Below the pieces are notes generated by a model. The model was not told the DNA's origin. It made no database searches and was given only the letters and a program-made list of their open reading frames with translations. Positions 1 through 64,000 of a stretch of DNA of 64,000 nt are shown piece by piece (within the stretch, counting starts at the first letter, position 1; each line of letters begins with the position of its first letter). The stretch is from Clostridiaceae bacterium. Its GTDB lineage: Bacteria; Bacillota; Clostridia; Saccharofermentanales; DTU023. The stretch lies in NCBI GenBank assembly GCA_012518795.1, contig JAAYRL010000050.1, forward strand, positions 1 through 64,000, given 5' to 3'. A program made the position numbers and the translations under genes.

Positions 1-175
1 GAACTTCCAGGGCTTGCATTACTTTTTTATAACGATAGTAAAAGGCGTAGCGGGTTATTCCGGCTCCCTCACACCACTCGTTTACGGTTAAACCGCTCTG
101 TTTTTGCGATTGGATATCCATATACCAACTGTTTAATTTGGCATTGTTTTTTAGCTCTACAAGTTTACTGCCCAT
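1..175 (-). CDS. IS66-type accessory protein TnpA-like, truncated by the window edge
   Basis: Reverse-strand translation from ATG at 175: MGSKLVELKNNAKLNSWYMDIQSQKQSGLTVNEWCEGAGITRYAFYYRYKKVMQALEV. Matches the IS66 TnpA N-terminal pattern (W..I..Q..SGLTV.EWC...GI....YYYR.K). Not in the ORF track because it is partial. Confidence 0.6.
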   Translation of the reverse strand, partial: MGSKLVELKNNAKLNSWYMDIQSQKQSGLTVNEWCEGAGITRYAFYYRYKKVMQALEV

Positions 176-321
176 TTCAAGACACCCCTACACTATTCAT
201 TTTTAGACGTCTTAAGACATCCAGTTTTGGATAGTCTAACTGAGTTGGGTTTTGGTGACTAGACGCCGATAGGTTTGACGCTTACCTTACGACGGATACG
301 ACGAATCCGATGATACAAAAG

Positions 322-380
322 AGAACGCTATACAGCGGATGAAGTTTTTGGCCGAGTAAAAGAATGTATCAAAGTTATGA
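322..380 (+). pseudogene. Remnant of the 3' end of a Phd/YefM-type antitoxin gene
   Basis: GAGAACGCTATACAGCGGATGAAGTTTTTGGCCGAGTAAAAGAATGTATCAAAG is nearly identical to the 3' part of the intact antitoxin at 15433-15702 (GAACGCTACACAGCGGATGAAGTTTTTGGTCGAGTAAAAGAACGTATCAAAG). No intact ORF surrounds it. Confidence 0.7.
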
Positions 381-388
381 GGCTGCGA

Positions 389-404
389 GTTAGCCTTTGC
401 TAAT
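389..404. promoter_or_regulatory. Candidate DtxR-family-like operator (GTTAG-CCTTTG-CTAAT)
   Basis: One mismatch to the GTTAG-N6-CTAAC palindrome seen near feo and the second metal ABC locus; lies upstream of zinT. Confidence 0.4.
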
Positions 405-436
405 TAGCACATGCCAACTCGGCATTTTTATCTTTT

Positions 437-452
437 GTTAGGTGAACCTGAC
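437..452. promoter_or_regulatory. Candidate DtxR-family-like operator (GTTAG-GTGAAC-CTGAC)
   Basis: One mismatch to GTTAG-N6-CTAAC; second copy upstream of zinT. Confidence 0.4.
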
Positions 453-564
453 GAAAGAAAAGCTAAATCCTGGTCTTTTCATGAGAGTTCAGGTAAATAC
501 AAAGTAAGAAGCTGTCGGTAAGATTAACAACCGATAGACAGATTCAGAACAAAGGAGAAAATGA

Positions 565-1332
565 ATGAAAAAACGAAGTTTAATTGTAACTTTTTTATTA
601 GCTCTCAGTGTTTTGCTAGGAGCATGTAGCGGAAAAAAAGCTGATGAAGAAAAAGCAGCTGATGAAGAAAAAGCAGTTGATGAAGTACAAGAAGAAACCG
701 AAGAGGACGTTAAAGCAGAACCAAAAGTGGAAGTTGAAGAAGTTGAGGATCCGGACTTATCCGGTTGGGATGGCGACTGGTACAATATCACATCGTTCTA
801 CGGTAATGAAGAATTAGCTGAACCGTTGGCTAACGTAGCAGCTGAAAAAGAAATGACTACGGAAGATTTCATTGCCGAAGAAAAAGAGGAAACCGTTCCT
901 TTCCAACGCATGACAATCGATGCATCTGCCGGCACAATTGTATTTTATGAAGATGCTGATGGCGAACCGTCTGATGCTTATCCTTATGAATATCACAGTA
1001 CTGAAATGATTGAGCATGGTGGTGTTGCTCATCCTCTATATATCTTTGAAGGTAAAGAAAATGCGAACATACCCTATATTTTATTAATGGGTATTCATGG
1101 TGAAGACAAGTTTGCACACTTCCACGTTAGAACCGGTCAAACTCCTAAAGAACTTATTGAAAGAGATGACTGGTATCCAACCTTTGTAGGTCCAGAAGTA
1201 CCGATGACTATGATTGCTGAAGAGCTGGAACATCACCTTGAAGCACATGGCGATCACGACCATGACCACGACCACGACCATGATCACGACCATGACCACG
1301 ATCATGACCATGACCACGATCATGACGATTGA
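565..1332 (+). CDS. zinT: ZinT/YodA-like metal-binding lipoprotein with (His-Asp)n C-terminal tail
   Basis: Lipobox LLGACSG; ZinT-type core (LSGWDGDWYNITSFY...HFHVRTGQTPKELIERDDWYPTFVGP); C-terminal HDHDHD tail; directly upstream of znu genes. Confidence 0.85.
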   Translation: MKKRSLIVTFLLALSVLLGACSGKKADEEKAADEEKAVDEVQEETEEDVKAEPKVEVEEVEDPDLSGWDGDWYNITSFYGNEELAEPLANVAAEKEMTTEDFIAEEKEETVPFQRMTIDASAGTIVFYEDADGEPSDAYPYEYHSTEMIEHGGVAHPLYIFEGKENANIPYILLMGIHGEDKFAHFHVRTGQTPKELIERDDWYPTFVGPEVPMTMIAEELEHHLEAHGDHDHDHDHDHDHDHDHDHDHDHDHDD

Positions 1333-1422
1333 GAAGAAAAAACAACATTGAAACAAACAAATAACATTGAAACAAAAAATCATATTTCATTTTTTGTTTA
1401 AGTAATAGATGGAAATTAATTC

Positions 1423-2817
1423 ATGAAAAACAAAAAATTAATTCACAACATAAAGCGAAGAGCAAAAAGTAAATATGAAGTTAATAAGACCGGAGTAGGA
1501 GGCAAACTTACCTCCGGTCTTGCTCTATTTTTAATTTGTATTCTGCTGTTTTCTTCATTAACTTCTTGTAATGCGAACAAATCCGGCTCGGACGATCAAC
1601 CGTTAATTTATGCATCTTTCTTTCCTATTTTAGATTTAACCAAAACCGTTGCAGACGGTTCGGATATAGAAATAAAAGCTTTGTTACCTGTTAATCAGGA
1701 TCCGCATTTATGGGAACCGACTCCCCGTGACATTGAAAAACTTTCGTATGCCGATATGTTGATTGTCAACGGAGCTAATATGGAAGAAAGATGGTTGGCA
1801 TCTGTTCGAGACAGTTTACCTGACTTAAAGATTGTTGATCTTTCAGAAGGTGTTGATTTAATTACCTATAAAGGTGCGGCTGCTTTAGGTGAATTTCAAT
1901 TTTTAACGAAGATTGATTTAGAAGCCGGACACGTTTATCCGATTGAATTCGGTCATACTCATGAAGAATTTATGCGGATCGCTTTAATAAAAGAAACGCC
2001 GGAGTTGGCAGCATCCTCAGAAAAAGAAGTAATCGAGTTCTTTAAAGAAATCATGTTGGATGATGGAGAAATCATCGAACAAAGATCAATCATCGAGGTA
2101 GAGGACAAACAGGTATATAAAATGAAGATGGGTCATACTTCAGGTCTGGTTAGTTACCGGGTCCCTGAAGACGGAACCTATTATTTTGTATCAGATCGAT
2201 TAGCGGAGGCGTTACTTTCTTATCGTTTACTTGACGAGATAGATGGCAATGACTTGCCGCAAGAAGAGATTCTGGCAGGTTCGACATCAAGTTTAGATAA
2301 AATTACCTATGATCCTCATTCTTGGCTGTCTCTAAAAAATGCTATGCACTATCTCAATACAATCAGCAATGAACTATCTGCGGCTTATCCCGAGCATGCC
2401 GGTCTGTTCGATAGAAATAAAGTCGGTTTAGTATCTGAAATCAGACTGTTGGAACATACATATCGAGAAATTTTTGCTGAAAAAGAGAAAAAAGCATTTG
2501 TGGTCACCCACTATGCGTATGCCTATTTGGCGAGAGACTTCGGTTTGAAACAATATCCGTTGCAAAATTTAACCAGCATGGGTTCTCCCAGTTTAAATGC
2601 GTTGAGAAGAGCAGTGGCATTTTGTCGTGAGGATAACTTAAATACAATCTTCTATGAAAAAAGCGGTTATAAAATGGATGCTCAGACAATTGCTTGGGAA
2701 ATAGGAGGCGAAGCCGTTCCGCTAACATCTATGGAATACGTTAGCGAAAGATCCGGACTATCCTATTTAGATATTATGAGAGAAAATTTAGAGGAAATAG
2801 AAAGGTCACTACAGTGA
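1423..2817 (+). CDS. znuA: Zinc ABC transporter substrate-binding protein (ZnuA/TroA family) with internal insertion
   Basis: Lipobox LTSC; VNQDPHLWEPTPRDIEKLSYADMLIVNGANMEE and YDPHSWLSLKNAMHYL motifs; operon with an ATPase and permease. Confidence 0.9.
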   Translation: MKNKKLIHNIKRRAKSKYEVNKTGVGGKLTSGLALFLICILLFSSLTSCNANKSGSDDQPLIYASFFPILDLTKTVADGSDIEIKALLPVNQDPHLWEPTPRDIEKLSYADMLIVNGANMEERWLASVRDSLPDLKIVDLSEGVDLITYKGAAALGEFQFLTKIDLEAGHVYPIEFGHTHEEFMRIALIKETPELAASSEKEVIEFFKEIMLDDGEIIEQRSIIEVEDKQVYKMKMGHTSGLVSYRVPEDGTYYFVSDRLAEALLSYRLLDEIDGNDLPQEEILAGSTSSLDKITYDPHSWLSLKNAMHYLNTISNELSAAYPEHAGLFDRNKVGLVSEIRLLEHTYREIFAEKEKKAFVVTHYAYAYLARDFGLKQYPLQNLTSMGSPSLNALRRAVAFCREDNLNTIFYEKSGYKMDAQTIAWEIGGEAVPLTSMEYVSERSGLSYLDIMRENLEEIERSLQ

Positions 2818-3545
2818 GCAGCAAAAATACAAAAGATCAAAAAGATCATTTGAATAAAGGACAAAATGCAAATAATCCCGTGATTATGGTCAATAACCTG
2901 GCTTTTGCTTATGTTGAAGATCCTGTATTAACAGATATAAATTTCACATTGCATAGTCAAGAAAGTTTAGCCATTTATGGTGCTAACGGTTCCGGAAAAT
3001 CCACTTTGATGCGTTTATTGCTCGGTGAACTATCATCAGCAAAAGACACTATTTATATCTTCGGTCAAGATGTAACTGAAAAAAAGGATTGGCGCGATGT
3101 CGGTTATGTACCACAAATGAACGTTACGAAAAATGTCAGCTTTCCGGTAACTCCACTAGAGATGTTAGCTTCTTGCCAAATCAGAAAAATGGGTTTTATT
3201 AAAATGCCCGGGAAAAAGCATTATGAAGTAGCCAGAAAAACATTAAAGCGATTTAGTTTGCTCGATTACGGTAAGGTCCCCTTTACTGAATTGTCCGGTG
3301 GACTACAGCAAAGAACAATGATTGCCAGAGCCATGTTGGCAGAACCGAATTTGCTTATATTGGATGAACCTACTGCAGGTGTTGACGAACAAAACAAGAA
3401 AGACTTCTTACAATTATTGAATACCTTAAAAGATGAAGACGGTATTTCTTATGTTTTAGTTACCCATGAAAAAGATTTGGTAGAGCAAATGGTCAATATT
3501 GATCAGGCATATGAAATTAGAAACGGAGTGTTAGAAAATGTTTGA
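2814..3545 (+). CDS. znuC: Zinc ABC transporter ATP-binding protein
   Basis: Walker A GANGSGKST, signature LSGGLQQR, Walker B LLILDEPTAGVD. Confidence 0.9.
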   Translation: MSSKNTKDQKDHLNKGQNANNPVIMVNNLAFAYVEDPVLTDINFTLHSQESLAIYGANGSGKSTLMRLLLGELSSAKDTIYIFGQDVTEKKDWRDVGYVPQMNVTKNVSFPVTPLEMLASCQIRKMGFIKMPGKKHYEVARKTLKRFSLLDYGKVPFTELSGGLQQRTMIARAMLAEPNLLILDEPTAGVDEQNKKDFLQLLNTLKDEDGISYVLVTHEKDLVEQMVNIDQAYEIRNGVLENV

Positions 3546-4362
3546 ATTTGCTTTTATGCAACGAACTTTAATTGTCGGTTTGTTTCTCGGTATGAGTATA
3601 CCCCTGATCGGTATCATCATGGTTAATCGTAGAACTTCCATGATGGGTGACGCTCTTTCTCATACATCTCTCGCAGGTGTAGCCTTGGGTTTGATATTAG
3701 GTATTAATCCCAGTTTAGGCGCAGCGGCTATCTGTATCGTTTCCGCTTTTCTAATTGAAACATTGCGTGAACGTTTTCCGCAATACGGCGATATGGCTAC
3801 AGCCGTCATCATGAGTATCGGGCTTGGTGCTGCTTCCATTTTATCTGATTTTACGCCGGGCGGTAATTCTTTGGAATCGTATCTTTTCGGCAGTATTGCC
3901 GCCGCTTCACCGTCTGATGTTATCGTTTCCGCTGTATTGTTTCTTTTTGTTCTTATGGCAAGCATCTTCTTCTATAGCGGATTGCTCAACATTTCCATCG
4001 ATCCGAACTTAGCTCGCATTGACGGTGTCCATGTTAGAACAATCAATAGTATTTTTACCCTTTTAACAGCCATTACGGTTGCCCTAAGTGCTAAAACGGT
4101 CGGCATCTTATTAGTATCCTCATTACTGGTCATACCGGTAGCCTGTTCTCTATTTGTTGCCAGATCATATAAACAAATGTATATCATGTCTGTGGCATTA
4201 GGACTTGGCTTTATGATGATAGGACTGACGATGTCTTGGTATATGGAAATAAAACCTGGCGGTGCCATTATTCTGTTAGCCACAACCGGATTGATTATTT
4301 CCGCTCTCTATGCCAGATTCCGTAAAATAAAACATAAGAATAATCGTATGGCAGAAATCTAA
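3538..4362 (+). CDS. znuB: Zinc ABC transporter permease
   Basis: ABC-3 family permease (RRTSMMGDALSHTSLAGVALGLILG; multiple TMs); overlaps the ATPase gene. Confidence 0.9.
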   Translation: MFEFAFMQRTLIVGLFLGMSIPLIGIIMVNRRTSMMGDALSHTSLAGVALGLILGINPSLGAAAICIVSAFLIETLRERFPQYGDMATAVIMSIGLGAASILSDFTPGGNSLESYLFGSIAAASPSDVIVSAVLFLFVLMASIFFYSGLLNISIDPNLARIDGVHVRTINSIFTLLTAITVALSAKTVGILLVSSLLVIPVACSLFVARSYKQMYIMSVALGLGFMMIGLTMSWYMEIKPGGAIILLATTGLIISALYARFRKIKHKNNRMAEI

Positions 4363-4764
4363 TCTAGCCTTAAAAAGTGTGCAGGGTCAGCCGAGGAAAG
4401 CCGGTTTTACCAAGTAGCATGCACACTATTTAAGTTTATGCAAGGGAAATCCAGTCTAGCCTTAAAAAGTGTGCAGGATCAGCCAAGGAAAGCCGGTTTT
4501 ACCAAGTAGCGTGCACACTATTTAAGTTTATGCAGAGGAAATCCAGACTAGCCTTAAAAAGTGTGCAGGGTCAGCCAAAAAAAGCCGGTTTTACCAAGTA
4601 GCGTGCACACTATTTAAGTTTATGCAGAGGAAATCCAGTATAACCTTAAAAAGTGTGCAAGGTCAGCCGAAAAAAGTCGGTTTTACCAAGTAGCGTGCAC
4701 ACTATTTAAGTTCATACAGCGGAAATCCGGTCTAACCTTAAAAAGTGTGCAGGATTCTATCAGG
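4363..4764 (+). repeat. 92-bp tandem repeat array, 4 full copies plus a partial copy, each a long inverted repeat
   Basis: Unit starts at 4363, 4455, 4547, 4639 and 4731, exactly 92 bp apart. Each full unit contains CTTAAAAAGTGTGCA...TGCACACTATTTAAG (15-bp arms, one mismatch) with an inner AGCCG/CGGTT-type stem. Confidence 0.95.
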
Positions 4765-4866
4765 CTTTATTTTTATTGCAGTTTTGGAATGTCTATACAG
4801 GCAATCTGTTTCTGTTACTTTAATGAATGATACCGGTAGGCAGAGTTTTTTGGAGGAAAATCATAG

Positions 4867-5559
4867 ATGATTGAATATAAAAAATGGCGAAAAATGCTGA
4901 TAAGCGGAATGATCTTCTCATTTCTTACAATAGTACTTGGCGATATGCCTATCGCTTGGCTTATCTATCCCGAAACAGGCAATAAACTTTTGGATATAAT
5001 TCTGAGCTGTGACAACTTGTCTGTCTCACAAATGGCATGCGGCTTATTCTTCGGCGCTGTTTTCATTCCGCTGCAATACTTTGGGTTTAAGGCTGTTGCA
5101 GAAATAATTTCTAAAATCGGGTGTCCCCGTTGTGCCAAAATTACAGAACTCGGAGCAAAGGCTTATGCATTTAACGGAGGAACCGTACACGTTTTATGTG
5201 TTGCAGCGATGTATTTGTGTAAAACAGAAAATGTGGCGAGTCTTTCACAACTACCCCATAGTTTAACCGATTTTTCTCTTTACCTACTGCTTCCTTTTTC
5301 AGCAGTATTTATTATTATCTATCTGGCAATGAGTATTGCAATTGCGATTCCCTTCTTCAAGAGAAAAACAATTTTTCCGAGGTGGGCATTCATATTTAAT
5401 CCTTTAACAGGGAAAATCGTTTTAAACGTATTGGATGTGGTGGCACCGAATACAAAGCTTTTTAACGGTATCAGAATGGGGAATATGGGTGTCGGTTCGC
5501 TAATGACATTTGCTGCATTTTTGATAATGCTTGAAAAATACCAGAAGCAATTATCGTGA
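4867..5559 (+). CDS. Uncharacterised multi-pass membrane protein (DUF6796-like)
   Basis: Long ORF with several hydrophobic segments; no catalytic motif recognised. Confidence 0.7.
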   Translation: MIEYKKWRKMLISGMIFSFLTIVLGDMPIAWLIYPETGNKLLDIILSCDNLSVSQMACGLFFGAVFIPLQYFGFKAVAEIISKIGCPRCAKITELGAKAYAFNGGTVHVLCVAAMYLCKTENVASLSQLPHSLTDFSLYLLLPFSAVFIIIYLAMSIAIAIPFFKRKTIFPRWAFIFNPLTGKIVLNVLDVVAPNTKLFNGIRMGNMGVGSLMTFAAFLIMLEKYQKQLS

Positions 5560-5606
5560 TATACCAGAAGCAATTATCGTGATATGCCAGAAGCAATTAT
5601 CATGAT
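5538..5606 (+). repeat. 23-bp tandem repeat x3 spanning a stop codon
   Basis: ATACCAGAAGCAATTATCGTGAT at 5538, 5561 and 5584 (third copy ATGCCAGAAGCAATTATCATGAT); the first copy encodes the C-terminus YQKQLS-stop. Confidence 0.95.
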
Positions 5607-5639
5607 TATATCTGAGGTAATTACCCTGATGTTTCAGTT

Positions 5640-5819
5640 TCATCCTTCAAACAAAAGAACATAGGTATACTGTCTTACATATGCGTCAAGTTGTTCTGCT
5701 AATTTTTTAGTAATTAGAACATCTTCGTTGTCGAGCTTAAGTTCTTGATCATCAAGGTTCTTATATAGGATCATTCCTTTATCTTCACTTGCTGTAATTG
5801 CTGCTCCTTTTGATCTCAC
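5640..5819 (-). CDS. Possible small ORF or gene remnant
   Basis: Reverse-strand frame from GTG at 5819: (M)RSKGAAITASEDKGMILYKNLDDQELKLDNEDVLITKKLAEQLDAYVRQYTYVLLFEG-stop. Protein-like composition; no recognised family. Confidence 0.3.
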   Translation of the reverse strand: MRSKGAAITASEDKGMILYKNLDDQELKLDNEDVLITKKLAEQLDAYVRQYTYVLLFEG

Positions 5820-5920
5820 TGATATAATCGTTATAGCAATAAAGAGCCCTTGGTGGAGAGCTCTTTATCTGTGTAAGGTAAGGAGAGAAACTATAATAGA
5901 TATCTCTATTTGCTTTATAT

Positions 5921-5936
5921 GTTAGCATAGGCTAAC
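5921..5936. promoter_or_regulatory. Candidate DtxR-family-like operator (GTTAGCATAGGCTAAC)
   Basis: Perfect GTTAGC-N4-GCTAAC palindrome upstream of feoA. Confidence 0.55.
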
Positions 5937-6131
5937 TCCGGAATCAATTTACTTTTTCAATAAATTTATGTGCTGATTTTTAAAAGAATCATATAAATGT
6001 ACTATATTGCTATATGGTAAATCCACTTTTGGCGAGTTATAAAATATAATGCAATACAATTTCAGTTTAAATAGCGATTAACAGAAAAATCCACTAAAAA
6101 TCCACTAAAAATCCACTTTTCAAAAATCCTG

Positions 6132-6160
6132 TTGACAAATGTGATAATAAGTAATACTAT
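6132..6160 (+). promoter_or_regulatory. Sigma-A-type promoter of feoA
   Basis: TTGACA (6132-6137), 17-bp spacer, TACTAT (6155-6160), followed immediately by an operator-like palindrome. Confidence 0.7.
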
Positions 6161-6167
6161 TTTTAGA

Positions 6168-6183
6168 GTTAGTAGTGTCTAAC
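6168..6183. promoter_or_regulatory. Candidate DtxR-family-like operator (GTTAGTAGTGTCTAAC)
   Basis: GTTAG-N6-CTAAC at the expected transcription start of feoA, 8 bp after the -10 element. Confidence 0.6.
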
Positions 6184-6257
6184 TGTTGTTTTTATCATAT
6201 TAGCCGGTAGTTACTAATTGAATACTGTCTATATGCTGAAAATATTAGAGAATACTT

Positions 6258-6482
6258 TTGGGGCCATTTATGACGTTAAAAGGTGCTATTGAAGGTAGAG
6301 AATATACCATCCGCCAGATTAATACTGATGACGAAGAGTTGAATGCGTTTCTGTTTTCTCTTGGATGCTACGTCGGTGAAGCAATTACAGTAGTTGCTCA
6401 TCGCAAAGGCGGTTGTACAGTTTCTATTAAGGATGCTCGCTATAACATTGACAATCACTTAGCTGAAGCTATTAGAATTTAA
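6258..6482 (+). CDS. feoA: Ferrous iron transport protein A
   Basis: Small SH3-like protein immediately before feoB; 74 aa. Confidence 0.85.
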   Translation: MGPFMTLKGAIEGREYTIRQINTDDEELNAFLFSLGCYVGEAITVVAHRKGGCTVSIKDARYNIDNHLAEAIRI

Positions 6483-6522
6483 GTGGCGATAAATGTTCAA
6501 GCAGCTTTTTTTTTAGACGCGG

Positions 6523-6538
6523 GTTAGTAACTGCTAAC
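6523..6538. promoter_or_regulatory. Candidate DtxR-family-like operator (GTTAGTAACTGCTAAC)
   Basis: GTTAG-N6-CTAAC, extended to GGTTAG...CTAACC, between feoA and feoB. Confidence 0.55.
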
Positions 6539-6560
6539 CGAAAATTTATAATCTTGATTG

Positions 6561-6612
6561 TGAAGCAGTATCAAGTAGTAGATTGTGAAGCAGTATAAAG
6601 TAGTAAATTGTG
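6561..6612 (+). repeat. 25-bp direct repeat (about 2 copies) upstream of feoB
   Basis: ATTGTGAAGCAGTATCAAGTAGTAG / ATTGTGAAGCAGTATAAAGTAGTAA / ATTGTGAAGTAG. Confidence 0.8.
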
Positions 6613-6650
6613 AAGTAGTTATGTGTAAGAAAGAATAAAGGAGGAAATCC

Positions 6651-8657
6651 ATGAGAATTGCTTTAGCAGGTAATCCGAATTCAGGCAAAACCACAATGTA
6701 TAATGCATTGACAGGTCGCAGTGAGAAAGTAGGTAACTGGGCAGGAGTAACTTTAGACAAAAAAGAACACCCAATTAAAAAGATGTATGTAAAGAGTGAG
6801 CAGTCTGTTTTTGCTGTTGACCTTCCCGGTGCATACTCCATGTCTCCTTTCACCAGTGAAGAGAGCATTACCAGTTCTTATGTAAAGAAAGAAAATCCTG
6901 ATGTTATTATCAACATTGTAGATGCTACCAATCTCAGTCGCAGTCTTTTTTTCACTACCCAGCTTCTAGAGCTGGAAATTCCTATGGTTGTTGCCTTGAA
7001 TAAGAGCGATATTAACGAAAAGAAAGGTACAAAAATTGACGTAAAAGCTTTGTCTGATAAGCTTGGATGTCCGGTTATTAACACGGTTGCTACTTCCGGC
7101 ACAGGTCTTGATGCTGTTATTGAAGCGGCTCTTACACATGTAAACAATGTTCAGAAGGCTCCTTACGTGCAAGGCGACATCGATTTGACCGATAAAGATA
7201 TAGTTGAAGCTGCTGACCGTAAGCGTTTCGAATTTGTCAATGAGATTGTAAACGCCGTTGAAACCCGTAAGGTTTTAACTAGGGAAAAGAACATCAACGA
7301 TAAGATCGATGCGGTACTTACAAATAAGTGGTTCGGTATTCCAATCTTTGCAGTTGTGATGTTTCTGGTATTTCAAATTTCTCAGGTTTGGGTAGGTACT
7401 CCTATCGCCGATTTGCTTGTAGGTTGGCTGGAAACCTTCCAAGAATGGGTAGGCGATCTTCTTGCAGATGCAAGCCCGCTTCTCTCGACTATTCTTGTTG
7501 ACGGTATTATTGGCGGAGTAATTGCCGTTGTCGGTTTCTTACCTCTTATTATGGTTATGTACTTCCTGATTGCTTTGCTTGAAGACTGTGGTTACATGTC
7601 CCGTGTTGCCGTTGTGCTTGATCCCATCTTCAAGAGGGTTGGATTATCCGGGAAGTCGGTAATTCCTTTCGTCATCAGCATCGGTTGTGCAATTCCCGGT
7701 ATTATGGCAAGCCGTACCATCCGTAACGAACGTGAAAGAAGAATGACCGCTATGCTTGCCCCGTTTGTTCCTTGTGGTGCGAAGGTTCCTGTTATTGCTC
7801 TCTTTGCCGGAGCATTCTTCGATGATGCAGGCTGGGTGAGTACCTTGATGTACTTTACCGGTATTTTACTTATTTTCCTCGGCGCACTTCTGGTGAACAA
7901 GATTGTCGGCTATAAACCAAGAAAATCTTTCTTTATCATAGAACTACCCGAATACAAGGCTCCTTCCCTTTGGGGCGCTTTCAAGTCTATGTGTTTGCGT
8001 GGCTGGGCTTTTATCGTTAAGGCTACTACGATTATCTTGCTTTGCAACCTGGCAGTACAGCTGATGCAAACTTTCACATGGAGTTTCCAAGTTGTTGAGT
8101 CGGCAGATCAATCTATTCTTGCTTCCATCGCATCACCCTTTGCATACATACTATTTCCGATCGTAGGTGTTATGTCTTGGCAACTTGCCGCAGCAGCTGT
8201 TACCGGTCTTATTGCGAAAGAAAATGTTGTAGGTACTCTTGCAGTTACCTTCGTTGGACTTGAGAACCTGATCGATGCCGAAGAGTTTGCCCTAATGGAA
8301 GGTGCAGGCATGGAAGTTGCAGGTATTATGGCAATTACAAAGGTTGCAGCTCTCGCTTATCTGATGTTTAACCTTTATACTCCTCCTTGTTTTGCTGCTA
8401 TGGGTGCTATGAATTCCGAGATGAGGAGTGCTAAATGGTTTTGGGGTGGTGTCGCCCTCCAGCTTGGTACCGGTTATGCCGTAGCATACTTGGTTTATAC
8501 CATCGGTACAATTGTGACCGGCGGAGATCTTCACATTGGCGCTGCAATTGGCGGATTGATTGCAATAGTTGCTATGGTTGCTATTGTGATTGGTCTGATT
8601 AGGAACACCAACAAAAAGCTGAAAGCCGAGTATGCTCTATCCGGCGCAAGTAACTAA
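6651..8657 (+). CDS. feoB: Ferrous iron transport protein B
   Basis: G1 GNPNSGKTT, VDLPGAYSMSPFTSEE, NKSD; FeoB membrane core (CAIPGIMASRTI, APFVPCGAKVPV). Confidence 0.97.
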   Translation: MRIALAGNPNSGKTTMYNALTGRSEKVGNWAGVTLDKKEHPIKKMYVKSEQSVFAVDLPGAYSMSPFTSEESITSSYVKKENPDVIINIVDATNLSRSLFFTTQLLELEIPMVVALNKSDINEKKGTKIDVKALSDKLGCPVINTVATSGTGLDAVIEAALTHVNNVQKAPYVQGDIDLTDKDIVEAADRKRFEFVNEIVNAVETRKVLTREKNINDKIDAVLTNKWFGIPIFAVVMFLVFQISQVWVGTPIADLLVGWLETFQEWVGDLLADASPLLSTILVDGIIGGVIAVVGFLPLIMVMYFLIALLEDCGYMSRVAVVLDPIFKRVGLSGKSVIPFVISIGCAIPGIMASRTIRNERERRMTAMLAPFVPCGAKVPVIALFAGAFFDDAGWVSTLMYFTGILLIFLGALLVNKIVGYKPRKSFFIIELPEYKAPSLWGAFKSMCLRGWAFIVKATTIILLCNLAVQLMQTFTWSFQVVESADQSILASIASPFAYILFPIVGVMSWQLAAAAVTGLIAKENVVGTLAVTFVGLENLIDAEEFALMEGAGMEVAGIMAITKVAALAYLMFNLYTPPCFAAMGAMNSEMRSAKWFWGGVALQLGTGYAVAYLVYTIGTIVTGGDLHIGAAIGGLIAIVAMVAIVIGLIRNTNKKLKAEYALSGASN

Positions 8658-8691
8658 ATTCAGAATAAGAGGATTTATATAGGATTTTATT

Positions 8692-8856
8692 ATGATAGAA
8701 AATATTGTTGTTGTACTGATAATACTTGCCATTGTTGTAGGTATAATATGGTATTTAGCGAGGCGTAGGAAAAAGCAAGGTACAGCCTGCACCGGTTGTC
8801 CCTATGCTAAGCAATGTGGAAGTAAATTCTACAGCGGTTCAAATTGTGACAATTAA
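8692..8856 (+). CDS. FeoB-associated Cys-rich small membrane protein
   Basis: Read directly; below the ORF-track size cut-off. MIENIVVVLIILAIVVGIIWYLARRRKKQGTACTGCPYAKQCGSKFYSGSNCDN-stop: one TM plus a Cys-rich tail, 34 bp after feoB. Confidence 0.85.
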   Translation: MIENIVVVLIILAIVVGIIWYLARRRKKQGTACTGCPYAKQCGSKFYSGSNCDN

Positions 8857-8908
8857 AGACACCTGTAATAATAAAAGACCCTTATAATAATTGAAAAGCG
8901 ATCGTCTT

Positions 8909-8950
8909 ATTGGTCTCATTATGCCCGGTCATAATGAGACCAATTATTTT
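8909..8950 (+). terminator. Rho-independent terminator after the feo operon
   Basis: ATTGGTCTCATTATG cccggt CATAATGAGACCAAT TATTTTAT; perfect 15-bp stem. Confidence 0.85.
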
Positions 8951-9204
8951 ATAAAGAATAGAAATAAATACAAAAATTTGTTAGCTGTACTGAATGCTTT
9001 ATTTGATCCTGCTTTTTCTTGGGTAACAATCAGTGAAATTAAAAAATTAAATATACTTTAAAAGACTTCCGCAGGTTTTGATTTGCACAGCGATGAAAAG
9101 TGAGCAGTACCATTAACCAAGGGTTGATTTTACTAATTATCTAAATAATATTCGAAAAATTCCAACATATTATAGCGGTTTGCATGAAATTTACTTTTAA
9201 ATTT

Positions 9205-9220
9205 GTTAGTCATACCTAAC
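9205..9220. promoter_or_regulatory. Candidate DtxR-family-like operator (GTTAGTCATACCTAAC)
   Basis: GTTAG-N6-CTAAC upstream of the second metal ABC operon. Confidence 0.55.
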
Positions 9221-9238
9221 TGATGTTAAATAGAAAAT

Positions 9239-9254
9239 GTAAGGTGTACCTAAC
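9239..9254. promoter_or_regulatory. Candidate DtxR-family-like operator (GTAAGGTGTACCTAAC)
   Basis: One mismatch to GTTAG-N6-CTAAC; 34 bp from the previous copy. Confidence 0.45.
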
Positions 9255-9418
9255 CGGCTTTTTATGTGTGAAAGCAGTTTTGATAAAGATATAATTTTAT
9301 ATTTTAGGATATTTTTCCCTTCCAAAACTAGGCTCTAAGTAAAAAGCTGTTAAATAAAATGAGAGAAACGAATAACTAACAAATGCTTGATATTAAAGCG
9401 AAGAATGGAGCAAAAGAA

Positions 9419-10543
9419 ATGAAGAAAATCAGTTTATTAGTGTCAATATTAATGGCTTTTGTATTATTAATCAGTTCATGCGGAACAAAATCCAATGAAA
9501 CAACTGCTAAAGAATTAGAGGCAAAAGATCTTGAGATTGAAGAAGTAGAAAATAAAGATACAAAAAATGATAATAGTGAAACCGAAGATGTAGAGATGGA
9601 AACGGAAAATGCAGAAACCGAAGATGAAGAAACGGAAGCGGATAATGTAGAGACAGAAGATATTGAAACAGAGTCCGATAATAGAATTGAAGCTTATTCC
9701 GGCAGCGATAAGCCAACTATTACCGGAACGACAACTTTTGTTGCAGATATCGTAAAAGTTTTGGCGGAAGATTTTGTAAACATTGATATGATTATTCCTG
9801 CAGGTGACGATCCGCATCTATATGAACCGAAACCGCAAGATTTGCAAAAGATTACAGATGCTGATTTGGTTATTTATCACGGACTGCATTTCGAAGGCAA
9901 GATGGTAGATGTTCTGGAAAATTACGGACACGCTTTAGCAAAGGACTTCCCGGCGGATCGAGTTGGGGCAATGGATCAAGATGGTGATTTAATTATTGAT
10001 CCTCACTTTTGGTTTGATCTTGAATTGTATAAACTTGCTGTAAATAATACCGCAGATTATTTGAGTCAATTATTACCGGATGCAGCCGATACAATCGCCA
10101 AGAATACGGAAGAGTATAATGAGCAGTTAGTAGTATTATTTGAAGAATCTAAAGAAAAACTTGATTCGATCCCGGAAGATTCGCGTTATTTAATTACACC
10201 GCATGATGCATTCAATTACTTTTCACGTTCTTTCGATATTCCGGTTATGGCACCTCAAGGTATAAGTACCGATTCTGAAGTTGCAAACAAAGATATTCAA
10301 AACACCGTAGATTTCATTGTAGAGAAAGAAATTAAAGCAGTATTTGCAGAAACGACGACCGATCCGGCCCGTATGGAAAAGTTGAAAGAAGCAGCGGCGG
10401 CCCAAGGTTTTGATGTAAAAGTAGTGAGTGGTGAAGGTCAGGAATTGTTTTCCGACTCTTTGGCTCCGGAAGGTCAACCGGGCGATAATTTTATCGATAT
10501 GTTTACCCATAATGTGGATTTAATTGTAGAGAATTTAAAGTAA
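9419..10543 (+). CDS. Metal (Mn/Zn/Fe) ABC transporter substrate-binding lipoprotein, TroA/MntC family
   Basis: Start moved from 9383 to ATG 9419 (GGAG upstream; then MKKISLLVSILMAFVLLISSCG signal/lipobox). Acidic Glu/Thr-rich stalk, then DDPHLYEPKPQDLQKI and DPHFWFDLELY motifs. Confidence 0.9.
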   Translation: MKKISLLVSILMAFVLLISSCGTKSNETTAKELEAKDLEIEEVENKDTKNDNSETEDVEMETENAETEDEETEADNVETEDIETESDNRIEAYSGSDKPTITGTTTFVADIVKVLAEDFVNIDMIIPAGDDPHLYEPKPQDLQKITDADLVIYHGLHFEGKMVDVLENYGHALAKDFPADRVGAMDQDGDLIIDPHFWFDLELYKLAVNNTADYLSQLLPDAADTIAKNTEEYNEQLVVLFEESKEKLDSIPEDSRYLITPHDAFNYFSRSFDIPVMAPQGISTDSEVANKDIQNTVDFIVEKEIKAVFAETTTDPARMEKLKEAAAAQGFDVKVVSGEGQELFSDSLAPEGQPGDNFIDMFTHNVDLIVENLK

Positions 10544-10554
10544 AAGAGGGAAAT

Positions 10555-11292
10555 ATGTCAGAGAATATAATTGTCAAAGTTGAAGATTTGACGATGGCCT
10601 ATCACGATAAACCTGTCTTATGGGATAACGATGTCAATATTGTTGAGAATTCGAGGACGGCAATTATCGGTCCGAATGGGGCAGGCAAGTCGACCTTGCT
10701 GAAAGGCATTCTCGGTTTGCAAAAAACTTTGTCCGGAACTGTTGAAATCATGGGCAAAAGTGTTAAACAAGTCTATAAAAAAATTGCATATATCCCCCAG
10801 TCAAACAGTGTAAATTGGGATTTCCCGACAACAGCTTTGGATGTAGTTTTGATGGGACGCTATGTCCATCTTGGCTGGATCAAAAGACCTAAAAAGAAGG
10901 ATATAGAAATTGCAAGAAATGCGTTGCATAAAATGGGGATGCAGGATTATGCCAAACGTCAGATTTCGCAATTGTCCGGCGGTCAGAAACAAAGAGTTTT
11001 TATTGCCAGAGCGATTGCACAAAATGCAGAAATATATTTCATGGATGAACCGCTTGCCGGTGTCGATAAAAATACGGAAAAAGTTATTATCGACTTTTTG
11101 AAAGACTCACAAAAGCAAGGCAAAACATCGATAGTCATCCATCATGATTTGAATACTTTAGCTGATTATTTTGATCATTTGGTAATTCTCAATAAGAGAA
11201 TCATAGCCCAGGGCAAAATGTCTGAAACATTAACCCAAGCAAATCTTGATGCTGCTGATATGGGCGGAGGATTTACAATTGCTGCTATGTAA
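10555..11292 (+). CDS. Metal ABC transporter ATP-binding protein
   Basis: GPNGAGKST, LSGGQKQR, YFMDEPLAGVD. Confidence 0.92.
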   Translation: MSENIIVKVEDLTMAYHDKPVLWDNDVNIVENSRTAIIGPNGAGKSTLLKGILGLQKTLSGTVEIMGKSVKQVYKKIAYIPQSNSVNWDFPTTALDVVLMGRYVHLGWIKRPKKKDIEIARNALHKMGMQDYAKRQISQLSGGQKQRVFIARAIAQNAEIYFMDEPLAGVDKNTEKVIIDFLKDSQKQGKTSIVIHHDLNTLADYFDHLVILNKRIIAQGKMSETLTQANLDAADMGGGFTIAAM

Positions 11293-11357
11293 ATATGCAA
11301 ATAGATTTATGAGAGAACATAGAGGAAGGTATTGCCGGGGCGGAGGTTTTAAAATAA

Positions 11358-12329
11358 ATGCTTAGTGTTTATCTAAATAAAATATTCAGTTTAAATTTTG
11401 CCAATCTGCTCAATGCAATCGGCTTAGATTTTGAAATATTAAGTAGTTATACCTTTATTGTAGTTTGTCTGGGTACGATGATTTTAGCTACAGTTGCGGG
11501 AATGGTCGGTACAATCACGGTTTTAAAAGGACAATCTTTGATTGGAGATGCGATTGGCCATTCATCATATCCGGGAATTATTATAGCGTTTATGATCGGC
11601 ATGAGTTTGGATTCGGTTTCCTTAATGATCGGGGCAATTATTTCGGGAACTCTGGCTTTTATTATCATTCAGTTTATTGATAAAAATTCAAAATTAAACC
11701 TGGATGCAGTTTTAGCTGTAATTCTGTCGGCTTTTTTCGGTCTCGGCATGGTCTTAAAAAGCTTTATCCAAGGACATCCTATTTATGGTAAAGTGCCACA
11801 AGGCGGTTTGAGCAACTATATTTTTGGTCAAGCCGCTTTTATCAGAACAATTGATGTTCAATTAATCCTGGCTGTTGCGATACCGTCACTACTAATCCTT
11901 TTTCTGTTTTACAAAGAATTTAAAATATTTGTTTTTGATGAAGTTTATGCAAAATCGATCGGTCTAAGTTCAACACTGATGTATGTTTTGCTGGTGTTAA
12001 TTACAATGAGTGTTATTGCTACCGGGCTGAAATTAGTCGGTGCAATTCTAATTTCTTCATTCTTGATTGTACCGGGGATTACGGCTTTACAGTGGAGCAA
12101 TCGTTTCAGTCATGTTCTGATTATTGCGGCGATTGTCGGCAGTTTTTCGGCTTTTGTCGGTACCTATATTTCAAGTGTTTATGCCGGAATGTCGACCGGA
12201 CCTTGTATAATTGTGGTGATGTCCGGTTTAGCTTTTATTTCAATGTTTATTTCACCCAAAGGCTTACTCGCTAATTGGCTGCGAAGGAGAAAATATTTAA
12301 ATGATTTATCAAAATCTCTTATTGACTAA
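11358..12329 (+). CDS. Metal ABC transporter permease (first)
   Basis: ABC-3 permease: VLKGQSLIGDAIGHSSYPGI; multi-TM. Confidence 0.9.
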   Translation: MLSVYLNKIFSLNFANLLNAIGLDFEILSSYTFIVVCLGTMILATVAGMVGTITVLKGQSLIGDAIGHSSYPGIIIAFMIGMSLDSVSLMIGAIISGTLAFIIIQFIDKNSKLNLDAVLAVILSAFFGLGMVLKSFIQGHPIYGKVPQGGLSNYIFGQAAFIRTIDVQLILAVAIPSLLILFLFYKEFKIFVFDEVYAKSIGLSSTLMYVLLVLITMSVIATGLKLVGAILISSFLIVPGITALQWSNRFSHVLIIAAIVGSFSAFVGTYISSVYAGMSTGPCIIVVMSGLAFISMFISPKGLLANWLRRRKYLNDLSKSLID

Positions 12330-13458
12330 AATTTCAGATTTTCTCAATTACAATCAACAAATGTTATTAACTTTGATTGTTACCGGAATTGCCTGTTCAA
12401 TTCTTGGTTGTTTTTTAGTTTTAAATAAATTATCTATGCTGACAGATGCACTTTCCCACTCAATATTGCTCGGTATCGTGTTGGCATATTTTGTAACAAA
12501 AGATTTGAATTCGCCGTTATTATTGATCGGAGCCGGCATCTTCGGTGTTTTTACAGTTTATGCAATTGGTTTATTATCTAAAACTCGCTTAGTCAAAAAT
12601 GATGATGCAGTAGGAATTATTTTTCCTTTGTTTTTCTCGTTAGCCGTTATTTTAATCAGTACATTTGCTCGCAATGTTCATCTCGATACAGATATAGTCT
12701 TAATGGGGCAAGTTATTATGATTCCGTTAAATAACATGACGGTTTTCGGTGTAGAATTACCGAAAGCATTGTTTTATATGTTAATAATATTGTTGATCAA
12801 TTTGATCTTTGTTGCGGTATTTTTCAAAGAATTAAAAGTCAGTAGCTTTGATCCGGAATTTGCGACTTTAGCCGGATTCTCTTCCGGACTTCTTTTTTAT
12901 GGATTAATGACTTTGACTTCATTTACGGCAGTTGCCGCCTTTGATGCGGTCGGAGCAATTCTGGTTATTGCCTTATTTGTCGGTCCCGCAGCGTCCGCCT
13001 ACATGCTGACAAAAAGTTTGAAGAAGATGCTTTTAGTATCGATTATCTTCTCAATGCTGAATTCAACTTTAGGTTTTTATTTAGCAATCGTACTCAATGT
13101 TTCTATTTCGGGAATGATCGCTGTAATCACCGGAATGACTACCTTTATGACTGTTCTCTTAAACCGTCAGGGTATTATTACGGCAATTTATTTAAGACAT
13201 AAAAATCGCAAGGAATTCAGACTTGATTTGCTGATTATGCATTTAGGTAATCACGAAGATCAAGAAGATGCAGAGTTTGAGTTGGGTTTTGCGACGATTA
13301 AAGATCATTTATCTTGGGAGCGGGAAACGACTGAACGCAGACTTAATCGCCTAATTGATCAAGGCTTTGTTCAGCGAAATCACGAGAAAAAAATATTCTG
13401 TCTGACCGAAAAAGGCAGATTGCGTTACGACATGATTAAAGTAGATTATGGCATGTAA
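12301..13458 (+). CDS. Metal ABC transporter permease (second) fused to a C-terminal winged-helix domain
   Basis: ABC-3 permease (NKLSMLTDALSHSILLGI) followed by about 80 aa FRLDLLIMHLGNHEDQ...FATIKDHLSWERETTERRLNRLIDQGFVQRNHEKKIFCLTEKGRLRYDMI, a DtxR/MarR-like wHTH. Overlaps the preceding gene by 29 bp. Confidence 0.88.
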   Translation: MIYQNLLLTKISDFLNYNQQMLLTLIVTGIACSILGCFLVLNKLSMLTDALSHSILLGIVLAYFVTKDLNSPLLLIGAGIFGVFTVYAIGLLSKTRLVKNDDAVGIIFPLFFSLAVILISTFARNVHLDTDIVLMGQVIMIPLNNMTVFGVELPKALFYMLIILLINLIFVAVFFKELKVSSFDPEFATLAGFSSGLLFYGLMTLTSFTAVAAFDAVGAILVIALFVGPAASAYMLTKSLKKMLLVSIIFSMLNSTLGFYLAIVLNVSISGMIAVITGMTTFMTVLLNRQGIITAIYLRHKNRKEFRLDLLIMHLGNHEDQEDAEFELGFATIKDHLSWERETTERRLNRLIDQGFVQRNHEKKIFCLTEKGRLRYDMIKVDYGM

Positions 13459-13727
13459 GCGTATTTCCAAGCGATTTTGTTTGGCTGAAAATTTCGGTAC
13501 AAATGAATAGAATCCCTACCTTGTTATCTATTTCTTCCAAGAACATCTGCCCCTGTATATGGGTTGGTGTTTATAAGTTATTTACTCAAAACACTCAGCA
13601 TCAAGAGAGTGAGTGAAACTACTATGACAGATCTTAATTAGGTACGCTGGATAAAATATTTTCCTTGTGTTAAAATCTCATTGAATATTTATGACAAAAA
13701 GGCGAAAAAATTCAATGAGGGACAAGA

Positions 13728-14969
13728 ATGAAAATTCAAAGGCCACATTACCAAACTAAATTAATCAACAAACGCGAAAATGGATTAATCAAAGTTATTA
13801 CAGGAATTCGCAGGTCGGGCAAGTCGTATTTGCTGGATCCGCTTTTTAAAGACTATTTACTGGCTGAAGGTGTCCCTGAAGATCACATTATAAAAATTGA
13901 GTTTGACCGAATAGAAAATTTAAAATTCCATAACGATGTGGAAAAATTAAATGAGTATATTCGCTCGCAAATTAAAGATAAGGGAATGCATTATCTTCTA
14001 TTAGATGAGATTCAGCTTGTAGAGCAATTTGAATTTTTGCTTACCGGTCTTTTATATGAAAAAAATATCGATATATATGTGACGGGCAGTAATTCTAAAT
14101 TTTTGTCTTCCGATATCATTACAGAGTTCCGAGGTCGAGCTGATCAAGTTAGGGTTTTTCCTTTAAGCTTTTCCGAATTCATGTCTGTTTTTCAAGGTGA
14201 TAAGCTTGCCGGATGGAGCGAATACATTACGTTTGGCGGGATGCCGTTAATACACTTTATAAAAACGGACGAAGAGAAGTCTGCCTACCTGAAAGACTTA
14301 TTTCAGCATACATATTTTAAAGATATTGTTGAACGGTATAAGATCCAACGTGTTGATATTTTAGATTCTCTAGTCAGTATTTTAGCGTCATCAATTGGTT
14401 CACTTACTAATCCGAAAAAAATTCATGATACATTTAAGAGCGAAGGAGAAAATGAATTATCGATCAATACGATTCACTCTTATTTATCCTATCTTGAAGA
14501 AGCATTTATTGTAGATAAAGCTAATCGCTATGACGTGAAGGGAAGGCGCTATATCAAGACGCCGTATAAGTATTATTTTACAGATGTTGGACTGCGTAAT
14601 GCATGCCTTAATTTTCGCCAACAAGAAGAATCCCATATTATGGAAAACATCATTTATAACGAATTGATGATTCGTGGTTATAATGTGGATGTTGGCTTGG
14701 TGGAAATCCGAGAAAATGGTAAACGCAAACAAACAGAAGTTGATTTTGTGTGTAACCAAGGCAATAAGCGTTATTATATACAATCTTCTCTTCATTTAGA
14801 TTCGCGAGAAAAAACCTGGCAAGAGACGCGCTCGTTAAATCATATTGATGACAATTTTAAGAAAATAATTATTGTAAAAGATGTTGCCAAACATTGGAGA
14901 ACGGAAACAGGTATTTTAGTCTTGAGTCTTTTTGATTTTCTTGAAAAGTGGGATAGTATAGATTTATAA
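13728..14969 (+). CDS. AAA_14/DUF4143-type ATPase
   Basis: VITGIRRSGKSYLL Walker A; YLLLDEIQ; VTGSNSKFLSSDIITEFRGR; C-terminal DUF4143-like region. Paralogous to 62168-63421. Confidence 0.88.
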   Translation: MKIQRPHYQTKLINKRENGLIKVITGIRRSGKSYLLDPLFKDYLLAEGVPEDHIIKIEFDRIENLKFHNDVEKLNEYIRSQIKDKGMHYLLLDEIQLVEQFEFLLTGLLYEKNIDIYVTGSNSKFLSSDIITEFRGRADQVRVFPLSFSEFMSVFQGDKLAGWSEYITFGGMPLIHFIKTDEEKSAYLKDLFQHTYFKDIVERYKIQRVDILDSLVSILASSIGSLTNPKKIHDTFKSEGENELSINTIHSYLSYLEEAFIVDKANRYDVKGRRYIKTPYKYYFTDVGLRNACLNFRQQEESHIMENIIYNELMIRGYNVDVGLVEIRENGKRKQTEVDFVCNQGNKRYYIQSSLHLDSREKTWQETRSLNHIDDNFKKIIIVKDVAKHWRTETGILVLSLFDFLEKWDSIDL

Positions 14970-15432
14970 AGCCGAAGCTATAGTGAATATTTATGCCCAA
15001 ATGGCGAAATATTTCAATCGTGTTCTAAGGCTTCACGTTTATTAAAATATTGGCCACAGTATCGATATATATTCGCCTGACAGATAAATTTCCGGGATAT
15101 TTAGGTCAGATATTCTTTATAAACTCCTCTTACTTTCAAGTGGATTGAATTAGTTTTGCTGTACGATGCCATAAAAGTTCAAAGTTGGTAGCAAAACCGT
15201 TTAAAACTTATTAAAAGTTCTGCTTGGTTGCTTTGGGTGCAAAACTGAATCCGGAGTTCCTTTCTAAAAATTGGATGCATCGCTCGGATCAGTCCAGGTT
15301 GGGTCAATTTCCGGCTCGTAAGCAAATGAAGCAGGGACTTGCTCTCAGACTAGGGTGTAAGAGATGTGAGTCCCCGTTATTGTGTAAATGGCATAATTTT
15401 GATAAAATTATGCTAAATAGGAGGTGAATACA

Positions 15433-15702
15433 ATGATTACGATTCGTCCTGTATCGGATTTGCGCAATCGGTTCACAGAAATCGAAAAAACGGTTAAAGA
15501 AGGTACGCCGGTTTACTTAACAAAAAACGGCTATGGAACAATGGTTGTCATGAGTTTAGAACAGTATACGGCTCTGACCGAAGATGTTGAAGCAAAACTT
15601 GATGAAGCTGATCGTATGGCGGCAGTGACAACAGAACGCTACACAGCGGATGAAGTTTTTGGTCGAGTAAAAGAACGTATCAAAGAAAATGAAAAACTAT
15701 AA
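15433..15702 (+). CDS. Phd/YefM-family antitoxin
   Basis: Start moved to ATG 15433 (AGGAGG at 15419). MITIRPVSDLRNRFTEIEKTVKEGTPVYLTKNGYGTMVVMSLEQY is classic Phd/YefM. Confidence 0.88.
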   Translation: MITIRPVSDLRNRFTEIEKTVKEGTPVYLTKNGYGTMVVMSLEQYTALTEDVEAKLDEADRMAAVTTERYTADEVFGRVKERIKENEKL

Positions 15703-15997
15703 ATTGCGATTTCTTCCTCTTTTTGAAAAAGACTTAAACCAAATTGTTGACTATATCAGTCTGCAATTGGAAAATCCAACTGCTGCTTATTCTCTGGTGG
15801 ATGATATATATGAAGCGATTAAGAAGCGTCTTCTTGCTGCGGAGAGTTTTGAGGTTTACCCTTCTAAAAAAGAACGTTCCCAAGTTTACTACAGAATCTA
15901 TGTAAAAAATTACATCATCTTTTATGTTGTAGCTGATGGCGTTATGGAAGTAAGACGTATCTTATATGGTCGTCGAGACTGGGAAAACCAATTGTAA
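15689..15997 (+). CDS. RelE/ParE-family toxin
   Basis: FLPLFEKDLNQIVDYISLQLENPTAAYSLVDDI...VYYRIYVKNYIIFYVVADGVMEVRRILYGRRDW; overlaps the antitoxin gene. Confidence 0.88.
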   Translation: MKNYKLRFLPLFEKDLNQIVDYISLQLENPTAAYSLVDDIYEAIKKRLLAAESFEVYPSKKERSQVYYRIYVKNYIIFYVVADGVMEVRRILYGRRDWENQL

Positions 15998-16257
15998 ATA
16001 ATGTGATCAATGCAAATATGCAAGCGGATTTTTATAATCTTAGGTACAAAAAAGATATTTTTCTTATAATACTCTTAGTATTAATTCTTAAATATGATTT
16101 AATGTACCTGTTGAATCAAAATAAAATACGGTTGAAAGAAGTATCGTTAAGTCACAAAAAATGATCCTGAAAAATCGTCATCAACAAAACACTTCATTGA
16201 TTTATCTTACTAATGTGCTATACTTTTAAAGTTCTTATAAACTAAACATACTAAAAA

Positions 16258-17115
16258 ATGGAGGAAAAAATGAAAAAGATACTTTCAATAGTTTTAGTAT
16301 TGGCTGTGATCTTCACACTTGCATCTTGTGGTAAAGGTACCGATAAGGGCAGTAGCGACCCGGATAATACCAGTAGCAAACCAGATAATACCAGTGGCAA
16401 TGTGACTGATGACAGTGATTTAGATTATGTAAAGTCAAATGGCAAGATTGTAATCGGCTATACTGATTATGCTCCGATGAACTACAATGATGAAAATGGT
16501 AAATTTACCGGTTTTGACACTGAATTGGCCATCATAGTTTGTGAAAAACTAGGTTTGGAGCCTGAATTTGTTGAAATTAATTGGGATACCAAAGAAGTAG
16601 AATTGAATGCAAAATCTATAGACTGTATTTGGAACGGTCTGACTATCGATGAAGATCGTCAAGCCACTATGGAAATAACAAAACCCTATGTCAAAAATGC
16701 CCAGGTCGTTCTGGTCAAAGAAGGTACGGATTACGAGAGCACAGCATCTTTAATAGGCAAGAACGTGGCTGCCGAACAAGGGTCTGCCGGAGAAAAAGCT
16801 ATACAGACCGATGAAAACTTAAAGCAAGCAAATTTTGTGCCTAAAACCTTGCAGACCGAATGTCTGATAGAGGTAAAAGCCGGAACTTCAGATGCAGCGG
16901 TTTTGGATTTAACTCTTGCCAATACCATGACCGGTGAGGGAACAAGCTATCAAGATATCTTAATTGTAGACTATTTGTCTGAAGAATATTACGGGGTTGC
17001 ATTCCGCAAGGGTTCCGACATCTGTGCCGAAGTAAATAAACTTTTTGACGAGTTGGTTGCTGACGGAACCATGGGAAAATTAGCAGAAAAATATGGATTA
17101 GATTTAGCAGAGTAA
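16258..17115 (+). CDS. Polar amino-acid ABC transporter substrate-binding lipoprotein
   Basis: Lipobox TLASCG; SBP_bac_3 features (IVIGYTDYAPMNYNDENGKFTGFDTELA). MKKIL start at 16270 is an alternative. Confidence 0.9.
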   Translation: MEEKMKKILSIVLVLAVIFTLASCGKGTDKGSSDPDNTSSKPDNTSGNVTDDSDLDYVKSNGKIVIGYTDYAPMNYNDENGKFTGFDTELAIIVCEKLGLEPEFVEINWDTKEVELNAKSIDCIWNGLTIDEDRQATMEITKPYVKNAQVVLVKEGTDYESTASLIGKNVAAEQGSAGEKAIQTDENLKQANFVPKTLQTECLIEVKAGTSDAAVLDLTLANTMTGEGTSYQDILIVDYLSEEYYGVAFRKGSDICAEVNKLFDELVADGTMGKLAEKYGLDLAE

Positions 17116-17150
17116 GTTTATTGCATTTTACATACAGCAAATTTAACCCG

Positions 17151-17173
17151 AGGCAGAGGACAAACTCTGCCTT
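17151..17173 (+). promoter_or_regulatory. Intercistronic hairpin between substrate-binding and permease genes
   Basis: AGGCAGAG gacaaa CTCTGCCTT followed by ATTG; perfect stem. Confidence 0.65.
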
Positions 17174-17178
17174 ATTGA

Positions 17179-17862
17179 ATGTGTTTTGAGGAAATAGGTA
17201 TGGATCAGGCGTCAGTGATTATCAACCGCCTGTCGGAAAGTTTTTTAATAAATTGCAGACTTTTTGCATTAACACTTTTATTTTCATTACCCTTGGGGTT
17301 GCTTATTGCATTCGGGTCAATGAGTCGTTTCAAACCCGTCCGCTGGTTAATGCGAGCTTTTGTTTGGGTTATCCGCGGCACGCCGTTAATGTTACAGCTT
17401 ATAATAATGTTTTACGGACCGGGTCTTTTAGGGATGTCTATAGCTTGGCCAAACGGCGATGCAGGACGTTTTACTGCAGCAACGGTAGCCTTTGTTATTA
17501 ACTATGCATGTTATTATTCGGAAATTTACCGTGGCGGTATTGAAAGTATACCAAAAGGACAATATGAGGCAGGCCAGGTTTTAGGTATGACAAAGGCGCA
17601 GATCTTTTTCAAAGTAACACTTCTTCAAGTGGTGAAACGTATTATTCCGCCTGTCGGCAATGAGGTAATGAGCTTGGTAAAAGATACTTCCCTCGCCCGT
17701 ATCATCGCGAATAAGGAAATTATTATGATGGCTGGAGAATACAGCAGTAAAGGACTTATTTGGCCTCTTTTTGCAACAGGAATATATTTTCTCATCTTTA
17801 TAGGGGTTTTAACCATACTGTTCGATTATTTAGAAAAGAAACTCAGCTATTTTCGTACATAA
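17179..17862 (+). CDS. Polar amino-acid ABC transporter permease
   Basis: HisM/GlnP-type: VIRGTPLMLQLIIMFYG, EIYRGGIESIPKGQYEAGQVLGM. GTG/ATG alternatives near 17200. Confidence 0.92.
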   Translation: MCFEEIGMDQASVIINRLSESFLINCRLFALTLLFSLPLGLLIAFGSMSRFKPVRWLMRAFVWVIRGTPLMLQLIIMFYGPGLLGMSIAWPNGDAGRFTAATVAFVINYACYYSEIYRGGIESIPKGQYEAGQVLGMTKAQIFFKVTLLQVVKRIIPPVGNEVMSLVKDTSLARIIANKEIIMMAGEYSSKGLIWPLFATGIYFLIFIGVLTILFDYLEKKLSYFRT

Positions 17863-17876
17863 ATAAGGATGTTTAA

Positions 17877-18680
17877 ATGGCGATATTAGAAGTTAAAAAT
17901 CTTGGAAAGTTCTTTGGTACTCTTCAAGTTTTGCGTGAAATTAATTTTTCATTGGAAAAAGGCGAGATAATTGTAATTATCGGTGCCTCGGGAAGCGGGA
18001 AGACTACGCTGCTTCGATGTCTGAACTTTTTAGAGAGGCCTGACAAAGGCAGCATTATCGTAAATGATGAGATTATTTTTGATGCGGAGAATCCTGCAAC
18101 ACAAAAAGAAAATGAAGTGCGTAAGAAGCGTCTTCATTTCGGCTTAGTATTTCAAAATTTTAATCTGTTTCCCCAGTATACAGCCCTTCAAAATGTTACC
18201 TTGGCAGCAGAAATGTTGGCCAAAGAGAGATTCGACTATAAGCAGAATAAAAAAGCTATTTTAAGAGAGATTCAAGATAACGGAGAAAAGCTTCTGGCAC
18301 AAGTCGGCCTTACTGACAAGCTGAACTCTTATCCTCATCAGATATCGGGAGGACAGCAACAGCGGGTGGCCATTGCCAGAGCATTGGCCTTGGAACCCGA
18401 CATTCTGTGCTTTGATGAGCCCACATCTGCTTTAGACCCCGAACTTATCGGTGAAGTGTTAAACGTTATTCGAAATTTAGCAGATCGGCATACGACTATG
18501 ATTATAGTCACCCATGAAATGAATTTTGCTCGAGATGTGGCTGACAGAATTATTTTTATGGATGAAGGTATAATTGTTGAGCAAGGCACGCCTCAAATGA
18601 TATTTGAGAATCCAAGGGAAGAGCGGACTAAACAATTTTTGACCCGTTATAGCGAGAATAAAGATTTCTCACCATACTGA
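17877..18680 (+). CDS. Polar amino-acid ABC transporter ATP-binding protein (GlnQ-like)
   Basis: GASGSGKTTLLRCLNFLERPD; ISGGQQQRVAIARAL; FDEPTSALDPE. Confidence 0.95.
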   Translation: MAILEVKNLGKFFGTLQVLREINFSLEKGEIIVIIGASGSGKTTLLRCLNFLERPDKGSIIVNDEIIFDAENPATQKENEVRKKRLHFGLVFQNFNLFPQYTALQNVTLAAEMLAKERFDYKQNKKAILREIQDNGEKLLAQVGLTDKLNSYPHQISGGQQQRVAIARALALEPDILCFDEPTSALDPELIGEVLNVIRNLADRHTTMIIVTHEMNFARDVADRIIFMDEGIIVEQGTPQMIFENPREERTKQFLTRYSENKDFSPY

Positions 18681-18734
18681 ACTTCTAAACGAGAATGTCT
18701 GACGATATAATTAATAGCCGCTAATTCTAAATCC

Positions 18735-19907
18735 TTATTCCGGAATTTGAAGGTCTCCGTCAACAAGCGTTCCCGTGTACATTGAATATGCTCCGTTGAC
18801 TTCATTTTTTTCAGAGATTTCACCGTTATAATTTACGATAACTGCGTCTCCGACTTTAATACCGCCAAACTCTACACATCTTCTGATTCTGATATCGTCG
18901 GTGTAGATCTTATATACCGTTCCGTCTTCTTCGTTGTTACAGAGAGCACTGTCATCAATCAATACGTAGTCATCGTTAATCTCTGTGAGTATACCTGATA
19001 CCGTTAATTCGTAGGGAATTGACTCGGCTTCTACTGAGTTGTTTTTGGCATAGCTGATGATCTTTCCTGCAGCATCCTCACCGATGTAATAGATATGGCT
19101 GTAACTGAAAAGATTAGTTGCAAAATACCCGTCCTCAGAGATATAGACAACCAGCTTATAGGCTCCCAGAGCTTCAGATGTTGCAGTAAAGGTCAGATAG
19201 TAGCGGTTATCTCGCTCAAAGAAATCTGTTTCATCATACAAAACGCCATCTCCACATCCGCTGAGGATTTCCCGGATATAAGCATCATCAGTTAGCTCGA
19301 ACTCACCCTTGTCATCGTATCCCTCATTAACCGTGAAATGACTAAATGTCAAGTTCTGATCCAAGCCATAGAGATCCCAAACATCTCCGAAAGTAGCCGG
19401 TTTTGAGATGTCGTCCGCCATGTAAACATAAAACTCGCCTTCGGTACCTGCAGCAATAAGTTTATCTTCAGATACACCATTAATCTTATAAGCTTTAAAA
19501 GTCTCGCTGTATTTCTTGTTGGTATATGAATCAACACCTGTTGCTTCACATGAACCAAGCGGATCTCCAAGTACATTCTCGCTAACAGGGCTTGATAATT
19601 TGATACCATACTCCTTGTTGTTAAACTTAACGCTAGGGTACTTTTCGGCAATAGTCATGTATTCCCACGGCCACGCCATAGCCATCTCAGCTCCGGAGAT
19701 ATGGTATTTATATTTTTCGGGATTTACATCATTACCGCCAAAGATCGATGGCAGGATTACAGCACTTATGACGAGACACAGACAAGCGGCAATCGGAAGA
19801 AGTTTTTTCCAAATATGTTTTTTGTCTTTTCTTATGCTTTTTTCTGCTGAGTCAATGTATTCAGGGTTGATGCCGCCAATGGCATCTAAAAGTTCATAAT
19901 CTTTCAT
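18735..19907 (-). CDS. Single-TM protein, putative anti-sigma/sensor partner of the adjacent sigma factor
   Basis: N-terminal cytoplasmic segment, TM KLLPIAACLCLVISAVILPSIFG, large extracytoplasmic region; overlaps the sigma gene by 4 bp. Confidence 0.65.
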   Translation of the reverse strand: MKDYELLDAIGGINPEYIDSAEKSIRKDKKHIWKKLLPIAACLCLVISAVILPSIFGGNDVNPEKYKYHISGAEMAMAWPWEYMTIAEKYPSVKFNNKEYGIKLSSPVSENVLGDPLGSCEATGVDSYTNKKYSETFKAYKINGVSEDKLIAAGTEGEFYVYMADDISKPATFGDVWDLYGLDQNLTFSHFTVNEGYDDKGEFELTDDAYIREILSGCGDGVLYDETDFFERDNRYYLTFTATSEALGAYKLVVYISEDGYFATNLFSYSHIYYIGEDAAGKIISYAKNNSVEAESIPYELTVSGILTEINDDYVLIDDSALCNNEEDGTVYKIYTDDIRIRRCVEFGGIKVGDAVIVNYNGEISEKNEVNGAYSMYTGTLVDGDLQIPE

Positions 19908-20503
19908 AGCGCATAACCTTCCTTTTCCAAATGTGTCCTCAGTCTTTTTCTGATACGAAACAGCATGACTTTGACTTTACTTTGAGAATAGCCATATCTA
20001 TTACAGATTTCAGAAATCGTATCAAAAAACCAGTATCTTCTGACGAATACATTTCGCTGTTCCTCTGAACAGGTATCTAGAAAAGCATTGATGATTTCGC
20101 TTAAGGCACCGGCTTCAACTTCCTCCTCAACATAACTTTTTCCGGGAATACATTCTTGCATTTCCTGTGTAAGTTCGACAAACAGCGCTTGTCTTTTCTG
20201 TGCATAATTTCTTCTACATACATCTATAGCAATATGCCGTATGATTTTCCCGAGAAAAGCAAAGAGATATGTCCTTGGCTCGTGCGGCGGTATTCGGTTC
20301 CAGGCTTCAAGGTAGGTGTCATTTTCGCATTCTTCAGCCGACTCCTGATTACCAAGAATCCTGTTTGCAATCCGCCGGAGCCTGGTTCCGTATTTCTGTG
20401 CCGTCTGAGAGATGGCGGATTCGTTTCTTGATAAATAAAGCTCTACAATTTTTGAATCGTCCAATCTGATTTCCTCCTTCCGACATCTTATTAAGGCCTT
20501 CAC
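19904..20503 (-). CDS. RNA polymerase sigma-70 family (ECF-like) sigma factor
   Basis: Region 2 AEECENDTYLEAWNRIPP, Region 4 EEQRNVFVRRYWFFDTISEICNRYGYSQSKVKVMLFRIRKRLR. Confidence 0.92.
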   Translation of the reverse strand: MKALIRCRKEEIRLDDSKIVELYLSRNESAISQTAQKYGTRLRRIANRILGNQESAEECENDTYLEAWNRIPPHEPRTYLFAFLGKIIRHIAIDVCRRNYAQKRQALFVELTQEMQECIPGKSYVEEEVEAGALSEIINAFLDTCSEEQRNVFVRRYWFFDTISEICNRYGYSQSKVKVMLFRIRKRLRTHLEKEGYAL

Positions 20504-20672
20504 TCTATATAGCGGATTTTTGCTATCTTAGGTTACATAATAATTAATTTTTATACTAATACTCTTTGACGCATTTCTTAAATTTATCTTAAATTTGATT
20601 CATTGTTTTTAAAATATATTAATACCATACAACGTAGAATTGAAATATAGAATTTATGTACTTGCTTTTTTT

Positions 20673-20688
20673 GTCTAATGGTGTAGAA
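20673..20688. promoter_or_regulatory. BlaI-type operator candidate (GTCTAATGGTGTAGAA)
   Basis: First of three GTCTA-N6-TAGAC-type dyads upstream of blaI. Confidence 0.6.
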
Positions 20689-20698
20689 TAAAGCTATA

Positions 20699-20714
20699 GT
20701 CTAATGCAGTAGAC
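20699..20714. promoter_or_regulatory. BlaI-type operator candidate (GTCTAATGCAGTAGAC)
   Basis: Perfect GTCTA-N6-TAGAC dyad. Confidence 0.7.
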
Positions 20715-20759
20715 AAGAAGTGAATCCGGAACATACGAAGAGCAAATTCCCGAAATTTA

Positions 20760-20775
20760 GTCTAACCGAGTAGAC
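20760..20775. promoter_or_regulatory. BlaI-type operator candidate (GTCTAACCGAGTAGAC)
   Basis: Perfect GTCTA-N6-TAGAC dyad just upstream of the blaI RBS. Confidence 0.7.
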
Positions 20776-20790
20776 GAGGAGTGAATAGAT

Positions 20791-21162
20791 ATGGAAATTC
20801 CAAAAATCCACGAAAGTGAATACCGTTTTTGTTTGATTATGTGGGAACATGAGCCTGTCACAACAGTCGAAATTGTGCAACTGTGTCAGGAACAACTTGG
20901 CTGGAAAAGAAGCACAACTTATACAGTTATTAAGCGTCTGGGCGAACGTGGTGTGTTGAAGAATGAAAACAGCATAATTACATCTCTCGTTTCCAAAGCT
21001 GAAGCCCAGGCATCTGAAATCGATGAACTGATTGAGAAAAAATTTGAAAATTCTCTGCCTGCCTTTATCGCTGCTTTTACTAAGTATCAAGATATGTCTG
21101 ATCAAGAACTCGATGAAGTACAGCGCATGATCGATCGGATCAGAGAAGGGAGTTCACAATGA
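20791..21162 (+). CDS. blaI: BlaI/MecI-family transcriptional repressor
   Basis: Small wHTH: LIMWEHEPVTTVEIVQLCQEQLGWKRSTTYTVIKRLGERGVL; followed by an M56 peptidase. Confidence 0.92.
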   Translation: MEIPKIHESEYRFCLIMWEHEPVTTVEIVQLCQEQLGWKRSTTYTVIKRLGERGVLKNENSIITSLVSKAEAQASEIDELIEKKFENSLPAFIAAFTKYQDMSDQELDEVQRMIDRIREGSSQ

Positions 21163-22559
21163 ACGAATTATTTTTGCAGATTGTCAAGATGAGTCTGTCG
21201 GCAACCTGGCTAATCTTGGCTGTACTGATCCTCAGACTTGTATTTAAGAAAGCTCCTAAGTGGATTAATGTTCTGCTTTGGGGGATCGTAGCTGTCAGAT
21301 TGATTTGTCCGCTCTCGATAGAAAGTCCTATTTCTCTGATTCCTGATTTTGCCGGAAGTGACAAATTAGTTTCGGAGTGGACAGACGATTATATGGAAGA
21401 GGTAAGTGTTATTCACGATAATTCTCTTGATTATGATGCTGCGGTTACAGCCGGAAGAGAGCCGATTTCAGATGGCAGCGGCGGATATTATGTAATAACT
21501 AAATACGATCAGTTAGGCGAGCCTTCTACTGTCAAGAATACCGTTGTGCCTGTTTTGTCGTCTATTTGGGCGAGTGGTGTGGTTATTTTATTTTTATATA
21601 CTGTTATCAGTTACTTGAAGCTGCGCCGCAAGCTTGATACTGCTGTTCTTTATCAGGACAACATTTATCAAAGTGAGCATGTCAGCTCGCCATTTGTGAT
21701 GGGTATCATTAAGCCAAGAATTTATCTGCCTTTTAATCTGGATGGACAGAATATGGAATATGTTGTCGCCCATGAAATGATGCATATTAGCTATAAAGAC
21801 TATTGGTGGAAGCTTATCGGTTTCTTAATATTTATGATTCATTGGTTCAATCCTCTGGTGTTATTAGCTTATGTATTGCTGTGCCGTGATATTGAGCTTG
21901 CCTGTGATGAAAGGGTTATTAAAGAACTTAATAATGAACAGAGAGCAGATTATACTGAGGCACTTGTAAATTGTAGCGTAAATCATCGTGTAAATCGTCG
22001 TGTGATGAGCACTTACCCTCTTGCCTTTGGCGAGCTTGGCGTAAAGGAAAGAGTGAAGTCTGTAATGAATTATAAGAAGCCTGCATTTTGGATCATTATT
22101 CTGGCAGTGATTGCCTGTATAGTTGTTGCAGTTTGCTTCCTGACCAACCCGCCTGCCAAGGAAGCTGATCCACCTGTTCCACCTGATATGGAAGCTGACT
22201 CATCTGATTCACCCGCTAAGGAAGTTGACTCATCTTTCCTTCCCGGTACACAAATTGACGAAACAAAGAAGCTTTCTCTGAATGATGTAATTATTCTTTC
22301 ACAAAATGGATACGATTTGACATGGTCTGATTTTGAGCAATATGATTATACTGAAACAGGTTCAGGTATGTATATTCGAGTGTACGAAATTGATGAACAT
22401 TTTTCTCTGTGGATCGGCGGTGGTCAACCGGATAAAGACCCGATGTATATATATCTGGTTTTAACCGATGACTCAGACACACGAATCGACATTCGTGACG
22501 GCGGAGTAACAGAGTTTATTTCTGAGCATACATCTACCTCTATACAGAGGATAAGATAG
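21159..22559 (+). CDS. BlaR1-like M56 family metallopeptidase/antirepressor
   Basis: VVAHEMMHISYKDYWWKLIGFLIFMIHWFNPLV (HExxH), DIELACDERVI; membrane segments; 4-bp overlap with blaI. Confidence 0.92.
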   Translation: MNELFLQIVKMSLSATWLILAVLILRLVFKKAPKWINVLLWGIVAVRLICPLSIESPISLIPDFAGSDKLVSEWTDDYMEEVSVIHDNSLDYDAAVTAGREPISDGSGGYYVITKYDQLGEPSTVKNTVVPVLSSIWASGVVILFLYTVISYLKLRRKLDTAVLYQDNIYQSEHVSSPFVMGIIKPRIYLPFNLDGQNMEYVVAHEMMHISYKDYWWKLIGFLIFMIHWFNPLVLLAYVLLCRDIELACDERVIKELNNEQRADYTEALVNCSVNHRVNRRVMSTYPLAFGELGVKERVKSVMNYKKPAFWIIILAVIACIVVAVCFLTNPPAKEADPPVPPDMEADSSDSPAKEVDSSFLPGTQIDETKKLSLNDVIILSQNGYDLTWSDFEQYDYTETGSGMYIRVYEIDEHFSLWIGGGQPDKDPMYIYLVLTDDSDTRIDIRDGGVTEFISEHTSTSIQRIR

Positions 22560-22593
22560 AGGATAAGATAGAGGATAAGATAGAGGATAAGAT
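22546..22593 (+). repeat. 12-bp tandem repeat x4 spanning the blaR1 stop codon
   Basis: AGAGGATAAGAT at 22546, 22558, 22570 and 22582, then a partial copy. Confidence 0.95.
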
Positions 22594-22616
22594 AGAGGAA
22601 AAGAAGGAGTAGTGAT

Positions 22617-22964
22617 ATGCTGTTGATTTGCTATAAAAAATGTGGCACTTGTCGTAATGTGGAAAAAATCTTACAAGAGAAAAATATAGAGTATGAATAT
22701 AGAAACATTGATTCTCAAAATCCTACGATTGAAGAATTAAAGTTATGGCATGAAAAATCGGAGTTGGCTATTCAGAAGTTTTTTAATAGCAGCGGCATGA
22801 TTTATCGTGAACACAAACTGAAAGACAAGCTTCCCCAAATGTCGCTTGATGAAAAATACGAATTACTTGCAACAGACGGTATGTTAGTGAAAAGACCGAT
22901 TCTTTTGCATAATGATAAAATTTATGTCGGACCGCAAGTAAAAAAATTTGTTGAAAGTCTTTAA
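22617..22964 (+). CDS. ArsC/Spx-family thioredoxin-like protein
   Basis: CYKKCGTCRNVEKILQEKNIEYEYRNI...YREHKLKDKLPQ; ArsC/Spx fold pattern. Confidence 0.85.
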   Translation: MLLICYKKCGTCRNVEKILQEKNIEYEYRNIDSQNPTIEELKLWHEKSELAIQKFFNSSGMIYREHKLKDKLPQMSLDEKYELLATDGMLVKRPILLHNDKIYVGPQVKKFVESL

Positions 22965-23081
22965 TCATAGATATCGGACTATTCAACAAATAATTATTCC
23001 GCATGTTCCGCATGATGTTGAGTAATATACAGCAATAAGATTTGCCGGTACATTCGGCTGCCGAGCAATACATACTCATAT

Positions 23082-23118
23082 AACAAGGCAGAGTAAAAAT
23101 GCTGTCTTGTTATTTTTT
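23082..23118 (+). terminator. Rho-independent terminator
   Basis: AACAAGGCAG agtaaaaat GCTGTCTTGTT ATTTTTT. Confidence 0.75.
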
Positions 23119-23174
23119 AATTATATCGGCATATCAGTTTGAGAGACTTGAGAATTTTTCTGTATGATGTCCTA

Positions 23175-23555
23175 CTAAAATTTATCAACGTTTCTTTGGC
23201 TCTCAACTAAACTGCAAGCTTCTTCAAGGGTACTTCCGGCTTGAATGGCTGATGCTGCGACAATTGTTCCTTCAACCATTGGTGCATTCTGCATAATATG
23301 CTTTTCATTGGGATCAAATTCCAGTGCCATTTCGGTACTCATAACTGCACTTCCAAGATCCATAAAAATCATTACGCCGTCACCTTGATCAACTTCATTG
23401 AGCCCGGAGAATATCCTTTCAACATCTGTTCCGGGACTTCCGTCAGGCAATCCGCCTATAGCTACGATAGGGACTGAAGGAGCGATCATTTTAGCTAGTT
23501 CTTTCACACCATCCGCCAAACTTTGAACATGAGAAACAAGTAAAATGCCTACCAT
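23175..23555 (-). CDS. dhaM: PTS-dependent dihydroxyacetone kinase phosphotransferase subunit DhaM
   Basis: GILLVSHVQSLADGVKELA (active His), GDGVMIFMDLGSAVMSTEMALEF; adjacent dhaL/dhaK. Confidence 0.92.
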   Translation of the reverse strand: MVGILLVSHVQSLADGVKELAKMIAPSVPIVAIGGLPDGSPGTDVERIFSGLNEVDQGDGVMIFMDLGSAVMSTEMALEFDPNEKHIMQNAPMVEGTIVAASAIQAGSTLEEACSLVESQRNVDKF

Positions 23556-23568
23556 TTGATACTCCGCT

Positions 23569-24198
23569 CTATTGAATTACTTCAGCAATTGACTGTAATA
23601 GGATCAAAGATGAAGCTGCACCCGGATCCATATGACCGATACTTCGCTCGCCTATATAACTTGCTCTGCCTTTAGTTGCTTTGATAGTTTTTGTATATTC
23701 GGCTCCTGCTTCACAAGCGTCAAGCATTGCCTTAATTGATTCGTCTGAACTGCTGCCTCCGGCTAAAGCTTCTTCTAATGCAATTTTTGCAGGAATTAAA
23801 GCATCCAACATAGTTTTTTCATGCTGTTCGGCTTTACCGCGCATTTGAATTCCGCCGATTCCGGCATCTAACAGAGAAGGTAAATCCTCAATTACGATTT
23901 CATCTTTACCTTTAAGCAAATCGCTCGCTTTCATAAAAGCCGTACCATATAAAGGACCTGATGCACCGCCAACTTTAAAAGCTAGAGTCATACCGGTGGT
24001 TCTCAAGATTCCTGCTAAATCCTGATTTTTCATGTCGTCCATTTTTTTCATAACTTCTTGAAATCCACGGTCCATATTAATACCATGGTCACCGTCGCCT
24101 ATTGCGCGATCTAAATCTGAAAGATATGATCTGTTTTCGGTAATATTTTTTTGCATACATTCAATAATGTTTAATAGAGTTTCTTTATTAACGCTCAT
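23569..24198 (-). CDS. dhaL: Dihydroxyacetone kinase subunit DhaL
   Basis: LDRAIGDGDHGINMDRGF; GGASGPLYGTAFMKA; GRASYIGERSIGHMDPGAASS. Confidence 0.95.
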   Translation of the reverse strand: MSVNKETLLNIIECMQKNITENRSYLSDLDRAIGDGDHGINMDRGFQEVMKKMDDMKNQDLAGILRTTGMTLAFKVGGASGPLYGTAFMKASDLLKGKDEIVIEDLPSLLDAGIGGIQMRGKAEQHEKTMLDALIPAKIALEEALAGGSSSDESIKAMLDACEAGAEYTKTIKATKGRASYIGERSIGHMDPGAASSLILLQSIAEVIQ

Positions 24199-24303
24199 GT
24201 GATTTTTCCTTAATAACGATAATTAATAGTTGATAGCTATCTGCCGGCAGTTTTGATACTTACCGGCAGATAATTAATCATAATTTGCTAATAATTTTGA
24301 AGA

Positions 24304-25296
24304 CTAAATGACTGTGAGAGCAGGAGTGTCTGCTTTGGCATCTAACAGTTCTTTCATTTCATCATCTAATTTGAGTAAGCTGATTGAGAATCCGGCCATT
24401 TCGATTGAAGTCATGTATTCACCGACAAAACTCTTATAAATCTTAACATCTTTTGCTTCCAATACATCTGCAACATGATTCATAATAATATATAGTTCCA
24501 TCAAAGGAGTTCCGCCTGAACCGTTAATCATTACAGCAACTTCGCTTCCCGTATAATCTAAATCTGCCAAGATTTTTTCTAATAAATGATCAACAATTTC
24601 ATTGACCGGCGTAACGGTTTCACGATGTGTGCCCGGTTCACCGTGGATCCCGATACCGATTTCCATTTCATCTTCAGCCAGTTCAAACCCCGGTTTGCCA
24701 TTTGCCGGTACTGTACATGGAGTAATCGCAACACCCATGGATCTCACTTGGTCACAAACTTTTTGAGCTGTTGCTTGAACATCATCGAGTGAAGCACCGG
24801 TTTCGGCTTTAGCACCTGCGATTTTATGCACAAAAACTGTTCCTGCGATACCACGTCTGCCTACAGTCCATGTACTGTCTTCAACAGCTACATCATCTTC
24901 AACAATAACTTGTTTCACATTAATGCCTTCACCTTGAGCCATGTCACTTGCCATTTCGAAGTTCATAACGTCACCGGTATAGTTTTTAATTACCAAGAGA
25001 ACACCTTCATCTGTGGCAACTTCTTTAATAGCTTCATAAACAGCATCAGGAGTTGGTGAGGTGAATACTGCACCCGGTACAGCTGCATCAAGCATGCCGT
25101 ATCCGACAAACCCTGCATGTGCCGGTTCGTGACCGCTACCGCCACCACTGACTAATGCAACTTTACCTTCTTTTGCATCTTTGCGAACCAAAACATGGCT
25201 GTCATCAAGTTTTCTCAGATATTGAGGATACGCTTTAACGAGACCTGCTATCATTTCATTTTCAACATTTTCTACATCATTGATAAATTTTTTCAT
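24304..25296 (-). CDS. dhaK: Dihydroxyacetone kinase subunit DhaK
   Basis: ALVSGGGSGHEPAHAGFVG; IGIGIHGEPGTHRE. Confidence 0.96.
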   Translation of the reverse strand: MKKFINDVENVENEMIAGLVKAYPQYLRKLDDSHVLVRKDAKEGKVALVSGGGSGHEPAHAGFVGYGMLDAAVPGAVFTSPTPDAVYEAIKEVATDEGVLLVIKNYTGDVMNFEMASDMAQGEGINVKQVIVEDDVAVEDSTWTVGRRGIAGTVFVHKIAGAKAETGASLDDVQATAQKVCDQVRSMGVAITPCTVPANGKPGFELAEDEMEIGIGIHGEPGTHRETVTPVNEIVDHLLEKILADLDYTGSEVAVMINGSGGTPLMELYIIMNHVADVLEAKDVKIYKSFVGEYMTSIEMAGFSISLLKLDDEMKELLDAKADTPALTVI

Positions 25297-25771
25297 TGCT
25301 TGCCTCCTGCAATTTTATAATTTTGTCATGTTTAATGGGATTCAATTTAGCTATTTGATAAATAATCTTGCTACTGCCGACAATTAAATCAAGAATAAAG
25401 ATTCACTTTCTAATTAAGATAATAATTTAAAAAAGTTGATTGTCGCTTCTGTTTTAATCAATAAAACTGAAAATAACCTCCTTTTTACCGGAAATAATCA
25501 TTGATATTTCTAAAACAAAAATTATCAATGAAAAAGTTTGCTGACTGCTTATTGTTAAAAAATAATAAATTATTACTTCCTTAGTATATCACAATTCAAC
25601 AAAATATTAGTGTAAGATATAGGTTTTTCATGATGAATATCTAACTGATTTTTTGCATGATGCTTTTTATTTATTGATGCCTATGAAACAATCCACGATA
25701 GATATGACATTTATGCTTTATCTCTAAATAGTTTTTGGGAACTGTAAATATAATAATTATATTAGCAAAAA

Positions 25772-25793
25772 TCTCCGTAAAGGTTTACGGAGA
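25772..25793. promoter_or_regulatory. Perfect 10-bp inverted repeat in the dhaK/SDR divergent intergenic region
   Basis: TCTCCGTAAA GG TTTACGGAGA. On the minus strand it is followed by TTTTT. Confidence 0.6.
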
Positions 25794-25849
25794 AACATGT
25801 TCTTGTTAAGATAGTCGATATGATGAGAAATCATCAAATACAAGCATAA

Positions 25850-26611
25850 ATGAATTATCAGGAGGAAATTATGACAAAATTTGCAATCGTAACAGGTGGT
25901 TCCAGAGGTTTAGGCAGAGCAATGGTTCTTCGTCTCGGTGAAATGGGTTATAACGTTGTTATGAACTATGTCAGCGATACGAGCAAAAAAGAGTGTGAAA
26001 AGAATTTAGCAGATTTACGTGAGATGGGCGTAGACGGTTTGTATGTACAAGCAGATGCATCTGATTATGACCAATGTAAAAAAGTTGTAGATGCAGCTGT
26101 TGAGAAATTTGGCAATAAAATTGATGTTTTAATTAATAATGCCGGCGTTTCCAATAATGCTCCATTCTATCAACAAGATCATAGTGATTATGAATGGTTA
26201 ATTGGTGTTAACCTATTCTCAATGATGCACATGACAAGATTGGTTTTACCTTATATGGTAGAGGCAGAAGCAGGTAATATAATCAACATTTCATCTATCG
26301 GTGGTTTGATGGGTGTTATCAATCAAGCAGACTATTGTGCATCTAAATCTGCTGCTATCGGATTTACACGTGCTTTAGCTTTGGAGTATGCAGGCAAAAA
26401 TATTCGTGTAAATGCTATTTGCCCGGGCATGATTGATACAGATATTTTAAAAGGTGTAAATCAAGATGAATTAAATGCATTAGCCGCAACAGTACCTCTA
26501 GGGAAAATCGGTGATCCGAAATGTGTTGCTGATGCAATGGAATATTTAATTATTAATGATTACACAACCGGTACTTATTTAACTCCGAATGGTGGTATTC
26601 ATATGCCATAA
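25850..26611 (+). CDS. SDR-family oxidoreductase (FabG/acetoacetyl-CoA reductase-like)
   Basis: GGSRGLGRA, NNAG, YCASK; ATG 25871 after GGAGG is the likely start. Confidence 0.9.
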   Translation: MNYQEEIMTKFAIVTGGSRGLGRAMVLRLGEMGYNVVMNYVSDTSKKECEKNLADLREMGVDGLYVQADASDYDQCKKVVDAAVEKFGNKIDVLINNAGVSNNAPFYQQDHSDYEWLIGVNLFSMMHMTRLVLPYMVEAEAGNIINISSIGGLMGVINQADYCASKSAAIGFTRALALEYAGKNIRVNAICPGMIDTDILKGVNQDELNALAATVPLGKIGDPKCVADAMEYLIINDYTTGTYLTPNGGIHMP

Positions 26612-26635
26612 TTCTTATTGTTGAATTATCTTTTT

Positions 26636-26690
26636 AAGAGAGATTAATTTTGGTGAAGTTTTACTGAAGTTAATCTCTCTTTTATTTTAA
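26636..26690 (+). terminator. Rho-independent terminator after the SDR gene
   Basis: AAGAGAGATTAA...TTAATCTCTCTTTTATTTT. Confidence 0.8.
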
Positions 26691-27011
26691 TGCAAAAACT
26701 ATAATTGAATAAATTCTGGGTAAAACGATTTCACGTAACTATGTAATTTGTCTGAATCTAACTTTGTAATTAAATAATAAACAATAACGATTTTGATAAA
26801 ATAGCCATGATCTAAGTTGTAAGTTCAATTATTATTATGTAAAATATACATTATATATTTTGTTTAATAATAAGAGATGATTTTATGTATTTGTTAATTG
26901 GAGAATGAATCACAAATGGAAATGAATTTAATTTTAAGTTTCATTTCTTGTTTTTTGTTAAAAGAAAAAATAAGAAATGCCTGTGATTACGGATTTTGAA
27001 AGGAGCGTATC

Positions 27012-27878
27012 ATGGAACCGGTCTATAAGATGAAAAAGTCAGCATATGAAAAAAAATTGAGAGAGTTACAGATTGAATTGGTTAAACTTCAAGAATGGGT
27101 TAAAGCAAAAGGTTTACGGATAGTAGTTATTTTCGAAGGACGTGATGCCGCCGGTAAAGGTGGTGCGATTAAAAGAATTACTGAAACGCTCAATCCTCGT
27201 ATCTGCAGGGTTGTAGCTCTTGGTGTCCCAACCGAAAGAGAAGAAAGTCAATGGTATTTCCAACGTTATGTAGCTCATCTTCCTGCTGCTGGAGAAATTG
27301 TTTTATTCGACCGCAGTTGGTACAATCGTGCAGGTGTAGACAAAGTTATGGGATTCTGTACCGAAGAACAATATGATGATTTTTTACGGAGTTGCCCATC
27401 TTTTGAAACCATGTTAATTCGTTCAGGATTAATATTGATTAAATATTGGTTCTCAGTCAGTGATGAAGAACAAGAGCGTCGTTTCCAAGATAGGATAAAT
27501 GATCCTGCGAGACGCTGGAAAATAAGTAAAATGGATCTTGAATCCCGCAAACGTTGGCTAGATTATTCAAAAGCCAAAGATACAATGTTTGCCTACACTG
27601 ATACGAAAATATCACCTTGGTATGTTGTGCATTCCGATATCAAACGACACGCTCGTATTAACTGCATATCTCATTTATTATCAATGATTCCGTATGAAGA
27701 GATTGAGCATCCTGTGATCGAGTTGCCACCGATAGAAGAATACAGAGGATATATTAGACCGCCTCTGACGGAACAGACATTTGTACCCGATGTAGCATTA
27801 GAGATGGCAAAAGCTCAAGGAAAACCGACAACTGAAGAAAATGATTTAGATTTGAATGGTGATGATATGATCGAATAA
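27012..27878 (+). CDS. ppk2: Polyphosphate kinase 2
   Basis: IFEGRDAAGKGGAIKRITETLNPR, GVPTEREESQWYFQRYVAHLPAAGEIVLFDRSWYNRAGV. Confidence 0.95.
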   Translation: MEPVYKMKKSAYEKKLRELQIELVKLQEWVKAKGLRIVVIFEGRDAAGKGGAIKRITETLNPRICRVVALGVPTEREESQWYFQRYVAHLPAAGEIVLFDRSWYNRAGVDKVMGFCTEEQYDDFLRSCPSFETMLIRSGLILIKYWFSVSDEEQERRFQDRINDPARRWKISKMDLESRKRWLDYSKAKDTMFAYTDTKISPWYVVHSDIKRHARINCISHLLSMIPYEEIEHPVIELPPIEEYRGYIRPPLTEQTFVPDVALEMAKAQGKPTTEENDLDLNGDDMIE

Positions 27879-28040
27879 TCAAAATTGAATGATTAAACAG
27901 ATCAAACAGATCAAATAGAATACATAAACAGATCAAATAGAATACAGAGGAATGGCAAAGTTGAATAGTTTCAAAGGCATTATTGCTTAGAAAATTATTT
28001 AGAATTTTAGAATCATTTAGAAGATTATTTAGATAGAAGA

Positions 28041-29534
28041 TTATTTAGAGGCAGTTTCGATTACAAAGAGACTGCCTTTTCCGACTAAACTTTCTACACT
28101 AATAACTAAACCATGTCGTTTTGCTATTTCATGAGCAATTGCTAAACCGAGACCACTGCCTTCTTTATTATCATCCGCAGTTTGTTTATGAAATCTTTCA
28201 AAAATATAAGGTAAATCTTCTGCCGGAATTCCTGATCCGTGATCTTGGATCTTAATTGACAATTTGTTATCTGTGCTTTTCAAAAACAAATTAATCGTCT
28301 CATTTTTCGGAGAAAACTTAATTGCATTATCCAAAATGATGACAATCATCTGACGTAATCTTGCATAATCACCCAAAATGTTGAAATTAGAACCGTGTTG
28401 TTCATAATTAAGCTTAATGTTTTTTCCGGCAGCAAGAGCTTGCATTCCTTGGAGAGCATCCTGACAAATTTCGTGCAAATCAGTGTTTTCAAATTGGATT
28501 GAAAAATCGGGATCTTGCAAGCGGGACAATTCCAGAAGATCGGAAACTAATCTTTCGAGGTATTTACTTTCGTTGATCATCTGCTGATAATATTCATCAA
28601 CGGTTTCATCTTCTGTGATTACTCCATCGGCAAGAGCCTCCAAAGAAGCTCGCATGACTGTAATTGGAGTTCGTAGTTCGTGAGAGATGCTCGCTAAAAA
28701 GTTCTGACGTCTTTGTTCTGCTTCGATTTTATTTTGATTGGCAATGTGTAAATCGGACGCCATCTGATCGAATGATGCTGCAAGATCACCGATTTCATCA
28801 TTGCGATTAATCTCACTTTTTTGCTGATAATTTCCCTTGCCGATTTGGTCAGCAGATTTTGCCAATTTACGCAAAGGATCACTTAAGCGTTTAGAAAAAA
28901 TTGCTGCTAAAATGAAAGCAATCAAAAGAGCAATTGGCATGCTAATCAGCAGTATTTCTAAAGTTTGTTTGCTGGTATTGCTAATTATTTGGATTGGTTC
29001 ATGAAGCAGAACAGCACCTTTGATTGTGCCATCACTAATTACAATCGGAACTGATATAGTCATGGTTCGACTTCCGAGGAATGAACTCAAATCTTCGCCA
29101 TAAGCATTTTCTCCATTGAGTGCTTGTTCAATTAATAGATCGGAACCTTCCGGCAGATCGTTGAGATTTAGTTCGGATTGTTTGTTGCCACGGGTAATTA
29201 ACGACATTTCCTGATCAACCAACCAATAATCGCCTTGAATCAAATTATCGAGAATATTCATGTACATTCCAAGCCTGTTGCCTATTCCGCCCGTTTTATA
29301 TTTACCTCTTGTCTGAGTATTTTGTTGATTAGATGGAATTGAACTGTTATTTTCAAAAACTATTTGAGCGACAATATTGGAGATTCTATGGGCGCGTTCG
29401 GTTAATTCAGCTTTATGATGTTCCAAATTATAATGTGAGAAAAAAACAAAAAACAACAAACTGATTACAATCGATAGTGTTAATAAAGCTATCGAGAAAT
29501 ACAACATTAAACGTCCGCGAATTTTAATTTTCAT
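28041..29534 (-). CDS. Sensor histidine kinase
   Basis: HAMP region, ASISHELRTPITVMRASLEAL, IKIQDHGSGIPAEDLPYIFERFHK, GSGLGLAIA. Confidence 0.95.
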   Translation of the reverse strand: MKIKIRGRLMLYFSIALLTLSIVISLLFFVFFSHYNLEHHKAELTERAHRISNIVAQIVFENNSSIPSNQQNTQTRGKYKTGGIGNRLGMYMNILDNLIQGDYWLVDQEMSLITRGNKQSELNLNDLPEGSDLLIEQALNGENAYGEDLSSFLGSRTMTISVPIVISDGTIKGAVLLHEPIQIISNTSKQTLEILLISMPIALLIAFILAAIFSKRLSDPLRKLAKSADQIGKGNYQQKSEINRNDEIGDLAASFDQMASDLHIANQNKIEAEQRRQNFLASISHELRTPITVMRASLEALADGVITEDETVDEYYQQMINESKYLERLVSDLLELSRLQDPDFSIQFENTDLHEICQDALQGMQALAAGKNIKLNYEQHGSNFNILGDYARLRQMIVIILDNAIKFSPKNETINLFLKSTDNKLSIKIQDHGSGIPAEDLPYIFERFHKQTADDNKEGSGLGLAIAHEIAKRHGLVISVESLVGKGSLFVIETASK

Positions 29535-30231
29535 TTATTTTTCCTTCGAATTTATAACCTACACCCCAGATGGTTTTAATTTCCCAATTCGGATGCGACA
29601 CCCGATCAAGCTTTGCCCGCAAGCGCTTGATATGAGAATCAACAGTACGTGAATCACCTTCATAATCAAAACCCCAAATACTATTTAACAAATTATCTCT
29701 GGTAAATACTTTTGAACTTTGAGCGAGTAGGGTCCAAAGTATTTCAAATTCTTTTTTTGTCAGAACGATTTCTTGATCTGAAATTATAGCTTGATAAGAA
29801 TCCAGATTCAAAGTGAGATTATCATATGTCATAATTTTGACGGGGACGTCATTTCCATTTGATATATGCGGATCAAGCCTGCGTAAAATCGCACGTACTC
29901 TTGCCATGACTTCACCGGGCGAAAATGGTTTAACAATATAATCATCTGCACCGATATCCAGTCCCATAATTCGCTCGAAATCTTCACCACGTGCTGTGAT
30001 CATGATAATCGGCACCTGACTTTTTTCGCGAATTTTACGACAAAGAGAGAAACCATCCACTCCGGGCATCATCACGTCAAGTAAAATAATATCAAAATCT
30101 TCTGTTTCAAAAGCAGCCAGTGCTGTCAGCCCGTCGTAAGCTTTGGTAACAGAAAACCCTTCTTTTTTTGCATAAGCTTCCAAAACTGATACAATCTGGC
30201 GCTTATCATCCGCGATTAACATCTTAGTCAT
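29524..30231 (-). CDS. OmpR-family response regulator
   Basis: Receiver (IILLDVMMPGVDG) plus winged-helix C-terminus (SRTVDSHIKRLRAKL...IKTIWGVGYKFE). Confidence 0.95.
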   Translation of the reverse strand: MTKMLIADDKRQIVSVLEAYAKKEGFSVTKAYDGLTALAAFETEDFDIILLDVMMPGVDGFSLCRKIREKSQVPIIMITARGEDFERIMGLDIGADDYIVKPFSPGEVMARVRAILRRLDPHISNGNDVPVKIMTYDNLTLNLDSYQAIISDQEIVLTKKEFEILWTLLAQSSKVFTRDNLLNSIWGFDYEGDSRTVDSHIKRLRAKLDRVSHPNWEIKTIWGVGYKFEGKINEN

Positions 30232-30639
30232 ATATATACTCCATAATATGTATTAAATCTGCATATGTAATAAATATGTATTAAATCTGCATATGTAATA
30301 AATCTGCGAAATATGTTTATAAAAATCTAAGCGTTTAAAATATTTCAATGGTTGTCTGATTTAATTAATTATTTATATCTAAATTAATATTAATCCAAAT
30401 AAATCTATTTCAGAATAGGCAAAATATGTGTCAAAAGTATGTCAAAAATTGTTTTGTTGATAAACAATTTAATGTTTAAAGCTGCGAAAAGGCTGAAATG
30501 AAAGGATTTTGTATCCCATCGATCCGAGGAAAACTAATTTTGAAAAAGTTTTTAAAAAACATAAAATCGACACAAATTCTGATTATGATAATGACAATCA
30601 AGTTGAACAGAACAAATTAAATTGATAGGAGAGAATATC

Positions 30640-31185
30640 ATGAAACGTTTTAAATCAATAACTTTAACATTAGCCTTGGTATTAGGCTTGACATTGGGTT
30701 CAGTAACGGCATTTGCAAAAGGAAATGACGAATCGAACCAAGGACAAGGTAGAGGCAAAAGACAAGCACAGGAGCAAAGTGTACAGGGACAGGATCGCGG
30801 CCAAGGCATGAAAGAACAGGGACAGGGTCGTGGCCAAGGTATGAAAGGTCAAGGACAAGGAATAGGTCAAGGCCAAGGGCAAGGATCGAAAACGGTAGAA
30901 TTAGTCGCGGAAATAACCGACCGCAGCATTGAAGAATTGTTACAAGAACGTCGTGCAAACGGCAAAACTCTTAGAGAGATTGCAAATGAAGCAGGTGTAG
31001 GTCTTGGTTTGAGAATGGGTAACAATGGCTACGGTAACGGCTTACGTGATGGCAGCGGTAGAGGAAACAACGGTAACGGCTTGCGTGACGGCAGCGGTAG
31101 AGAAAACCGGGGCAACGGCTTGCGCGACGGCAGTGGTAGAGGAAACCGGGGTAACGGCTTGTGCGACGGATCCTGCATAGAATAG
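30640..31185 (+). CDS. Secreted Gly/Gln/Arg-rich repeat protein
   Basis: Start moved to ATG 30640 (AGGAGAG upstream). Signal peptide MKRFKSITLTLALVLGLTLGSVTAFA; QGQGRGQGMK repeats; central helical ITDRSIEELLQERRANGKTLREIANEAGV; C-terminal GNGLRDGSGR(G/E)N repeats. Confidence 0.75.
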   Translation: MKRFKSITLTLALVLGLTLGSVTAFAKGNDESNQGQGRGKRQAQEQSVQGQDRGQGMKEQGQGRGQGMKGQGQGIGQGQGQGSKTVELVAEITDRSIEELLQERRANGKTLREIANEAGVGLGLRMGNNGYGNGLRDGSGRGNNGNGLRDGSGRENRGNGLRDGSGRGNRGNGLCDGSCIE

Positions 31186-31225
31186 ATTATTTAGATATAA
31201 ATATTCTGTTAATTTAACTACTCTC

Positions 31226-31260
31226 AAAAAGTCTAGTGAGAATTTCTCGCCAGACTTTTT
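31226..31260 (+). terminator. Rho-independent terminator
   Basis: AAAAAGTCTAGTGAGAATTTCTCGCCAGACTTTTT. Confidence 0.88.
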
Positions 31261-31383
31261 GCATTAGAGGATAATTTGTCTGCTTTTCAGTGTTTAGAAT
31301 TTAAGATAAGATAGTAAATCAAAGAGTATATCAATGTTTAAGAAATTATTTTAACAGTTATAAACAAAAGATAGTGGTGAAAA

Positions 31384-32781
31384 ATGCGAATTTTATCTGA
31401 AATGAGATTGACAGAATTGATCAGTCCGCAGGGTTTTGATTGTGATTGCGGTAAACATCATGTAATGGCAATCCGCCATGTAAAAATCGGTGAGCGAGTA
31501 ATTGAGTTTTTGCCGGAAATATTACAGGATTTGGCCATCAATAAACCTTTGTTTGTAGCCGACCAAAATACTTATCAAGCAGCTTGGCAATATATTGAGC
31601 CTGTTTTATGTGAAGAAAAAATTAATTATGAAAAGTTTATTTTTCAAGAGGAACATTTGGAGCCGAATGAATATGCTGTAGGCAGCTTGACGATGGCTTA
31701 TGACCGCAGTTGTGACGGAATAGTAGTTATCGGTTCCGGTGTTTTGAATGATATCGGAAAAGTTTTTGCTCATGCTGCAAAATTACCGCAAGTAGTAATA
31801 GCGACAGCTGCTTCAATGGACGGTTATGGTTCAAATAATGCATCTATGATTCAGAACGGTTTAAAAGTTTCTCTGTATAATGCCTGTCCTCAAGCAATAA
31901 TTGCCGATACTCGGATTTTGGCTGAAGAGCCGATGCATATGCTGCAAGCCGGACTAGGTGATATGTTGGCAAAATATGTTTCAATCTGTGAATGGCGAAT
32001 CAGCCATTTGATTACCGGCGAATATTATTGTGAAAACATAGCAAATTTGGTTCGTTCCACATTAAAGAAAATAATAGATTCGGCTGATGGCTTGTTATAT
32101 CGTAAGCAAAATGAGCAGGAGAAAATAGCTGAGCAGGATCGGTTGAAATACTATCAAGCAATCGAAAATATTTTTGAAGGGTTATTAATCACAGGCTTAG
32201 CGATGGGCTTTGCTGAGATGTCCAGACCGGCTTCCGGCTTAGAACATTATTTTTCACATGTATGGGAAATGATGTCATTGCAACGCGGTGAAATTCCACA
32301 ACTGCATGGTTTACAAGTTGCAGTAGGCACATTATTATCAGTTGAAATATGGCAGAAATTACACACTTATGCGGCATCATCTGAAGATGCAATAACGAAA
32401 GCCGGGCAATTTATTGATTCTTTTGATTCAGTTCAATGGGAAAATATGGTACAAAGAATTTACGGTAATAAGACAGCAAAACAAATAATAGCTACGGCAA
32501 ATGCCGAAGGTCGCAATAATAAATTAAAACATGCGGAACGCCTATCTATTATTAAAGAAAAATGGCATGAAATTATTAATATTGTTGAATCTGAATTACC
32601 AAGTTACGAAGATTTAATTTCCCTAATGCGTAAATTTAATTTGCCTTTAAGCCCCCAAGAAATCGGATATTCAGAGCAAGACAAACGAGATGCCCTGATC
32701 GGGTCACGCGAAGTAAGGAATAAGTATGTTACAAGTTCACTTTTATGGGATTTAGGATTACTGTATGAATGGGAGATATGA
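31384..32781 (+). CDS. egsA: sn-glycerol-1-phosphate dehydrogenase (AraM/EgsA family)
   Basis: GSGVLNDIGKVFAHAAKLPQVVIATAASMDGYGSNNASMIQNGLKVSL; AGLGDMLAKYVSICEWRISHLITGEYYCE; Fe-ADH-type fold. Confidence 0.85.
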   Translation: MRILSEMRLTELISPQGFDCDCGKHHVMAIRHVKIGERVIEFLPEILQDLAINKPLFVADQNTYQAAWQYIEPVLCEEKINYEKFIFQEEHLEPNEYAVGSLTMAYDRSCDGIVVIGSGVLNDIGKVFAHAAKLPQVVIATAASMDGYGSNNASMIQNGLKVSLYNACPQAIIADTRILAEEPMHMLQAGLGDMLAKYVSICEWRISHLITGEYYCENIANLVRSTLKKIIDSADGLLYRKQNEQEKIAEQDRLKYYQAIENIFEGLLITGLAMGFAEMSRPASGLEHYFSHVWEMMSLQRGEIPQLHGLQVAVGTLLSVEIWQKLHTYAASSEDAITKAGQFIDSFDSVQWENMVQRIYGNKTAKQIIATANAEGRNNKLKHAERLSIIKEKWHEIINIVESELPSYEDLISLMRKFNLPLSPQEIGYSEQDKRDALIGSREVRNKYVTSSLLWDLGLLYEWEI

Positions 32782-32862
32782 GCATATTGAATTTATGAAA
32801 AAGATATTAATTTGAGTTGTTTGTAAAAATAGAAGATATTAAGGAATGAAAAGGATTGAAAG

Positions 32863-33684
32863 ATGATTCAAAATAAGCAAAATATAAATAATGTACAAAC
32901 GGACAAGTTGAAGGATATAAAGTGTTTGTTTTTAGATATGGATGGAACATTTTATGTAGGTAATCAGATTTTACCCGGTTCTTTAGAATTTTTAAGAGAA
33001 GCTGCAAAAAGAGATCTTGAAATTTTATTTTTAACCAATAATTCTTCACGTTCAGCTGAGTATTACGTAGAGAAATTGAAGAACATGGGTGTGAAATCAC
33101 CTTTTCTCAATGTTTTAACCAGTGGTCAAGCTACGGGTAGATATGTTCTTAAAAACTTTCCGACACAAAAAGGTTTTCTCTTGGCAAACTCAATTGTAAC
33201 GGCTGAAATGGAGAAGATCGGACTACAAATTGATGAGCAAAACCCGGATTATGTTTTGATAACTTACGATACAGAATTAGATTATAAAAAACTGGATAGA
33301 GTTTGTCATTTTGTAAGGGCAGGTTTGCCTTATATAGCAAGTCATCCGGATTTTAACTGTCCTATGGAATATGGTTTTGCACCTGATATCGGTGCTACGA
33401 TTGCTTATGTCGCAGCAAGTACGGGTAGAGAACCGGATGTTATTATTGGTAAGCCTCATAAATTCATAATAGAAGATGCGATTTCTTTGGTAAATCAGAA
33501 AAAGGAACATATTGCAATGGTCGGCGATCGGCTTTACACGGATATTGCAGCAGCAATCGATAATGGTTTGTTGGGTATATTGGTTATGTCAGGTGAAACT
33601 GATCAAAAAATGCTCGCAAAATCTGAAATAAAACCGGATTTAGTCTTTGAGCGCTTAATTGATATAGTTGGTTTTTTGGATTAA
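32863..33684 (+). CDS. HAD-IIA family phosphatase (NagD/p-nitrophenylphosphatase-like)
   Basis: LFLDMDGTFYVGN, LTNNSS, IGKPHKFI, MVGDRLYTDI. Confidence 0.92.
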   Translation: MIQNKQNINNVQTDKLKDIKCLFLDMDGTFYVGNQILPGSLEFLREAAKRDLEILFLTNNSSRSAEYYVEKLKNMGVKSPFLNVLTSGQATGRYVLKNFPTQKGFLLANSIVTAEMEKIGLQIDEQNPDYVLITYDTELDYKKLDRVCHFVRAGLPYIASHPDFNCPMEYGFAPDIGATIAYVAASTGREPDVIIGKPHKFIIEDAISLVNQKKEHIAMVGDRLYTDIAAAIDNGLLGILVMSGETDQKMLAKSEIKPDLVFERLIDIVGFLD

Positions 33685-33870
33685 CGGTCAATTTAAAATA
33701 TATTAATATTATGTATCCGGCTATATCCGGATGTTTTTCAGTTTAATTTAGAATAAAAAAAGTGTATAATACTATGAATTACTGTATAATACTTTTGTTT
33801 TTCCAGACGGATTAGGTATTATTTTATTTTTTTATGATTGGATATCTTTCTACAAACCGGAGGCGGAATT

Positions 33871-35517
33871 TTGAATAATAGAAAAAAATTGATACGTATA
33901 GTTATTTTCTTAGTAATATTAGTTCTTACAGCATCATCTTGTTCAAGGATAGGTGAAGATTTGGATCCTGCTGATTTAGGATATGAAATTGAAGTAACAT
34001 ACAATGCTTTAGGCGGACTTGTTAATCAACGTGAAATTCGTATTACCAATTATGCTGAGAATTCTTTGCTTTTTGCTCCGTCAGGAACTACAAACTTATT
34101 GGTCGAACCGGTAAAAGACGGCTATATAATTGCAGGGTGGTATACGGATGTTAAAGAAATTCCCGCAGCTGACGGTGAAGATGTTCAATATGAATTTGAT
34201 CCTCAAGATCGTTGGGATTTTGATATAGATCGTGTAACTGAAAATATCACTCTCTATGCCAGATGGGCAAAAAAAGCAGAAGCGAACTACATTGATGCTG
34301 ATACTAACGAAATTGTTTTTAGCAAAAACATTACTGCAAAATCTCCGTTAGCGGCCTTATCTTCTTCAATTTTGAATTTGGTTTCTAAACCCGGTTATAC
34401 TTTTCAAGGTTATTATTATGAAGATTTAGAAGAAGAATTTGATTTTTCGCAATATGAGTACTCGCCGTTATTACCGACGACTAAACAATTATATGCTCAG
34501 TTAGCCGAAGAGTTTCCACAAAATATTGTGCAGTTGGATGGCGAAGCGGGAATAGATGAACAAGCGGAAGCAGAAGAGTCAGAGCAATTGGCAGAAGAAT
34601 CAAAGGAAACTGAGCAAGCAGAAGAAACTGAACAATCAGAAATACAGGAACCGGAATCTGAAGAACAAAAAGAAGAACAGACCAATAAATCGGGTGGTGG
34701 TGAAGAAACTCTTTCAGCAGATGCAACTGATCCGAATTTTCCGGATGAAATGTCAGGGGAAGAAATTGAAGAACTGGCTGCAGTAGATAATGTTGCGGAA
34801 GAAACACCATGGCTATTCTTGAATAATCTCGGTTATGACATGATAGCGACAGAAGAAGAATTAGCAGAAATTCGTTATCGTAAAAATGAAATTATAGAAT
34901 CATATATTTCGGAATATGATAGAAACAATGCGGATAATAATGTATATCTGGTTTTTTCTGAGGGCAATAAAGTGCAAATTAACGAACCGCAAGATATTGA
35001 AGAAAACGGGAAATTTGTTTTTAAAGATTTAGGTGAAAAAGGTGAATATATAATTAATCAGGATATTGATTTCGGATCCGGAACCTTTTCACCGACTGAC
35101 AAATTTACGGGTGTTCTCGATGGTCAGGGCCATATTTTGTCTAATATTAATTTAAAAATATCCTTTTCGAAAAAAGATACTTTCTTAGGTGCGGAAGGAG
35201 CTCTATTTACTAATTTGGAAGGTGCAATAATCAAAGATGTTACTTTCAAAGACATGGTAATTAACATCAGTGCCCCACCGAAAACAGATGTTAAAGCGGC
35301 AGTTATAGCTGTTAATGCAATTAACAGTCAACTTGAAAATGTAAAATTTGAAGGTTTGACAATCAATACCGGTTCAAGAGATGACGGCAGTTCAACTTAT
35401 GAAGTTTCAGATTTTATTATGAACAATGATAATACTTCAGTAAACAATGTAACCGGTGAAAACATAGTTTTAGAAGTATCGGATTATGCTGTTATAACAA
35501 GATTTTTTGCAGAATAA
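33871..35517 (+). CDS. Lipoprotein with Listeria-Bacteroides (InlB B-repeat-like) modules and an acidic linker
   Basis: TTG 33871 after GGAGG; lipobox LTASSCS; two repeats ending LYARWAKK and LYAQLAEE; Glu/Gln-rich linker; C-terminal GLUG-like segment GVLDGQGHILSNINLK. Confidence 0.75.
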   Translation: MNNRKKLIRIVIFLVILVLTASSCSRIGEDLDPADLGYEIEVTYNALGGLVNQREIRITNYAENSLLFAPSGTTNLLVEPVKDGYIIAGWYTDVKEIPAADGEDVQYEFDPQDRWDFDIDRVTENITLYARWAKKAEANYIDADTNEIVFSKNITAKSPLAALSSSILNLVSKPGYTFQGYYYEDLEEEFDFSQYEYSPLLPTTKQLYAQLAEEFPQNIVQLDGEAGIDEQAEAEESEQLAEESKETEQAEETEQSEIQEPESEEQKEEQTNKSGGGEETLSADATDPNFPDEMSGEEIEELAAVDNVAEETPWLFLNNLGYDMIATEEELAEIRYRKNEIIESYISEYDRNNADNNVYLVFSEGNKVQINEPQDIEENGKFVFKDLGEKGEYIINQDIDFGSGTFSPTDKFTGVLDGQGHILSNINLKISFSKKDTFLGAEGALFTNLEGAIIKDVTFKDMVINISAPPKTDVKAAVIAVNAINSQLENVKFEGLTINTGSRDDGSSTYEVSDFIMNNDNTSVNNVTGENIVLEVSDYAVITRFFAE

Positions 35518-35660
35518 TTCAATTGGTTAAATCATAAAAGTCCGGTCATTACCGCATATTCAGTTATGTTGTGATCCGGTCTTATGATAGTATATACAAC
35601 ATTGTATCTCTATTTTAAATTAATAGCTGATAGAAAAACAAAAGAAAAAGGAGAAAAAAA

Positions 35661-38156
35661 ATGAAAAATGCTTTCTTAAAGAAATTGATTGCATTAATCT
35701 TGATCGGTGTTATGATCTTGGGTGTTGTTGCCTGTAGCGGTGACAAAAAAGACGCTGATACAGACGAAAAAGAGACTGTAAAAGAAACCGAAAAAGCAGA
35801 AGAAAAAAAAGAAGAAGCTACCGAAAAGACCGAGAAAGCTGAAGAAACTGAAGAAGCTGAAGAAACTGAAGAAGCTGAAGAAGCTCCGGATACAAAAGTA
35901 ACTGCGGATACTCCGCTGGTTATCGGTTCATATACTATGGACGGAAAATTCACTTCTTTCTTCAATACATCGGCATATGATCGTGCTATCGCAGATAATA
36001 CATCATTATTCTTATTGTGGTCGGACGAAAACGGTGAACCTTTAGCCAATATGGATGTTCCCAGCTATGCTATTGATTACACCATGGATGTAGCAGATGA
36101 TAACAGTGAAACAACTTATACTTTCGCATTGAAAAATGATGTATTGTTCTCGGACGGTACACCGGTAACAATTGACGATCTGTTATTCAGCATATATGTG
36201 TACTCAGATCCCTACTATGACGGAAGTTCAACATTCTATTCATTAGCAATTGAAGGTATGCCGGAATATCGTTTACAAACATCAACCGAAATGGTTGACG
36301 TCGGTGATGACATCTTAGCAGCCGGTATCAGTGGTGATGGTACAGGCGAACCTGTTATGGGAGAAGGCCTGACATTAGCTACTCCGGAACAGCAAACAGC
36401 TTTCTGGTCCTACTTGGATGAAGCAGGTACAAAATTTGCTCAAGAAATTATAGATTATGTAATTAATAATTACATCGGTTATGCAGCACAGGTATTTCCT
36501 GATTTCACAGCTGACGAAATTACTTCAAGTGAAACTCTTTCAGCAGGATTTGCCATGACTTTATGGGGCTTTGGTGATGTTGACGGAACAACTTACATAG
36601 ACGCTGAAGAAGCAGAATTTGATTTAAGTGATCCTACAGTAGAACTCAATGCCGGAAAATTCTGGAGTGATATTAAAGTTGCATATGGCTATGATTTAAG
36701 CGATGAAGGTATCAATGGCGAAAAAGCCGGTGACAAGGATGTTCAAGATTACGTTGTAGAACTGTTCTACCAAAATGAAGGCGGAATTGAAGGCGGCGTT
36801 GAATCAATTACAGGTATTACCAAGACAACTGCTGAAGTTGACGGTGAAGAATATGAAGCACTTCAAATTAAATTAGAAGGTGTCGATCCGACTGCTATCT
36901 TCAAAATGGGTGTCGATATTGCTCCGAAAGCATACTATCTTGAAGGTTTTGCCGGTGAAGTTAATGAATACGGTGTAAATCCTGCTAATAACGAATTAAT
37001 TGAACACTTGAAAACCAAAAATGACAAACCTATGGGTGCCGGTCCATATGTCTTTGAATCATTCAAAGATAACGTCGTAACAATGACGGCAAATGAAAAC
37101 TTCATTATGGGCAAACCCAAAATTCAAACCGTGCGTTATCAAGTAATCGAATCCGGTTCTGAAATGGATTCACTCAAAACCGGTCAAGTACACTTTGCAG
37201 AACCGAGTGCTCAAACTCAAGTTGTAAGTGATATTTCCACTGGTGAAGGAGATTACGCAAAATTAGACTATATCTTAGTTGACAATGACGGTTACGGATA
37301 TATCGGAATCAATGCTCAAGCAGTTCCGGAATGGAAAGTTCGTCAAGCTTTAGCTCATGCTATGAATATTCAATTATGTATTGATAATTACTACGGTGAA
37401 TTGGCATCAATTAATAACCGTGTTATGACAAAAGTACAATGGGCATATCCGGACAATCCGGAACGTTTGTATCCGTTTGATGAAACAGGTGAAACATCAA
37501 AAGCTCTCTTCTTAGAAGAAGGCTATGTATATGATGAAGCAGCTAATGAGATGCAATATCCTGCAGATCATGAAAAAGCCGGTCAACAAGTAACCTTTAA
37601 ATTCACTTTACCGTCAGCAGCCGAAGATCATCCGGCAGGTTCCATTTTCTTAGCCGCACAAGAGCTCTTAGCAACAATAGGTGTCAAAGTTGACATTGAA
37701 GAAGATTCCAACTTATTAGGTAAACTCTCAACTGCTTATGAATCAGGCATTCAAGTATGGACTGCAGCTTGGGGTTCAGGCGGTGTTGATCCTGACATGT
37801 TCCAAATCTGGTACTCCGATCCTGCCGTAAATCAAGCAGGTTCACCGAACAGCTCCGGTTTATACTGGTTGTTCGAAAACGGTACTGATGAACAAAAAGC
37901 GGTTCTGGTCGAATTAAACGAAAATATTATTGCCGGACGCAGCTCATTAGATCCGGAAGAGCGCAAACCTATCTATGCCAAAGCATTAGAGTTGGCGACC
38001 AGCTTAGCAACAGAAATTCCTACATATCAACGTAAGAATATGTTTGCATTCAATAAAGAAGTTATCAATGCAGACACAATGTTCACCGGTGAAGATGTAA
38101 CTCCGTTCCAAAGCCCGCTCAAAGAAATCTGGAATGTAGAATTAAATCTTGATTAA
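35661..38156 (+). CDS. oppA: Oligopeptide ABC transporter substrate-binding lipoprotein
   Basis: Lipobox GVVACSG; SBP_bac_5 features (LKNDVLFSDGTPVTIDDLLFS; WKVRQALAHAMN); followed by oppBCDF. Confidence 0.92.
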   Translation: MKNAFLKKLIALILIGVMILGVVACSGDKKDADTDEKETVKETEKAEEKKEEATEKTEKAEETEEAEETEEAEEAPDTKVTADTPLVIGSYTMDGKFTSFFNTSAYDRAIADNTSLFLLWSDENGEPLANMDVPSYAIDYTMDVADDNSETTYTFALKNDVLFSDGTPVTIDDLLFSIYVYSDPYYDGSSTFYSLAIEGMPEYRLQTSTEMVDVGDDILAAGISGDGTGEPVMGEGLTLATPEQQTAFWSYLDEAGTKFAQEIIDYVINNYIGYAAQVFPDFTADEITSSETLSAGFAMTLWGFGDVDGTTYIDAEEAEFDLSDPTVELNAGKFWSDIKVAYGYDLSDEGINGEKAGDKDVQDYVVELFYQNEGGIEGGVESITGITKTTAEVDGEEYEALQIKLEGVDPTAIFKMGVDIAPKAYYLEGFAGEVNEYGVNPANNELIEHLKTKNDKPMGAGPYVFESFKDNVVTMTANENFIMGKPKIQTVRYQVIESGSEMDSLKTGQVHFAEPSAQTQVVSDISTGEGDYAKLDYILVDNDGYGYIGINAQAVPEWKVRQALAHAMNIQLCIDNYYGELASINNRVMTKVQWAYPDNPERLYPFDETGETSKALFLEEGYVYDEAANEMQYPADHEKAGQQVTFKFTLPSAAEDHPAGSIFLAAQELLATIGVKVDIEEDSNLLGKLSTAYESGIQVWTAAWGSGGVDPDMFQIWYSDPAVNQAGSPNSSGLYWLFENGTDEQKAVLVELNENIIAGRSSLDPEERKPIYAKALELATSLATEIPTYQRKNMFAFNKEVINADTMFTGEDVTPFQSPLKEIWNVELNLD

Positions 38157-38190
38157 GGTTGAATTTGTAGAGTAACTGACAATTAATTTC

Positions 38191-38223
38191 AGTGCATCGG
38201 CCGGAATAAATCGGTCGATGCAC
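38191..38223 (+). promoter_or_regulatory. oppA-oppB intercistronic hairpin
   Basis: AGTGCATCGGCCG gaataaat CGGTCGATGCACT; 13-bp stem with one G-U. Confidence 0.75.
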
Positions 38224-38250
38224 TTCATTTAACTAGGTGGTTTTGTTCTA

Positions 38251-39252
38251 ATGGTAAAATATATCTTAAAAAGACTTGGACTTGCCATAATAATTTTATT
38301 AGGTGTATCTCTATTAATTTATATGCTGACAATGGCAATGCCGGCTGACTACATTGATAATCGAACTGCTGCTGCAGTACAGAGTGGTCAGATGACACCG
38401 GAAGATGTACTAAGGCTCAAAGAGCTCTATGGTTTAGCAGATAAAAGCTTGCCGGGAATCCTCAAAGGCTATGCCTCATGGTTTAGCAATGCCTTACAAG
38501 GTGACTTGGGTTTTTCGTTCCTTTATGGACGTCCTGTAACACAAGTTATTAAAGAATATGTTTGGATATCTTTCTTTATTTCATTAATAGCTTATGTTAT
38601 AGAAATAATCATTGCCATCCCGATGGGGATACGGGCTGCGGTCAATCAGTACAGCGGATACGACTATACTGTATCAGTCTTTTCTATGATGGCGACAGCG
38701 TTACCGTCATTCTTTTTAGCAGCACTGCTGATGAATTTTTTCAGTATTAACTTAGGTTGGTTCCCTTTACAGGGGTTAACTACGGCAACTAAAATATTCC
38801 ATCCGAGTGATAAATGGGGAATTTTTTTAGACAAAGCCTGGCATTTGGTATTGCCGATTATAACATTAACTCTCTTGAGTATTGGGGGTTTGATGCGTTA
38901 CACGAGAACCAATATGCTTGAAGTAATGAATTCAGATTATATTCGCACGGCAAGAGCCAAAGGTTTGCCGGAAAAAAAGGTTATAAATAAACATGCTTTC
39001 CGTAATACCTTTATTCCTCTGGTTACAACATTATCAGGTATGCTTCCCGGATTATTCAGCGGTGCAATGATTACCGAAACAGTTTTCTCTATTCCGGGTA
39101 TCGGCAGTATGGCACTGCGGGCAACTCTACAGGGAGATATTCCTTTCGTTATGGGCTACAATATGTTTTTGGCAATATTAACTGTAATAGGATATTTAAT
39201 CTCCGACCTGATGTATGCGGTAGTTGATCCGAGAGTTCAAATTTCCAAGTAA
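38251..39252 (+). CDS. oppB: Oligopeptide ABC transporter permease
   Basis: DppB/OppB-type permease (RTARAKGLPEKKVINKHAFRN). Confidence 0.93.
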   Translation: MVKYILKRLGLAIIILLGVSLLIYMLTMAMPADYIDNRTAAAVQSGQMTPEDVLRLKELYGLADKSLPGILKGYASWFSNALQGDLGFSFLYGRPVTQVIKEYVWISFFISLIAYVIEIIIAIPMGIRAAVNQYSGYDYTVSVFSMMATALPSFFLAALLMNFFSINLGWFPLQGLTTATKIFHPSDKWGIFLDKAWHLVLPIITLTLLSIGGLMRYTRTNMLEVMNSDYIRTARAKGLPEKKVINKHAFRNTFIPLVTTLSGMLPGLFSGAMITETVFSIPGIGSMALRATLQGDIPFVMGYNMFLAILTVIGYLISDLMYAVVDPRVQISK

Positions 39253-39263
39253 GGTGGTGCGCA

Positions 39264-40385
39264 ATGACAGATAACATTATTAACTTAACCAATCAGCACG
39301 ATCTTAATTCTGAAGTAAAGAAAAAAACACCGGTTGTACAGGGTGAAATGGCTCGTTTAGAAGCCGAAGAACTTGCTATACAAACCGCTAAGAATTTCAG
39401 ATCTATTTCTCCGGCCAGAATGGTAGCCAAACGCTTTTTCCGAAGTCGTCTTTCTATTGTAGGATTGTGTATAATTATTTTTGTTTTTATCTTTTCGTTT
39501 TTAGGTCCGGTCATTGTTGACGCAACTTGGGGTTATGGTGAGACACAAGTTTTCAAAGTACCACGTCAATCACAATTATTGACGACAGCAAACTTTGAAG
39601 GTGCGGATGGACGCAAATATGTCTACTATGACAGATCAATCAGTACAGTTACAACCAAGGCGCCGCCTTCTGCCGATCATTGGCTCGGTACTGATACTAA
39701 CGGTTTGGATATTTTTGTTCGTTTAATGTACGGTGGTCGGATATCTCTGACGATTTCGTTCCTGACGATATTTCTGCAAATGATTTTAGGTACAATTCTG
39801 GGAGGTATTGCCGGATATTACGGTGGCTGGGTAGATCAGCTGATTATGAGGATAGTGGATATTTTTGCCTGTTTGCCCGGAATGCCGATTCTGATGATTT
39901 TATCGGCAGTATTGGCATCAATTGAAGAGATTCCTGCTGAACACCGAATTTACTATTTAATGGGATTTTTGACTTTGATCAGTTGGACCGGAACGGCACG
40001 TTTGGTCAGGGGACAATTATTATCGTTACGTGAACAAGAATTTATGCTGGCTGCTGAAACTACCGGGATTAAAACTTCACGCAAAATCTTTAAACATTTG
40101 ATTCCCAACACCGTGCCGCAATTAATTGTTTCAGCTTCTTTGGGTTTAGGTCAAATTATTCTCTATGAATCAACTCTATCCTATCTGGGTATCGGTGTTC
40201 CGTTCCCGAATGCGGCATGGGGTTCAATGATTGCTTTAGCGGATCCTTCCAAAGGCCAAGAGATTTTAGCTTATTACCCTAATATGTGGCTGCCTGCAGG
40301 TATTCTGATTGTGATGACAGTTCTTGCATTTAGCTTTGTTGGTGACGGTTTACGTGATGCATTTGATCCGCGTCAGAAAAAATAG
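39264..40385 (+). CDS. oppC: Oligopeptide ABC transporter permease
   Basis: OppC-type permease (HWLGTDTNGLDIFVRLMYGGRISL). Confidence 0.93.
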   Translation: MTDNIINLTNQHDLNSEVKKKTPVVQGEMARLEAEELAIQTAKNFRSISPARMVAKRFFRSRLSIVGLCIIIFVFIFSFLGPVIVDATWGYGETQVFKVPRQSQLLTTANFEGADGRKYVYYDRSISTVTTKAPPSADHWLGTDTNGLDIFVRLMYGGRISLTISFLTIFLQMILGTILGGIAGYYGGWVDQLIMRIVDIFACLPGMPILMILSAVLASIEEIPAEHRIYYLMGFLTLISWTGTARLVRGQLLSLREQEFMLAAETTGIKTSRKIFKHLIPNTVPQLIVSASLGLGQIILYESTLSYLGIGVPFPNAAWGSMIALADPSKGQEILAYYPNMWLPAGILIVMTVLAFSFVGDGLRDAFDPRQKK

Positions 40386-40393
40386 GAGTTAAT

Positions 40394-41677
40394 ATGGCAA
40401 AAGAAAATAAAAAGACAAAAAACACTCAATACCTAACCATAAAAGAAGAGCGTGAAATTGCAAAATCAAATCGTAAGATTATGAAGCAATTTGAAAGAGC
40501 TAAAAACAGAAAAAATGTTGATGAGTCTGAATTTACAACTCAAATGCATGATCCGCGTAATGTTATAGAAATTGATAATTTGCATACCTATTTTTATACC
40601 GATGTCGGTACGACCAAAGCTGTAAACGGTGTTAGTTTCAAGATACCTGAAGGTAAAATTGTCGGCGTAGTAGGGGAGTCCGGTTGTGGTAAATCAGTTA
40701 CTTCATTGTCTGTGATGCAATTAGTTCAGGGACCGGTCGGACAGATTGTTGACGGTAGTATTCGTTATACGACAAGCGAGGGTAAATGCTATGATATTGC
40801 AAAAATGCCGCGAGATGAGATGCGTCGTATTCGTGGTAAGGAAATTGCGATGATTTTCCAGGAACCGATGACGTCGTTAAATCCGGTGTTTAAAATCGGT
40901 GACCAATTGGATGAAGCCCTGGCAATTTTTGAGCCGAAAATGTCAAAAAACGAAGTTAAAGCCCGTTCAATCGAGATGCTTGAAATGGTGGGAATTGCTG
41001 ATCAGGAAAAAATATATCACAATTATCCACATGAGCTATCCGGCGGTATGAGACAACGTGTAATGATTGCAATGGCTCTGATCTGCAATCCGCGTTTAAT
41101 CATTGCTGATGAGCCGACTACAGCCCTGGATGTTACAATTCAGGCTCAAATTTTAGAGCTGTTGCTTGAAGTTAAAAATAAAATTAACGGCAGTATCATG
41201 TTAATCACCCATGACTTGGGTGTTATTGCCGGTATGGCAGATTATGTCGTGGTAATGTATGCAGGAAAAATCGTTGAAGCCGGTGATATTCATGATATCT
41301 TCAAAAATCCGAAACATCCATATACTGTAGGTTTGATGCGTTCTTTACCAAGCCTGAGTCATGTTGTAACCGGATCCCGTCTTTATTCTATTCCGGGTCA
41401 AGTACCAAGCCCGGTAAATTTGCCGGACAACTGTTATTTTTGTAACCGTTGTGAATATTCATTTGATATATGCATGGAACAATATCCGCCCGACTATTAC
41501 TTTGAAGATAATCATAGAGCTGCTTGTTTCTTATACGATGAAAAATATAAAGATTTAGATTTGATCAAACCGGAATTGCCGCGTAATTTAACCGATGACT
41601 CTGAAAGTATAATGGCTAGAAAAATCCCTCAAGGTAGAGTTGTTTTAGAATCTGAAACAGATGGGTTTGGAGGATAG
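40394..41677 (+). CDS. oppD: Oligopeptide ABC transporter ATPase
   Basis: [51 protein letters not shown]. Confidence 0.95.
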
Positions 41678-41683
41678 AAGAAC

Positions 41684-42754
41684 ATGAGCAATAATCAAGT
41701 TCCAGAAACCATGTTAAACAATGATGCAATTTTATATAGTACAGAAATGAATAAAGATAATCTTGATCGTAATGTCCAGAACAACTCCAATGATTATCTT
41801 GTGCAAGTAAAGAACCTAAAAAAATATTTTCCTGCCGGACTTAAAGGAACAACCCGTCAATATGTTAAAGCGGTTGATGATGTTTCTTTTAATATACCTA
41901 AAGGTACAACTATGGGGTTAGTAGGTGAATCGGGTTGCGGCAAAACTACGGTAGGTCGCACTATGCTACGTCTGTATTCCATGACAGGCGGTGAAGTGTA
42001 TTTTGACGGCCAAAACATCAATAAATTATCAAGGAGTGCTTTGAGGAAACTTCGCCCCAGAATGCAGATGATTTTCCAAGATCCATATTCCAGCCTTTCA
42101 CCGAGAATGCCGGTTGGCGAAATTATCGGTGAAGCAGTCCGAGAACATAATATTGTTCCAAAAGCTGAATTAAACGAGTATGTTGCTAAAGCCATGAATG
42201 ATTGCGGTTTACCCTATCAATATGCCCGACGCTATCCACATGAATTTTCCGGCGGTCAAAGACAAAGAATTTGTATAGCCAGAGCGGTTGCTTTGCAACC
42301 GGATTTCATCGTTTGTGATGAGCCTGTTTCCGCTTTGGACGTTTCAATTCAAGCTCAAATTATCAATTTGCTGCAAGATTTACAAAATGAATTCGGATAC
42401 ACTTATTTATTTATATCTCATGACTTATCTGTGGTGGAGTATATTTCCGATACAATCGGTGTTATGTATCTAGGTTCGATGGTGGAGTTCGGAGACAAGA
42501 AAAAATTATTTGCCAAACCGATGCACCCTTATACACAAGCCTTACTGTCTGCAGTTCCGGTACCGGATCCGGACTTTGAAATGCAACGCGTTATTTTGGA
42601 AGGTGATATACCTAGTCCGGTGAACCCGCCGTCAGGATGTAAATTCAGAACTCGTTGCCAATATGCAACTGAAGAATGTGCAAAATCATGTCCTAAATTC
42701 ATCGAATATGAATCACAACACGAAGTAGCCTGTTTCCTTTATCCTCAAGAGTAA
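41684..42754 (+). CDS. oppF: Oligopeptide ABC transporter ATPase
   Basis: GESGCGKTTVGRTMLRLY; FQDPYSSLSPRM; FSGGQRQRICIARAVAL. Confidence 0.95.
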   Translation: MSNNQVPETMLNNDAILYSTEMNKDNLDRNVQNNSNDYLVQVKNLKKYFPAGLKGTTRQYVKAVDDVSFNIPKGTTMGLVGESGCGKTTVGRTMLRLYSMTGGEVYFDGQNINKLSRSALRKLRPRMQMIFQDPYSSLSPRMPVGEIIGEAVREHNIVPKAELNEYVAKAMNDCGLPYQYARRYPHEFSGGQRQRICIARAVALQPDFIVCDEPVSALDVSIQAQIINLLQDLQNEFGYTYLFISHDLSVVEYISDTIGVMYLGSMVEFGDKKKLFAKPMHPYTQALLSAVPVPDPDFEMQRVILEGDIPSPVNPPSGCKFRTRCQYATEECAKSCPKFIEYESQHEVACFLYPQE

Positions 42755-42763
42755 TCCAGCATT

Positions 42764-43099
42764 ATGACTGAACAGAACAAAATACCAAATAAGAACAATA
42801 CATCTACCGGCAATGAGGAAATTTTAGATGATGACGGCAGAGTTTATGCAGATATGAGTATGATTGATGAAATGACTCCTGCAGGATCACTTTTTGGCGT
42901 TGGTCGTAAGAAAAAAATTCCACGTTTGGACGAAAACGGTTATCCGATTAAAGAAGAAGACAATTCGATTGAATTAGAAAAAGAAGAAAAAAAACAAATT
43001 GTGCGAGGGGTTATCAGAGCACATCTTGTTTTCGCTTTGGTTGGTATTGCATTCATAGCATTAATGTATGTCTTATTGGTTGTTTTCTGGTTAAAATGA
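42764..43099 (+). CDS. Small single-TM hypothetical protein
   Basis: C-terminal TM LVFALVGIAFIALMYVLLVVFWL; directly downstream of oppF. Confidence 0.65.
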   Translation: MTEQNKIPNKNNTSTGNEEILDDDGRVYADMSMIDEMTPAGSLFGVGRKKKIPRLDENGYPIKEEDNSIELEKEEKKQIVRGVIRAHLVFALVGIAFIALMYVLLVVFWLK

Positions 43100-43236
43100 T
43101 AGTGAAATCAGGATAATCATGTAAGATTAGAGCCGCTATTTTATTTTCCCGGCATAGTCTGACATGAATGTGAATGATTTCAACTGTTGCCAGGTTTTCG
43201 GTATTTATTAATTAATTACTTAAATTATTTTTAGGT

Positions 43237-45585
43237 TCAATTACTTAAAACATTGTCAGGTTTCAGATATTTATTAAACCAATTAATAATCTCAGCAAGT
43301 CGTTTGATTCTGGCTTGAGGTTTACCGGATCTGGAAAGTTCATGCGTTTCGTTTTTGAATACAACTAATTTTGTATCTACTTGATGAATTTGCAGAGCTG
43401 CATACATTTGAATTCCTTGTTCCAACGGACAACGATAATCTTGCTCAGCATGAATAAATAAAGTTGGTGTTGTTGCTTGATCGGCATATTTTAAAGGTGA
43501 TTGATTCCAGGTATCTTCCAAGTTTTGCCAAGGATTTGATGCGGTCTGATCTTGAGTGAAATAGTAACCGATATCGGAAACACCGTAAAAGCTTGTCCAG
43601 TTGGAAATTGAGCGTTGAGAATTGGCAGCAGCGAATCGATCAGTATGACCGATGATCCAATTAACCATGAAACCACCGTATGAACCACCCAAACAACCTA
43701 AACGCGAATTATCTATTTGAGGATATCTTTCGAGTACCAAATCGGTAAAATTCATCAGATCCTGATAATCAATCGTACCATATTTGCCTCTGATATCTGA
43801 AAACTCGTCACCGTGTCCATCCGAACCGTGTGGATTGGTAAAGAATACAAAATAGCCTTGACCTGCCAAATATTGCATTTCGTGATGCAAGACTGTACCG
43901 TAAACAGTTTTCGGTCCGCCGTGGATTGCCAAGAGAGCAGGATAAGATTGATTTTCTTTGAAATCTGCCGGTTTAATGACAAATCCGTCAAGAGTTGCTT
44001 CATTAGATTCAAATTGAAATTTTTCAATAGGCAAAAGCTCAGTATCTGCTAATATATTACTAAAATCAGTTAATTGGCGGATCGCACTATTTTCAAAGTC
44101 GAAACTAGTATTACCAAAATTATCCAAACTTTTGGAATCAGCAATATCAAAACCATCAGTATTGTTATTCTTAAGCGGCAAAGCATAAAGTTCGGGCAAC
44201 TTAAAGCCAAACATTGCAACAAAATAGATTGTATCATCAACTATAGTAAAGCTGTCGATAGAACCGTTTTCTTCAATTATTGTGGAAACTTCACCACAAG
44301 GATTTATTTTCTGTAAAATGGCTTTGTCACGAACAGTTGAAACATAATATAAATCTGAACCTTGAATACCAATACAGTTACCTCCTCCGAATCTGGCATC
44401 AGTACCGACACTCGAACCGATTGAAGTGTCAAAACCGGCTTGACTGATTTGGCTGATCGAATTATCTGCCAAATCGATCAGGTAAATTTGAGGGTTCTGA
44501 TTAAGTCCGATTTTGTTACAATCTGAAGCTATTAAATATGCCAAATTATTTTGTTCTGCGATGAAGTTTACGGAATATATCTGATATTCCTGTTGGCTGA
44601 TTGTTTGTCGTTCACAGGATGATAAATCAATGACGAACAGATTTTCTTTAAGCTGGCTGACTTTTTTATTGGGTGAGCTAAAGAAAATTACTTTTTGTTT
44701 ATCCGGAGAAAGTTCAAAACCATTGACTGATTCTTGTTCGGACGAAATCAATTTGAGAACGCCGGATTCAATTTGTTTTTGCTCATTGATTGTTGATTGC
44801 AAAATTTCGCTGTTGTTTACCGCAGGAGAATTATCATTGTCGTTTATCGTTTGAGTATTTTCGTCGTCGTTTGTTGTTTGTGTATTTTCGTCGTCGATTG
44901 TTACTTGAGAAGTTTCACTGTCTGTTGATTCTGTAAGTAAAATCCGAGTTGCTTTCGGCAATTGATCTGATTCCGATTTACTTTTTTTGGCTAAAGCCTG
45001 TTTTTTTGCTAATTCAGCATCAAACAGATAAAGCCCTGCACGAATTCCTGTTGTATATCCTGCGCCATTTAACCAAAATGGTAAATCGCCGATTTCTATC
45101 CAATCTAAACTGTGATCTAAATCCTGATAGCCGTGGATTAAATACAAATCAGGTTTTAATTCGTATATTTGGTTAACCTTAAGTTCAACTTCAAATTCAA
45201 ATTCTGCTTCGCCACCGGCAGGATTAATTTTCCAAAATTTAGTTCCGGAAGAGGATTTATCCTTTGCAGATGTAGAGGAATCTTGTTGTTTAGCAACTCT
45301 GCCTGAAGTAAATAACAGACTTCCATCATGTAAAAATGTCACAGAGCTATCTTGATCCGAGCTGGTTAATTTATTTATTTTTGAATTTCTTCGATTATAT
45401 GTCCATATATTAGTTTGATAATTGTTTGCAACAAGATCCGGTTTGCTGACTTGAAAGATAACTGAATCATTAGCATGATCTGCTTGTGGTGTATGTACGA
45501 AAGACCATTCGGTAAATTGTTCAATTTTCATTTTGTTCATATTTGAGGTAATGTCTGCAATGATTGTAGTGTTTGAGTTATCCAT
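43237..45585 (-). CDS. S9-family (acylaminoacyl/prolyl oligopeptidase) peptidase
   Basis: LLAIHGGPKTVYG, LGCLGGSYGGFMVNWI (catalytic Ser), HAEQDYRCPLEQG, FKNETHELSRSGKP. Confidence 0.93.
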   Translation of the reverse strand: MDNSNTTIIADITSNMNKMKIEQFTEWSFVHTPQADHANDSVIFQVSKPDLVANNYQTNIWTYNRRNSKINKLTSSDQDSSVTFLHDGSLLFTSGRVAKQQDSSTSAKDKSSSGTKFWKINPAGGEAEFEFEVELKVNQIYELKPDLYLIHGYQDLDHSLDWIEIGDLPFWLNGAGYTTGIRAGLYLFDAELAKKQALAKKSKSESDQLPKATRILLTESTDSETSQVTIDDENTQTTNDDENTQTINDNDNSPAVNNSEILQSTINEQKQIESGVLKLISSEQESVNGFELSPDKQKVIFFSSPNKKVSQLKENLFVIDLSSCERQTISQQEYQIYSVNFIAEQNNLAYLIASDCNKIGLNQNPQIYLIDLADNSISQISQAGFDTSIGSSVGTDARFGGGNCIGIQGSDLYYVSTVRDKAILQKINPCGEVSTIIEENGSIDSFTIVDDTIYFVAMFGFKLPELYALPLKNNNTDGFDIADSKSLDNFGNTSFDFENSAIRQLTDFSNILADTELLPIEKFQFESNEATLDGFVIKPADFKENQSYPALLAIHGGPKTVYGTVLHHEMQYLAGQGYFVFFTNPHGSDGHGDEFSDIRGKYGTIDYQDLMNFTDLVLERYPQIDNSRLGCLGGSYGGFMVNWIIGHTDRFAAANSQRSISNWTSFYGVSDIGYYFTQDQTASNPWQNLEDTWNQSPLKYADQATTPTLFIHAEQDYRCPLEQGIQMYAALQIHQVDTKLVVFKNETHELSRSGKPQARIKRLAEIINWFNKYLKPDNVLSN

Positions 45586-45975
45586 GTTTGTAATACCTAT
45601 ATTTTCTAATTTTTCTATTCTTTATAATTAAAATCATTTTTCTTATTATGTTTATCATTATTTGCTACTTATGTTCTTATGTCAAAAAAACCGTGACAAA
45701 AGCTGTTAAGTTGTCACTAGAACTACTAGATTAATTTTTAAGAGTTTTTAATATTTTGAGCTGTATAATTTATTACACTTTATACCAATTAATGTGTTTG
45801 ATGTCATTTGGTGTTTTTTAGACATTATAAATATGAGTATTATAAAGAATTTTTCGAGGATTCTTTTATGTTATAATTTACTGAGTATTAATATATAAAT
45901 AATATAATAGCTGTTAAATTATAGCTGCATTGATAAAGAGTTAAGCAGATAAAAGAATGGTTAGTAGAGGGTTTT

Positions 45976-46884
45976 ATGGATTCAGTTAAATTGAACGACT
46001 TGATCAAAGAGTTTCATTTAGAAGTTATACGCGGTTTTGACATGATTGACACTACGGAACTATTTATTCCGGATATTACACGTCCCGGTTTGCAATTAGC
46101 AGGAAATTATATGCATTTCGGTCCGGATCGAATTCAATTGATCGGTAATATGGAAATAGCATATCTCAAGTCTTTGACTGAAGAAGAGCGTATTCAAAAA
46201 TATAATGCGCTGTTTGCGACCGGAATTCCCTGTTTAATTATTAGCAGAAATCATCAAGCGGATCCTGCGATGCTGGAGGTTGCAGCTAAGTATAAAATTC
46301 CGATACTCAGCACATCAGAGGGAACTGCTGAATTTTATAGCAGTGTTACTAAATATCTTAATGTAGAATTGGCGGAACGTGTTTCAATCCATGGTGTTTT
46401 CATCGAAGTTTACGGTGAAGGAATTCTAATGTTGGGGAGTAGCGGAGTAGGTAAATCAGAAACGGCTTTGGAAATTGTTAAACGCGGACATCGCCTGATT
46501 GCTGACGATTTAGTTGAAATCAGAAAAGTATCTGATACGACTTTATTAGGCAGAGCGCCTGAAATTATTCGACATCTGATTGAAATAAGAGGTATCGGAA
46601 TTTTAGACGTTAAAGAATTATATGGTGTTTCTTCGGTGAAAACGCAGGAAAACATTCAATTTGTTATTAATCTTGAATTATGGAAAGAAGATAAAGTCTA
46701 TGACCGCATGGGCTTAATTGAAGAAACTACGGAAATTTTAGGTATTGAAATTCCCTCAATTACAATACCTGTTCGTCCGGGTCGAAATTTAGCCGTCATT
46801 GTTGAAGTGGCAGCAATTAACTTCAGACAGAAATCCATGGGCTATAATGCTGCACTTGCATTAACAGAGCGAGTTTTTAATTAA
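45976..46884 (+). CDS. hprK: HPr kinase/phosphorylase
   Basis: GSSGVGKSETALEIVKRGHRLIADDLVEI; IRGIGILDVKELYGVSSV. Confidence 0.97.
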   Translation: MDSVKLNDLIKEFHLEVIRGFDMIDTTELFIPDITRPGLQLAGNYMHFGPDRIQLIGNMEIAYLKSLTEEERIQKYNALFATGIPCLIISRNHQADPAMLEVAAKYKIPILSTSEGTAEFYSSVTKYLNVELAERVSIHGVFIEVYGEGILMLGSSGVGKSETALEIVKRGHRLIADDLVEIRKVSDTTLLGRAPEIIRHLIEIRGIGILDVKELYGVSSVKTQENIQFVINLELWKEDKVYDRMGLIEETTEILGIEIPSITIPVRPGRNLAVIVEVAAINFRQKSMGYNAALALTERVFN

Positions 46885-46888
46885 ATTC

Positions 46889-47842
46889 ATGGGAGTTTTT
46901 ATGAAAAACAATGATTCGTTGTATCGACAGTTATTTGCTGAATTGCCAAGACACAGAACTTTTTTCGATTATGAGATGAAATCTTTTTCAACTTTTAAGG
47001 TAGGCGGTAAAGCAGATATCCTTTTTTTGCCGGAAAGTGTATCTGAAATTAAAGCTGCCATTACGATATGTAAAAATAATTCAATTCCTTTTCAGGTTTT
47101 GGGTAAAGGTTCAAATGTTTTGATTTCAGATCGCGGTATTCGTGGTTTAACAATTTATTTGGGTAGCAATTTTACAAAAATATCCCATGAGGGTAAGCGG
47201 ATTAGGGCACAAGCAGGTGCATCTTTGGCTGCGATTACTTCATTAGCTGCTAAAAACAATCTGACCGGTTTAGAATTTTCGGTCGGTATACCGGGATCGG
47301 TTGGCGGAGCAGTGTTAATGAATGCAAGTGCCTATGACGGTGAAATTAAAGATGTGGTGATCAGTTCATCTTATTTAACAACTCAAGAAAAGATTGTTAC
47401 TTTGAATGGAGCTGAACATCAATTTGGCTATCGATCCAGTGTCTATCAAAACATATCCTCTATTATCTTAGAGGCGGATTTTATTTTAGAGGAAGGTAAT
47501 AGACTGGAAATTTATGAAAAAATACAGGATTTTCAAATTAAACGTAGAGCAAGTCAACCGATTGATAAATTTAGTGCGGGGAGTGCTTTCAAAAGACCGC
47601 CTGATAATTATGCCGGCAAATTAATATCCGATGCCGGATTAAAAGGCTATCGAGAGATGAATGCAGGTGTTTCTGCAAAACATGCAGGTTTTATTATCAA
47701 TTATGGTGGAGCATCGGCTTCCGATATAAATCGGGTTTTCGCTCATGTGAAATCTGTAGTAGAAGATAAATTTGGCGTAAGTCTGCAACCGGAAGTCAAA
47801 TGGATCGGAGATTGGACAGAAGAGGAAGTTCAATGGAAGTAA
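46889..47842 (+). CDS. murB: UDP-N-acetylenolpyruvoylglucosamine reductase
   Basis: FKVGGKADILFLPES; GKGSNVLISDRGIRGLTI; GIPGSVGGAVLMNASAYDGEIKDVV; FGYRSSVYQ. Confidence 0.97.
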   Translation: MGVFMKNNDSLYRQLFAELPRHRTFFDYEMKSFSTFKVGGKADILFLPESVSEIKAAITICKNNSIPFQVLGKGSNVLISDRGIRGLTIYLGSNFTKISHEGKRIRAQAGASLAAITSLAAKNNLTGLEFSVGIPGSVGGAVLMNASAYDGEIKDVVISSSYLTTQEKIVTLNGAEHQFGYRSSVYQNISSIILEADFILEEGNRLEIYEKIQDFQIKRRASQPIDKFSAGSAFKRPPDNYAGKLISDAGLKGYREMNAGVSAKHAGFIINYGGASASDINRVFAHVKSVVEDKFGVSLQPEVKWIGDWTEEEVQWK

Positions 47843-48729
47843 TTGTAATAACAGGTATGTCAGGTGCAGGCAAGAGTTCTGCAATGCGTCATCTGGAAGA
47901 CATGGATTATTTTTGTATTGATAATTTTCCGCCACTTTTATTGCCCGGTTTATTACAATCTTTTGCTGAAACCGAAAAGGAAATGGATGCTCTGAATTCA
48001 GATCGCAACCAAAAGCTGGCAATAGGTATAGACATCAGGAGTTTAGTGCGTTTTGGAAACATCAATGCGGATTTTTTGCAAATGTTTCCGGATGGAGTCA
48101 ATCATCGCATTATTTTTATGGAAGCTTCAGATGAAACACTGGTGTCTCGTTATAAACAAAGCAGACGAAATCATCCTTTGGCAGGTAAAGGTAATCTAAT
48201 TTCTGCCATTCGGGAAGAACGGGAAAAATTAAAAGAGTTGCGAGGCTTGTCCGATTTAATAATTGATACAACCGGAATGTCGCTCCATCGATTGAGAGAT
48301 TTTTTGTTCGATCTTTTAACAGAAAATGGACAAGATGGATTAATGACTATCTTTGTTCAATCGTTCGGGTTTAAATATGGAATTCCGCTGGATTGTGATT
48401 TAGTGGTTGATGTACGATTTATGCCTAATCCGTTTTATATTGAAGAATTACGTAAGTTATCCGGACTTGATACGCCGGTTAAAGAATATGTCTTGCGTTT
48501 TGCAGAAGTACAGGAATTTTTGCAATTATCGCAAAAACTTTTTGAATTTTCTTTGCCGTTGTATCAAAGAGAAGGCAAAGTGCGTTTGACTTTAGGTGTG
48601 GGCTGTACCGGTGGCAGGCATCGCTCAGTCACGATAGCTAAAGAGTTGGCATCTATTCTGCGCGAGATGGATTATCGGGTGTTTGTTGATCATCGGGATA
48701 TCCAACGGGATCCGGCCGGAGGACTTTAA
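47833..48729 (+). CDS. rapZ: RNase adapter/nucleotide-binding protein RapZ
   Basis: Start moved to ATG 47833. ITGMSGAGKSSAMRHLEDMDYFCIDNFPP; GCTGGRHRSVTIAK. Confidence 0.96.
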   Translation: MEVIVITGMSGAGKSSAMRHLEDMDYFCIDNFPPLLLPGLLQSFAETEKEMDALNSDRNQKLAIGIDIRSLVRFGNINADFLQMFPDGVNHRIIFMEASDETLVSRYKQSRRNHPLAGKGNLISAIREEREKLKELRGLSDLIIDTTGMSLHRLRDFLFDLLTENGQDGLMTIFVQSFGFKYGIPLDCDLVVDVRFMPNPFYIEELRKLSGLDTPVKEYVLRFAEVQEFLQLSQKLFEFSLPLYQREGKVRLTLGVGCTGGRHRSVTIAKELASILREMDYRVFVDHRDIQRDPAGGL

Positions 48730-49727
48730 TGTCAAAGATTAACCGAAGTTCAAAAACCGATGTTCCTGATCAAATACCAGATTCACAAAATCAAAACAAA
48801 TCTTTTTCCGCTCAATTAAGAGACTCAATTTTAGATAAGATTGAAGAAGATAGCAATTACTTGCGAATCAGTTTTATTGCATTTTGCAGTGTAAGTTTCA
48901 AATCTTTTAAGCAAAAACTGCGATTGGCAACACGTTCCGAAAATCTTGTTAACTATTTCCAAAAAGTCTTACGAAATGAATACCACACAGAAGCAATAAT
49001 TGTACACCATAAAGAATTAATTACCTGCACCGTTAATGATCAAGTTATCGTTTCCAGGCTTGGTGCAGATGTAGATCATTTGTTTCATCAAAACCCTGCA
49101 GATTTTTATGCACAATATTCTGTTGAAGATTATTACTCACTAATCAGAGCAATTCTCAGAGGCTTATATCTCGGTTGCGGCTTTTTGGCAAATCCTCAGG
49201 AGAGATATCATCTGGAATTTAATATTCCTAAACGGTCGACTTCGCTCTGGTACGGACTTTTTCTCTCGGAATTGAATCTTGAACCGGGGCGTACCGTTCA
49301 TCAGGGAAGTAAAGTTTTATATTTAAAAGAAGGCGAAATGATTGCTGACTTCCTACGCTATATAGGTGCTAATCAATATTTGCTCAGATTTGAAGAGATC
49401 AGAGTTGAAAAGGATATGCGTAACCGAGTTAATCGAATTGTCAATTGCGATAATGCCAATGCCCAACGTTTGGCAAATTCAGTGGCAAGACAGATCAATA
49501 ATATAAATTATCTGATTGACAAAATAGGTCTGGCTGAATTGCCGGATGATTTAAGGAAAATTGCAGAATTGCGCTTGAATTATCCGGATTATTCTTTGCG
49601 CGAATTGGGTGAATTGGCTCAGCCACCATTGGGTAAATCGGGTGTAAATCACCGCTTAACTAAAATTGATAAATTGGCTGATGAATTGCGTCAAGAAAAG
49701 TCAAATCAAGAAGAACGACTGAAATAA
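48729..49727 (+). CDS. whiA: DNA-binding protein WhiA
   Basis: LAGIDADENA/HTH-type architecture; C-terminal LRLNYPDYSLRELGELAQPPLGKSGVNHRLTKIDKLA. Confidence 0.95.
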   Translation: MSKINRSSKTDVPDQIPDSQNQNKSFSAQLRDSILDKIEEDSNYLRISFIAFCSVSFKSFKQKLRLATRSENLVNYFQKVLRNEYHTEAIIVHHKELITCTVNDQVIVSRLGADVDHLFHQNPADFYAQYSVEDYYSLIRAILRGLYLGCGFLANPQERYHLEFNIPKRSTSLWYGLFLSELNLEPGRTVHQGSKVLYLKEGEMIADFLRYIGANQYLLRFEEIRVEKDMRNRVNRIVNCDNANAQRLANSVARQINNINYLIDKIGLAELPDDLRKIAELRLNYPDYSLRELGELAQPPLGKSGVNHRLTKIDKLADELRQEKSNQEERLK

Positions 49728-49937
49728 ATAATTAGAAGTTTAAATCATTTTAATTTTTGTTATAACTAATTCTCTAATAGCTAAATAGTTACAAAACAGC
49801 TGTATAAGTGTATGAAATCACTGAATATATAAATATCAGTATTATTGTGTTCTTTTACAATTCTCTCAAATTTGTTTTATACTACTTTGAAAGAACGGAA
49901 ACGGAGCGGGAACTTACCCAGATAGATACAGGGAAAC

Positions 49938-51386
49938 ATGCCGGGGGGGTTCTCTATGATATTTAGTGAAATTTTGAATGTGATGCTGAACTTGTCAAAT
50001 ACAAGTATTCAGGAATTTGCTAATGCTATTTTATATGATCGATCCTATGTTTCTAAATGGGTAAATGACAGGGCATTGCCCGCTATTAGCGGGTGGCAAG
50101 AAACAAAAGCAAATATGACTGAATTTTTGGCAGCGAAGTTATCTGATTATGATATGGAGCATTTAGCAATCCAATATCCATATGTTCAAACTATTGTTCA
50201 AAGTAATATAAAACAGTCTAAAAAAGAATTAATTGAAACTTTATTAGAAAAAACATATACCCGAACTTTTAATAGAGATGAGATACTTAAACAGGAAAAA
50301 GTAATACTTGCACAAGATAAAACAAAGTGCTCAGCCATAACAATTACAGACACGAAAAATGTGATAAATTATCTTATCAATTTTTTAACACAGAATGTAT
50401 ACGAACTATCGGAATATTCAACATTTTACTATTCAGGTAACATTGTCCGATGCTTTAGTGCGGAGCTTTTGGACAATTACTATATTAACTATATGAGCCC
50501 GCACTGTCTCAGGGTAAAATTCACCGTAAATTTGGATTTAATTATTAATGATGAACAAGAAAAATTAATCTTTGTTAATTCATTTTTTCGTATAATTACC
50601 GGATTGCCATTTCTTAACTTAGAAATTTATGAGGCAACGAGAAAAACAGCACATATTGTCAGAATGGCACAAAAGGGAAATATGGCAGGATGGGGCTTTG
50701 ATTTAAAAAACGAAGTACCGGAAGTGCTGTTTGTCATAGAAAATGAAGAAAATGTTAATGAAAGCTATCTGAGTCTGCAAACCTTATTTGAAAATAAAAA
50801 CCCGATATTTTCCTTACAAGAGAATTTTGAGGAAGCTTTTAAGAATATAGATGAAGATTTACCTGAAAATATGCCTATTTTTTATACTCCTCGTCTATAT
50901 CTTTATTATGGTTCCGATGAGTTGAAAGAGCAGATGCTGCAAGATCGCTTTATTAATATCCAAGAATATGAATTATGGAATAAATTACAGACCTTCTTGT
51001 CGAGACCACAGATTCGTCAAGCTAAAATTATTATTACTAAAAGTTCTTTTAATGATACTTTTGCTCGTGGTTGGATTTATAAGACCAACGGAGGTATCCA
51101 AATCTTCGGTGATTACTATAAAAAGTATATGGCGGATATTTATATGATGTTCCAACGTAATAACATAATTATCCTCGATGATGATAAAATATCTAATGTG
51201 CATCGTCTGCCCATGTCTATTGTATACGGTGACCAAAGTCATTCATTTGCCTTGCGATTTAATCAGATGATTCCTTATGAAACAAGAAATATTATGTATG
51301 TATCAAAGAACAAAGTTTATACAAAGTTAGTTTATGATTGGTTAAAAGCTATTATTAATATAGAAAATGAAAATTTCTTAAAGTAA
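49938..51386 (+). CDS. Uncharacterised protein with N-terminal HTH-like segment (paralogue A)
   Basis: TSIQEFANAILYDRSYVSKWVNDRALPAISGW resembles an XRE-like HTH; the remaining ~400 aa match no family I recognise; paralogous to the next gene. ATG 49956 is an alternative start. Confidence 0.75.
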   Translation: MPGGFSMIFSEILNVMLNLSNTSIQEFANAILYDRSYVSKWVNDRALPAISGWQETKANMTEFLAAKLSDYDMEHLAIQYPYVQTIVQSNIKQSKKELIETLLEKTYTRTFNRDEILKQEKVILAQDKTKCSAITITDTKNVINYLINFLTQNVYELSEYSTFYYSGNIVRCFSAELLDNYYINYMSPHCLRVKFTVNLDLIINDEQEKLIFVNSFFRIITGLPFLNLEIYEATRKTAHIVRMAQKGNMAGWGFDLKNEVPEVLFVIENEENVNESYLSLQTLFENKNPIFSLQENFEEAFKNIDEDLPENMPIFYTPRLYLYYGSDELKEQMLQDRFINIQEYELWNKLQTFLSRPQIRQAKIIITKSSFNDTFARGWIYKTNGGIQIFGDYYKKYMADIYMMFQRNNIIILDDDKISNVHRLPMSIVYGDQSHSFALRFNQMIPYETRNIMYVSKNKVYTKLVYDWLKAIINIENENFLK

Positions 51387-51404
51387 CATGATTAGCTGAA
51401 ATTA

Positions 51405-52832
51405 ATGGAGAATAGAATGGATTTTAACTACTTTTTTTGTATGTTGGTGGACATGACCGATTCGTCTATTGCAGAAATTGCCAGGACCATTTCTTATGAC
51501 AGATCATATGTAAGCAAATGGTATAATGACAAAGCGTTACCATCAATATCAGCTTGGGATGATATTAGTCCGAAATTAGCAGCTTTATTTTCTGAAAAAT
51601 TACGAAAAGAGCATTATGAAAAAATTGCACAAAAAGTTCCTCGTGTCAAAACAGAGCGAGCTTCTCTATCAGATCAAGAATTATTAAAATCTTTGTTAGA
51701 CGATGCATTTAAGACCAGTTATCTGCAAACCTATCAAAAAGAAGATAGTCTTGCTGCATCTAACATTTCAATAATGATAAACGGCTTTGAAGAATTTATG
51801 GCATTTGTGGTGGATATTATCGACAAAGGACTGACAAATGAAGAAATCACGAAAAATATTTATTTTCAATATGATTTATTTGATTTTTTAACATCGGAAA
51901 TTATTGATAGTATGGTGTTTCCATATACGAGTAACAATAATTATCGCCTTCACTTTACTGTAAACTCACGCTTTTTGAATAATTATGGAAATGAATTAAT
52001 TAAAAAACTCCATAATTTTTTCCGTCTAACTTCTCAATTGCCATTTATGGAATTAATCCCTTATAAAAGCGATGATTTAAAAGAATTTCAATGTGCTTTT
52101 GATGAAACTTATTATAGTTATGGAGCTAATATCTCATCGGGGAACAATTTTAAAATCTTCATCACGAAAAATCCGAATATTTATGAAAAAGGCAGAAGAA
52201 AACTAAAAAAATTCTTTTCGGAATTGTTTCAATTGATTACGGTAGAGCCGTCCACTGAGAACTTTTTGTATTGGCTGAATCAAGAGCATCAAGGTCAGGT
52301 TGAGAATAGTGGTATATTTTTTCTGCCGGTATTACCTTTATATTGGGGAGGGTGGGATTTACGTGAAAAGTTGTACACAGAAAACCTCATATCACAGGCA
52401 GATTACGATGTCTGGCAAGTTGGATTAGATTTAAGTATACAAGAAAAAATTCAAAAATCGACTTTTTTAATAACGGAATCAGGAATCAATCGTGTTATGC
52501 ACAAAGGTCAGGTGAAAACCTGTGAAGGGTTTTTGCAGCTCAATGCCGAAGACCGATCAACCTATATTGCTGAAATTCAAATACTACTAGAAGAGAAAAA
52601 AGCCAAAGATGAATTATATGTGATTCCAAATGACATGGCAAATATCAACCGTCTGCCAACCAATGTCATCTATTCCGACGGAATTACCGCTTTTTATCTG
52701 CAAAATAATCAAGTCAATGCTTACAAGACAGGAAGACTTTTCTATAAAATAAATGATATTACTTTGGCTGATTTCGTTTATCGTTATCTGACTGAATTAC
52801 ACTTTATAGAAACGAATGATTTTGTCTTATAA
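51405..52832 (+). CDS. Uncharacterised protein with N-terminal HTH-like segment (paralogue B)
   Basis: SSIAEIARTISYDRSYVSKWYNDKALPSISAW; shares spaced motifs with paralogue A along its length. Confidence 0.75.
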   Translation: MENRMDFNYFFCMLVDMTDSSIAEIARTISYDRSYVSKWYNDKALPSISAWDDISPKLAALFSEKLRKEHYEKIAQKVPRVKTERASLSDQELLKSLLDDAFKTSYLQTYQKEDSLAASNISIMINGFEEFMAFVVDIIDKGLTNEEITKNIYFQYDLFDFLTSEIIDSMVFPYTSNNNYRLHFTVNSRFLNNYGNELIKKLHNFFRLTSQLPFMELIPYKSDDLKEFQCAFDETYYSYGANISSGNNFKIFITKNPNIYEKGRRKLKKFFSELFQLITVEPSTENFLYWLNQEHQGQVENSGIFFLPVLPLYWGGWDLREKLYTENLISQADYDVWQVGLDLSIQEKIQKSTFLITESGINRVMHKGQVKTCEGFLQLNAEDRSTYIAEIQILLEEKKAKDELYVIPNDMANINRLPTNVIYSDGITAFYLQNNQVNAYKTGRLFYKINDITLADFVYRYLTELHFIETNDFVL

Positions 52833-52871
52833 TCTACAATTCAAAGTAACAATGCAAAACAAAGAGTATGT

Positions 52872-54056
52872 TTATTCTAAGATGTTGTCTTTCTTTCCAA
52901 TACCGAGGAAACTTTGCCAAGAAAACTTTTCATTTTGGACTTTAAAATTGTATTCGATTCTCTCAACTTCATAATTTGCTTTGAATGCTTCTCCGAAAGC
53001 CAGATCATCATAGATAGCATATTTTCTGAAAAAATTCTCGAGACTGATGTTATTTTGTAAGAGATAAACAATAACATTATTCATAAAACGCCTACTGTCA
53101 GGCATACTTATTTCAGAAATTAATTTAACTTCCGGCCAATTAAAATGCGGATAAGGTAAAATGCTGATTGCTTCTTGAGTGTTCACTATAGGATCAGATC
53201 TTTTATATTGAACAGGTAATCTTTGTTCAGACAGTATTTTACACAATTCAGCAATAGTTTTAGCCAGCCGATTATCAGGATAAACAAATTGCCAAGTTAA
53301 CCAACCATGGAAATAGAGAGTTTTATTGGCTCGCAACAAGATTAGTGTTTTGAGTTTATCCCTGGTTGAAGGTTTTCTTGTAGTAGCCAACACAGGAAAA
53401 AGCAATGACAATTCTTTATGATTCAGACTGAAAGCTAAATCATGTAATTTATCTTCACTATTTGCTTTACGAAGTTGGGCAATAAGCCAATTACGGTGGG
53501 TCTGATTGATTTTCATTTGTCTTTCACGCGGTAAGACATGAAATTCTTTGGCTTTGTCAGTTAATTGACTTAAATTCAAATTGCTTAATCTTTCATAAGT
53601 GGTTTTTGAAATATTAACTTTTGCCGGACGTCTTAAATTTAAATTCCTTGTAGAATGTTGTTGAATTCTTCTGACATTTAAAGTAAATCCCGATTGTTGA
53701 TCTGAATTTTTGTTGTCTAATGCTGATTTTTCTATAATTGGTCCGGCTTCCTCCGATTTAGTCGATACTTCTGAATTAACTGTATCAATTAATTGATTGA
53801 TTTTAACCGGTCGAATTGATTTTTGGATTTCAACCGATTCCGTAGAAGCGACAGCACCTACAAGGTCAACAGAATCAACTGTATCAATAGAGTCAACAGA
53901 ATCAACTGTATCAATAGAGTTGACAGAATCAGCGGAATCGACAGAACTAACAGAGTCTACCGGATTTACAGATTCAACAGATTTTGCAGATTCTGTTGAG
54001 TCAACGAAATCTTTTTGATTAAAGTCTTCAGGTAAAGCTATCTTTCTAATTGACAT
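52872..54056 (-). CDS. Uncharacterised protein with N-terminal VDS/ST-rich repeats and helical C-terminal domain
   Basis: SVDSVDSIDTVDSVDSIDTVDSVD repeat; C-terminal region TRDKLKTLILLRANKTLYFHGWLTWQFVYPDNRLAKTIAEL; 1 bp from the upstream gene. Confidence 0.7.
   Translation of the reverse strand: MSIRKIALPEDFNQKDFVDSTESAKSVESVNPVDSVSSVDSADSVNSIDTVDSVDSIDTVDSVDLVGAVASTESVEIQKSIRPVKINQLIDTVNSEVSTKSEEAGPIIEKSALDNKNSDQQSGFTLNVRRIQQHSTRNLNLRRPAKVNISKTTYERLSNLNLSQLTDKAKEFHVLPRERQMKINQTHRNWLIAQLRKANSEDKLHDLAFSLNHKELSLLFPVLATTRKPSTRDKLKTLILLRANKTLYFHGWLTWQFVYPDNRLAKTIAELCKILSEQRLPVQYKRSDPIVNTQEAISILPYPHFNWPEVKLISEISMPDSRRFMNNVIVYLLQNNISLENFFRKYAIYDDLAFGEAFKANYEVERIEYNFKVQNEKFSWQSFLGIGKKDNILE
53866..53930. 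repeat. 27-bp in-frame coding repeat
   Basis: TCAACAGAATCAACTGTATCAATAGAG repeated in tandem; encodes the VDS/IDT repeats on the minus strand. Confidence 0.9.
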
Positions 54057-54057
54057 A

Positions 54058-55596
54058 CTACTTATCTTTTCTTAAATCAGTACTCAGAGCAAAAGGCAAA
54101 GCTTCGACCGCATCTCTGATTTCGGCTGTGGTGTAAATTAGTCGTTCTACAATATCTGCCAAAGCCGATTCAAATTCAGTTAAAGTTTTTCCGATTTTTT
54201 GATTAGATTTTTCTTTGAATTCAATAGTTGAATTATTAATTGAAGTATTAATCTTATCTAAATCCTGGATGACAGAATTCATCTTATCGATTAATTGTTC
54301 AAATTGATTTGCCTGTTCACTGCGCAATTTATCACTCATATAAATTGTTGCTTGTGATTGTTCGATACTATTGTTAATTGTTGATAAAGAGTTATTCAGA
54401 GCTGTTTCCAAGCTGCCGATTTGTTCTTTAAGGCTGGCATCTTCACCTGCATAAACCGAAGTCATCCTTTCGGTTACACTTGAGATTACTTCGAGATTAT
54501 CTGCCAGTTTAGCCATATCGTTGGCGATATCATTTTTAGCAACAGTCATCAGTTCAATTGATTCCGAGACTTCGCGGTTTAAAAGGATATTTTGTTGACG
54601 AGAATTTTCCATAACTGCAATTGAATCCTGGATGAAGTTTTTCGTATCATCCATCATCGAATTAAACGAATTGAGTTCATCTTGGATAGACTGAAAATTA
54701 TTTTTCATTGCAATGGTTAATTCATCAGAAAAATTTTGAGCTAATTGTTTCATTCCGTCATTTTGTTTATTACTCAAAGATTCAGCTAAATTGGACAACG
54801 TTTCACTAGATTTATTAATTGGTGGTGCAATCTCATTTTGCATCACTTCTTTAATAGTAGTGCTCAGATTATTATTAAAATCTTCCGAAACAAAATCTTC
54901 CAAATTAGAATTGAATTTATCCATAGCCTGGCTGATTGAATTTTCATGTTCGGTCATTTCATTTACTAACAAAGCGAGACCTGATTTGTCAGTATAAACA
55001 GGAACATACCGCTCAGTTTTTCTAATTAAACGATCAATGATTTGTGCAGAACTTTCTAACAGAATTTTACGCTGATTCAGTAAAAAGAGACTAACCAAGA
55101 GACTGACGATAAATGGAACTAACATCATAAAACGACTGATCTGAAATTGTTCAGGATTGATTTCCGGAGCGATAGCCAAGACCAGACTAGCTATAATTCC
55201 ACATGTCAAAACAAGAATACTTAAAGTATATTGGAAACAAGTTTTTAATTGAGGTTCGGCTAAATTATCTAAATTAAATTCGCTATCCAGATTCGGTAGC
55301 CATTTTCCGTCATATTTTTCTTTGCTGTCCTCAATTAGATTATGTACACTCTCTTTAAGCAGTTCGGAATCAGATTCATCGGCATATATTTCTAATTCTA
55401 CAGTATGGCTGATTTGGCAACCGTGTAATAAATCCAGTTTTTCCATGAAATTTTCAATAGAATACTTCAAGTTATTTCGTTGCTTATTGCTTATAATGAT
55501 ATAAATTATCCCTATTAAAACTAATACTATAGGTACTCCTGCGAAGAAAACCAATTCAAAATAGGATAAAGAGATATTGCTGATTAAGGTATGCAT
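54058..55596 (-). CDS. Three-TM membrane protein with long coiled-coil tail
   Basis: TM at N-terminus (ELVFFAGVPIVLVLIGIIYIII), TM pair (YTLSILVLTCGIIASLVLAI; FMMLVPFIVSLLVSLFLL), then about 330 aa of helical, coiled-coil-like sequence. Confidence 0.75.
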   Translation of the reverse strand: MHTLISNISLSYFELVFFAGVPIVLVLIGIIYIIISNKQRNNLKYSIENFMEKLDLLHGCQISHTVELEIYADESDSELLKESVHNLIEDSKEKYDGKWLPNLDSEFNLDNLAEPQLKTCFQYTLSILVLTCGIIASLVLAIAPEINPEQFQISRFMMLVPFIVSLLVSLFLLNQRKILLESSAQIIDRLIRKTERYVPVYTDKSGLALLVNEMTEHENSISQAMDKFNSNLEDFVSEDFNNNLSTTIKEVMQNEIAPPINKSSETLSNLAESLSNKQNDGMKQLAQNFSDELTIAMKNNFQSIQDELNSFNSMMDDTKNFIQDSIAVMENSRQQNILLNREVSESIELMTVAKNDIANDMAKLADNLEVISSVTERMTSVYAGEDASLKEQIGSLETALNNSLSTINNSIEQSQATIYMSDKLRSEQANQFEQLIDKMNSVIQDLDKINTSINNSTIEFKEKSNQKIGKTLTEFESALADIVERLIYTTAEIRDAVEALPFALSTDLRKDK

Positions 55597-55724
55597 TATT
55601 TGCCTCCCAAAACGAATTTTTAGTTTTTATATTATATAATGATACTAAATTGACATAGTTAATGGCAATAATTAGAATAATGAAATGAATTAAATTGATA
55701 TTATCTAGTTGATAAGGAGCACAT

Positions 55725-57383
55725 ATGGCAACAAAATATATTTTTGTAACCGGAGGCGTTGTTTCAGGTCTTGGTAAAGGGATTACCGCCGGAGCATTAG
55801 GAGCTTTGTTAAAAGCACGTGGCTTAAGTGTTGTAACTCAAAAATTTGATCCGTATATCAATGTAGATCCCGCCTTGATGAGTCCAACTCAACATGGAGA
55901 AAAATTTATTACTGAAGACGGTGCTGAAACCGATCTGGACATTGGACACTATGAAAGGTTCACCGATGTCAATTTGACAGCAGAATCAGATATAACTTCA
56001 GGTCAGATTTATCAAGCAGTAATCAAACGTGAGCGTGAAGGTGGATATAACGGTGGTACGGTTCAAGTTGTTCCTCATATTATTAATGAGATCAAAGATC
56101 ATATGTTCCGTATTTCCCGCAATGAACCGACAGATGTTGTAATTGCGGAAATAGGAGGCACAGTCGGAGATATGGAGGGTACACCGTATATTGAAGCAAT
56201 TCGCCAAGTCAGTTATCAAGTCGGTCGTGAGAATTGTCTTTTTATGCATGTAACGCTTTTGCCATATCTGAATAATCCGGGAGAAATTAAGACGAAACCG
56301 ACTCAACATAGTGTGCTTAAATTGTTATCTTATGGCGTTCAACCTGATATTCTGGTTTGCAGAACCGAAGTGCCCTTAGACGAATCGATTAAGCGCAAGA
56401 TTGCTCTATATTGTAATGTTAAATACGAGAATGTAATTGAAAATCTTGATGTATCTACAGTATATGAATTACCTTTATACTTTGAAAAACAAGGTTTGGC
56501 AAATGCAGTCTGCAAGCAACTGGGCATTGCCCAGTTTGTTGAACCGGATTTATCTTTATGGAAGCGTTTAAATGAACAAATCAGATACACTACTCGTAAA
56601 TTAAAGATTGCTTTAGTCGGAAAATATGTTTCTTTACAGGATGCATATTATTCAGCTTTGGAAGCAATAGATCATGCTTCAATTGAAAATGGAGTTGCGC
56701 CGGAAATTGTATGGGTAGACAGTGATCCTCTGGAAGAAGTGTCCGAAGAGGAATTAAACGATATTTTTGCTGATGTTGATGCAATGATTATTCCTGGTGG
56801 GTTTGGTCCGCGTGGTATGGAGGGAATGATCAGATCTGCTGAATATGCTCGAGTAAACAAGTTACCGTTTTTGGGAATTGGTCTGGGCATGCAAATGGGC
56901 GTAGTAGAAATTGCACGAAATTTAGCAAATATAAAAGATGCTCATACGGATGAGTTTGAAAAACCCTGCTCGGATATTTTTTATTATGCAGGCTTAAGTG
57001 ATACACAGGCAGCAATATTGTCAGAAATTCCCTTACCCGATCAACCGATGCGAGTAGGGGCATATCCGATGAAAATCAAAGAAAACACAAAACTGCATCA
57101 GATTTATCGAAGTACGGAAGCTTCTGAACGACATCATCATCGCAGAGAATTTAATCTGGTATGGCAAGGTCCTTTATTGCAAACCGGTTTAGTGTTTAGT
57201 GGAACATCACCTGATGGAAAATGGATTGAAGCAGTAGAATTACCTGATCATCCTTTTTATATCGGTATAATTTCACATCCCGAATTTAAATCGCGTCCGA
57301 TCAAACCACATCCGTTATACAATGCATTTATCGAAGCAGCTTTAAAGTATAAAAAATCAAAACCGAAAGTCCAAACCGAATAA
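55725..57383 (+). CDS. pyrG: CTP synthase with substituted glutaminase nucleophile
   Basis: [55 protein letters not shown]; glutaminase motif reads GIGLGMQ. Confidence 0.97.
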
Positions 57384-57400
57384 ATTATAGGAGGCTAAAT

Positions 57401-58906
57401 ATGGCATTTATTTATGAAGAATTATCCCGCACATTTAGTGAATATCTTTTAGTACCTAATTTAACGAAAAAAACATGTGTGCCCGCGAATGTTTCCTTAA
57501 AAACACCTTTAATCAAATATCGTAAAGGTGAAGAAGAAAGCCCAATTAGTTTAAATATCCCATATACTTCGGCGATTATGCAATCCGTGTCCAATGACAG
57601 AATGGCTATTGCTCTGGCTCGAGAGGGTGGATTGTCATTTATCTTCGGCTCACAACCAATTAAGAAACAAGCGGAGATGATCCGCAATGTTAAAAAATTT
57701 AAAGCCGGTTTTGTTCCGAGTGACAGCAATTTACCACCGGAAGCAACTTTGACCGACGTGATTAAGTTAAAAGAAAAAACCGGTCATTCTACGGTACCTA
57801 TTACGTCGGATGGGAGCTCGACGGGAAAGCTCTTGGGGATTATTACCAGCAGAGATTATCGTGTTTCGAGAATCCAAGGCGATGAGAAAGTCAAAGATTT
57901 CATGACTCCGATTGAACAGATGATTTATGCGAAGGAAGGTATTACTTTAAGTGAAGCGAATGACATAATCTGGGACCATAAATTAAATCAATTACCGATT
58001 GTTGATAAAAACGGCAGATTAACCAGTCTCGTATTTCGTAAAGACTATGATGAACATAAACAAAATCCATATGAAATGCTTGATTCCGGCAAGCGTCTTA
58101 TGGTAGGTGCCGGAATCAATACTCGTGACTATGAAGAAAGAATCCCGGCTTTGGTCAAGTCAGGTGTAGATGTACTCTGCATTGATTCATCTGACGGATT
58201 TTCCGAATGGCAATCAGATACGCTTAAATGGGTGAGAGACAAGTACGGTGAGGATGTATATATCGGTGCCGGCAATGTAATTGATGCTCAAGGTTTTCGT
58301 TATTTAGCTGATGCCGGAGCTGATTTCATCAAAGTCGGTATTGGCGGCGGATCAATTTGTATTACACGTGAACAAAAGGGAATCGGACGCGGACAAGCTT
58401 CAGCCGTTATTGCTGTAGCGGAAGCTAGAGATGAATATTTCAAAGAAACCGGAACTTACATACCTATTTGTTCAGACGGCGGTATTGTGCATGATTATCA
58501 TATGGCTTTAGCCTTGGCAATGGGTGCAGACTTCTTGATGTTAGGACGTTACTTCGCCAGATTTGATGAAAGTCCTACGCGTCGACTAATGGTAAATGGT
58601 AGTTATGTTAAAGAATACTGGGGTGAAGGTTCGAATCGGGCACGCAATTGGCAAAGATATGATGACGGTGAACATGAAGGCAAGATGGTTTTCGAAGAAG
58701 GCGTTGATTCTTATGTGCCTTATGCCGGAAAACTTAAAGATAATATAGAAAATTCCGTAGCTAAAATGAAATCTACTATGTGCTCATGCGGTTCGCTTAC
58801 TCTGGATGAATTTAAAGAAAATGCCCGTCTGGTTGTGGTTTCTCCAACTAGTATTGTTGAAGGCGGGGCTCATGACGTTATTCGCAAAGAAAGTGATCGC
58901 TCCTGA
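57401..58906 (+). CDS. guaB: IMP dehydrogenase with CBS domains
   Basis: [35 protein letters not shown] segments; [31 protein letters not shown]. Confidence 0.95.
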
Positions 58907-59054
58907 TAAATGAATGAATCCTGATAAATAAATGAAAATAATTTAAATAAAACTTGCAGTATTATGCTTTTTCTTATATAAAGAATAGCTAAAACAGTTG
59001 ATTATATATTGCGATTGTGCAAAAACAATTAACCATGAAAAGAGGAATTACAGA

Positions 59055-59534
59055 GTGTCACAAAAAGTTTATGAAATGACCTATGAAGGAATTAAAGAAC
59101 TACAAGATGAACTTGAATATCGTAAAACCGAACTTTCAATAGAGATTGCTGAAAGATTGAAAGAAGCTCGTGCTTTAGGTGATCTTTCCGAAAATTCAGA
59201 ATATGATGATGCTAAAGATGCTCAAGCCAAAAATGAAGTAAGAATTGCAGATATTGAGGCAATCTTGAAAAATGCCAAGGTGATAGAAGATGCTGAAATC
59301 TCGAGTGATAAAGTAACTTTGGGGTCAAAAGTAAAACTCTTAGATGTTGAATATGACGAAGAATTGATATATACCATTGTCGGTTCACTTGAAGAAGACA
59401 TTTTTAAAAACAAAATTTCGAATGAATCTCCGGTAGGAAGTGCAATCATGGGACATAGAGCCGGTGATACCGTTAAAGTTATATCTTTAGCCGGTGAACT
59501 GGAGTATAAAATTTTAGAAATACATAAAAAATAA
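59055..59534 (+). CDS. greA: Transcription elongation factor GreA
   Basis: Start moved to GTG 59055 (AGAGGA upstream). YEGIKELQDELEYRKTELSIEIAERLKEARALGDLSENSEYDDAKDAQ. Confidence 0.95.
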   Translation: MSQKVYEMTYEGIKELQDELEYRKTELSIEIAERLKEARALGDLSENSEYDDAKDAQAKNEVRIADIEAILKNAKVIEDAEISSDKVTLGSKVKLLDVEYDEELIYTIVGSLEEDIFKNKISNESPVGSAIMGHRAGDTVKVISLAGELEYKILEIHKK

Positions 59535-59646
59535 TTAGAAATACATAAATAATAATTTAGAGTTTCATAAAAAATAATTAGAGTTTCATAAAAAATAATT
59601 AGAGATTCATAAAAAATAATTAGAGATTCATAGAAAATAATATGAA
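59516..59646 (+). repeat. 21-22-bp tandem repeats (about 5-6 copies) starting at the greA stop codon
   Basis: GAAATACATAAAAAATAATTA / GAAATACATAAATAATAATTTA / GAGTTTCATAAAAAATAATTA x2 / GAGATTCATAAAAAATAATTA / GAGATTCATAGAAAATAAT. Confidence 0.95.
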
Positions 59647-59768
59647 AACAATTAAAGAATAAATGAGCTGCTGCACAAGTTGTTTCTATTCCTGATCAAT
59701 AATCGATCTATAGTAAATCATAGAATACATAGAGAGCAAACTTATTATTAAAAGAAATAGGGGAGTCT

Positions 59769-61799
59769 ATGAATAACGACGCCAATAATTCTCAACAAAA
59801 ACAAAATCCTGCCGATACAAAACCTGATGTTCAGGAACAAGTTTTGAACAGATTACATAAATTAGAAGAATTAGAACAAGCAGGTCAAAATCCTTTTTGG
59901 ATAACGACCGCTGAACAAACTGAACATAGTAAAGAAATAATAGAGAACTATGCTGAGTTTGAAGGGAAAAATGTTTCTGTTGCCGGAAGAATTATGGCAA
60001 AACGCGGTATGGGAAAAGTCAGTTTTGTCGATTTGCAAGATCGTCAAGGCAATATTCAGATTTTTACTAAATTTGATGCACTTGCTGACGAGGATTATAA
60101 AGCATGGCAAAATCTTGATATTGGCGACTTAATCAGTGTTAAAGGAGAAGTTTTTACTACACAAAAGGGTGAAATTTCTATTCGTAATCAAGGCTACCAA
60201 TTGCTTGCCAAGTGTTTACGTCCTTTACCGGAAAAATTCCATGGTTTGACAGATACGGATACCAGATACCGCAAGCGTTATCTGGATTTAATTGTTAATC
60301 CTGAAATCAAAGAAGTTTTTGAAAAACGCAGCAAAATTATAACTACACTCAGACATGAATTGGAAGAACTTGATTTTATTGAAGTAGAAACACCGCTTTT
60401 AAATCTGATTGCCGGTGGTGCAGCTGCCAGACCATTTGTAACTCATCATAATACATTGGACTTGAGTTTATTTTTACGAATATCCCCTGAATTATATCTG
60501 AAACGCTTAATTGTAGGCGGTTTTGAAAAAGTTTATGAAATAGGTAGAAATTTCAGAAATGAAGGCATGTCGACCAAGCACAATCCGGAATTTACGATGA
60601 TCGAACTTTATCAGGCATATACTGACTATAACGGTATGATGGAAATTTCCGAACATCTGATCAGTACAGCCTGTATGGCGGTCAACGGAACTTTGCAAAT
60701 TAAATTTGGTGAATATGAACTTGATTTAACACCGCCGTTTGCCAGAATGACAATGTTGGAAGCCATAGAAAAATACACCGGAATTGATTTTACTAAAATT
60801 GAAGATGATAAAACTGCTCAAAAAATTGCTGAGGAAAAAGGAATTGCGGAACTGGCTGCCGGTAAAACCAGAGGTGAAATTATCAATATATTCTTTGAAG
60901 AATTTTGTGAAGAACATTTGATCCAGCCTACTTTTATCTATGACTATCCAATTGAAATATCACCTTTAACTAAAAAGAAAAAATCCGATCCGCGTATGAC
61001 AGAGCGTTTTGAAATATTTATCTGCGGTGCGGAATACGGTAATGCCTATTCCGAGCTGAATGATCCGAGAGATCAACATGAGCGTTTTATAGAACAACAA
61101 AAGCAACGAGAAGCCGGTGATGAAGAAGCCAATATTCCGGATCTGGATTTTGTTGAAGCATTGGAATACGGTTTACCTCCGACCGGAGGACTGGGTATCG
61201 GTATTGATCGCTTAGTCATGCTCTTAACTGACTCTGCCTCAATTCGTGACGTATTACTCTTCCCGACAATGCGCCCGTTAGGCAATCAGATAATAGAAAA
61301 TGAAGTTATTAATCAAGAAAGTGCCAAACCATTTGATTCGATTACGACTAATTTAGACAAAACCGATTTAGAACAAACTGATTTAGAAAAAAACGACTTA
61401 GAAAAAATTGATTTCGGTAAATTAGATTTTTCCAAAATAAAGATTGAACCGTTATTTGAAGACATGGTTGATTTCGAAACATTCTCCAAATCCGATTTTA
61501 GAGTAGTAAAAGTGCTAAATTGTGAAGAAGTTCCAAAATCTAAAAAACTATTAAAATTCACCTTGGATGACGGGTCAGGTAATGATAGAACCATACTCTC
61601 AGGAATCAAAGACTATTATAAGGCTGAAGACTTGATCGGAAAAACTTTAATAGCAATTACGAATTTACCGGAAAGAAAGATGATGGGCCTGCCATCACAA
61701 GGAATGATCATCTCAGCAGTATATGAATATGATGGAGAAGAAGGATTAGATCTTCTAATCTTAGATGACGATATACCTGCCGGCGCAAAATTATATTAA
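59769..61799 (+). CDS. lysS: Lysyl-tRNA synthetase (class II) with C-terminal Trbp111/EMAP-II-like tRNA-binding domain
   Basis: Motif 2 EIGRNFRNEGMSTKHNPEFTMIE; motif 3 GGLGIGIDRLVMLLTDSASIRDVLLFPTMRP; then repeat linker DLEQTDLEKNDLEKIDF and DFETFSKSDFRVVKVLNCEEVPKSKKLLKFTL...RKMMGLPSQGMIISA. Confidence 0.95.
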   Translation: MNNDANNSQQKQNPADTKPDVQEQVLNRLHKLEELEQAGQNPFWITTAEQTEHSKEIIENYAEFEGKNVSVAGRIMAKRGMGKVSFVDLQDRQGNIQIFTKFDALADEDYKAWQNLDIGDLISVKGEVFTTQKGEISIRNQGYQLLAKCLRPLPEKFHGLTDTDTRYRKRYLDLIVNPEIKEVFEKRSKIITTLRHELEELDFIEVETPLLNLIAGGAAARPFVTHHNTLDLSLFLRISPELYLKRLIVGGFEKVYEIGRNFRNEGMSTKHNPEFTMIELYQAYTDYNGMMEISEHLISTACMAVNGTLQIKFGEYELDLTPPFARMTMLEAIEKYTGIDFTKIEDDKTAQKIAEEKGIAELAAGKTRGEIINIFFEEFCEEHLIQPTFIYDYPIEISPLTKKKKSDPRMTERFEIFICGAEYGNAYSELNDPRDQHERFIEQQKQREAGDEEANIPDLDFVEALEYGLPPTGGLGIGIDRLVMLLTDSASIRDVLLFPTMRPLGNQIIENEVINQESAKPFDSITTNLDKTDLEQTDLEKNDLEKIDFGKLDFSKIKIEPLFEDMVDFETFSKSDFRVVKVLNCEEVPKSKKLLKFTLDDGSGNDRTILSGIKDYYKAEDLIGKTLIAITNLPERKMMGLPSQGMIISAVYEYDGEEGLDLLILDDDIPAGAKLY

Positions 61800-61819
61800 A
61801 AAGATGTTCTTATTAAGGT

Positions 61820-61936
61820 ATGAGCAAGGGTGAGTTCAATATTGTCAAACAAGCGGTTGGCGGCTTGGATTATCTGATAGATCAAAACTGTAAAGACAAA
61901 GATGCTTTAGCACTCATTGACTACAAACATTGCTAA
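61820..61936 (+). CDS. Possible 38-aa small ORF or remnant
   Basis: MSKGEFNIVKQAVGGLDYLIDQNCKDKDALALIDYKHC-stop; no recognised family. Confidence 0.25.
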   Translation: MSKGEFNIVKQAVGGLDYLIDQNCKDKDALALIDYKHC

Positions 61937-62167
61937 TTTTATTCAGTCTCTGAACAAAGTTTTTTAATGTTTTCTAGCAAACACATGCATATAAGATTTA
62001 TTATTATGCATAGAATTTCAGAGACAGTCTTTATTTTACCTCGTGAATAAGTTATAATATTGAAAATTAGCTGAATAAATGCACTTGTTTTTCAGCAGAG
62101 ATAGTTTTAATAAAGAGAATTTAACAAAGCAAATTTCAGCAAAGTGATTTCAGTGAAGAGAATTAAT

Positions 62168-63421
62168 ATGGAAATAAAACGTGATTTATATTTACAGCAA
62201 TTAATTGATCGTATGCATAACGGAATGATTAAAGTCATAACCGGTGTTAGGCGAAGCGGAAAGTCATATCTTGTTTTTAAGATTTTTAAAGAATATTTAC
62301 TCGGCAATGGCATTGATCATAAACACATTATTTCGCTTGAATTGGACAGAATTGAAAATAAAAAGTATCGTAATCCGGATGTAATTTATGAATATATTAA
62401 CAGTCAACTGATTGACAACCGAAAATATTATATTTTGCTTGATGAAGTACAAATGTTGAACGATTTTGAAGAAGTTTTAAATTCGTTACTATATAAAAGC
62501 AATGTGGATGTTTATGTGACCGGCAGCAATTCGAAGTTTTTATCAAAAGATGTCATTACTGAATTTCGCGGCAGGGGGGATGAGATACACATCTATCCAC
62601 TTAGCTTTCAGGAATTTATGAGTAAATATGATGGCGATATGTATCACGGTTGGGCTGATTATGTAACTTATGGCGGTTTACCGCTCATATTATCGATGAA
62701 AAACGAAGAGCAAAAAATTAATTATCTAAATTCTCTTTTCACAGAAACATATATTAAAGATATAGTTGAAAGAAATCATATAGAAAAAGTTCAGGAATTG
62801 AATGATCTGATCAATATTTTGGCTTCCGGCATTGGTTCTCTTAGCAATCCTTCAAAAATTTTATCAACATTCAAGAGCCGGCTTAAATCTGATATCAGTT
62901 TAAATACTATTAGAGCATATATTGAATATCTTCAGGATGCTTTTTTGATTAATGAGGCTTATCGATATGATGTTAAAGGCAGGAAATATATCGGTACACC
63001 ACTTAAATATTATTTTGAAGATGTAGGTTTAAGGAATGCTCGATTAGGCTTTAGGCAAGTTGAAGAAAATCACGTTATGGAGAATATTATTTATAATGAA
63101 CTTCGATTTAGAGGGTATCAAGTAGACGTGGGTATGGTTGCCAAACGCTTTATCGATAAAGAAGGCAAACAAAGATCAAAACAATTAGAAATTGATTTCA
63201 TTGCAAATCTTGGCAGCAAAAGATATTATCTTCAATCAGCTTTTAGCATGCCTACAGAACAAAAAATCAATCAAGAAAAAGCACCCCTGATTAATGTAAG
63301 TGATTCTTTCAAAAAGATAATTATTGTAAAAGATGTAATCAATGTCCGCAGAGATGAATATGGAATAACTACAATGAGTATCTTTGATTTTTTATTAAAT
63401 GAAAATAGTTTAGAATTATAA
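62168..63421 (+). CDS. AAA_14/DUF4143-type ATPase (second copy)
   Basis: Start at 62168. VITGVRRSGKSYLVFKIFKEYLLGNG; VTGSNSKFLSKDVITEFRGRGDEIHIYPLSFQEFM; closely similar to 13728-14969. Confidence 0.88.
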   Translation: MEIKRDLYLQQLIDRMHNGMIKVITGVRRSGKSYLVFKIFKEYLLGNGIDHKHIISLELDRIENKKYRNPDVIYEYINSQLIDNRKYYILLDEVQMLNDFEEVLNSLLYKSNVDVYVTGSNSKFLSKDVITEFRGRGDEIHIYPLSFQEFMSKYDGDMYHGWADYVTYGGLPLILSMKNEEQKINYLNSLFTETYIKDIVERNHIEKVQELNDLINILASGIGSLSNPSKILSTFKSRLKSDISLNTIRAYIEYLQDAFLINEAYRYDVKGRKYIGTPLKYYFEDVGLRNARLGFRQVEENHVMENIIYNELRFRGYQVDVGMVAKRFIDKEGKQRSKQLEIDFIANLGSKRYYLQSAFSMPTEQKINQEKAPLINVSDSFKKIIIVKDVINVRRDEYGITTMSIFDFLLNENSLEL

Positions 63422-63525
63422 ATAATGAGTGAATAATGGCATTTTGATTGGAAATCACGTTCTCAGAAGGCCTTTTATCTTCTGAAAATGCGTTGCCAAA
63501 ATTGCTCTAAGCGAAATCTGTAGCA

Positions 63526-64000
63526 TCAAGCTTTGAAATTGTAAATAGGTTTCATGATATCTATGATGTCTACAGATTCTCTAATTGCATCAATAATATC
63601 TTCTAATGCCTTATATGCCATGGGAGCTTCATCAAGGGTTGAAGCTTTGACTGAAGTTGTATAAATACCTTGCATTTCTTTTTTGAAGTCTGCTAAAGAA
63701 ATTTCTGATTTGGCTTTAGTCCTCGACATAATTCTGCCGGCGCCATGCGGAGCAGAATAATTCCATTCCGGGTTTCCTTTGCCGTATGCCAAAATAGAAC
63801 CGTCTCTCATATTGATCGGTATCAGAACTTTTTCTCCTTTTCTGGCAGAAATTGCCCCTTTTCGCAAGATCATTTCTTTTGTATCAATATAGTTATGGAT
63901 TGTGTGGAAACCATCTGTGCCGGCAAGACCGGTTTTATCCAAAATAATTTCAACCATTCTTTCTCGATTTCTTTTCGCATAGTTTTGGCAAATTTCAACG
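63526..64000 (-). CDS. rtcB: RtcB-family RNA ligase, C-terminal part (runs off the window)
   Basis: DGFHTIHNYIDTKEMILRKGAISARKGEKVLIPINMRDGSILAYGKGNPEWNYSAPHGAGRIMSRTKAK; frame stays open to the window edge (CQNYAKRNRERMVEI). Confidence 0.92.
   Translation of the reverse strand, partial: VEICQNYAKRNRERMVEIILDKTGLAGTDGFHTIHNYIDTKEMILRKGAISARKGEKVLIPINMRDGSILAYGKGNPEWNYSAPHGAGRIMSRTKAKSEISLADFKKEMQGIYTTSVKASTLDEAPMAYKALEDIIDAIRESVDIIDIMKPIYNFKA

Follow-up and report, generated by a model that had tools for sequence, protein, structure and literature searches.

What does a CTP synthase do when its glutaminase domain carries a glycine where the catalytic cysteine is expected? The question is raised by the pyrG gene in a 64,000-nucleotide stretch of DNA from a Clostridiaceae bacterium (the window). 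CTP and GMP synthases in cells are treated by textbooks as glutamine-dependent. Judged from sequence, we consider with a probability of roughly 85% that this PyrG is an ammonia-specific CTP synthase, and one part of a shift across the whole lineage in which ammonia took over from glutamine in nucleotide amination. The bacteria of this group, uncultured Clostridia of the digester type, would then in all likelihood make their nucleotides straight from free ammonia, with glutamine replaced.

A CTP synthase without the glutaminase nucleophile

The pyrG gene (55725–57383, + strand) encodes a protein of 552 amino acids, which matches the profiles CTP_synth_N (396 bits) and GATase (88 bits) as well as NCBIfam PRK05380.1/TIGR00337, far exceeding the cut-off for the CTP synthase equivalog. 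The synthase domain (residues 4–267; 55734–56525, +) was delimited by the profile match, and residue alignment showed its catalytic residues to be intact. The class-I glutamine amidotransferase (GATase) domain (residues 304–537; 56634–57335, +) is folded according to the profile match and the AlphaFold2 model and has no nucleophile. The sequence was read again and aligned: codon 386 (56880–56882, +) is GGT, a glycine at the place of the catalytic cysteine (E. coli C379), and the motifs are GIGLGMQ at the nucleophile elbow and GPRGMEGMI, all of them as the original prediction had described. With Gly 386 the Cys nucleophile of class-I (triad) amidotransferases is missing. The His and Glu of the triad (H518 and E520) are kept, the HPE motif lying at 57276–57284 (+); in other species this motif reads NPQ, EPQ or HPQ. 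By its synthase domain and fold the protein belongs to the CTP synthase family; because the nucleophile fails, its sequence places it outside the glutamine-hydrolysing CTP synthases.

Further replacements were found at positions with a role in GTP activation or coupling, where T51, D107, L109, R429, T438 and R468 of E. coli correspond to L51, G107, N109, L432, P441 and H471. The numbering was transferred via a gammaproteobacterial PyrG of E. coli length, and residues 356, 379, 468, 470, 515 and 517 agree with the literature. In the alignment, codon 51 (55875–55877, +) specifies Leu instead of the invariant Thr51 of the GTP site, codon 60 (55902–55904, +) Lys instead of Val60, a residue of the ammonia gate (role from PMC9138612), and codon 471 (57135–57137, +) His instead of R468, which contacts the GTP purine; the segment at 56037–56051 (+) was likewise located by alignment and its role taken from PMC9138612. 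A search for a second pyrG, proposed along with the original prediction, gave none: the PF06418 (CTP_synth_N) profile has a single match in the assembly (1.87 Mb, 94% complete), which is the PyrG of the window.

Distribution and single origin of the Gly type

Glycine occupies the nucleophile position in 34 of the 34 pyrG-bearing genomes of the window's family (38 genomes in 7 genera); in the other four no CTP_synth_N match was found. A second PyrG with the cysteine (Cys-type, about 50% identical) is present in only three family genomes (G009, G010 and G016), and in the remaining 31, the window genome among them, no CTP synthase other than the Gly-type enzyme was found, a provisional count as these are incomplete metagenome-assembled genomes (MAGs). 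Within the order (188 genomes), the Gly motif was found in this family and in 12 genomes of one sister family (G170–G175, G177, G178, G180, G181, G183 and G185), most of which have a second PyrG too. In a search of approximately 85,000 species genomes, the best 80 of 398 candidates included no Gly type from outside the order, and none was found in viral contigs. In public databases the Gly type occurs in MAGs filed under Clostridiaceae, Clostridiales, Eubacteriales or Mageeibacillus sp.; many of these are part of the 'AS' isolate series, which we take to be anaerobic-digester assemblies, and a few come from other sources.

Three further motif matches were rejected. A match to Gly-motif DNA in G021 proved to be a sequence other than pyrG, and GFGLGMQ matches in G032 (no PF06418 match) and G093 (PF06418 match on another contig) are most likely due to chance. 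In G178 (L176, 2088–3925) the Gly-type pyrG appears as two overlapping reading frames, reflecting a frameshift, an assembly error or a pseudogene; a Cys-type copy is also present. The genomes without a CTP_synth_N match are G012, G015, G018 and G021 in the family and G027, G030, G032 and G038 elsewhere in the order; they are up to 99% complete and two consist of a single contig.

All Gly-type sequences form one clade with 100/100 support in a maximum-likelihood tree from which the diagnostic residue was masked. The stem of the clade measures about 0.4 changes per site. Cys-type copies from G170, G171 and G181 stand closest to the clade, and relatives outside it keep the cysteine. The possibility that all relatives have Cys, which would have spoken against the original prediction, is thereby set aside: glycine is fixed in the clade, that is, in the whole set of pyrG-bearing family genomes and in the 12 of the sister family. 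The glycine is spelled GGT, GGC, GGA or GGG in independent assemblies. Errors of sequencing or assembly, and likewise a mutation that arose recently in a single genome, are refuted by the 46 genomes, their independent assemblies, the four glycine codons and the linked fixed changes, and the probability of such an explanation is negligible. The same facts qualify the single T-to-G change that had been offered as explanation; it formally describes the codon, but the real history is an ancient substitution with a long stem branch, linked fixed changes and the use of all four Gly codons.

Residues lost and residues kept

The residues of 43 Gly-type and 39 Cys-type PyrG sequences were compared. The ATP/UTP and Mg residues K18, K40, D42, D72, E140, K187, K189, Q192 and K223 (E. 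coli numbers) are invariant in both types. Every synthase residue checked is invariant in 43/43 Gly-type sequences, in line with the earlier statement that the synthetase domain looks intact. These residues also bear on the proposal that the Gly-type protein has left CTP synthesis, to act as a regulator or to aminate another substrate, with CTP obtained by salvage. The long stem branch would fit such a change, as would the several genomes of family and order that lack any pyrG and in which CTP salvage must therefore be possible. However, the invariant ATP/UTP site, a dN/dS of about 0.02 in the synthase domain, the score far above the equivalog cut-off and the standing of the protein as sole CTP synthase found in 31 genomes make a role outside CTP synthesis unlikely.

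The losses lie elsewhere. C379 is Gly in 43/43 Gly-type sequences and Cys in 39/39 Cys-type sequences, and R468 is His in 43/43 and Arg in 39/39, respectively. T51 is replaced by Leu, Met, Ile or Phe in 43/43 and T438 by Pro in 40/43 of the Gly type. R105, D107 and L109 of the L4 loop are lost in nearly all Gly-type enzymes and the wing residue R429 is altered, although positions 105, 107, 109 and 429 are also variable among the Cys-type enzymes of the order. Retained are E68, M52, R470, R356 and, mostly, R440, and the gate residues P54 and H57 are invariant. V60 sits where the ammonia tunnel is narrowest; this residue is Lys only within the window's genus and Ile or Val elsewhere. In E. coli, T51, R468, R470, E68 and the wing belong to the GTP site (reviewed in PMC9138612); the substitutions D107A and L109A leave glutaminase and NH3-dependent activity in place and impair glutamine-dependent CTP formation, and G352P abolishes glutamine-dependent activity with nearly full activity on NH4Cl (PMC9138612). 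Measured against these roles, the natural changes in the Gly type therefore concentrate on functions that serve glutamine use. Overall, the losses hit residues for glutamine use, GTP activation or coupling, and the synthase residues checked are spared.

The pocket might be thought to retain some glutaminase chemistry by means of a different nucleophile, given that the triad His and Glu are kept in most species, including that of the window. No Cys or Ser substitutes for the nucleophile, however, and the elbow residue is Gly in 43/43; H518 has become Asn or Glu in 7/33 family sequences and E520 has become Gln in 11/33, and the triad is therefore drifting. We regard such chemistry as very improbable.

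Constraint and fold of the GATase domain

In Gly-type PyrG, dN/dS was 0.014–0.05 for the synthase domain and 0.03–0.13 for the GATase domain; as the values are low in both domains, Gly-type pyrG is a working gene. At matched divergence, the ratio of GATase to synthase divergence was 1.7–1.9 in the Gly type versus 1.3–1.7 in the Cys type. Strong relaxation of the GATase domain, which had been expected, was rejected on the basis of this only mildly higher ratio. The AlphaFold2 model of the window PyrG has a mean pLDDT of 84, with low confidence (<50) at residues 46–67 and 110–116, the gate included. Foldseek aligned the model over its full length with the CTP synthases of E. coli, T. thermophilus and M. 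tuberculosis (TM 0.85–0.87).

The original prediction saw in the GATase domain a structural or GTP-binding allosteric module. The structural part of this claim agrees with a constrained domain and a full-length fold match; the GTP part is weakened by the altered T51, R468, T438 and R429, with E68, M52, R470, R356 and mostly R440 staying in place. The alterations at T51, R468 and T438 argue against ordinary GTP activation. From sequence and model the dead domain appears to be kept as a folded part, and it may serve as scaffold, as tetramer or regulatory surface, or as ammonia vestibule. The domain is still well constrained and has held on to the oxyanion region, to E403 and R470 and often to HPE. 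This is more than a useless relic needs and counts against the ammonia-only reading.

Gene neighbourhood

Downstream of pyrG lie guaB (IMP dehydrogenase; 57401–58906, +), a conserved partner of Gly-type pyrG that provides XMP for GuaA, greA (58998–59534, +) and lysS (59769–61799, +), the last two in conserved synteny. The order pyrG-guaB-greA-lysS is common to the Gly-type loci examined in both families; Cys-type pyrG, as judged from coordinates, adjoins guaA instead in G170, G171, G172, G174, G031 and G062.

A glutaminase acting in trans could hand ammonia to PyrG (and GuaA) via the old tunnel, in the manner of two-subunit amidotransferases, and both the purifying selection on the GATase domain and the invariant gate residues P54 and H57 are in keeping with this. 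Against it, the window genome, the only one searched with PF00117, holds no such protein other than PyrG and GuaA; the conserved neighbours guaB, greA and lysS include no glutaminase; and the coupling residues of the L4 loop are lost, with V60 being Lys in the window's genus. A partner in trans is thus improbable, slightly more so than a role outside CTP synthesis, and we retain the use of free ammonia as the preferred explanation.

Several other features of the window were recorded. Upstream of pyrG, several genera keep a divergently transcribed pair of genes (52872–54056 and 54058–55596, both on the − strand). Of the two products, the larger bears a weak resemblance to ZorA (21.8 bits versus a cut-off of 190), and the other has an N-terminal repeat of the SVDSVDSV type and no family match. 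Two AAA_14/DUF4143 ATPases of one kind are encoded at 13728–14969 and 62144–63421, and a third protein, similar to them in appearance, at L197:9889–11157. Two zinc-type ABC uptake clusters (565–4362, ZinT/ZnuA/ABC-3; 9383–12329, ZnuA/ABC-3) flank feoB.

A second dead glutaminase in GMP synthase

The GMP synthase of the same genome (GuaA; genome G000, contig C17, L197:8150–9514, outside the window) has a shrunken GATase domain without the His/Glu part. This domain scores 62 bits against TIGR00888 (cut-off 172) and covers positions 1–92 of 188. The missing stretch comprises about 80 residues, the His/Glu segment among them, so the protein lacks the complete Cys/His/Glu set of class-I GATases; the ATPPase and dimerisation domains are intact. 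AlphaFold2 and Foldseek group the short protein with GMP synthases. GMP synthetases are able to use external ammonia (PMC10526850).

Short GuaA, the form present in most of the family, was found in 19/19 family genomes whose PyrG is exclusively of the Gly type and whose GuaA N-terminus could be read, and full GuaA in all 3 family genomes with an additional Cys-type PyrG. Among the family genomes without PyrG, G012 and G018 have a full GuaA and G015 a short one. Several genomes of the sister family contain both a full and a short GuaA, just as Cys-type and Gly-type PyrG occur together there. The losses in the two enzymes are associated imperfectly, as G176, G029 and G037 combine short GuaA with Cys-type PyrG. 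Two distinct groups of short GuaA were observed, the second lineage occurring in other genera and sister families; an independent double loss is not claimed, as the unrooted tree is compatible with a single loss. G012 (L212) has a second GuaA which is of full size and catalytically dead, without GICYG and FHPE, and which may represent an intermediate stage of decay.

Taken together, the clade-wide fixation, the intact synthase site and the parallel loss of the GuaA glutaminase strongly support, at the level of sequence, that PyrG would function with ammonia only, as originally proposed.

Glutamine economy and niche

The window genome was inventoried by targeted family searches, in which the class-II GATase model gave no match. 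No class-II GATase was found in 23/38 family genomes, among them every genome of genera g1 and g3, and no glutamine synthetase in 26/38, among them every genome of g3; single absences in MAGs are weak evidence, and the pattern of absences is consistent across genera. A large homologue of glutamine synthetase persists in the window's genus and counts against the ammonia-only reading. An ammonia-rich niche had been proposed from the opp and amino-acid importers near pyrG; the importer genes are present, but they are circumstantial and say little. The absence of other glutamine enzymes and the many relatives that appear to be digester MAGs give a better hint of the niche.

It is probable, though less so than the ammonia-specific function of PyrG, that this family of free-living Clostridia largely gave up glutamine as a biosynthetic nitrogen donor: the glutaminases of CTP and GMP synthase were lost, many members lack class-II glutaminases and many lack glutamine synthetase, and free ammonia would enter nucleotides directly, all by way of an ancestor with both enzyme sets.

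Proposed mechanism and evolution

From the sequences, distribution, phylogeny, constraint and synteny described above, we infer the catalytic behaviour, the NH3 route and the physiological ammonia supply as follows. The synthase domain would phosphorylate UTP with ATP, and free NH3 from the solvent would attack C4 of 4-phospho-UTP. NH3 would perhaps come in by way of the GTP cleft and vestibule, where exogenous NH3 has been proposed to enter in E. coli (PMC9138612). A glutamyl-thioester could not form in the glutaminase domain because the Cys is Gly; the domain would survive for its structural role and would probably also form part of the route by which NH3 enters.

Gly-type PyrG would have a single origin, for which duplication of an ordinary Cys-type PyrG is the most likely route. 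The ancestor may have carried a glutamine set and an ammonia set, with Gly-type and Cys-type pyrG side by side, and the Cys copy would have been lost in most of the window's family; an ancestor with both sets and later loss of the glutamine set would explain the mixed genomes. GMP synthase appears to have lost its glutaminase in the same genomes as PyrG, which suggests that the amination of both CTP and GMP moved from glutamine to ammonia. A high-ammonia habitat would render glutamine hydrolysis needless. It is predicted that PyrG and GuaA do not respond to glutamine analogues (DON or acivicin, for example) and that growth depends on ammonium, which bears on digesters.

Comparison with known systems

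A survey recorded a fused glutaminase in 100% of genomes for both enzymes, 800 for PyrG and 730 for GuaA, with none lacking it (PMC3376133). No natural ammonia-only CTP synthase was found in the open-access literature searched. The Gly-type enzyme is unusual in its clade-wide fixation and its pairing with the same loss in GuaA. The NCBIfam models name both the window PyrG and the short GuaA as glutamine-hydrolysing despite the dead glutaminase, a systematic mis-annotation.

With the glutamine-hydrolysing PyrG (TIGR00337) of E. coli and T. thermophilus the window enzyme shares the two-domain architecture, fold and synthase site, and it is about 44–46% identical to the solved bacterial enzymes; it differs in having Gly for Cys and changes at T51, D107, L109, R468, T438 and the wing residues. 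The E. coli CtpS mutants G352P, D107A and L109A likewise lose glutamine use or coupling and keep ammonia-dependent CTP synthesis (PMC9138612), but these are artificial single substitutions, whereas the Gly type is natural, fixed and multi-site. The lineage offers a natural test of the roles that the GATase domain, the GTP site and the ammonia tunnel have after the loss of glutamine hydrolysis, and of the steps by which an enzyme comes to work well on ammonia.

Type N NadE, the single-domain, ammonia-dependent NAD synthetase that Gly-type PyrG would resemble in nitrogen source, performs an essential amidation on ammonia without a glutaminase in many bacteria (PMC3376133); NadE has no glutaminase domain and an ammonia-utilising ancestor has been proposed for it, whereas in PyrG the domain is present but dead. 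The short GuaA resembles the two-subunit archaeal GMP synthetase, the ATPPase module of which aminates XMP with external ammonia in vitro (PMC10526850); archaea, however, have a separate active glutaminase subunit, whereas the short GuaA has a GATase remnant and no separate subunit was found for it.

Vertebrate carbamoyl-phosphate synthetase I (CPS1) also retains an inactive class-I glutaminase domain with a replaced catalytic Cys (Ser in human CPS1; PMC4655335) and uses free ammonia, as is predicted for PyrG. CPS1 differs in its unrelated acceptor enzyme, its place in animal mitochondria and the urea cycle and its N-acetylglutamate switch, PyrG serving bacterial CTP synthesis. In its sequence, Gly-type PyrG shows the CPS1-like combination of a retained inactive glutaminase domain, an intact synthetase and fixation in a clade, and a natural lineage in which both glutaminases are lost would be a bacterial parallel to vertebrate CPS1.
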